Origin: a virus
Virus record (IMG/VR): IMGVR_UViG_3300042691_034076
Location: 1-30,388 of that record
Reading direction: 5' to 3' (one strand)
Length of the DNA: 30,388 bases
The notes beneath the pieces are model-generated. The model saw nothing but the letters and a program-made list of their open reading frames with translations. It was not told the DNA's origin and did not search any database. Made by a program: the position numbers and the translations under genes. Below are positions 1 to 30,388 of the stretch, piece after piece. Every line of letters starts with the position of its first letter. Within the stretch, counting starts at the first letter, position 1.

Positions 1-552
1 TTTCGAAGTAAATTAGGAAATAAAGCATACTCTAGTAGGTATTCAGAGTTAAATGCTTATTTATATAATGCAAAAGAAAAAGGATTTAATCATTTACAAA
101 TTGTACCTCAATCTTCAATAGCAGATGAAAAACATTATATTGAAATGATGGAGTATGCTGATCAAAATAAATGGGAAGGTCTTATTTTACGTAAAGCTGA
201 TTCCGTATATGAAGGTAAGCGCAGCAAGACAATGGTTAAATGTAAATCATTTCACGATGCTGAATATAAAGTTATTGATTTAGAAATAGGGCCTTTTAGA
301 ATGATTGAAAATGGTTTAGAGGTTACTAAAGAAGTTCTTACCAATGTTGTAATTGAACATAAAGGTAATAAAGTATCAGTAGGCTCTGGTTTTTCAATCG
401 GAGAAAGAGAATACTTTAAAAATAATCCAAACGAAATACTTAACAAAATAATTACAGTTAAGTATTTTGAAGAAACAAAAAATCAATCCGGTAATTGGAG
501 TTTGCGTTTCCCGACAGTGAAAGCACTTCATGGATCTAAAAGATTAGTATAA
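1..552 (+). CDS. ATP-dependent DNA ligase, C-terminal part (5' end outside window)
   Basis: The frame is open from the first base and ends at TAA 550-552, giving 183 residues of the C-terminal part. Nucleotidyltransferase motif IV is visible as WEGLILRK (fragment residues 58-65) and motif V as MVKCKSFHDAEYKV (about 78-91). After these comes a beta-rich stretch fitting the OB-fold domain, ending in RFPTVKALH. ATP-dependent ligases seal nicks by transferring AMP from a lysine (KxDG motif) to the 5' phosphate; that lysine must lie upstream of the window, so activity cannot be judged here. In a T4-like phage the enzyme would join Okazaki fragments and repair nicks. The stop overlaps the next start (TAATG), so the two genes are probably translationally coupled. 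The family call is firm; whether it is closer to T4 or T7 ligase is not settled. Confidence 0.9.
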   Translation, partial: FRSKLGNKAYSSRYSELNAYLYNAKEKGFNHLQIVPQSSIADEKHYIEMMEYADQNKWEGLILRKADSVYEGKRSKTMVKCKSFHDAEYKVIDLEIGPFRMIENGLEVTKEVLTNVVIEHKGNKVSVGSGFSIGEREYFKNNPNEILNKIITVKYFEETKNQSGNWSLRFPTVKALHGSKRLV

Positions 553-833
553 TGGCAAGAAAAAAGAAAGTAGAAGAAGTTGTAACGACCCCAGTTAAGT
601 TACCAAAACCAAAATATAAAGTTGGCGAAACAGTTTTAGTTGATTTTATAGGAACTGTTCGTTCAGCTGAAATAATTGAATGCCGACAACACCCTTCTCA
701 GCCTAGATGGATTTACAAAGTTAAAGATCGCACAGGCACTATCATTCCATGGGTAGGTATTAATGGACAAGAACAATTTTCAAATATAGTAGAAAAAAAT
801 TCCAATGAAAATTTGGATACTGAAAAAGAATAA
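552..833 (+). CDS. Small basic/acidic protein, possible SH3-like fold, unknown function
   Basis: A 93-residue protein whose ATG overlaps the ligase stop codon by one base (TAATG). It has a lysine-rich N terminus (MARKKKVEE), a central segment of about 60 residues (roughly 20-75) rich in short beta strands with the pattern YKVGETVLVDFIGTV and WIYKVKDRTG, and an acidic Asn/Glu-rich tail. The central pattern resembles small SH3-like or KOW-like barrels that bind nucleic acid or protein, but this is a fold impression, not a family assignment. Tight coupling to ligase suggests co-expression and perhaps a DNA-related role. There is no membrane segment or catalytic motif. Confidence 0.7.
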   Translation: MARKKKVEEVVTTPVKLPKPKYKVGETVLVDFIGTVRSAEIIECRQHPSQPRWIYKVKDRTGTIIPWVGINGQEQFSNIVEKNSNENLDTEKE

Positions 834-847
834 CTTAATTTTAAATT

Positions 848-859
848 GATATTTATTAA
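848..859 (+). promoter_or_regulatory. TATTTAT-type motif before the transglycosylase gene
   Basis: The sequence GATATTTATTAA lies directly before the ATG at 861. The same 12 bases occur at 2362-2373. It belongs to a group of TATTTAT motifs found in several gaps between genes of this window. No TTTG box lies about 20 bases upstream. It is so close to the start codon that, if it is a promoter, the transcript would be almost leaderless or would serve downstream genes; A+T-rich chance similarity is possible. Confidence 0.25.
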
Positions 860-860
860 T

Positions 861-1403
861 ATGCAAAGACAAAATCATTTACGCAAAACAATTGCCATTG
901 CATGCTCAATAGCTCTTGTAATAGTATTGTTATTTAGTTTAAGACCTACAAGCACAACTTCAATACTTGACATTACTGAATTAGACAGTACGGAAATTGC
1001 AAATTACAAACCTGAAATTCAAATGTATTATTACATTAAAAAATATTCAGAGCGTTTTGACATTCCAGAAGAGTATGCATTTTCACTTGCTTATCAAGAA
1101 ACTCGATATCGCGGCCCAAACGATTCAACATACAAACCAAATCAAAAATCTCATGCAGGAGCTTTAGGGCCAATGCAAATAATGCCCGCCACTGCAAAAT
1201 TAATTTGTGGCAAACCTATACCAAAAACTCAATTACGAAATGACATTCAATTAAATGTTTTAATTTCAATGAAGCTGCTTCGTAGATTACATGACAGATA
1301 TGATAATTGGGGTCTGGTATTTGGCGCTTATAATACAGGAAGGCCTTGCGTAAACAAATATGCAAAAAGAATTTTAAAGAAACAATTTGCATGGGTTCCA
1401 TAG
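861..1403 (+). CDS. Membrane-anchored lytic transglycosylase (SLT/goose-lysozyme-like fold)
   Basis: A 180-residue peptidoglycan-cleaving enzyme. Residues 8-26 form a hydrophobic helix after a basic N terminus, fitting a signal anchor that places the catalytic domain in the periplasm. The SLT-type domain spans about 55-165: the likely catalytic glutamate is E80 in AYQETRY, the LGPMQIMPATA motif is at 102-112, and the FGAYNTG motif at 154-160. Such enzymes cut the MurNAc-GlcNAc bond, forming a 1,6-anhydro product. The anchor and small size suggest a lysis role rather than a virion part, but a virion enzyme is not excluded. I chose ATG 861 rather than the upstream in-frame TTG at 846, which would add only five residues in front of a clean signal anchor. 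A terminator-like hairpin follows the gene. Confidence 0.88.
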   Translation: MQRQNHLRKTIAIACSIALVIVLLFSLRPTSTTSILDITELDSTEIANYKPEIQMYYYIKKYSERFDIPEEYAFSLAYQETRYRGPNDSTYKPNQKSHAGALGPMQIMPATAKLICGKPIPKTQLRNDIQLNVLISMKLLRRLHDRYDNWGLVFGAYNTGRPCVNKYAKRILKKQFAWVP

Positions 1404-1431
1404 TGTAAATGCTCATTTCACTTTTAAAAAT

Positions 1432-1496
1432 AGAGCTCGGCCATCTAGACGGCTAGAAATAGAAAAGACGACCGCTCTACGGGGCGGTTTTATTTT
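1432..1496 (+). ncRNA. Candidate structured RNA or attenuator ahead of terminator
   Basis: This short stretch is much more GC-rich than its surroundings and can form several hairpins. TCTAG (1444-1448) pairs with CTAGA (1453-1457) around the loop ACGG; GGCC (1439-1442) pairs with GGCT (1451-1454) as an alternative. AGAGC (1432-1436) is complementary to GCTCT (1474-1478), which would compete with the terminator stem at 1471-1488. Mutually exclusive pairings like this are typical of attenuators, riboswitches or small RNAs with their own terminator. I recognise no known RNA family, and it may be only a terminator with a structured upstream tail. Confidence 0.4.
1471..1496 (+). terminator. Intrinsic terminator with a UACG tetraloop
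   Basis: ACCGCTC (1471-1477) pairs with GGGCGGT (1482-1488), seven base pairs including one U-G, around the loop TACG closed by C-G. This is the exceptionally stable cUNCGg tetraloop type. The stem is followed directly by TTTATTTT. It lies about 70 bases after the transglycosylase stop and before the small gene at 1520, and would end transcription on the + strand. Confidence 0.75.
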
Positions 1497-1519
1497 GAAC
1501 ATTTAAAATAAAATCATAT

Positions 1520-1735
1520 ATGAAAAAAACCAACGCAGTACTTTTTGGTAAGTATATTATCGTTTTAGAAAAAGAACAATTAATGTATTACATTGACGGT
1601 GAGCTATCCGCTGTTAAAGACGTTAGTGTAGAATTTACAAATACAGATTTGTATGACTTAGCAAAAAGAATTGCTGATAAAAAAGAATTAAGTATAGTCC
1701 AATACATTAATAAAAGTGATTACATTAAAAAATAA
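1520..1735 (+). CDS. Small hypothetical protein, 71 aa
   Basis: A 71-residue protein starting at ATG 1520 just after the terminator hairpin. The first half is beta-rich (AVLFGKYIIVLEKEQLMYYI followed by a turn DGE) and the second half is helical and charged (TDLYDLAKRIADKKELS). There is no signal peptide, membrane segment or recognisable catalytic motif, and I do not recognise the family. The stop at 1733-1735 lies only four bases before the next start, so the two genes probably form one transcription unit. Starting right after a terminator, it needs its own promoter or read-through; I see no clear TTTG-N20-TAYATT site in the 100 bases before it. Confidence 0.6.
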   Translation: MKKTNAVLFGKYIIVLEKEQLMYYIDGELSAVKDVSVEFTNTDLYDLAKRIADKKELSIVQYINKSDYIKK

Positions 1736-1739
1736 ATTT

Positions 1740-1943
1740 ATGAAAAAATCTGTATTTAGAATAGTACCGACAACCACTGAAGCGTTGGGTAATTGTTGGG
1801 CAATTAAAGATGGTGATACTGTAGTTGGTACATATATCAATAAACAATTAGCAGAAGAGCAAAAGAAAAAGTTAGAATCCCTTAGTTACAATTTTTTTAA
1901 AACAGAAATTGAAAAGACTTATCGTCTAGACATTAAATTCTAA
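1740..1943 (+). CDS. Small hypothetical protein, 67 aa
   Basis: I place the start at ATG 1740, preceded by AAAAAATAAATTT, which matches the start context of at least seven other genes here. An upstream in-frame GTG at 1716 would overlap the previous gene and is less likely. The 67-residue product has a beta pattern (SVFRIVPTTTE, NCWAIKDGDTVVGTYI) and then a lysine- and glutamate-rich helix (KQLAEEQKKKLESL). This looks like a small alpha/beta protein, similar in style to short early phage proteins. No family is recognised and no function is assigned. Confidence 0.6.
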   Translation: MKKSVFRIVPTTTEALGNCWAIKDGDTVVGTYINKQLAEEQKKKLESLSYNFFKTEIEKTYRLDIKF

Positions 1944-1983
1944 TAATTAATGTAAAAAATCTTCCCGTACACAGTCTTTCTGT

Positions 1984-2373
1984 ATGAAGATAATTAAAGA
2001 GTTACGTATGAAAAAAACGACAGCACAAGACAGTAAAATTATTGCTAAGTGTAAGCAATCTGTCAAAAAACAATATCCAAACGCTCATTTACATTTAATG
2101 TCAAACGGATATTATACAATTGTAGAAGAGCAAGACGATCTTACCATAAAAGATATTTTAGCAGATCATTGTTTAATGTATTCAAAAAATCCAACAGAAG
2201 TATGGCAGTTAGCTCAATTAGCTTCAAAAGTCACACAAAACATTAACAGAACTCATCCGTTAAGAATTGAAGGAGTTGATCTCGAAGCTAAACTTGCTCG
2301 AATTGAACAGCGCAGATTGAACGGTGCAGTTTCCAAGGAAAATAGAAAAATTAATGATTCGGATATTTATTAA
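1984..2373 (+). CDS. Hypothetical helical protein, 129 aa
   Basis: A 129-residue mostly helical protein with a basic N terminus. Two starts are possible: ATG 1984 and ATG 2008 (codon 9, MKKTTAQDSK). Neither has the AATAARTT context, so the start is uncertain. The middle carries KCKQSVKKQYPNAHLHLMSN and YYTIVEEQDD, resembling a small alpha/beta segment. The C-terminal half (KNPTEVWQLAQLASKVTQNI and DLEAKLARIEQRRLNGAV) is helical. The end of the gene overlaps a TATTTATTAA motif. I do not recognise the family. It lies 13 bases before the methyltransferase-like gene and is probably co-transcribed with it. Confidence 0.65.
   Translation: MKIIKELRMKKTTAQDSKIIAKCKQSVKKQYPNAHLHLMSNGYYTIVEEQDDLTIKDILADHCLMYSKNPTEVWQLAQLASKVTQNINRTHPLRIEGVDLEAKLARIEQRRLNGAVSKENRKINDSDIY
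2362..2373 (+). promoter_or_regulatory. TATTTAT-type motif before the methyltransferase-like gene
   Basis: GATATTTATTAA is identical to the motif at 848-859 and lies 14 bases before ATG 2387. It also encodes the last residues and stop codon of the preceding gene (D-I-Y-stop), so coding constraint could explain part of it. There is no TTTG box at the expected -33 distance. Confidence 0.2.
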
Positions 2374-2386
2374 ATATAAGTAAGTT

Positions 2387-3274
2387 ATGTTTAAAAATTT
2401 AAAAAGTATTTTTGGTAGTAAACCTAATCCAGAAAATAATCAATTAACAACAACAGAAGTTATGAACACAGAAACACAAGAAGTAGAACAAATTCCAGAA
2501 GTAGAATCTATTAGCGTTGATACTGCTACAGAAGTAGATAATGCCATTCAAGATAAAGTATCTAATGAAGATGAAACTAATTTAACACCTGGCATACCAG
2601 TAACAGATCTCCCTGAAGAGTCTTTATATCCTAATGCAGATAACTCTACGACGCCTAGTATACCTACATACGAAGAACTAACATCATTTAATCCTGCAGA
2701 ATTTGTATCTTCAGAAGAGCTATTGAATAGTCCTGAAATTGTAGGATGGCTTTCGACTCAAGAGCAAGAGCTTTTATTTTCAGCTTTACTTTTATTTTAT
2801 TCTCCAGAGCAAACGTTATTAGACGTTGGCTGTGGGCGAGCTGACCTATTTGGATATTGTAATAATTTATTAGGTACGACAATACCATATAAAGGTATAG
2901 ATTATAATCCAAACATTCTAAATGTAGCATCTCAAAAATATCCAGGAGTCAATGTTGAAACTGTTGATATATTAAATTCAAATGACGACACTTATGATTG
3001 GGTTGTTGGCTCTGGATTATTTAATTTATTAGACTATGAGGACATGGAAACGTACTCTAAAACTGTAATACAAAAAATGTATAACAAAAGTAATGTTGGA
3101 ATTGCATTTAATTTATTAACGGGAGTACCGGAAGACATGGCCGATGAAGATGTAGCTCAGCTTGTGATACATGATCAAACTGAATGGTTTAAATACTTAA
3201 CAGAAACATATGGTAAAGTGGTTTGTAGAACAGACTATTTATCAGGAGACATTACATTTATCATTTTAAAATAA
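2387..3274 (+). CDS. Probable class I SAM-dependent methyltransferase with acidic N-terminal extension
   Basis: A 295-residue protein in two parts. Residues 1 to about 105 are acidic, low in complexity and rich in Glu, Thr, Val and Pro, and are probably disordered. From about 115 to the end it looks like a Rossmann methyltransferase: motif I LLDVGCGRADL (144-154), an acidic second strand YKGIDYNPN (168-176), then ETVDIL (191-196) and the motif-IV region WVVGSGLFNLL (205-215). Such enzymes transfer a methyl group from S-adenosylmethionine; the substrate cannot be read from the sequence. I see no DPPY/NPPY motif of DNA adenine or N4-cytosine methylases and no PC motif of C5 enzymes, so a DNA base is not the favoured target. 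RNA, protein or a small molecule is possible. The start has the typical AAGTAAGTTATG context. Confidence 0.78.
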   Translation: MFKNLKSIFGSKPNPENNQLTTTEVMNTETQEVEQIPEVESISVDTATEVDNAIQDKVSNEDETNLTPGIPVTDLPEESLYPNADNSTTPSIPTYEELTSFNPAEFVSSEELLNSPEIVGWLSTQEQELLFSALLLFYSPEQTLLDVGCGRADLFGYCNNLLGTTIPYKGIDYNPNILNVASQKYPGVNVETVDILNSNDDTYDWVVGSGLFNLLDYEDMETYSKTVIQKMYNKSNVGIAFNLLTGVPEDMADEDVAQLVIHDQTEWFKYLTETYGKVVCRTDYLSGDITFIILK

Positions 3275-3283
3275 CAAACAACA

Positions 3284-3628
3284 ATGATTATCACTATTTT
3301 ATTATCAGTAGGAGCGTTAATGAGTCTTTACGTAGCGTATAAACAAGCTCAGCGCGCAACTCAATTTGAAACAGAATTAATTGAAAAAACTTCTATTAAT
3401 GAAGCATTAAAAAAACATTGCGAAACTTTAGAAGCTAGCACTAAATACTTTACTCAAGTTAGTGCTGAGAGTGCAGAGCATATTAAAAGGTTAAATTCAC
3501 AAATTCAATCTTTAACTGACAAAGCAAAACAGAAATCTAAAACAGTTAGCGAAAAGAAAGCTCCTGCAGCTAAGGCAGTTGAGTCAAACTCTTCTAAAAA
3601 AAGAACTTACAATAAAAGAAAAGCCTAA
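3284..3628 (+). CDS. Small membrane-anchored coiled-coil protein
   Basis: A 114-residue protein with one N-terminal hydrophobic helix (about 2-19, IITILLSVGALMSLYVAY), a long helical and probably coiled-coil segment (about 22-85), and a strongly basic Lys/Ala/Ser tail ending KKRTYNKRKA. An inner-membrane anchor followed by a periplasmic coiled coil is the layout of Rz-type i-spanins. No outer-membrane partner lipoprotein is visible nearby, and the basic tail would equally suit DNA or RNA binding if the protein faces the cytoplasm. Function remains unassigned. The stop overlaps the next start (TAATG). Confidence 0.65.
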   Translation: MIITILLSVGALMSLYVAYKQAQRATQFETELIEKTSINEALKKHCETLEASTKYFTQVSAESAEHIKRLNSQIQSLTDKAKQKSKTVSEKKAPAAKAVESNSSKKRTYNKRKA

Positions 3629-3999
3629 TGTCGACAGCTCCTTTTGAGCGTTACATTAATAAACTTTTAAATCAACATGACGCTCTGGATTTATTGAGGC
3701 AAAATGCACTTGATAGTCCAGAGCGTCATACTAAATTACAAACAGCTGTTGATAAAGTTTTATTAGAAAATTATTTAGAACAGTACTATCTCGATCGTAG
3801 CTATCCTTCTATGGATGTAGAACGAGCTGTATTAAATAAATTAAATTATTTACGTAATAAGTTAATTTCTAATAAAGTGCCAGAAGATTCTGTATTTGTA
3901 ATTATAATAGATTTTTCTTTATATAAAGTAAATTTAGGTTGTTCCTTAACTAAGGATTTATTAATTTATCTAAATAAAATCAATAATCGTTATGAATAA
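3628..3999 (+). CDS. Hypothetical helical protein, 123 aa
   Basis: A 123-residue protein whose ATG overlaps the previous stop (TAATG) and whose end overlaps the next gene by eight bases (ATGAATAA). Helical segments dominate: ERYINKLLNQHDALDLLRQN, LQTAVDKVLLENYLEQYYLD and VERAVLNKLNYLRNKLISN. The C terminus is more beta-like (VFVIIIDFSLYKVNLG). There are no cysteine pairs, membrane segments or catalytic motifs I can name. It is the first of three overlapping unknown genes (3628-4685) that are probably translated in a coupled way. Confidence 0.65.
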   Translation: MSTAPFERYINKLLNQHDALDLLRQNALDSPERHTKLQTAVDKVLLENYLEQYYLDRSYPSMDVERAVLNKLNYLRNKLISNKVPEDSVFVIIIDFSLYKVNLGCSLTKDLLIYLNKINNRYE

Positions 4000-4228
4000 T
4001 GTATATGAAATTAAAAATTTAGTGCATGAGTTATTATCTGAAGATGAAATTTCAGTAATTAATAAAATTAATTTTTGCAAAAATGACGACGATCGTCTTC
4101 TTAAATTAAGAAATATATTCTTCGGTCATGATGATGAAACTGATATTTATATTAGAGTCAAGGATCATGTTGACCCTTCTTGGTTAGTTTATAAAATATA
4201 TACATTAGGTAAAAATTATGAATTTTAA
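3992..4228 (+). CDS. Small acidic hypothetical protein, 78 aa
   Basis: A 78-residue protein overlapping both neighbours (eight bases upstream, eleven downstream). It begins with a helix (NNVYEIKNLVHELLSEDE), then a segment with NFCKNDDDRLLKLRNIFFGH and an acidic run DDETDIYIRVKDHVDPSW. I recognise no family. The overlaps and shared acidic character with the next gene suggest co-expression, perhaps as partners. The gene contains a TATTTATATT sequence at 4144-4153, an example of the late-like motif arising inside coding sequence. Confidence 0.6.
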   Translation: MNNVYEIKNLVHELLSEDEISVINKINFCKNDDDRLLKLRNIFFGHDDETDIYIRVKDHVDPSWLVYKIYTLGKNYEF

Positions 4229-4685
4229 TGACTACATAATTGACGATTCTGACTACGACTTTTTTTCTAGTTTACCGACAGATGAAAAACTTTTGTTCGT
4301 ATACGATTTAATTTGTGACGACTATTACGGCGCTGGATCAACGGACTCCCTTAAAAGTGTTACAGAAGAAGATATTGAAAATGAACTTCTTCGAGACATA
4401 CCTGACGATTCTGTATTTGAAACGTATGATCCAAAATTACGAGAAGCTATTTCCAATAGTATTAGTGGCACGGCTGATGTTAATATACTCATATTAAATA
4501 ATAAGTTGATACTAAATTCTGATTCTGAAGCATTGCTAAATGACACCGTTCAAAACATGATGCGAGATGGTGTGATATTACATAGACTTTCAGTTACAAA
4601 AGAAGCTATGGAAAACTTTCATCTTTTGAAGTACTGTAAATTATTTACCATCGTAGGAAAAGAAGAAGCATTTTCTAAAAATTAA
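4218..4685 (+). CDS. Acidic hypothetical protein, 155 aa
   Basis: A 155-residue, strongly acidic protein. The N terminus is Asp- and Tyr-rich (DYIIDDSDYDFFSSLPTDE), followed by a helical acidic region (TEEDIENELLRDIPDD). A mixed alpha/beta C-terminal half (VNILILNNKLILNSDSEALL and LHRLSVTKEAMENFHLLKYC) looks like a small folded domain. A DNA-mimic or inhibitor role would fit the acidity but is only a guess. It is the last gene before a 104-base gap holding a candidate promoter, so it probably ends a transcription unit that begins upstream. Confidence 0.62.
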   Translation: MNFNDYIIDDSDYDFFSSLPTDEKLLFVYDLICDDYYGAGSTDSLKSVTEEDIENELLRDIPDDSVFETYDPKLREAISNSISGTADVNILILNNKLILNSDSEALLNDTVQNMMRDGVILHRLSVTKEAMENFHLLKYCKLFTIVGKEEAFSKN

Positions 4686-4717
4686 TTTGGTAAATTCTTA
4701 AGGTATTCATATATTTA
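4686..4717 (+). promoter_or_regulatory. Candidate host-type promoter for hsp20 (TTTG-N20-TATATTTA)
   Basis: TTTG at 4686-4689 is followed after exactly 20 bases by TATATTTA (4710-4717). This matches the arrangement at three other sites here (5509, 8409, 28189) and resembles the known Bacteroidota promoter, TTTG at -33 and TAnnTTTG at -7. The expected transcript would have a leader of about 65 bases before hsp20, containing the small inverted repeat GTTAAATGTTTAAC. The TTTG box starts right after the preceding stop codon. Confidence 0.5.
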
Positions 4718-4789
4718 TTAATGTAAAATCAGGGACTATATAGTACTGGTTACAATAGGTTAAATGTTTAACTATTAAAATTTAAAATC

Positions 4790-5257
4790 ATGTTACCAAC
4801 AAAAAAACTATTCAACCATCGTGACGAATTTGTATCGTCATTTGATCGATTATTCGATTCTCTTGTAAAAACATCTTATCCAGAAATTCCAAAATCATTT
4901 GGTCTAGACTTTTTTGAAAAATCTAGTTATCCAAAGATGAATGTATCTGTAACAGACAACGGCGTTGAAATTGTAGCTGAAATTCCAGGACTTACAAAAG
5001 AAGATGTAAAAATTAAATTCAATGAAAATGTCTTAACTATCTCAGGAGATAAGAAACATGAACTTGATCCTGTCGTAAATAGAACGTATGTTATGCGTGA
5101 ATTGAAAAATTCTTCTTTCTCTAGAAGTTTGAAATTTCATCAATCAGTTTTACCAGATCAAATTACCGCTGAATTTAAAAATGGAGTCCTTGTAATATTT
5201 GCTCCATGGGAAGCTCCAAAAGAGTCTCCTAAAGAATTAGAGATTGCTATTAATTAA
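4790..5257 (+). CDS. hsp20: Small heat shock protein, Hsp20 / alpha-crystallin family
   Basis: A 155-residue ATP-independent holdase chaperone. The alpha-crystallin domain spans about 45-140: it starts with YPKMNVSVTDNGVEIVAEIP, continues with GLTKEDVKIKFNENVLTISG, and carries the family signature NGVLVIFAP near its end. The C terminus has an I-x-I motif (EIAIN), which in this family docks into neighbouring dimers during oligomer assembly. The N-terminal arm (RDEFVSSFDRLFDSL) resembles that of bacterial Hsp20. Family members bind unfolding proteins in the cytoplasm; Hsp20 genes are also known in T4-like cyanophages, where a role in virion assembly or host stress has been suggested. It has its own candidate promoter and a hairpin after the stop, so it may be expressed on its own. 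Confidence 0.93.
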   Translation: MLPTKKLFNHRDEFVSSFDRLFDSLVKTSYPEIPKSFGLDFFEKSSYPKMNVSVTDNGVEIVAEIPGLTKEDVKIKFNENVLTISGDKKHELDPVVNRTYVMRELKNSSFSRSLKFHQSVLPDQITAEFKNGVLVIFAPWEAPKESPKELEIAIN

Positions 5258-5264
5258 TTTTTAA

Positions 5265-5296
5265 TTAAGGTAGGTTTACCTATTGGCCTGCCTTAA
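5265..5296 (+). terminator. Inverted repeat after hsp20, possible terminator
   Basis: TTAAGGTAGG (5265-5274) pairs with CCTGCCTTAA (5287-5296) over ten positions with one U-G, around a 12-base loop. The downstream side is only weakly U-rich (TTTC), so termination efficiency is uncertain; a T-run lies before the stem, so it could also work on the opposite strand or act as an mRNA 3' stabiliser. Its place directly after hsp20 supports a transcript end. Confidence 0.45.
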
Positions 5297-5316
5297 TTTC
5301 AACTATCTTAATCATA

Positions 5317-5508
5317 ATGTTTTCAACAAAAAGAGATTTTATACGATTTGAAAATCGTTTAGTAGAAGTAATTAAAGTACTTCCAGGAGTTAGAATTAAA
5401 AATGTAGAAGGTATTAAAGAACTGTTTAAATGCGATACTGTATTGCGTAAAGACGATTTTATGTATTTTTGTGTTACAGTTGAAGAGGCTCAAATAATCA
5501 ATGAATAA
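5317..5508 (+). CDS. Small hypothetical protein, 63 aa
   Basis: A 63-residue alpha/beta protein between hsp20 and the UV endonuclease gene. It has a beta/helix pattern (RLVEVIKVLPGVRIKNVEG, IKELFKCDTVLRKDDFMYFC) and one further strand (VTVEEAQII). There is no membrane segment or known motif. The gene lies between a hairpin and a candidate promoter, so it may depend on read-through from hsp20. A TTTG box (5509-5512) starts right after its stop codon. Confidence 0.55.
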   Translation: MFSTKRDFIRFENRLVEVIKVLPGVRIKNVEGIKELFKCDTVLRKDDFMYFCVTVEEAQIINE

Positions 5509-5540
5509 TTTGTTATTGTTATTTGAAATACTTACATTTA
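5509..5540 (+). promoter_or_regulatory. Candidate host-type promoter for uvsE (TTTG-N20-TACATTTA)
   Basis: TTTG at 5509-5512 and TACATTTA at 5533-5540 are separated by exactly 20 bases, the same spacing as at 4686, 8409 and 28189. The ATG of the UV endonuclease gene lies 20 bases after the -7 box, giving a short leader. Confidence 0.5.
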
Positions 5541-5560
5541 TATAAATTAAAAAATAAGTT

Positions 5561-6472
5561 ATGGAAAATTTAGGTTACGCATGTATTAACATGACTCTAG
5601 GTAAGAAAGGAATCTTAACTGGACGAGCAATGCGTAAGGCTACATTAGAAGCGAAAGGTATTGCACACGCTTCGCAATTAGCCTTACAAAATGCTCTTGA
5701 TTTAGAAACTATTCTAAAATGGAATTTAGAAAATAAAATTCATTTCTTTCGTTTAGGCAGTGACTTGTTCCCATGGGGCAATAAGGTAGATGTAGCTACA
5801 TTTCCTGATTTCGAAAAAATTAAAACGGTATTACGTAGGTGTGGTGATTTTGCTACGAAGAATAATATACGAATTACTACCCACCCAGGTCCATTTAATT
5901 TGCTAGCGTCTCCAAAAGAAGATGTTGTAATTAATACAATTAAAGATTTAGAAATGCATGCTTTGTTATTTGACTTAATGGGGCTATCAAGAACTCCATA
6001 TAATAAAATTAACATCCATGTAGGCGCTACATATGGTTGTAAAGAAACTGCGGCCGCTACCTGGTGTCAGAATTTCGAACGTTTATCAGAATCTGTTCGA
6101 AGTAGATTGACTGTTGAGAATGACGATAAGGCAAATATGTTCTCTGTGCGAGATTTGTATTCACTTATACATTCAAAGGTTGGGATTCCAATTGTATTTG
6201 ATTATCATCATTATACATTTAATAGCGGAGGTCAGACGTTAGAAGAGGCTTTGAAGTTAGCAGTGTCAACGTGGCCAGCGGGAATTCGACCAGTGACGCA
6301 CTATTCCGAGTCGAAGTCGATTCACGAATCGAATAATTCTATTAATCCTAGAGCTCATTCAGATTACATCAATGGAGATATTAATACGTTTGGTTTGGAT
6401 ATAGATGTTATGATTGAAGCGAAAGCTAAAGAGCTAGCTTTATTGAATTATCGCAAAATTAAATTAAATTAA
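5561..6472 (+). CDS. uvsE: UV damage endonuclease (UVDE/UvsE family)
   Basis: A 303-residue TIM-barrel endonuclease, the usual length for bacterial UvsE. It nicks DNA 5' of cyclobutane dimers, 6-4 photoproducts and some other lesions, starting excision repair without photolyase or UvrABC. Family landmarks appear in order: LGYACINMTL at the N terminus, HFFRLGSDLFPW (61-72), THPGP (107-111), NIHVGA (151-156), VENDD (185-189), FDYHHY (213-218), THYSESK (246-252), HSDYI (266-270) and MIEAKAKE (284-291). The histidines and acidic residues in these motifs are the metal ligands of the family and all seem present. T4 itself uses the unrelated glycosylase DenV, so this looks like an alternative solution to the same problem. 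Start context AATAAGTTATG is typical of the window. Confidence 0.93.
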   Translation: MENLGYACINMTLGKKGILTGRAMRKATLEAKGIAHASQLALQNALDLETILKWNLENKIHFFRLGSDLFPWGNKVDVATFPDFEKIKTVLRRCGDFATKNNIRITTHPGPFNLLASPKEDVVINTIKDLEMHALLFDLMGLSRTPYNKINIHVGATYGCKETAAATWCQNFERLSESVRSRLTVENDDKANMFSVRDLYSLIHSKVGIPIVFDYHHYTFNSGGQTLEEALKLAVSTWPAGIRPVTHYSESKSIHESNNSINPRAHSDYINGDINTFGLDIDVMIEAKAKELALLNYRKIKLN

Positions 6473-6537
6473 TATTTATATTTATATTAATTATTTAAGT
6501 ATTAATTATATATAATATATATTAATTATTTATAATT

Positions 6538-6585
6538 ATGCTCAAACAAGTAAAACAATTAGAAAATTTAAAAATAAATTTATGA
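6538..6585 (+). CDS. Possible 15-residue leader mini-ORF
   Basis: An ATG at 6538 opens a 15-codon frame (MLKQVKQLENLKINL) whose TGA overlaps the ATG at 6582 (ATGA). This is the geometry of translational coupling, and the gap before it is about 65 bases of almost pure A+T. The peptide is lysine-rich and may have no function of its own. It could equally be chance, since short frames are common in such sequence. Confidence 0.2.
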   Translation: MLKQVKQLENLKINL

Positions 6586-6761
6586 GATACAAGCAACATA
6601 CCGTAAGTAAGTTAGAAGCGCAGGCGATGAAATTGAAAACATTGCAACGCGCAATTAAAAACAATGACATGACAGGTCAGCAAGCAATCGACTTTTTAGA
6701 ATTAGTTATTAAAGAAATTAGTTTTGTAGTTGAACGTTTGGAGTTAGAACCTAATGAATAA
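6582..6761 (+). CDS. Small helical protein, 59 aa
   Basis: A 59-residue protein beginning MRYKQHTVSKLEAQAMKLKT and ending ERLELEPNE. It is supported by the start context AAAATAAATTTATG, shared with the genes at 1740 and 8455, and by an eight-base overlap (ATGAATAA) with the next gene. The N-terminal half is basic and helical (KLKTLQRAIKNND); the second half is amphipathic (TGQQAIDFLELVIKEISFVV). The even spacing of hydrophobic residues suggests a two-helix hairpin or an oligomerising coiled coil. No family is recognised. Overlap with the membrane protein gene suggests a small partner subunit. Confidence 0.65.
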   Translation: MRYKQHTVSKLEAQAMKLKTLQRAIKNNDMTGQQAIDFLELVIKEISFVVERLELEPNE

Positions 6762-7845
6762 AACTATACTTAAAATTTTAGTTGGACTGATAGCGTTGTC
6801 GTTATCTGTTTGTGCTGCATTTTTTTCTGTAGTAGGTTTAGCAAAACTATTCGCCGGGGCAGTGACCGCGGTAATTGTAATGGCTTCTATATTAGAAGCT
6901 TCTAAATTAGTAACAGCTTCATTTTTATATCAGCATTGGAAAACAGTATCTAAAACGTTAAAGCTTTATCTATTAGCTGCAATGGTAATAATCGCCGCAA
7001 TCACGTCTTTAGGTATTTATGGATTTTTATCAAGCGCATATCAAAATACTAAATCTAAATATGACTTAACTCAAACTCAAACAGACAGTTTAGCGACACA
7101 AAAATTGTATTTTGAATCTTCAGTTGAAAATTTTAAACTTCAATTAAGTACAAAATCTAATCAATTGTCTAACTTAACGAATATTCGAAATTCGCAAGAG
7201 TTACGAGCTACTCAATTAGTAACTGCAAATCGATCTTCATCGTCGGCTGACAGAAGTGCAAAACAAACAGATTTAGCAATTAAGACTATTAATTTAGAAA
7301 TTGATTCGTTGAATAAAAAAATTATTGCATATTCTGACTCGGCATCTAAAATTACAGTTGCAGTAAAACAACTTTCATTAAAAAATGAATTGTCGTCGGA
7401 ATTAGGATCGTTAGTTTATATTTCTAATGTTTTAAATGTTCCAATGGATAGAGTAGTTAACGTATTAATTATTTTATTTATTATTGTATTTGACCCATTG
7501 GCAATTTGTATGGTATTGGCATTTAACTACTTAAATGAAGTAAAAAAGGATAATGAAGTTCAAAAGGCAGAGCCATCAAAAGAACCTATTACTCCAAAAG
7601 AATATGCCATTCCAAATGAAACTTTATTTACGAATGAAGATATGACTACTAGTACGGCTGATATTACGGATGAACAACCTACGGAACAACCCCGTATACA
7701 ATCGGAAATAGACGACTTGAATAAAGATACTCAAGAGAGTGAAACGACTGTTAAATTAAAAGATTCTGAGTCAGCTGCAGACCGAAAGAGAATTAAAAAG
7801 CAAGAAAAAATGCAGCAATTATATACAAATAAAGTTTCTGTATAA
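6754..7845 (+). CDS. Membrane protein with long coiled-coil loop
   Basis: A 363-residue integral membrane protein. Hydrophobic helices are visible at about 7-29, 31-57 (with an internal Glu, ILEASKLV) and 71-94. A Gln/Ser/Thr-rich coiled-coil segment of about 125 residues follows (100-225, e.g. LATQKLYFESSVENFKLQLS), then a last membrane helix at about 235-262 containing FDPLAICMVLAF, and a charged cytoplasmic tail (265-363). Proteins of this layout occur in T4-like phages, but I know of no established function. A role in lysis timing, superinfection exclusion or membrane remodelling is possible. It overlaps the 59-aa gene upstream by eight bases and is followed after 15 bases by the putative zinc protein gene. 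Confidence 0.75.
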   Translation: MNKTILKILVGLIALSLSVCAAFFSVVGLAKLFAGAVTAVIVMASILEASKLVTASFLYQHWKTVSKTLKLYLLAAMVIIAAITSLGIYGFLSSAYQNTKSKYDLTQTQTDSLATQKLYFESSVENFKLQLSTKSNQLSNLTNIRNSQELRATQLVTANRSSSSADRSAKQTDLAIKTINLEIDSLNKKIIAYSDSASKITVAVKQLSLKNELSSELGSLVYISNVLNVPMDRVVNVLIILFIIVFDPLAICMVLAFNYLNEVKKDNEVQKAEPSKEPITPKEYAIPNETLFTNEDMTTSTADITDEQPTEQPRIQSEIDDLNKDTQESETTVKLKDSESAADRKRIKKQEKMQQLYTNKVSV

Positions 7846-7860
7846 TTAAATCAATAAGTT

Positions 7861-8406
7861 ATGAAATCGCAAAAATCAATTGTTAAGAAAAAAACATCTT
7901 CGTACGCTACTACAAAGTTTAGTACTAAATTTGATAATCGTGGTAGAAGGATGATGATATGTATTAATTCTGAGCCTGGCTCAAATTATTGGAAGGGGCA
8001 TGAATGCCATGAATGGACTTTAGTAGGAGATGACGCTACTGCAGTAGTTTGTTTTAAATGTACATCTGCATTAACAGACGCCCCTGTAGTTAAAGTAGCG
8101 CAAATTAAATCAGACAAACCTAAAGGCTGGAAGTTTATGAAAGTATTTGTAGATAAAGACGGGTCTGTATATCATAAGGGAATTGAGCAGCCGGAATTAA
8201 AAGGCCAATTTCCAGTTACTGTTATAGAAGACAAACCGGAGAAAAAGAAACTTTCAAAACAGGAAAAAGAAAATGCAATACAAGAGTTAGGTAAGGAAAT
8301 TGAAAAATTAAAAGTGGCAGTAATTCACGAAACAAGAAAAGGTAAAAAAGCAGAGCTTACTCGAGCTCTTTCAAAAGCAAATAAAGCTCTTAAAAAATTA
8401 ACTTAA
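7861..8406 (+). CDS. Basic protein with a possible zinc-binding site, unknown function
   Basis: A 181-residue protein with three parts. Residues 1-30 are basic (KSQKSIVKKKTSS). Residues 31-70 carry GHECHEW (46-52) and VVCFKCTS (62-69), so H47, C49 or H50 together with C64 and C67 could form a four-ligand zinc site. A short segment with KGWKFMKVFVDKDGSVYHKG follows. The C-terminal 60 residues are a lysine-rich helix (KLSKQEKENAIQELGKEIEK), probably a coiled coil. The layout would suit nucleic-acid binding, but I do not recognise the family. The start has the AATAAGTTATG context. Confidence 0.65.
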   Translation: MKSQKSIVKKKTSSYATTKFSTKFDNRGRRMMICINSEPGSNYWKGHECHEWTLVGDDATAVVCFKCTSALTDAPVVKVAQIKSDKPKGWKFMKVFVDKDGSVYHKGIEQPELKGQFPVTVIEDKPEKKKLSKQEKENAIQELGKEIEKLKVAVIHETRKGKKAELTRALSKANKALKKLT

Positions 8407-8408
8407 TA

Positions 8409-8440
8409 TTTGTTAATTAGATAAATTTTTAATATATTAA
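8409..8440 (+). promoter_or_regulatory. Candidate host-type promoter for clpP (TTTG-N20-TATATTAA)
   Basis: TTTG at 8409-8412 and TATATTAA at 8433-8440 are separated by exactly 20 bases, as at 4686, 5509 and 28189. The clpP start lies 14 bases after the -7 box. Confidence 0.48.
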
Positions 8441-8454
8441 GTAAAAATAAATTT

Positions 8455-9096
8455 ATGATAAAAAAATCCAAAAAAGATAGTTTATACGGAGACGATAGAA
8501 AATCTCAATATAAAAAAGATAAAGAACTTCGTGAAGACTTCAATGAAGATGACTCAGTGTATAATGAAATAGATTATGGGCTAAACATTAACGATTCAGT
8601 TGTATACCTTCATGGAGATATAATGTTAGGTAATTTATTTGATTTCATTGCTAAGATTAGAATTATATTAGCAAATCGCCCTGAAGAGAATGCAAAAGAT
8701 CCTATTACGTTAATGATTAATTCCAATGGCGGTGATGTATACGAGGCTTTAGGTATTATTGATTATATAGAAACACTGTCAGTGCCTGTTAATGTTATCG
8801 CGCGTGGCAGAGCGATGTCGGCAGCTGCAATGATTTTATGTTGTGGTACTGGATTGCGTGCAGCGTCAAAGTCTTCGACAATAATGGTTCATGAAGCTTC
8901 TGCAGAGATATTTGGTAAGTCAGCTGATATAAAAGCTAATGCAGAGCATATTGATGAGCTAGAAGAAGAGTTTTATAGGATGATGGCGAAGAAGACAAAG
9001 CATGATGAAGATTTTTGGAGAAAAGCGTGTCGTAAAGATTATTATATGACAGCACAAAAAGCTTTGGAATTAGGTTTAATTGATAAAGTAATTTAA
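8455..9096 (+). CDS. clpP: ClpP-type serine protease (peptidase family S14)
   Basis: A 213-residue protein with an N-terminal charged extension of about 45 residues (KKSKKDSLYGDDRKSQYKKD) followed by the ClpP fold. The oxyanion loop is NSNGGDVYEA (89-98). Catalytic residues can be aligned: S122 in RAMSAAAM, H146 in IMVHEAS and D195 in RKDYYMTA, so the triad is intact. The C terminus has the family pattern ALELGLIDKV. ClpP forms tetradecameric chambers that degrade proteins delivered by a Clp ATPase; no ATPase gene is in the window, so it may use the host one or work alone. In other phages S14 proteins serve as prohead proteases, but this gene is near baseplate and sigma genes, with no capsid genes in view. 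A short downstream gap leads to the HD-domain gene. Confidence 0.93.
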   Translation: MIKKSKKDSLYGDDRKSQYKKDKELREDFNEDDSVYNEIDYGLNINDSVVYLHGDIMLGNLFDFIAKIRIILANRPEENAKDPITLMINSNGGDVYEALGIIDYIETLSVPVNVIARGRAMSAAAMILCCGTGLRAASKSSTIMVHEASAEIFGKSADIKANAEHIDELEEEFYRMMAKKTKHDEDFWRKACRKDYYMTAQKALELGLIDKVI

Positions 9097-9107
9097 TAAA
9101 TAAAGTT

Positions 9108-9851
9108 ATGGGAAAACAAGACACACAAGCTCAATGGGATCAGTTAATGCAATATATTGAACTTTACATTAACAGTCCTAGAAAAGAAGCTTTAATTAAA
9201 ATGTATGAGTCGTTAGCAGATAGAGTTTTAACTGCGCCAGCGTCGTCACACTCTACAAGGCACAATTGCTTTCCAGGAGGTTACATTGATCACGTTAATC
9301 GAGTAGTTAAATGTGCGATTACATTATGGGACATATGGAACTCGCTAGGAGCTAATACTAAAAATTACACAAAAGAAGAAGTTGTATTTGCAGCAATTAA
9401 TCATGATTTAGGTAAAATTGGATCAGCTACAGATGAGTATTATGTACCAAACGATTCAGATTGGCACGTTAAAAGAGGTCAGATATATAAAATCAATCCG
9501 AATTTAACTTTTATGAAAGTGCCTGACAGAAGTGTATTTACGTTGCAAGAGCATGGAGTAGCTTATTCTGAAAATGAATACTTAGCTATTAAATTGCATG
9601 ATGGTTTATATTCTAAAGGAAATGAATCTTATTTAATGGCAGGAAGTCCTGAGTTTGCATTGAGAACCGATTTACCGATATTAATTCATCATGCAGATCA
9701 TTTAGCTACTTTAATTGAAGCTACATTACAGCATTCTGCAGAATCTAATACTAATGTTGAACCTACAAAAGTTAAATCTAAATTAAATAACATTAACAAT
9801 CCAGTTACTGATTCTAATTTAAGAGACGCTTTTGATAAAATATTTGGATAA
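9108..9851 (+). CDS. HD-domain phosphohydrolase
   Basis: A 247-residue protein of the HD superfamily of metal-dependent phosphohydrolases. Likely ligands: H62 in YIDHVNRV, H99-D100 in INHDLGKIG, and further histidines in LQEHGVAY (147-154), KLHDGLY (162-168) and LIHHADHLA (192-200). The HD pair on a helix, preceded by H62 and followed by later His/Asp, is the classical layout. Related enzymes hydrolyse nucleotides or cyclic nucleotides. Possible roles include nucleotide-pool control or removal of host alarm nucleotides, but the substrate cannot be inferred. The start has AATAAAGTTATG, and the stop overlaps the next ATG (TAATG). Confidence 0.85.
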   Translation: MGKQDTQAQWDQLMQYIELYINSPRKEALIKMYESLADRVLTAPASSHSTRHNCFPGGYIDHVNRVVKCAITLWDIWNSLGANTKNYTKEEVVFAAINHDLGKIGSATDEYYVPNDSDWHVKRGQIYKINPNLTFMKVPDRSVFTLQEHGVAYSENEYLAIKLHDGLYSKGNESYLMAGSPEFALRTDLPILIHHADHLATLIEATLQHSAESNTNVEPTKVKSKLNNINNPVTDSNLRDAFDKIFG

Positions 9852-10147
9852 TGGTATATTTAATAATAATAGTATTTTTACTATCCGTAATAATAGCATC
9901 TGCAGTATCAATTGCAAATTTAATTAAATATTCTGAACGGTTAGAAGATTATTTAGAGACTTACGAAACTAAATTAATAGAAGTTCGTGAGAAAATTATC
10001 GAAGCTGAAATTCGTCTAAAAGAAATTGATATACGCGGTTCATTTGAAGCTGACGATGAAGTTGGATTTATATTCAACTCTATAAAAGAGATTTCTTCCG
10101 ATTTAACTAAAACTATAGAAACATTATATACTGATGAGCGAGATTAA
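9851..10147 (+). CDS. Small single-pass membrane protein with coiled coil
   Basis: A 98-residue protein: a hydrophobic helix at about 2-23 (VYLIIIVFLLSVIIASAVSI) followed by a charged helical segment with heptad-like spacing (YSERLEDYLETYETKLIEVR, EKIIEAEIRLKEIDI) and an acidic tail. The layout is an inner-membrane anchor with a coiled-coil stalk. It overlaps the HD gene by one base and the sigma-factor gene by 14 bases, so it is co-translated with the late regulator. An i-spanin-like or membrane-tethered regulatory role are both possible. Confidence 0.65.
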   Translation: MVYLIIIVFLLSVIIASAVSIANLIKYSERLEDYLETYETKLIEVREKIIEAEIRLKEIDIRGSFEADDEVGFIFNSIKEISSDLTKTIETLYTDERD

Positions 10148-10910
10148 TACTTTACAAACAGAAACTGCCACTAAATCTAGAGGTAGAAAGCCTAAAAATA
10201 AACAATACTTTACAAAGGAAACGGAAGATGCAATTCTGTTATATAATACTTTGGAAAATGATTTTGAACGTAATAAATTGTATGATGCTAAAATTAAATA
10301 TGCATTTGATAAATTAGCAGAAAATATTATCCATACATTTAAGTTTTATCATTTTGATGTGCCGTATGAAGATGTCAAACATGAGGTAATAGCTTTTCTA
10401 AATGAAAAAATTAGTAAATATACTGATCCTACTAAGGGTAAAGCGTTTTCATATTTTTCAATTATTGCTAAAAATTATTTGATTGTAGCTAATAATACAA
10501 ATTATAATAAATTTAAAAATACAGATCAGCCCGAAGCTATAGATGATAATAGAAATGTTATTAATGAAGTTTTGCGTGAGGAAGAGTTAGATGAGAAAAA
10601 AGAGTTTATGGATTTATATATTAAATACATGGATGACAATTTATCTACGATATTTAAAAAACAAACTGATATGTCTGTGGCAGACTCTGTATTAGAGTTA
10701 TTTCGTACCAGAGAAAATATTGAAGACTTTAATAAAAAAGCTCTTTATATCTTAATAAGAGATCGATCAGGAGTTAAGACTCAATACATTACCCGAGTTG
10801 TTAATATAATGAAAGATGTATATGCTGACATGTATATTAATTATAAGCGCACCGGAACTATTTCAATTAATCAATCTAAATTTAGAAAAACTTCAGAATT
10901 CCTAGAATAA
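10134..10910 (+). CDS. 55: Late-transcription sigma factor, T4 gp55-like
   Basis: A 258-residue divergent sigma factor. The N terminus is basic and disordered (KSRGRKPKNKQ). The core (about 45-125) resembles sigma region 2: helices with KYAFDKLAENIIHTFKFYHF, then YEDVKHEVIAFLNEKISKY, and the landmark GKAFSYFSIIAKNYLIVANN (102-121), matching the region 2.3/2.4 pattern of gp55 homologues in marine T4-like phages. I see no convincing region 4, which fits gp55: it contacts only the -10 element and needs a co-activator (gp33) and the sliding clamp. It would redirect host RNA polymerase to late promoters. It sits immediately before the structural block, and TATTTAT motifs without a -33 box are candidate targets. 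Confidence 0.85.
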   Translation: MSEINTLQTETATKSRGRKPKNKQYFTKETEDAILLYNTLENDFERNKLYDAKIKYAFDKLAENIIHTFKFYHFDVPYEDVKHEVIAFLNEKISKYTDPTKGKAFSYFSIIAKNYLIVANNTNYNKFKNTDQPEAIDDNRNVINEVLREEELDEKKEFMDLYIKYMDDNLSTIFKKQTDMSVADSVLELFRTRENIEDFNKKALYILIRDRSGVKTQYITRVVNIMKDVYADMYINYKRTGTISINQSKFRKTSEFLE

Positions 10911-10925
10911 TATATTTATTTAAAA
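10909..10925 (+). promoter_or_regulatory. Candidate late promoter motif before the structural block
   Basis: AATATATTTATTTAAAA is identical over 17 bases to 23749-23765. It lies right after the sigma-factor gene and before ATG 10931, the first gene of the tail block. No TTTG box is found about 20 bases upstream, as expected if a gp55-type sigma factor reads only the -10 element. Confidence 0.42.
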
Positions 10926-10930
10926 GGATT

Positions 10931-11365
10931 ATGGATTTTGATATAGAAATATTTAAGGGAAAGAAATTTTCCGATTTAATGAAAGATATTTATGCTAACA
11001 GTTCTAAAAAAGATCGACAAATAAACATGTTAATTGCAGAACTAAGACCATTAATAAAAAATGTAGGCGATGCAACTGTTATAGTACCTTTAATTAAAGA
11101 ATATTTAGAAGTGGGCGTTAAAAACGACGAACATTTAGTTAAACTAGCCGCTGTTGTGCAACGGTTAGTTTCTACTAATAATAGAGTTCAAGCTGAAACC
11201 GGAAACTCATGGATGTTATCTGAAGAAGAGAAAAAACAATTAATGAATGAGTTAGATTCATTAACAGATGCCGATAAATCAATAAATGAAAAAGTAGTAG
11301 ACTTATCTTCAAAACAAACTCAATTAGAGTCTGAACTTAACGATCTTCAAGACGGTATAATTTAA
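10931..11365 (+). CDS. Hypothetical helical protein at head of the tail block
   Basis: A 144-residue, mostly helical protein. The N-terminal half carries FKGKKFSDLMKDIYANSSKK and helices around NMLIAELRPLIKNVGDA and VPLIKEYLEVGVKNDEH. The C-terminal 45 residues (EEEKKQLMNELDSLTDADKS, SSKQTQLESELNDLQDGI) form a probable coiled coil. I do not recognise the family. Lying between the gp55-like sigma gene and the spike gene with only one base before the latter, it could be a baseplate assembly factor, or a late co-activator in the manner of gp33; neither has direct support. Confidence 0.65.
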   Translation: MDFDIEIFKGKKFSDLMKDIYANSSKKDRQINMLIAELRPLIKNVGDATVIVPLIKEYLEVGVKNDEHLVKLAAVVQRLVSTNNRVQAETGNSWMLSEEEKKQLMNELDSLTDADKSINEKVVDLSSKQTQLESELNDLQDGII

Positions 11366-11366
11366 T

Positions 11367-13508
11367 ATGGGAGCTCAAATATCTATAGTAGCGGCTGAAG
11401 TAGTTGAAGTCATTTATAATGACAAAAATCCTAATTTAATTTATGGTATTAAAGTAAAATTATTTGATGGAACTGTTATTGACGACGAAACTTCTCCAGG
11501 CGCAATTACCGCAATGCCATTAAACTCAAATGTATTAAGAATTCCTTTAAAAGGAGAAGTAGTTTTATTAGTTAAAGCGCCTTCATCATATACAACCGGA
11601 CTTAGAAAGACTACTGAATATTATTATTTAGATATTGTAAATTTACAAGGCGCTATCCATCATAATTCTATTCCTACAGCTACTAAATTTAGTACAGGCG
11701 GTAGCTCCGGCGCGGCCGGAGGTTATAATCAAGCTGCTGCTGGTAATACTAATCAAGAACAAGAGCCAGCGGCAGATAAGAATTTTTCTGAATCTGAAAC
11801 TATTAAGCCATTACAGCCTTACGTCGGCGATGTTATAGTTCAAGGTCGATATGGAAATTCTATTAGAATGTCGAGTAGTCCTAAACTAAGTTTTTTAGCT
11901 AGTAATATCGGAGACTTTGTTAAACCGCCAAAATGGAAAGATGGTAACCCTTCAGCTCCTATTACGATAATACGTAATACAGAGCAAACAAAAGATACAC
12001 GAAAAATAAATGACTTTGTTACTGAAGACTTTAAAGATGAAGACAGCGTAATAGTTATGACTTCAGGTCAACAAATTGAATTTGAGCAAGCCTCTGGTGT
12101 ATTAGCTGCTATTAAAAGTAAAAAAATAACATCTTGGAAAGATGATAAATGGGGCAAGTCACCACAAACATTAATTTCATCTGGTCGTATTATTTTTAAT
12201 AGTTGGCAAAAAGAAATTATTGCATTTGCAAAAAGTGGAATTGGATTATCGTCTGAAACTACAATTGCATTAGATGCCAACGAAGCAATTTCACTAAATT
12301 CTAAAAAAATTGAATTAGGAGATGAGGCCACTGAGCCGTTAATATTAGGAAATTTATGGAAAACATGGACACAAAATTTAATAACAGCTTTAGGTACAGT
12401 CACTGCGATATCTCCTAATGGCCCATGCGTTCCGCTGGCTGGATCTCCGCAATGGGCATCAATTAAATCTTTAGAAGCTCAAATAACTCAATTGTTAAGT
12501 GAAGTTGCATTTACTAAAAAAATTGTTAATGTAGTAAAAGGAAAATCTTATACCAAAAAACCTTCAGATAGAAGATTAAAAGAAAACTTAAAATTATTAG
12601 GGCAGTCGCCAAATGGAATTAATATATATGAATTTAATTTTATAAAAGACCCGGGTAAGCGATATCAAGGAGTAATAGCAGATGAATTAATTGGGTCGCC
12701 ATTTCAAAAAGCAGTATCGGCTGATGAAAATGGATTTTTAATAGTTGATTATTCTCAAATAGACGTTAAATTTATTCCTAGTTTTACGCTAATTAGTTCG
12801 GAAATAAAAATGTACTCTGAGCAAGCTGAGCTCGCCAAAGAACGTATGAAGGATGGTAATTTATCTAAATCAGAACGATTAGCTGCTAACGAAGCATTTT
12901 TATTATACTCTGAAAGAATTAAATCCGGCGTAGATACTTCCGTTAATATTTTCTTAGAAGCTCCAATGGAAAATAAAGATTTAGCTTCAATGGCTTTAAC
13001 TAATAAAAATTACATCCCATACAATACAGCTCAAATAGCACCTTTACCGAATCAATCTATTATCAATGGAGTTAATGCGGGAGAAGTTGCAATGAAAGAT
13101 CTTGGATTGATAGAAAATATACAACGAGGTACTACTAATCGAATTAGCGAAATGCTTCGTTATGTTAACTTTCGTCCTGGTATGTATTGGTCAGCAGCTG
13201 CAGTGTCTACATGGTGGATAGAATCTGGCGTCTTAAACTTTGGATTTGGAACTTCTTCAGAATGGCTAGAATGGGCTATTGAAAATAATCGATTATCAAC
13301 TACTCCAGTAATTGGGTCAATTGCTTTATTTGGCTATAACGGATATACATCTGCTAATCACTGTGCTTTAGTTATTGGAATTGATAATGACGAAAATGTT
13401 ACGGTAATTGAAGGAGACTCAATGGCTCGATATCAAGAAAGTGGTCAAGGCGGTGTCTTTGTAAAGATAGTTAACCCAGCTTCTATTATCGGCTACGTAA
13501 TACCTTAA
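11367..13508 (+). CDS. 5: Baseplate central spike/hub, gp5/VgrG-like, with S74-like module and CHAP-like domain
   Basis: A 713-residue multidomain protein. Residues 1 to about 110 form a probable OB fold; a Gly/Ala/Gln linker follows (115-140). Residues about 150-330 have the repeated beta pattern of a membrane-piercing spike (RIIFNSWQKEIIAFAKSGIG, DANEAISLNSKKIELGDEA), then the spike tail LILGNLWKTWTQNLITALG and QWASIKSLEAQITQLLSEVA typical of gp5/VgrG relatives. At 400-472 is an S74-like module beginning SDRRLK (S400, K405), with YQGVIADELIG and GFLIVDYSQIDVKF. The C terminus (about 580-713) looks like a CHAP-type amidase: MYWSAAAVSTWW (606-617), SANHCALVIG (H665) and VIEGDS (E682). The nucleophile position holds Ser609, not Cys, so peptidase activity is doubtful. 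T4 gp5 likewise is a spike with a lysozyme and is cleaved during maturation. Confidence 0.82.
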   Translation: MGAQISIVAAEVVEVIYNDKNPNLIYGIKVKLFDGTVIDDETSPGAITAMPLNSNVLRIPLKGEVVLLVKAPSSYTTGLRKTTEYYYLDIVNLQGAIHHNSIPTATKFSTGGSSGAAGGYNQAAAGNTNQEQEPAADKNFSESETIKPLQPYVGDVIVQGRYGNSIRMSSSPKLSFLASNIGDFVKPPKWKDGNPSAPITIIRNTEQTKDTRKINDFVTEDFKDEDSVIVMTSGQQIEFEQASGVLAAIKSKKITSWKDDKWGKSPQTLISSGRIIFNSWQKEIIAFAKSGIGLSSETTIALDANEAISLNSKKIELGDEATEPLILGNLWKTWTQNLITALGTVTAISPNGPCVPLAGSPQWASIKSLEAQITQLLSEVAFTKKIVNVVKGKSYTKKPSDRRLKENLKLLGQSPNGINIYEFNFIKDPGKRYQGVIADELIGSPFQKAVSADENGFLIVDYSQIDVKFIPSFTLISSEIKMYSEQAELAKERMKDGNLSKSERLAANEAFLLYSERIKSGVDTSVNIFLEAPMENKDLASMALTNKNYIPYNTAQIAPLPNQSIINGVNAGEVAMKDLGLIENIQRGTTNRISEMLRYVNFRPGMYWSAAAVSTWWIESGVLNFGFGTSSEWLEWAIENNRLSTTPVIGSIALFGYNGYTSANHCALVIGIDNDENVTVIEGDSMARYQESGQGGVFVKIVNPASIIGYVIP

Positions 13509-13542
13509 ATTTTTAAATTAGATAATTATTAAAAAGAATATA

Positions 13543-13998
13543 ATGAACTCGAAAAATTTTATACAAACGCTGCGTAAAATAATTAGAGAGGAAGTTCAAA
13601 CGGCTGTACGCTCAGAAATTAATTCTATACTTAATGAAAGTGCTAAGCCTACTGAAGTTCGTAAACCAGCTCCTAAACAAGCAGCTACGGTTAATGCAGC
13701 TAAAAAACAATATGTTAAAAATTCTTGGCTCAATGACATTTTAAATGAAACGACTGCTCATATGGGCTCAGGAAAATCAATGTTAGAAGAATCTATTAAC
13801 TATAACGACTACTCAGATTGGCCAACGATGAATATGAATTCAATGCCATCAATGGGAAGTAAAAAATCTGTAGTTCCGAACACAGATGTTAATGGAAATC
13901 CAGTTAATGTTAATGCATTGCCAGAAGATGTAGTTAACGCATTAACAAAAGATTACTCAGCATTAATGAAAGCAATTGATAAGAAAAAAGGTAAATAA
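13543..13998 (+). CDS. Putative virion-associated protein between spike and gp25
   Basis: A 151-residue protein with a basic amphipathic N-terminal helix (NFIQTLRKIIREEVQTAVRS), an Ala/Pro/Lys-rich linker (KPAPKQAATVNAAKKQ), a Met/Ser/Asn-rich middle (WPTMNMNSMPSMGSKK) and a helical C terminus (LPEDVVNALTKDYSALMKAI). Small proteins with this kind of N terminus occur among baseplate genes of marine T4-like phages, but the function is not known to me. The stop sits directly before the gp25 ATG (TAATG overlap), indicating coupled expression; a chaperone or assembly role for the wedge is a reasonable guess. Confidence 0.65.
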   Translation: MNSKNFIQTLRKIIREEVQTAVRSEINSILNESAKPTEVRKPAPKQAATVNAAKKQYVKNSWLNDILNETTAHMGSGKSMLEESINYNDYSDWPTMNMNSMPSMGSKKSVVPNTDVNGNPVNVNALPEDVVNALTKDYSALMKAIDKKKGK

Positions 13999-14447
13999 TG
14001 TCAATAGTTAGAAAATATAATCCTATTGATTTACTTCCAGACGTAGCAGTTGGAATTAAATTGCCATTTACAGGAAAAAATGGCAATTTATTTGATTTAT
14101 CATATTCTACTAGAGATCAAGCTCTTTCCAATTTAAAAAATTTACTTTTAACACGTCGTGGTGAGCGTATAATGGAACCGTTATTTGGGACTACAATACA
14201 AGATTCGTTATTCGAAGCTAATACAGACTCATTAGTTGAACGTGTTAAAAATTCTGTATCCACTGCAATTGAATATTGGCTTCCTTACATTACAATTACA
14301 TCATTGGCAGTCGATCGAGTTATATCACAACTTGGAGCTCAAGAAGAGCATGGACTTACTATTAAGTTAGAAGTATCCGTTGGCACTGATAAAGCTAATA
14401 TACCAATAACCTTCGTAGTTACTCCTAGTTTAATAACAGTACTATAA
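13998..14447 (+). CDS. 25: Baseplate wedge subunit gp25
   Basis: A 149-residue protein of the gp25/GPW family, a core part of every contractile-tail baseplate (TssE in type VI secretion). The family signature is clear: DQALSNLKNLLLTRRGERIM (residues 36-55) followed by EPLFGTTIQDSLFE, with preceding N-terminal beta strands and a C-terminal helix-strand unit (IEYWLPYITITSLAVDRVIS). It joins the inner baseplate to the sheath: in T4, gp25 with gp6 and gp53 forms the wedge core. Length is close to T4 gp25 (132 aa). It lies directly before gp6, the order seen in many contractile systems, with one base between stop and ATG. Confidence 0.9.
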   Translation: MSIVRKYNPIDLLPDVAVGIKLPFTGKNGNLFDLSYSTRDQALSNLKNLLLTRRGERIMEPLFGTTIQDSLFEANTDSLVERVKNSVSTAIEYWLPYITITSLAVDRVISQLGAQEEHGLTIKLEVSVGTDKANIPITFVVTPSLITVL

Positions 14448-14448
14448 C

Positions 14449-16323
14449 ATGGCACAAATTAAAAAAGATATAAGATATCTAAATAAAGACTTCAGTCAAT
14501 TTCGCGCGAATTTAATTGAATTTGCTAAAAATTACTTTCCAAATACATATAATGACTTTAATGAGTCTTCGCCAGGTACAATGATTATTGAAATGGCATC
14601 ATATGTAGGCGATGTATTGTCATACTATACAGATAATCAATTAAAGGAATCGTTACTTCCATATGCTACTAATGGAACTAGTATATTAGCTATAGCATCG
14701 ACATTAGGATATAGGACAAAAAATACTATTCCAGCTACGGTAGATTTAGATGTATTTCAATTACTTCCTGCAAAGACAACTGAATCAGGAAAAACTCCTG
14801 ACTGGTCATATGCATTGACAATTAAAGAAGGAATGATTGCACGTGCTGACGATCAAAATATAGAATTTCGTACTGCTAGCAGAGTTAATTTTGCATCGTC
14901 TTCTAGTTTAGATCCAACAGAAGTAAGCGTATATCAAGTTAATGATTTAGATGGCACTCCTGAATATTATCTATTGCGTAAAACAGTTAAAGCGGTATCA
15001 GGTACAGTTAAAACGGTTACGTATGAGTTTGGTAATGCTAAAAGATTTGATAAAATTTTACTTAACGATATTAACATAATTGATGTCGTTTCAATAATTG
15101 ATTCAGATTTAAATGAATGGACTGAGGTACCATATTTAGGTCAAGAGACTGTTTTTGAGACAGTAGCTAATACGGTACAAAATGACCCACAGTTATCTTC
15201 ATATAAAGATGTGCCATATCTACTTAAATTAAAGAAAACGGCTAAACGATTTATAACTAGATTTCGTCCAGATAAAAATTTAGAAATTCAATTCGGCCCA
15301 GGAGTATCTGTTGATAGTGATGAAGAAATTATACCAAACCCAGATAATATTGGTAATAGTTTAGTTGGATTGCAAATGCAATATGATCAGCCTATTGATC
15401 CTTCAAATTTTATGTACACAAAGGCATATGGTCAAGCTCCTTCAAATACTATATTAACAGTTAAATATACTATCGGCGGCGGAGTTGAGTCAAACGTACC
15501 TTCATTTGCGATAAAGACGGTTGCGAACGTTGCATATGAAATTGATTCACAAAATTTAGACGCTAGACTATTAACAAGAATAAAAGCTTCAGTTGCGTGT
15601 ACAAATCCAAAACCAGCTTCTGGAGGTAAAAGTTCGGAAACTATTGAAGAGATACGACAAAATGCTTTAAGTTCCTTTGCGTCTCAACAACGTGCGGTTA
15701 CGGCGCAAGACTATGTAATACGGGCTTACTCACTTCCGTCTAAATTTGGATCAGTTGCTAAAGCTTTTATTATTCAAGATGAACAGATTAATCCGAATAA
15801 TACTGAACAGCGTATATCTAACCCATTAGCCCTTAATTTATATACGTTAGGATATGATTCTAATGGAAAATTAGCAGAGCTCAATCCCGCAGTTAAGGAA
15901 AATTTAAAAACTTATTTATCTCAGTATAGAATGGTAACTGACGCTATCAATATAAAAACTGCGTTTATTATTAATATTGGAGTTCAATTTGAAATTGTTA
16001 CATTACCAGAATATAACTCAAATGAAGTTTTATTAAAATGTATTGATAAACTTAAAACGATATTTAATATTAGAAATTGGCAAATTAATCAACCAATAAT
16101 TCTGTCAAAAATTTATACGGAGTTAGATAGGGTTGAAGGCGTTCAGTCAGTGACTACAATTAAAATTGGAAACTTATATGATACCGCTACCGGATATTCA
16201 GGAAATGTATATGACATAACTAGCGCTACAAAAGATGGAGTAATTTATCCTTCATTAGATCCTAGTATATTCGAAGTTAAATTTCCAAACTCTGACATTA
16301 TCGGCAAAGTTAACGCAATGTAA
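14449..16323 (+). CDS. 6: Baseplate wedge protein gp6 (baseplate J family)
   Basis: A 624-residue protein close in length to T4 gp6 (660 aa). The N terminus (KKDIRYLNKDFSQFRANLIE, NDFNESSPGTMIIEMASYVG, YYTDNQLKESLLPYATN) is the signature of gp6/baseplate-J proteins, which dimerise to form the ring around the hub. The centre has the conserved ETIEEIRQNALSSFASQQRA and VTAQDYVIRAYSLPSKFGSV (about 397-436), typical of this family. The C terminus (ILSKIYTELDRVEGVQSVTT) matches the wedge-closing domain. In T4 gp6 rearrangement links the switch from hexagonal to star-shaped baseplate to sheath contraction. It follows gp25 and precedes another probable baseplate gene after eleven bases. Confidence 0.9.
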   Translation: MAQIKKDIRYLNKDFSQFRANLIEFAKNYFPNTYNDFNESSPGTMIIEMASYVGDVLSYYTDNQLKESLLPYATNGTSILAIASTLGYRTKNTIPATVDLDVFQLLPAKTTESGKTPDWSYALTIKEGMIARADDQNIEFRTASRVNFASSSSLDPTEVSVYQVNDLDGTPEYYLLRKTVKAVSGTVKTVTYEFGNAKRFDKILLNDINIIDVVSIIDSDLNEWTEVPYLGQETVFETVANTVQNDPQLSSYKDVPYLLKLKKTAKRFITRFRPDKNLEIQFGPGVSVDSDEEIIPNPDNIGNSLVGLQMQYDQPIDPSNFMYTKAYGQAPSNTILTVKYTIGGGVESNVPSFAIKTVANVAYEIDSQNLDARLLTRIKASVACTNPKPASGGKSSETIEEIRQNALSSFASQQRAVTAQDYVIRAYSLPSKFGSVAKAFIIQDEQINPNNTEQRISNPLALNLYTLGYDSNGKLAELNPAVKENLKTYLSQYRMVTDAINIKTAFIINIGVQFEIVTLPEYNSNEVLLKCIDKLKTIFNIRNWQINQPIILSKIYTELDRVEGVQSVTTIKIGNLYDTATGYSGNVYDITSATKDGVIYPSLDPSIFEVKFPNSDIIGKVNAM

Positions 16324-16334
16324 ATTATAATAAC

Positions 16335-17453
16335 ATGATTTTCTCAATACCAGCATTACAAGATACAACAATATACGAGTCAGATCCATATAGAAATGCG
16401 GGTCTAGATGAAGTTTTAGAATTAAATAAAACTGGAGACTATTCTACAGCTGACTTAGCAGAGTCAAGGATTTTAATTAAATTTGATTTAGCATCTTTAA
16501 CGCAAAAATTAGCTGAAAATTCTATCACGATTCAAGATATATCAGCTAGCTTAAATTTATATACTATTATTCAATCTGAGTTACCGCAATCATATACTAT
16601 TATTGCAAGGCCTATAGCAGTTAATTGGAAAAACGGTGCAGGTTATACTACAAATCCTTCTGGAATACAAACTAGTACTAGTATTACTGACGGGGCTACT
16701 TGGATATCAACTGCTGGTTTAGATTCTGTAGCTTGGTCAGCTTCGTTAAGTCCCGGTACGCAGATGCAATATTATAATTCAGGTTCAATCGGCGGTGGAT
16801 TATGGTATACAAGTTCTATTGCAAGTCAATCATTTAGTTTTAAAACAGATGATAAAATTAATATAGATATTACAAATATTGTAAAAGATTGGTATAACGG
16901 TGTCTATGAAAATAATGGAATTATATTATCATACCGTTATAATGATATAACTGCAAGTAATTATCCGCAGACGTCTATTCAAATGTATTCAGCTGAAACT
17001 CATACAGTATATGAGCCGCAATTGTATATTTATTGGACAGGAAGTGCTACATATAATACAGGGTCAATGTCTGTTGTTAGTTATGAAGATGACCCTGTAA
17101 TTTATACTAGAGCGTTTAAAGGTCAGTATAATAAAGGAAATAAGCATAGAATTTTATTAAGTGCTCGACCTAGATATCCTAGACCGACCTTTCAACAAAA
17201 TTCAGTATTTTCAACTTCAAAAGCATTACCTCAAAATTCTTATTATCAAATTAAAGATGCCCATAATGATGAAATAATTATCCCATATAGCCAATTTACA
17301 AAAATTAATACTAATGCGGATGGAAGTTATTTTGATTTTTACTCTACAATGATGCATCCGGAACGATATTATAAGTTTGAAATTAAAGCAGTTTTTAATG
17401 ATATAACTGAGTATTTCGAATCTAATTCATATGTATTTAAAATAATAAAATAA
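16335..17453 (+). CDS. Probable baseplate/tail structural protein, DNRLRE-like beta domain
   Basis: A 372-residue, mostly beta-stranded protein without charged low-complexity regions. The N-terminal 230 residues resemble DNRLRE-type beta-sandwich domains found on extracellular and phage structural proteins: PALQDTTIYESDPYRNAGLD, ESRILIKFDLASL, ISASLNLYT, a tryptophan-rich middle (VNWKNGAGY, GGGLWYTS) and KINIDITNIVKDWYNGVYEN followed by GIILSYRYND. The C-terminal part (HRILLSARPRYPRPTFQQNS, YYKFEIKAVFNDITEYFESN) is a further beta domain. It could take the place of T4 gp8, gp7 or gp53 in the wedge; position directly after gp6 supports a wedge or peripheral baseplate role. Exact identity is not established. 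Confidence 0.72.
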   Translation: MIFSIPALQDTTIYESDPYRNAGLDEVLELNKTGDYSTADLAESRILIKFDLASLTQKLAENSITIQDISASLNLYTIIQSELPQSYTIIARPIAVNWKNGAGYTTNPSGIQTSTSITDGATWISTAGLDSVAWSASLSPGTQMQYYNSGSIGGGLWYTSSIASQSFSFKTDDKINIDITNIVKDWYNGVYENNGIILSYRYNDITASNYPQTSIQMYSAETHTVYEPQLYIYWTGSATYNTGSMSVVSYEDDPVIYTRAFKGQYNKGNKHRILLSARPRYPRPTFQQNSVFSTSKALPQNSYYQIKDAHNDEIIIPYSQFTKINTNADGSYFDFYSTMMHPERYYKFEIKAVFNDITEYFESNSYVFKIIK

Positions 17454-17455
17454 TT

Positions 17456-19084
17456 ATGGCTCTAGTAAAATTTGATAAGTGGAAATTATTATCTGGAGAA
17501 ATTAAACCGGAAAAAGTAGTTCCAATAATTTTTCAGCCTTATGACATAAATGCAAAAGGCGCGACGGTAATTGACTTAAATCAGACTAACATTAATGATA
17601 AGAAAAAGTTAGTAAGTTTATATACTGCGAAGACTTCGCAACTTAAATTTAATCAGGTTATAGATACTTCATTTCAAGATTTTCCAATTCAAGAAAATAA
17701 TAATGCAATTGAATTGATTCAGTCTAGATTAAATGCTTTATTAGCAGAAAAAAATTCGCTATTATCAGAACGTGATGTAAATCGGGATAAAATTGCAGAA
17801 CTCAATGCAATCATTGAAGATTTACGTAAACAGTTACAACAAGCAATATCGGAATTTTCTAATTTTAAACCAGGTTCATTACCTCCTGAGCAAATTAATG
17901 AAATTCCAGATCAAATTCCATTAAATGCTAAATTATATTCAGATAGAATGGGTCGACCAAATGATCCAGGGTATCCATTAATTCAAAATCAACTGCTTTC
18001 TAAAAATCGAAAAGCTAAATTAATAATTCAAGGAGACGGTAATGTAATAATCACTAAAGGCGATTATACGGGAAAAGGAACTCCAAAAGGGCCCGAAGAT
18101 GTTGTAGTCACTTTTGGCTGGAATAACGGAGCGTCAAGTCCTAATTATTTAGCTTTAGCTAGAAGAAACGAAGGTTTAAAATCAGTTGCGTTAGTAGTAG
18201 GAGGCCTTAAACCTACACCTAAAGATCATTGGAGAACTCCAGACTTTGAAAAAGTTTCGAATAAAGCTAGATTAGTTTTAGATGATATTGGTATATTAAC
18301 TATATTTGATAATGAGCGTTTAATTTGGTCAACATTTGATTTAGATCCTACCGACAAAATTTATGACGTAGCTAGGCTAGAAGCTGAACGTGACGCAGCA
18401 AACCGTGCTGCCGCTGCTGCTGCCGCTGCTGCCGCTGAGGCAGAAAGAAAAAGACTTGAAGATGAAGAACGGGCTCGAAGAGAAGAAGAAGAGCGAAGAA
18501 GAAATAGCGGTATACGCGGCGTAATTAATCGTACTGGCGCGGCAATTGGTAATGCGGCTCAAGCAGTAGGCGGCGCAGTAGGCGGCGCAGTACGTGCAGT
18601 AGGCAGTGCAGTTAGCAGTGCTGCTAGTGCAGTAGGCAGAGGTATTAGAAAATTATTTTCTGATAGAAGATTAAAAACAGATATCCAGTTAATCGGACAG
18701 TCACCTAGTGGTATTAACATATATAGTTTTAGATTTATTAATGACACATCAAAGCTGTATCAAGGAGTTCTTGCTGACGAATTAATTGGCACTGAATTTG
18801 AGAGTGCGGTATCTCAAGATGAATCTGGATTTTTAATAGTTGATTACGGAATGCTTGATGTTGAATTTAAAGAAATATCTGAATCAACAGCTGCATTGAG
18901 AATAAGAGGTGGTTCTGGTCAACTCAGTGGAAATAGCGGAAATGCAAGAATAAAAGGTGGTTCCGGACAGCTCAGTGGAAATAGTGGAAACGCAAAAATA
19001 AGAGGTGGTTCTGGTCAACTCAGTGGAAATAGCGGAAATGCAAGAACTATAGTTAAATCAAAATCCAATATTCGTAATAATTAA
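17456..19084 (+). CDS. Tail/baseplate protein with lectin-like domain, S74-like module and C-terminal repeats
   Basis: A 542-residue mosaic. Residues 1-80 are a probable attachment domain (MALVKFDKWKLLSGEIKPEK). A coiled coil follows (80-140, RLNALLAEKNSLLSERDVNR). Residues about 180-295 resemble bulb-type mannose-binding lectins, with KLIIQGDGNVIITKGDY and ARLVLDDIGILTIFDNERLI followed by WSTF. Next are a poly-Ala helix and a charged helix rich in Arg/Glu (about 315-350), a Gly/Ala zipper (GAAIGNAAQAVGGAVGGAV), then an S74-like module SDRRLK (S402, K407) with YQGVLADELIG and GFLIVDYGMLDVEF. The protein ends in three 16-residue repeats with core GGSGQLSGNSGNA. The lectin points to binding a surface glycan; the S74-like part suggests self-processing or trimerisation as in tail spikes. 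It is a good candidate for an adhesin. Confidence 0.72.
   Translation: MALVKFDKWKLLSGEIKPEKVVPIIFQPYDINAKGATVIDLNQTNINDKKKLVSLYTAKTSQLKFNQVIDTSFQDFPIQENNNAIELIQSRLNALLAEKNSLLSERDVNRDKIAELNAIIEDLRKQLQQAISEFSNFKPGSLPPEQINEIPDQIPLNAKLYSDRMGRPNDPGYPLIQNQLLSKNRKAKLIIQGDGNVIITKGDYTGKGTPKGPEDVVVTFGWNNGASSPNYLALARRNEGLKSVALVVGGLKPTPKDHWRTPDFEKVSNKARLVLDDIGILTIFDNERLIWSTFDLDPTDKIYDVARLEAERDAANRAAAAAAAAAAEAERKRLEDEERARREEEERRRNSGIRGVINRTGAAIGNAAQAVGGAVGGAVRAVGSAVSSAASAVGRGIRKLFSDRRLKTDIQLIGQSPSGINIYSFRFINDTSKLYQGVLADELIGTEFESAVSQDESGFLIVDYGMLDVEFKEISESTAALRIRGGSGQLSGNSGNARIKGGSGQLSGNSGNAKIRGGSGQLSGNSGNARTIVKSKSNIRNN
18404..18438 (+). repeat. Poly-alanine GCT/GCC triplet tract
   Basis: A GC-rich run of GCT and GCC alanine codons inside the lectin-domain gene encodes about ten consecutive alanines before AEAERKRLEDEERARR. 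It stands out in a strongly A+T-rich genome, where alanine is otherwise mostly GCA or GCT. Triplet tracts can change length by slippage without breaking the frame, so the linker length may vary between isolates. Confidence 0.6.
18899..19042 (+). repeat. Three tandem 48-bp repeats encoding GGSGQLSGNSGNA units
   Basis: Three units of 48 bases (18899-18946, 18947-18994, 18995-19042) encode [RK]-I-[RK] plus GGSGQLSGNSGNA. From its second codon on, the first unit is identical to the third at the DNA level, while the middle one differs at several silent positions. This suggests recent copying of one unit next to an older duplication. Glycine/serine/asparagine repeats at the end of a tail protein often form an exposed tip. 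Confidence 0.8.
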
Positions 19085-19107
19085 ATCTAACTAGAATATT
19101 TTATTAA

Positions 19108-19122
19108 GATATTTATATTAAA
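19108..19122 (+). promoter_or_regulatory. Candidate late promoter motif before the 1528-aa tail gene
   Basis: GATATTTATATTAAA is identical over 15 bases to 25975-25989 and lies 18 bases before ATG 19141, in a 56-base A+T-rich gap. No TTTG box lies at -33. It is one of four strong motif copies placed directly before structural genes. Confidence 0.42.
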
Positions 19123-19140
19123 TAAATTTTATTTTAGTAG

Positions 19141-22100
19141 ATGTTATCTGTATATACTAATCAACCAGATCTTTTAAAAGCTACTGCGGAGTCAAAAATT
19201 TCTAGGATAGACTCTGTAGACTTAGAGCTTTTAAAATTAGATTACGAACAATTTTCTGTTACGTTTGAAGACAGAAACGATCTACCTGATTTAGAACTTC
19301 ATGTTTATACCCCAGATGGTTTATATTTAACTGGAGATCATAAAATTAGATACTCTGTTGAAAAGAACGATACTACATCTAATTTAGTAGCATTTCAGCA
19401 TCTATCAATTGATATTCCTACCGTATTTGAAAAATTAGGTATTAACCGCGGTCAGTATAAAGTCGTATATAATTTATTTGACAATGTCATAGGATCCTAT
19501 GAAGGATTAAAATTATGGATTAAAGAAATATCTCCATCTAGAAGAGAACTTCGTTTACAATTATCAGATAATGAAAGCCCAGAGCTACTTAAACAGTTAG
19601 AAAGTTTTCAAGATCGTTGGAATTTTTTAGCAGAAGATGATCGATTTGACTCGTTTGTTTTAAATTTTGGATCTAATGAAACGTTTCAGATAATTAATGT
19701 TCGATTTGAAACGGAGTTTACTGATACTCCGGAAATATATATTAAGTTATATAATCCATTACCCGCAAAGTATGGAGAAAAACTTAAGGTATGGATTTCT
19801 GAAGAAATTATTACTCCGGTATTAGACAATGTTATTTTAGTTCCAAAGTTTGTACCTGACCCTGTTAATAAGCTTGCGCCTGCAAATTTTGAAATTGAAA
19901 CGTTTGAAGCCAGTTCTGTTGCGACAGACTTTAAAACGTGGAATGACTTATTATCAACTAACTTAAAGACTTCGCAGCAAATTATTGATAGTCAATTTTC
20001 TGGTTCGCTATCGGGAATTAAATTAAATATTAACTACCGTTTATTTGACAATTTTGTACATTACGGATCTGCAGTTGAAAGAGTTAAAAACTTTAAATAC
20101 AAAGTAGAGTTAATCGAATACTATTCAAGCAAAATTGACAACTTATTAAAAGTATCAGATCAAGGAATAGTTAATGTTAATTTAAACGACTTACATACAA
20201 AACGTAATCGTATAGTTAGTGGATTAGACGACTTTGAAAAATACTTATTTTTTGAATCTACAGGAAGTAATTTATACACTCATTATGATGAAATTACAGG
20301 TTCAAATACTATTGATCCTGTACTTCCATGGCCAAAGACGACCCCGGTTAGTTTAAATTGGATTGACGCATATCAATTGTGGAGTTCAATGGCCAGTCAG
20401 TGGCAAATTGGATCGGCCCCGGACCCATATGGATATTTTTCAATTCAAGTAAATTCGGAATCTGAAACTGCGAAAACGTATTTTAACAATTTACTTGAAA
20501 CTGCAGCTATTTACGATAAAAATAACATTCATAAACTACAAAGTACAATACCGTACCATATTCAAACAAATGAAGAAAACGATGATTTTTTATTGTTTAT
20601 TCATATGTTAGGACAGCATTTTGATATTTTATGGACGTACGTAAATCATTTATCTACAACTAAAGAACGAGAAGAGCACCCTAAAGACGGTATGCCTGAT
20701 GAGCTTTTATATCACGTAGCGGCTTCTTTAGGATTTGATTTATTAAATGGAAGATCTTCTTCAGAGTTATGGAAATATAACTTAGGGACAGATGAATTAG
20801 GAGATATAGTAAAAAATTCTCAAGGATTAGTTCCGTTATCTGATAAGCAGATTACTCGAGAAATTTGGAGACGTATTGTAAATAATTTACCGTACATATT
20901 AAAAACAAAAGGTACCGCTCGATCTATCAAAGCTTTGGTAAATTGTTTTGGTATTCCATTAACGGTATTAACAATTAAAGAGTATGGCGGCCCATCGTCA
21001 TTTACTAACGACGATCAGTATCCAGAATATATACACGACGTATTTCATTACGCTTGGTTTTCTAATACAGCAACTGGAAGTTTAGAGTTGTCAGTAGGAC
21101 AATATTCCAATGGGTTCAATCAAAACGTTGCGCCAAATACACTAACATTCAGATTTAAGACAGATAATAATTATAGCTACTATCTAAATCAATATTACAG
21201 TATCGCGTCTATATCAAGCGGGTCTGTTAGTGATGTATACAACTTAATATTAACAAAAGATTCTGCGGACGATGAAGAAGGTACATTAACGTTATTTAAC
21301 CGAATAACTGGAACTGCTATATCAGCTTCTAACTTAGAAATATTTGACAATAATTGGAATTTAATTTCAATTGAGTCGACAGCAGCGACAGCTTCATTTA
21401 AACTTACAAAAACATTATATGGTAATACTGTATATATAAAATCTGCTAGTTTTTATGGAGAAACGATATTTCCAGATACCGGATCCGCTACTATAACTTT
21501 TGCTTCCGGGTCTAGAACATTTTCATCGTCAGTATCAATTGGAGCGAATACAATATCAGGATTAGAAAAATTCTATGGACATTTTCAAGAAGTTAGGCTA
21601 TGGTCTGGATCACTAATTAACGAGGTATTAGAAGAGCATTCAGCTTCTCCAAATACATATACGTTTAGATCTGACTTAAATGAGTCTGCGACAGGTGAAG
21701 AGGCGCTGCAGTCATATTACCGTTTATTACAGCGATTTAATTTGTCAAGTAAACGAGTTTTAAGTGGATCGTTATACCAATCTTCAATTCATCCTAACCA
21801 AACATTAAATACAGGGTCTTTATATTTTATTGGGTATTCTGATTCAGGCTCAATTAAATTTGAAGCGTTTGAAGAAACATATTATACACCGTCGCCATCG
21901 TTAGGAGGCTCTAGTTTATATTCTGATAAAATTCGTTTTGAATCTTCTAGTTTAAATCCTAATAGAACGTTAAATACTAAAACTAGAATAGAACGTTCTA
22001 GTTTAGATCAATATTCATTAGATTCAAATCGATTAGGCGTTTATTTCTCACCACAAACGGCGATTAATGAAGATATATTCAATCAATTAGGTTATTTTGA

Positions 22101-23727
22101 AATTGACGATTATATAGGAGATACCAGAGGTGAGTATGAAACTACATATCCTTTATATGATTCATTTGCTAGAAATTACTGGAAAAAGTATGAAAATAAA
22201 AATGACTTTGAAGCATATTTCAGAGCTTTAGAAATTTATGACTTTACAGTATTCAAATATATTAAACGTATATTACCTGAACGTGTTAATGGAATTATAG
22301 GTTTGGCCGTTGAGAATAACGTTTTAAATCGTAGCAAAGTTAAGTTTTTGCGCAATAAACCTACAATTCAAGATTTAACTCAAAGAGGATTACTTGATGC
22401 TACTAATGTAGTAATACCTAAGTCTGAGACTTTACCACTTCGTGGAGTTATTGATGAAGAAGTGATTAAACCAGTTGCAGAAACAAAAGATATTAAAGGT
22501 GTCATTGATGAAGATATCATTGAATTGGAATCGTTTATAACTCCTATTAAAGGCGTTATTGCTGATGATATTCCTAAACCAAAAGCTGAGACAAAAGACA
22601 TTAAGGGTGTTATTGATGATCAAAAAGTAATATTAGTTAGTGACACAAAAGACATTAAAGGTGTTATTGATAGCGATGTAGCCCCTAAAACTTTTGCAGC
22701 GACTACGGATATCAAAGGAACTGTAGATGGTAATGTTGCGCCTGAAACGTTTGCATATACTAGTGATATTAAAGGTATTATTGACGGAGACGTTACTCCT
22801 GAAACGTTTGCATATACAACTGATATTAAAGGTACAATGGAGGCGGACATTGTTCTTCCAGATACATATGGGGATGTATCTAATAACGTCAAAGGATCTG
22901 TAGATTTATCAATAACATTCCCAGAATTAGATCTTGAAAGACTTGATTTTCAGTCTGTAACTTCTGTTAGGCCTATAGGCGGCGGTGACCTTGAATTGCA
23001 TATTGGGCATCCTAGTAGACCGGAAAACAGAAAACCATTAGTTTTCTTTAAATTAGAAAATTTCAAAAAAACTAATTTCTTTTTATCTAGCTCAACTGCT
23101 GATGCTGATTTACCAAAGTATCAAATTAATCCGTATGACTTATTAAGCGGCGCATTACCAACAACGAGTACTGCTTTAATTGATTCTAATTTAACTGAAA
23201 TTGGTGGTAGTTCTATAAAACAAGCTATTGGCGAAGTTCAAAAAAATGTCGCGACTGCTGATGGTGATATATTAGTTGTCGATCGTGGTATTATAGAAGG
23301 ATCAATTAATACGAATCGATTAGGCACTTCGTGGTTAGAAAAAAAGCGTGTAGGAAATGTTCAATTTACTGAGTCGGGGTCGTATAAGCCAATTGCAGTG
23401 CAAGTATATAACTCTAGATTATCTACATATCAAGTAACTCAAGAACTATTTTATAGCAACGACATATCAGCTTCATTAAAATTACCTAGCTCATCTAGTT
23501 TAAAGTTTGCTGAAGTAAATAACGACTATGGACCTGGATACGACAATTTAAAATGGAATGGAAGTAAATTAACTGGTCCTGGAGTTAATATTGATACTCC
23601 AAATACAGTCGATGGAGGGCCTGTAGTTAAAATAACTAAAGTTAATCCAAATCAAATTGTATTTGCAAATAATCAAATTACTACAATTGATGAATCTAAA
23701 ACTGGTCGTAGAAAAAGAACGATATAA
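19141..23727 (+). CDS. Large tail/baseplate protein with P2 gpI-like and LamG-like segments and KGVID repeats
   Basis: At 1528 residues this is the largest protein here. The N-terminal 450 residues are beta-rich with repeated structural-protein patterns (VTFEDRNDLPDLELHVYTPD). Around 490-615 it resembles tail proteins of the P2 gpI type: FIHMLGQHFDILWTYVNHLS, PDELLYHVAASLGFDLLNG and EIWRRIVNNLPYILKTKGTA followed by RSIKALVNCFGIPLTVLT. In P2, gpI helps attach tail fibres to the baseplate. A LamG/concanavalin-like region follows (about 635-840, LEKFYGHFQEVRLWSGS). Residues about 1097-1260 hold nine imperfect repeats with core DIKGVIDxDV. The C terminus is again beta-rich and ends in a basic GRRKRTI. 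The protein probably plays the role of T4 gp7/gp10 as wedge and fibre anchor. No upstream gene overlaps; a candidate late promoter precedes it. Confidence 0.75.
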   Translation: MLSVYTNQPDLLKATAESKISRIDSVDLELLKLDYEQFSVTFEDRNDLPDLELHVYTPDGLYLTGDHKIRYSVEKNDTTSNLVAFQHLSIDIPTVFEKLGINRGQYKVVYNLFDNVIGSYEGLKLWIKEISPSRRELRLQLSDNESPELLKQLESFQDRWNFLAEDDRFDSFVLNFGSNETFQIINVRFETEFTDTPEIYIKLYNPLPAKYGEKLKVWISEEIITPVLDNVILVPKFVPDPVNKLAPANFEIETFEASSVATDFKTWNDLLSTNLKTSQQIIDSQFSGSLSGIKLNINYRLFDNFVHYGSAVERVKNFKYKVELIEYYSSKIDNLLKVSDQGIVNVNLNDLHTKRNRIVSGLDDFEKYLFFESTGSNLYTHYDEITGSNTIDPVLPWPKTTPVSLNWIDAYQLWSSMASQWQIGSAPDPYGYFSIQVNSESETAKTYFNNLLETAAIYDKNNIHKLQSTIPYHIQTNEENDDFLLFIHMLGQHFDILWTYVNHLSTTKEREEHPKDGMPDELLYHVAASLGFDLLNGRSSSELWKYNLGTDELGDIVKNSQGLVPLSDKQITREIWRRIVNNLPYILKTKGTARSIKALVNCFGIPLTVLTIKEYGGPSSFTNDDQYPEYIHDVFHYAWFSNTATGSLELSVGQYSNGFNQNVAPNTLTFRFKTDNNYSYYLNQYYSIASISSGSVSDVYNLILTKDSADDEEGTLTLFNRITGTAISASNLEIFDNNWNLISIESTAATASFKLTKTLYGNTVYIKSASFYGETIFPDTGSATITFASGSRTFSSSVSIGANTISGLEKFYGHFQEVRLWSGSLINEVLEEHSASPNTYTFRSDLNESATGEEALQSYYRLLQRFNLSSKRVLSGSLYQSSIHPNQTLNTGSLYFIGYSDSGSIKFEAFEETYYTPSPSLGGSSLYSDKIRFESSSLNPNRTLNTKTRIERSSLDQYSLDSNRLGVYFSPQTAINEDIFNQLGYFEIDDYIGDTRGEYETTYPLYDSFARNYWKKYENKNDFEAYFRALEIYDFTVFKYIKRILPERVNGIIGLAVENNVLNRSKVKFLRNKPTIQDLTQRGLLDATNVVIPKSETLPLRGVIDEEVIKPVAETKDIKGVIDEDIIELESFITPIKGVIADDIPKPKAETKDIKGVIDDQKVILVSDTKDIKGVIDSDVAPKTFAATTDIKGTVDGNVAPETFAYTSDIKGIIDGDVTPETFAYTTDIKGTMEADIVLPDTYGDVSNNVKGSVDLSITFPELDLERLDFQSVTSVRPIGGGDLELHIGHPSRPENRKPLVFFKLENFKKTNFFLSSSTADADLPKYQINPYDLLSGALPTTSTALIDSNLTEIGGSSIKQAIGEVQKNVATADGDILVVDRGIIEGSINTNRLGTSWLEKKRVGNVQFTESGSYKPIAVQVYNSRLSTYQVTQELFYSNDISASLKLPSSSSLKFAEVNNDYGPGYDNLKWNGSKLTGPGVNIDTPNTVDGGPVVKITKVNPNQIVFANNQITTIDESKTGRRKRTI
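22432..22905 (+). repeat. Nine imperfect KGVID repeats in the large tail protein
   Basis: Units of 17-20 residues share the core [LI]-[KR]-G-V-I-D followed by an acidic pair and a hydrophobic residue, e.g. PLRGVIDEEV, KDIKGVIDEDI, DIKGTVDGNV and DIKGIIDGDV. Between cores is a Thr/Glu/Pro-rich spacer (PETFAYT occurs twice). At DNA level the units have diverged, with only neighbouring units similar, as expected from stepwise duplication. A beta-strand rod or flexible spacer is likely. Confidence 0.8.
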
Positions 23728-23748
23728 TAAATTGATTTTTTTATGATC

Positions 23749-23765
23749 AATATATTTATTTAAAA
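23749..23765 (+). promoter_or_regulatory. Candidate late promoter motif before the gene at 23790
   Basis: AATATATTTATTTAAAA is identical over 17 bases to 10909-10925. It lies 24 bases before ATG 23790. A small inverted repeat (ATTGAT 23731-23736 with ATCAAT 23746-23751, T-rich loop) overlaps its left edge and could end the preceding transcript. There is no TTTG box at the -33 distance. Confidence 0.42.
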
Positions 23766-23789
23766 TAAAAAGAATAAAACTAATAAACC

Positions 23790-24476
23790 ATGGGATACTT
23801 AAATAATAGCACAATTACCGTTGATGCTATCTTAACCAAAAAAGGTAGAGAATTGTTAGCACGCGGTAAAGATGAATTTAAAATTACTCAATTTGCATTA
23901 TCAGATGATGAAATTGATTATGATTTGTGGAACCCAGCTCATCCGCTAGGTACAAATTATTATGGAGTAATTATTGAGAATATGCCGATAGTTGAAGCTA
24001 CTGCTAATGAATCAAATATAATGAGATACAAGTTAGTAACGCTTCCGAAAAAGACTGCAAGGATTCCAGTTATCAATGTTCAGCCTGGCACTTCAATTAC
24101 ATTAACGTCCCCAGGACAAACGCAAATTTTAACTCCAACGACTGTTAACTTCGCTGCAGGTAATGCTACGTTAGGATATACAGCAATTCTATCAGATTCA
24201 GACGTTGCAACTCTTCAAGTCGGAACTCCTGTATTAAATGGAGTAAGTCCTACGGTGCCAAGATTTATTGGAGACAGCGAAGCTGCTCAATCTGTATCAG
24301 CTACCGGATTTACATTTAATATTATTGCTAAGCAGCAGTTAATAGCTGATGCTAGAGCAACTATTACAATTATCGGTAATGAAACAGGTGGTAGAGCTAC
24401 TATTCAGTTAACCGTTAAGAAAACTGTATTGGCTACAGCAGCGTTTACTCCAATTGGAAATGCATCGACGTTGTAA
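23790..24476 (+). CDS. Putative virion structural protein, 228 aa
   Basis: A 228-residue protein with a conserved-looking N terminus, LNNSTITVDAILTKKGRELL followed by KFKITQFALSDDEIDYDLWN-like sequence (residues 28-47 here read DEFKITQFALSDDEIDYDLW). Proteins starting this way are found among structural genes of T4-like phages of marine bacteria. The rest is beta-rich and contains an Ig-like or beta-sandwich pattern (VQPGTSITLTSPGQTQILTP, TITIIGNETGGRATIQLTVK). There are no Cys residues or catalytic motifs. It probably belongs to the baseplate or tail periphery; exact role unknown. Confidence 0.68.
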   Translation: MGYLNNSTITVDAILTKKGRELLARGKDEFKITQFALSDDEIDYDLWNPAHPLGTNYYGVIIENMPIVEATANESNIMRYKLVTLPKKTARIPVINVQPGTSITLTSPGQTQILTPTTVNFAAGNATLGYTAILSDSDVATLQVGTPVLNGVSPTVPRFIGDSEAAQSVSATGFTFNIIAKQQLIADARATITIIGNETGGRATIQLTVKKTVLATAAFTPIGNASTL

Positions 24477-24507
24477 TAATTAATTTAAAAAAAAGATAAA
24501 ACACAAT

Positions 24508-25941
24508 ATGGGACTATTTAGAAATTTAGTACGTAATACGGTGCAACAAGCTGCGCCCGCCGTAAGAAATATTATACAGGGAGCGAATCAAATTAGACAG
24601 TCGTCGACTCCGCTTCGTACTGCACTTAATCAAGGCCGAGCTGAATTAGGTCGAGTTGCTGAACGTATTAATGCTGGGCAGCCTATTATAGCTAGACCTA
24701 ATATATCAGGACCGATTGGCAGACCAGCAGCTCCGTTAACGGCTGCAGGACCAACGCCTCAGCAAATAGAAAATGAAATTCAAACCAGAGCTCAAACAAT
24801 TGCGAATAATTTAATTCAACAATTACAGCAGCAACAAGCAGCTGCTGCAAATGGCAGAATTTTTACTCGTTTCAATTTAGCTACAGATGTAATTGAAAAT
24901 CAAAAAGTAATTGTTACTGCCGGATTGTTTGCGAATAATGCAGCTACAATGTCTATGATGTATACGTCATCTGTACAGACGACTACTCAGAAAAAATATT
25001 ATTATGAAGTATATGACAAAAATCCACAAACGGATACAACCTCAACTTCAATTTTTTCTATCGCATATGGACATCGTTTAGGATCAGGATCTGCGGGTGT
25101 CGGTACATTAAACGATTCTCCTACCAGAGCAATCTATTCTCAATATAGATTATTATTACTAAACCCAGACGATACTAAATTTACTTTTGCTGACGGCGCT
25201 GACGCTGATTCAATCTATGCTATTAATTTTAATAGAGCTCGCTTAAAAGATAAATTAGATCAAGGTAACTGGGAGATTTTCTTAACTGATTTAAGTGGAT
25301 CATTCTTTGCACAAAATGTACATACTGGATCAAATGTTATAGCTGCGGGATCTAAAGTAGTTAAATTAATAGACGACTCTGGTGACTTGCAAGAAACGTA
25401 TCAAGTAACGTCTGCGGGTCGAGTGTATAATGTTGTATCTGGATCGTTAATAAGTGGTATATATAACCCGTCAAGTCCTGTATATTATGGATTAGTTTAT
25501 CCGGAGATGGGTATTATCGTATTAAATGGAGCAAAATTAGATTCACAGTTATCATTTAATACAGTTACTGGATCTGGCGAAGATGAAAATGACGTAGCAG
25601 GTGATAATGCATGGAAATTATATACCGCAATGTCAGGCGCGTTAGTATTAGATCGTCAAGATTATGCACTTCAAGCTCGTAACGCAGAAACCGTAACGTC
25701 GACTCATTTCTTTGTTAGGGTAACTAATGGTGAGTATAATTTCTCAAATAATCCGACATTCGTAACTGGATCGTTAGGAGATTTTTCTCAACCAACTTTT
25801 GTTAATGACCCTAAAGTTTATATAACTACCGTAGGTATGTACAATGATAGACAGGAATTGTTAGCAGTTGCGAAACTTTCTCAGCCAATACAAAAATCAT
25901 TCCAAAATGAAGCTTTAATTAAAGTTAAGCTTGATTTTTAA
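24508..25941 (+). CDS. Putative tail/baseplate structural protein, 477 aa
   Basis: A 477-residue protein in three parts. Residues 1-115 are basic, then Pro/Ala/Gln-rich (FRNLVRNTVQQAAPAVRNII; NLIQQLQQQQAAAANGRI), probably an extended tether. Residues about 116-395 are beta-rich (YYYEVYDKNPQTDTTSTSIF; YGLVYPEMGIIVLNGAKLD). The final 70 residues are a module shared with the protein at 26007: EYNFSNNPTF, then VYITTVGMYNDRQELLAVAK, LSQPIQK and LIKVKLDF. This module recurs in structural proteins of T4-like phages of marine bacteria and probably binds a common baseplate site. Exact T4 equivalent is not established. Confidence 0.68.
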   Translation: MGLFRNLVRNTVQQAAPAVRNIIQGANQIRQSSTPLRTALNQGRAELGRVAERINAGQPIIARPNISGPIGRPAAPLTAAGPTPQQIENEIQTRAQTIANNLIQQLQQQQAAAANGRIFTRFNLATDVIENQKVIVTAGLFANNAATMSMMYTSSVQTTTQKKYYYEVYDKNPQTDTTSTSIFSIAYGHRLGSGSAGVGTLNDSPTRAIYSQYRLLLLNPDDTKFTFADGADADSIYAINFNRARLKDKLDQGNWEIFLTDLSGSFFAQNVHTGSNVIAAGSKVVKLIDDSGDLQETYQVTSAGRVYNVVSGSLISGIYNPSSPVYYGLVYPEMGIIVLNGAKLDSQLSFNTVTGSGEDENDVAGDNAWKLYTAMSGALVLDRQDYALQARNAETVTSTHFFVRVTNGEYNFSNNPTFVTGSLGDFSQPTFVNDPKVYITTVGMYNDRQELLAVAKLSQPIQKSFQNEALIKVKLDF

Positions 25942-25963
25942 CGAATAATAAAAATACCAAATA

Positions 25964-25997
25964 ATAGGCTCTTTGATATTTATATTAAAGAGCCTAT
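25964..25997 (+). terminator. Perfect 11-bp hairpin with late-like motif in the loop
   Basis: ATAGGCTCTTT (25964-25974) pairs perfectly with AAAGAGCCTAT (25987-25997) around the 12-base loop GATATTTATATT. The stem is stable, but no T-run follows, so classic intrinsic termination is uncertain. The loop and first bases of the right arm carry the TATTTATATTAAA motif, so the element may combine an RNA stop or 3' stabiliser with a promoter or regulator site. Confidence 0.45.
25975..25989 (+). promoter_or_regulatory. Candidate late promoter motif within hairpin, before 26007
   Basis: GATATTTATATTAAA is identical over 15 bases to 19108-19122. It lies 17 bases before ATG 26007. There is no TTTG box 20 bases upstream. 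Because it sits in the loop of a perfect inverted repeat, a protein binding the repeat could block polymerase. Confidence 0.42.
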
Positions 25998-26006
25998 CTA
26001 CTATAT

Positions 26007-27770
26007 ATGAGTAAACCAGGAGCATTTAAACGAATTCCGCCACGTGATATCACGGTAAGTCCATTCAAGGTATACAAATCTTGGAGATTTACTACGACAT
26101 CTTCTTTAGATGAATATGGAATTGATCGTTTAGTAGCTATTAAACCGGACAAAAGAATATTTGAAGGTCACCCAGTTGCTTTCGGGCATTGGACTACAAT
26201 ACGTGACACTGGATCGTTTTTAGTAAACACAAAAAATGATAAAGAAGCGTCATTAATTTGGTATAGCATTGATCATTTATACTATAAAAGAACTGGCGCA
26301 CCATTTGACACGTTTGGATTTTCAGATCCTGAAAAAATCGAGCGTATGATGTATGACGAAGCTTTTATATTAAGCGTTCCACAAAAAATGTATGGAGAGC
26401 AGATTAAAGCAGGATCAGTAAAATTGTATTTAAAAAATTCACAATTAAATGATATTACAATGTCATTAGTTGACGACGGCCGCGGCAATTTAATTGATAC
26501 TGCCTTAAGTTCGTCAATATCTAATGAAATTTTTTATTTAGGATTTAATAGTTATACATACGGAAGATTATATTCAGATTCTGTGCCAGTAGAAACGCTT
26601 AATGATAGTTCTACAAATTCAATGCATGTTGATACTATTATTCCTAATTTATCAGTTCCTAGTAAGAACGTTAGGATAGTGCCTAGATACAATTTACCTT
26701 CAAGCTCAATTCAATGGGGCAATGCTGCTTATTTTTCTGGTAATGGATACATGCGCGTACCAAATAATGAATATCTTAATTTTAAAATAGACCAAGACTT
26801 TGCAATATCATTATGGGTGCATAGAGTTGCTGCAAACTCTGAAGATTCATACATACTTTCAAAAAGAACAACAGGAGTTGGTGAATATTTTAATAGAGCT
26901 TTAGGTAAAGTAGTTGTAGACGACGTAAACTATAAAATATCACAATATCCATTTGATATATATTTTAAAGGGTCTTCTGGAAATTTAGTCTGTCGACAGT
27001 CTTCCGCTGCAAATGTTGTTGCATTAGAATCTTCAAACATTCCTGTAGGATCTAGAAGTCACGTATTATTTAATAAGACAGGATCTAAATTAGAATTGTA
27101 CGTTAATGGGCAATTAAATGCTTCGTCAAGTATTAATATTGAAGATGGATTTACACAAAACGAAGCTGACATATTTATTGGCTCGCTAGGGTTAGATAAC
27201 ACCCGTAATGCTAAAAATGCATTCTCCGGCGCGTTAGATGAAATAATGATATTTAATAAAGGATTAAATTCGGATGAAGCTTTACAATTAGCATTTACAG
27301 GATCAATGAATTTAATGACTACAAATACTAATGTAATAGGTAATGTATTTTATGAACATGGATTAATTGTAATATCAGATCCTAGACCTAAATATGGCAC
27401 TAGCGACTATAGAATGTTTAATGATGTATTGTTAGATTCAAATACAAACACAAATTTACCTTCTTATTTAGAATCAATTCGTTTTGAATTTAATTCTCAA
27501 ATTACAATTTATGAGCATGAATATGTAATTAAAATACGAGAAGATGAATTTAACTTTACGACAAATCCTACAATAAGAAAAAATAACGATCCTAATTCGC
27601 AGCTTCCAAAAGATTTTGTATCCAATCCAAAATTTGCTCCTTATATAACTACAATAGGACTTTATAATAAAAACGCAGAATTAGTAGCAATTGCAAAATT
27701 AGCATCGCCAATACATAAACGAGATGACGTCGACTTAAATATATTAGTAAAATTTGACGTAATGACCTAA
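26007..27770 (+). CDS. Structural protein with LamG/concanavalin-like domain
   Basis: A 587-residue protein. The N terminus (PGAFKRIPPRDITVSPFKVY) and following segment (SWRFTTTSSLDEYGIDRLVA) look like a baseplate-attachment region. Residues about 240-430 form a LamG-like jelly roll: AAYFSGNGYMRVPNNEYLNF, FAISLWVHRVA, KLELYVNGQLNASSSI and FSGALDEIMIFNKGLNSDEA, the usual order for LamG-3 domains, often sugar-binding. The C-terminal 80 residues are the module shared with the protein at 24508 (EFNFTTNPTI, YITTIGLYNKNAELVAIAK, LASPIHK, ILVKFDV). It is a candidate peripheral baseplate or receptor-contact protein. Confidence 0.75.
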   Translation: MSKPGAFKRIPPRDITVSPFKVYKSWRFTTTSSLDEYGIDRLVAIKPDKRIFEGHPVAFGHWTTIRDTGSFLVNTKNDKEASLIWYSIDHLYYKRTGAPFDTFGFSDPEKIERMMYDEAFILSVPQKMYGEQIKAGSVKLYLKNSQLNDITMSLVDDGRGNLIDTALSSSISNEIFYLGFNSYTYGRLYSDSVPVETLNDSSTNSMHVDTIIPNLSVPSKNVRIVPRYNLPSSSIQWGNAAYFSGNGYMRVPNNEYLNFKIDQDFAISLWVHRVAANSEDSYILSKRTTGVGEYFNRALGKVVVDDVNYKISQYPFDIYFKGSSGNLVCRQSSAANVVALESSNIPVGSRSHVLFNKTGSKLELYVNGQLNASSSINIEDGFTQNEADIFIGSLGLDNTRNAKNAFSGALDEIMIFNKGLNSDEALQLAFTGSMNLMTTNTNVIGNVFYEHGLIVISDPRPKYGTSDYRMFNDVLLDSNTNTNLPSYLESIRFEFNSQITIYEHEYVIKIREDEFNFTTNPTIRKNNDPNSQLPKDFVSNPKFAPYITTIGLYNKNAELVAIAKLASPIHKRDDVDLNILVKFDVMT

Positions 27771-27786
27771 ATTAAAATAAAAAGTT

Positions 27787-28188
27787 ATGAGAAGAAAAAA
27801 GTTTACGACAAAACAAGTGGCCGCTAAATATGGATTTCGCAGCGGGTTAGAAATGAAAATTGACGAATCACTTAAAAATCAAGGTATTGATGGTGAGTAT
27901 GAACAGCATATTATACAATATACTAAACCAGAAACTCATCATAAATATCATCCTGACTTTAAATTACCTAATGGTATATTTGTAGAAACTAAAGGAAGAT
28001 TTTTAGCTGACGATCGTAAAAAACATTTACTAATAAAAGCACAACATCCTGAATTAGATATTCGATTTCTATTTCAAAATTCTAAAACTAAAATTAGTAA
28101 AGCGTCTAAAACTACATATGCAGATTGGTGTATAAAGCATGGATTTCAATTTGCAGACAAAGAAATTCCTAACGACTGGCTTGTGTGA
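27787..28188 (+). CDS. Holliday-junction resolvase, T7 endonuclease I-like
   Basis: A 133-residue protein clearly related to T7 gp3 (endonuclease I, 149 aa). Shared stretches include FRSGLE (17-22), YHPDFKLPNGIFVETKG (54-70), DDRKKHLLIKAQHPELDIRF (75-94) and KHGFQFADKEIP (117-128). The active site of the PD-(D/E)xK nuclease is intact: E22, D57, E67 and K69 correspond to T7 E20, D55, E65 and K67. The dimer cuts four-way junctions and branched DNA, resolving recombination intermediates before packaging. T4 uses the unrelated endonuclease VII (gp49), so this appears to be a swap. It lies between the tail block and the primase gene. The start context AAAAAGTTATG is typical. Confidence 0.94.
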   Translation: MRRKKFTTKQVAAKYGFRSGLEMKIDESLKNQGIDGEYEQHIIQYTKPETHHKYHPDFKLPNGIFVETKGRFLADDRKKHLLIKAQHPELDIRFLFQNSKTKISKASKTTYADWCIKHGFQFADKEIPNDWLV

Positions 28189-28220
28189 TTTGTAATTTAG
28201 TATTTATTTTCTTATATTAC
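28189..28220 (+). promoter_or_regulatory. Candidate host-type promoter for the primase operon (TTTG-N20-TATATTAC)
   Basis: TTTG at 28189-28192 (starting directly after the preceding stop codon) and TATATTAC at 28213-28220 are separated by exactly 20 bases, as at 4686, 5509 and 8409. The -7 box ends only five bases before ATG 28226, so the transcript for the primase would be nearly leaderless. A TATTTATT motif also lies in between (28201-28208). Confidence 0.42.
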
Positions 28221-28225
28221 TAAAG

Positions 28226-29170
28226 ATGATAAATACTAAGTTAATTCAATTATTAGAATCTGTAGTAGGTAAAGGCAAAGTTACTAACAAAGGTAATATT
28301 GCACATCATTGCCCATTTTGTCAGTCATCAAGAAAAAAACTTGAAATACAGACAAATACAAATGATAAAGGAGAAAATCCATGGCACTGTTGGGTTTGTA
28401 ATAAATCAGGAAAGAAGCTTTCTTCACTATTCAAATCACTTAACGTAAACCGTGATAAATTAACGGAGCTATACAATTTACTTAACATCCTCCCTAAATA
28501 TAGTAGTAGAGAGATCGACAGTAACAATCAAAGTACGACAGTTCTCGAATTGCCTAAAGAGTATATTCCGTTATATCAACATTCAGATTCAATTGAATAT
28601 AAAAATGCTATACATTATTTAAGAGCTAAAAGAAAAATTACTTTATCTGAAATAGTTAAGTATGGAATTGGATATTGCGAATCAGGAGAGTATGCTAAAA
28701 AGATAATTATACCTTCATACGATGAAACAGGTAAATTAAATTTCTTTGTAGGCAGAGCTTATTACGACGTAGACTTTAAACATAAAAATCCAGATCATTC
28801 TAAAAATTGTGTCGGCTTTGAATTGTTTATTAATTGGAGTTTACCTTTAGTGCTCGTTGAAGGTGCGTTCGACGCAATTGCAGTTAGACGAAATGCAATT
28901 CCACTATTTGGAAAAACTATATCTGAAAATTTACGTAAAAAGATAATTGAAAATAAAGTATCAAAATTATACATTTGTTTAGATAAAGACGCTCAAAAGC
29001 AAGCATTAGAGCATGCCGAGTATTTTATGAACAATGGAGTTGAAGTTTATTTTGTAGATTTAAAAGAAAAAGATCCTGCAGAAATAGGATTTGAAACTAT
29101 GTGCAAATTAATTAAAGAAACTCAACCATTAACCTTTTCAAAATTTATAGAATATAAATTATTTATATGA
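28226..29170 (+). CDS. DNA primase, DnaG/T4 gp61 type
   Basis: A 314-residue primase, near the size of T4 gp61 (342 aa). An N-terminal zinc-binding domain of the CHC2 type is seen: HHCPFCQSS (27-35) and WHCWVCNKSGK (53-63), with C29, C32, C55 and C58 (H28 and H54 alternative) as ligands. The polymerase core follows (about 125-200, AIHYLRAKRKITLSEIVKYG). The TOPRIM fold has LVLVEGAFDAIAV (E212 as the conserved acid) and LYICLDKDAQ (D253, D255). It synthesises RNA primers for lagging-strand replication together with a helicase not in the window. The stop overlaps the next ATG (ATGA), coupling it to the SbcDC-like gene. Confidence 0.92.
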   Translation: MINTKLIQLLESVVGKGKVTNKGNIAHHCPFCQSSRKKLEIQTNTNDKGENPWHCWVCNKSGKKLSSLFKSLNVNRDKLTELYNLLNILPKYSSREIDSNNQSTTVLELPKEYIPLYQHSDSIEYKNAIHYLRAKRKITLSEIVKYGIGYCESGEYAKKIIIPSYDETGKLNFFVGRAYYDVDFKHKNPDHSKNCVGFELFINWSLPLVLVEGAFDAIAVRRNAIPLFGKTISENLRKKIIENKVSKLYICLDKDAQKQALEHAEYFMNNGVEVYFVDLKEKDPAEIGFETMCKLIKETQPLTFSKFIEYKLFI

Positions 29171-30388
29171 TAACAAAAATTAACATTGGAATTGATCGCA
29201 TTGATAAAATTTATCATTTAGCTGACATTCATATTAGAAATTTAAAAAGACATCAAGAGTATAAAACTGTATTTAGTCGTACCGTTGAAGCTATTAAAGC
29301 AACATTAACTCCTAATGATGTTATATTTTTAGGGGGTGATATCGTTCACGCTAAGACAGATATGACTCCGGAATTGGTTCAGTCTGTTCAAGAGTTTTTT
29401 AAACAGTTCGCAGATTTAGCTCCGACAATTTTAATTACAGGAAATCACGATTGCAACTTAAATAACAAATCTAGATTAGATGCCTTAACTCCAATTGTCA
29501 ATGCACTTAATCACCCAAACTTACATTATTTAAAAGATTCTGGGGTATATCAATTAGCCGATAAACACTTTACTGTTATGTCTGTCTTTGATAAACCAAA
29601 AGATTTTATTCGTGCAGATTCATTTAATGCTGACTATAAAATTGCACTACATCATGGCGCAGTTAATAATGCAATGACTGATATTGGATTTAGGTTGCAA
29701 AATGATCATGTAGATATTGATATGTTCAATGGATACCAATTAACTTTGTTAGGAGATATTCATAAACCAGCTCAATTTTTAAATGATGCTAAGACTATTG
29801 CATATCCAGGAAGTTTAATTCAACAAAACCATGCAGAAGCTTTAATTCATGGAATGTTAGTATGGGATACAGCTACACAAAAATCAGAATTTGTAGCAAT
29901 TCCAAATGACATTTGTTATTATACATTGGAAATTGAAAATGGCATTCAGCCTGCAATGCCAATGGAATTAAATGGAAAAACAATTCGATTGCGAGTTAAA
30001 GTAAGAAATACAGAATCTGCAGATTTAAAACGTATTATTGCAGAAGTTAAATCAGTATTTAATATTGAAGAATACACTATACAAAAAATAAATGACTTTA
30101 CAAATAATAAAAATAGAGTTCAAAAAATTAATATAGGGGATGTACGGGACGTTGAACATCAAAATGATTTAATAACTAAATTCTTAGATAATAAATTTGC
30201 ACTTGATAATGTAATGTTAGACGGTATTCGTCATGTAAATCGAACAGTTAATTCAAGTTTACCTAAATTGGAAATTTCTAGAAATGTATCTTGGATTCCA
30301 AAGAAATTTGAATTTTCAAATATGTTTAGTTATGGAGTTGATAATGTAATTGACTTTACTAATATGCGTGGAGTGTATGGAATTTTTG
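29167..30388 (+). CDS. SbcD/Mre11-like nuclease fused in frame to an SbcC/Rad50-like ATPase (3' end outside window)
   Basis: The ATG overlaps the primase stop (ATGA) and the frame stays open to the window end, 407 residues. The first 340 or so are an SbcD/T4 gp47-type metallophosphatase: HLADIHIR (17-24), FLGGDIVH (54-61), ITGNHD (90-95), ALHHGA (160-165) and LLGDIHKP (194-201), the five motifs binding two metal ions. T4 gp47 ends at 339 aa. Here the frame continues, and residues 374-407 (NVSWIPKKFEFSNMFSYG, DNVIDFTNMRGVYGIF) match the start of SbcC/Rad50/gp46 proteins just before the Walker A loop. The two recombination subunits thus appear as one polypeptide. The complex resects DNA ends for recombination-dependent replication. 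Confidence 0.88.
   Translation, partial: MITKINIGIDRIDKIYHLADIHIRNLKRHQEYKTVFSRTVEAIKATLTPNDVIFLGGDIVHAKTDMTPELVQSVQEFFKQFADLAPTILITGNHDCNLNNKSRLDALTPIVNALNHPNLHYLKDSGVYQLADKHFTVMSVFDKPKDFIRADSFNADYKIALHHGAVNNAMTDIGFRLQNDHVDIDMFNGYQLTLLGDIHKPAQFLNDAKTIAYPGSLIQQNHAEALIHGMLVWDTATQKSEFVAIPNDICYYTLEIENGIQPAMPMELNGKTIRLRVKVRNTESADLKRIIAEVKSVFNIEEYTIQKINDFTNNKNRVQKINIGDVRDVEHQNDLITKFLDNKFALDNVMLDGIRHVNRTVNSSLPKLEISRNVSWIPKKFEFSNMFSYGVDNVIDFTNMRGVYGIF

Follow-up and report, generated by a model that had tools for sequence, protein, structure and literature searches.

A reading frame at the end of an aquatic phage contig very probably encodes the first part of a single-chain SbcD-SbcC (Mre11-Rad50) nuclease

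Does the reading frame at the 3' end of a viral contig, in which a nuclease of the SbcD/Mre11 type runs into the beginning of SbcC/Rad50, belong to a truly fused gene, and what would the complete product be? The window, by which we mean the whole stretch of DNA that was analyzed, is 30,388 bases long; it is the entire IMG/VR contig and record, and the sequence genuinely ends there. The frame (29167-30387, plus strand) is open from its ATG through the last codon of the record with zero stops, and the ATG overlaps the stop codon of an upstream primase gene (ATGA, 29167-29170). Within this frame the SbcD/Mre11 nuclease continues directly into the first SbcC/Rad50 strands. A preliminary description of this DNA had proposed exactly that arrangement, and it was borne out: the ORF is open, Pfam recognized a Metallophos domain in it, and both of the peptides quoted in that description, WIPKKFEFSNMFSYG and VIDFTNMRGVYGIF, were found near its end. 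The window lacks a Walker A motif because the contig ends at 30,388, and a search of the record for the SbcC ATPase gave no match because the record ends first.

We consider it very probable that the gene encodes a single-chain SbcD-SbcC (Mre11-Rad50) protein, a predicted ATP-dependent DNA-end nuclease of a tailed aquatic phage, and that it appears short only because the contig ends. From Walker A onward, the Rad50 part of this reading is taken from relatives that are about 80% identical to the window gene over the shared part. The features of the gene and of its neighbors are collected in Table 1. Motifs I-IV of the calcineurin-like domain retain their metal ligands, and motif V is altered from His to Asp; the window carries GGDIVH at motif II and GDIHKP at motif V.

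Table 1. Positions of the predicted features in the window, and of cut copies of the gene in other contigs
Feature	Location	Strand	Evidence
T7-type endonuclease I (junction-resolving type)	27787..28188	+	Pfam PF05367, E=4.6e-59
DNA primase (Toprim), directly upstream of fusion	28226..29170	+	PHROG 47, E=1.1e-35; Toprim_2
5' part of fused sbcD-sbcC (mre11-rad50) gene, 407 codons, truncated by contig end	29167..30388	+	ORF and relatives
Calcineurin-like (Mre11/SbcD) nuclease domain, residues 14-201	29206..29769	+	Pfam PF00149 Metallophos, E=4.5e-10; PHROG 7339 DNA repair exonuclease
Metal motif I, D20-x-H22	29224..29232	+	invariant in alignment
Metal motif II, G57-D58-I-V-H61 (canonical GDxxD; H as in Mimivirus R555)	29335..29349	+	alignment; PMC3175470
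Metal motif III, G92-N-H-D95	29440..29451	+	alignment
Metal motif IV, H163	29653..29655	+	alignment
Metal motif V, G196-D197-I-H199 (D for P. furiosus Mre11 His206, as in R555)	29752..29763	+	alignment; PMC3175470
Asp codon replacing motif V His	29755-29757	+	alignment
Predicted helix-loop-helix, residues 329-363	30151..30255	+	two helices of L005 model, offset +1
Linker from SbcD to SbcC, about 11 residues	30256..30288	+	L005 model; dN/dS
First strands of SbcC/Rad50 ATPase head; Walker A expected at next codon	30289..30387	+	model strands; APNASGKS in relatives
Cut copies, IMG/VR	L028, L037, L041, L069, L079-L083, L087-L090		
Cut copy, LR756508	L063:1980-6202		

The missing part of the gene was read from full-length relatives. 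A search of viral contigs with the 407-aa query matched 61 IMG/VR loci, and the nearest full-length matches were about 80-82% identical. Among the relatives there were 39 complete single-frame ORFs (29 distinct sequences) of about 1,050-1,143 aa, the close full-length relatives having about 1,050-1,070 codons. All 39 share one order of elements in one frame: nuclease, capping region, helix-loop-helix, a linker of about 11 residues, Walker A, CxxC, signature, Walker B with D-loop, and H-loop. The last residues of the window, GIF, are followed immediately in most relatives by the Walker A motif APNASGKS, which agrees with the earlier statement that the window stops just before Walker A. Farther along come CxxC at about residue 724-773, the signature TSGME (a variant of SGGE), the Walker B motif LAIDEGFG, the D-loop LD and the H-loop histidine. 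The motifs to be looked for in the same frame according to the preliminary description (Walker A, the zinc hook, the signature and Walker B) are all present in relatives, and neither a stop codon nor a frameshift follows soon after the position equivalent to 30388 in the nearest of them. In the relative L005, the Q-loop (Q520), zinc hook (C726xxC729) and H-loop (H1026) all fall outside the part covered by the window.

We then scored the wider set of 143 fetched IMG/VR loci, in which motif V and Walker A lay in one open frame in 107; these 107 correspond to 64 distinct sequences as judged by residues 60-200, some contigs having been fetched twice or more. The remaining loci ran off the contig end (15), closed early (16) or were not scored (5). 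On relatives, Pfam placed Metallophos and AAA_23 on a single chain, and their profile matched the solved structures of E. coli SbcC (E=3.3e-33), archaeal Rad50 and T. maritima Mre11. AAA_23 (PF13476) was sought in ten long viral contigs of 81-217 kb that carry the fusion, and in eight of them the sole match was the fusion ORF. In G004 (157,280 bases) and G007 (216,699 bases) not even the fusion reached the threshold; a second, divergent SbcC copy may be present in these two, and the ten contigs are possibly incomplete. Several of the ten contigs have other Metallophos genes elsewhere, all of them short frames of 223-275 codons. The join itself is maintained coding sequence under purifying selection: dN/dS between the window and five relatives was 0.15-0.18 over the 407 codons, and 0.10-0.12 over the helix-loop-helix and linker.

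An AlphaFold model of the L005 protein (mean pLDDT 79.4, pTM 0.45, a value at which the relative placement of domains is not readable) comprises the nuclease, capping strands, two helices (328-343 and 347-362), the linker (363-373) and a Rad50 strand (374-383). C-terminal of the first Rad50 lobe it shows a coiled coil and then a second ATPase lobe. In Mre11, a helix-loop-helix binds the base of the Rad50 coiled coil. Foldseek matched the model to Mre11-Rad50 heads and Mre11 cores in the PDB; in BFVD it matched, over the full length, proteins of giant viruses and of Tenacibaculum phages (the pT24 and PTm1 fusions), the top match being a Tupanvirus protein of 1,379 aa (26% identity, E=8.6e-75).

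Fusions of this kind are not new, and they are common in giant viruses and in phages of aquatic habitats. Yoshida, Claverie & Ogata described Mimivirus R555 as an Mre11-Rad50 fusion in 2011, together with twelve further fusions from bacteria, plasmids, eukaryotes and Bacillus phage 0305phi8-36, and found R555 homologs, probably viral and including those of phages, to be abundant in aquatic metagenomes and virus fractions (PMC3175470). The window gene is a further example of these R555-type fusions. Judged by its published description, R555 shares with it the domain order in one frame, GDxxH in place of GDxxD, Asp in place of His206, and the helix-loop-helix followed by a short linker (PMC3175470). 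It differs in length (1,351 aa versus about 1,055 aa here) and in setting, Mimivirus infecting amoebae and the window belonging to a tailed phage. Some metagenomic scaffolds with R555 homologs have phage primases and T7-type endonucleases as neighbors, as the window does (PMC3175470).

Deposited phage genomes hold the fusion as well, as do dozens of contigs. One of the 39 complete ORFs comes from Microcystis phage Mel-JY01, whose genome is complete; this CDS, labelled "AAA domain containing protein", shows 46% identity to the window over 407 aa, and a primase-like gene lies a little upstream. Tenacibaculum phages pT24, PTm1 and PTm5, Chryseobacterium phages MA9V-1 and MA9V-2 and Sphingomonas phage PAU also encode nuclease and ATPase parts in one CDS, but their proteins, at about 1,300 aa, exceed the present one in length and are only distantly similar to it; annotation calls them metallo-phosphoesterase or DNA repair, or gives them no name. 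Four of our loci, L159, L160, L161 and L065, are the fused SbcDC of the large cultured phages PAU, PTm1, MA9V-1 and pT24, respectively. Four others (L071-L074) are fused-gene relatives whose contigs had been assigned to MAGs of Nitrosopelagicus, Chloroflexi, a Gammaproteobacterium and one further bacterium.

The preliminary description had set the window against T4, in which the subunits come from separate genes. That much stands, since genes 47 and 46 are separate in T4; the implied novelty does not, fusions having been described in 2011 and being present in deposited phage genomes. We found separate SbcD and SbcC genes in T4 and in the four other phages looked at. These pairs consist of the same two homologous subunits, with the nuclease gene first, but the genes are separate, at most two small ORFs lying between them, and motif V reads GHxH. 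E. coli SbcCD and the Mre11-Rad50 complexes of T. maritima and P. furiosus match both halves by profile and fold, but they are made of two polypeptides and have the canonical His206 and an SGGE-type signature rather than TSGME.

The alternative that survives best concerns activity rather than gene structure. Because the equivalent of His206 is Asp, the fused protein could bind DNA ends yet cleave them weakly or not at all. Motif V reads GDIH in 7 of the 8 fused phage proteins compared (the exception, Sphingomonas phage PAU, has GHIH), versus GHxH in all five separate phage SbcD proteins (T4, Goe3, ACG-2014f, ECP3 and VL10), a distribution that lends this possibility some weight. With few proteins compared, and the fused ones related to each other, this is a correlation and not a rule. 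Against loss of activity, the 24 rows of the alignment show no variation at the remaining metal residues, and the change to Asp is conserved, not decaying; Asp is, moreover, a common metal ligand. We therefore regard a mere end binder as unlikely and an active nuclease as the better reading, with the proviso that metal binding and activity may differ as a result of the substitution.

A second alternative is that the Rad50 part of the window gene is interrupted somewhere after base 30388. Such variants do exist: the related gene is cut, or is represented by the tail of a cut copy, directly behind motif V in jumbo phage LR756508 and thirteen contigs of IMG/VR. An acidic tail closes the first piece, e.g. 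ILQKYEYEEIEVDECDVDEYLQKGWQIK, with a net charge of -4 to -11 in the eight tails counted, and the second piece restarts with a basic leader, e.g. MSKKIKLYRKKPEIRY, with a net charge of +1 to +7. For L041/L078, which ends inside the tail, and L037/L077, which ends inside the following gene, the second piece lies beyond the sequence read. In contigs that could be read through, the pieces are separated by a homing-endonuclease-like gene (about 250-305 aa if complete), by a shortened ORF or by no ORF, and the intervening genes gave weak matches to MTES_1575/DUF559/Vsr endonucleases, or were TnsA-like in the case of LR756508. All of the cuts found, however, fall at about residue 205, immediately past motif V, and the window gene is unbroken there; early closure at any other place was not seen among the fetched loci. 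An interruption of the window gene itself is thus very improbable, and we retain the reading of one uninterrupted chain.

In three other loci (L084, L085 and L086, at about 4001-4210), tail and leader are joined in one open frame, and two of the three frames are complete, with 1,074 codons. A model of the N-terminal part of L086 placed strands at the tail-leader loop with low confidence (blocks of pLDDT 57-60). Genes split by homing endonucleases, with reassembly of the pieces, are known from phages, as in nrdA of Aeh1 and others (PMC2988022). Judging from these present-day states, on which the order from fused to split to re-sealed, the homing activity and the reassembly all depend, we lean toward a scenario in which the fused gene family has been a repeated target of homing endonucleases just after motif V, which would divide it into an N-terminal nuclease piece and a piece with the rest of SbcD-SbcC; the pieces would reassemble via their tails, and some lineages may have lost the endonuclease and been re-sealed with the tails left as a loop. 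A further single-frame copy, L111, has an apparent extra tail-leader loop like that of L084-L086. Other mobile elements were considered at the interruption. For a group I intron, Rfam (E<=0.5) gave nothing on L028, L037 and L041 beyond a single weak snoRNA match, which was below threshold and distant from the interruption; in L028 and L069 the space between the pieces looks insufficient to hold a ribozyme. An intein was judged unlikely by inspection, the tails being about 15-35 residues long and having no HN|C/S/T end.

The last alternative is an artefact, either loss of the stop codon between two separate genes or a chimera at the end of the contig. The join does lie within about 130 bases of that end, where errors are commoner, but this reading is hardly credible: dozens of independent contigs share the same join, as does the cultured phage Mel-JY01 with its complete genome, and synonymous changes predominate across it. 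Inspection of the linker revealed no obvious candidate for an internal start that would give a separate SbcC.

How might a one-chain enzyme work? By homology, two chains would dimerise via their nuclease and ATPase heads into the equivalent of a 2:2 (M2R2) complex, in which ATP would gate access of the DNA end to the nuclease. The product would probably be a resected 3' end for recombination-dependent replication or for repair, the role proposed for T4 gp46/gp47, and the fusion may act alongside the adjacent primase and junction-type endonuclease. Canonical Mre11-Rad50 complexes are already 2:2. It had been suggested that fusion would fix a 1:1 stoichiometry and change how the nuclease meets the ATPase. 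With complexes that are already 2:2, the ratio is preserved rather than newly imposed. The second change is not needed, because the linker of about 11 residues in the L005 model fits the nine to twelve residues estimated to bridge the T. maritima complex (PMC3175470).

Many aquatic phages appear, on present predictions, to process DNA ends with a one-chain Mre11-Rad50. For this family, whose environmental members had at first been deduced mainly from short reads, the loci supply many additional complete examples from phages, and such a protein, with stoichiometry and pairing built in, could suit structural and single-molecule work. The fusion leaves existing knowledge unchanged; the variants in pieces are the less expected part.

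By its sequence, the window record looks like that of a contractile-tailed phage. A 1,528-aa ORF at 19141-23727 had zero PHROG matches at E<=0.001. Elsewhere in the window, profile matches identified a head maturation protease (8455-9096), a baseplate wedge (14449-16323) and a LamG-type domain protein (26007-27770).
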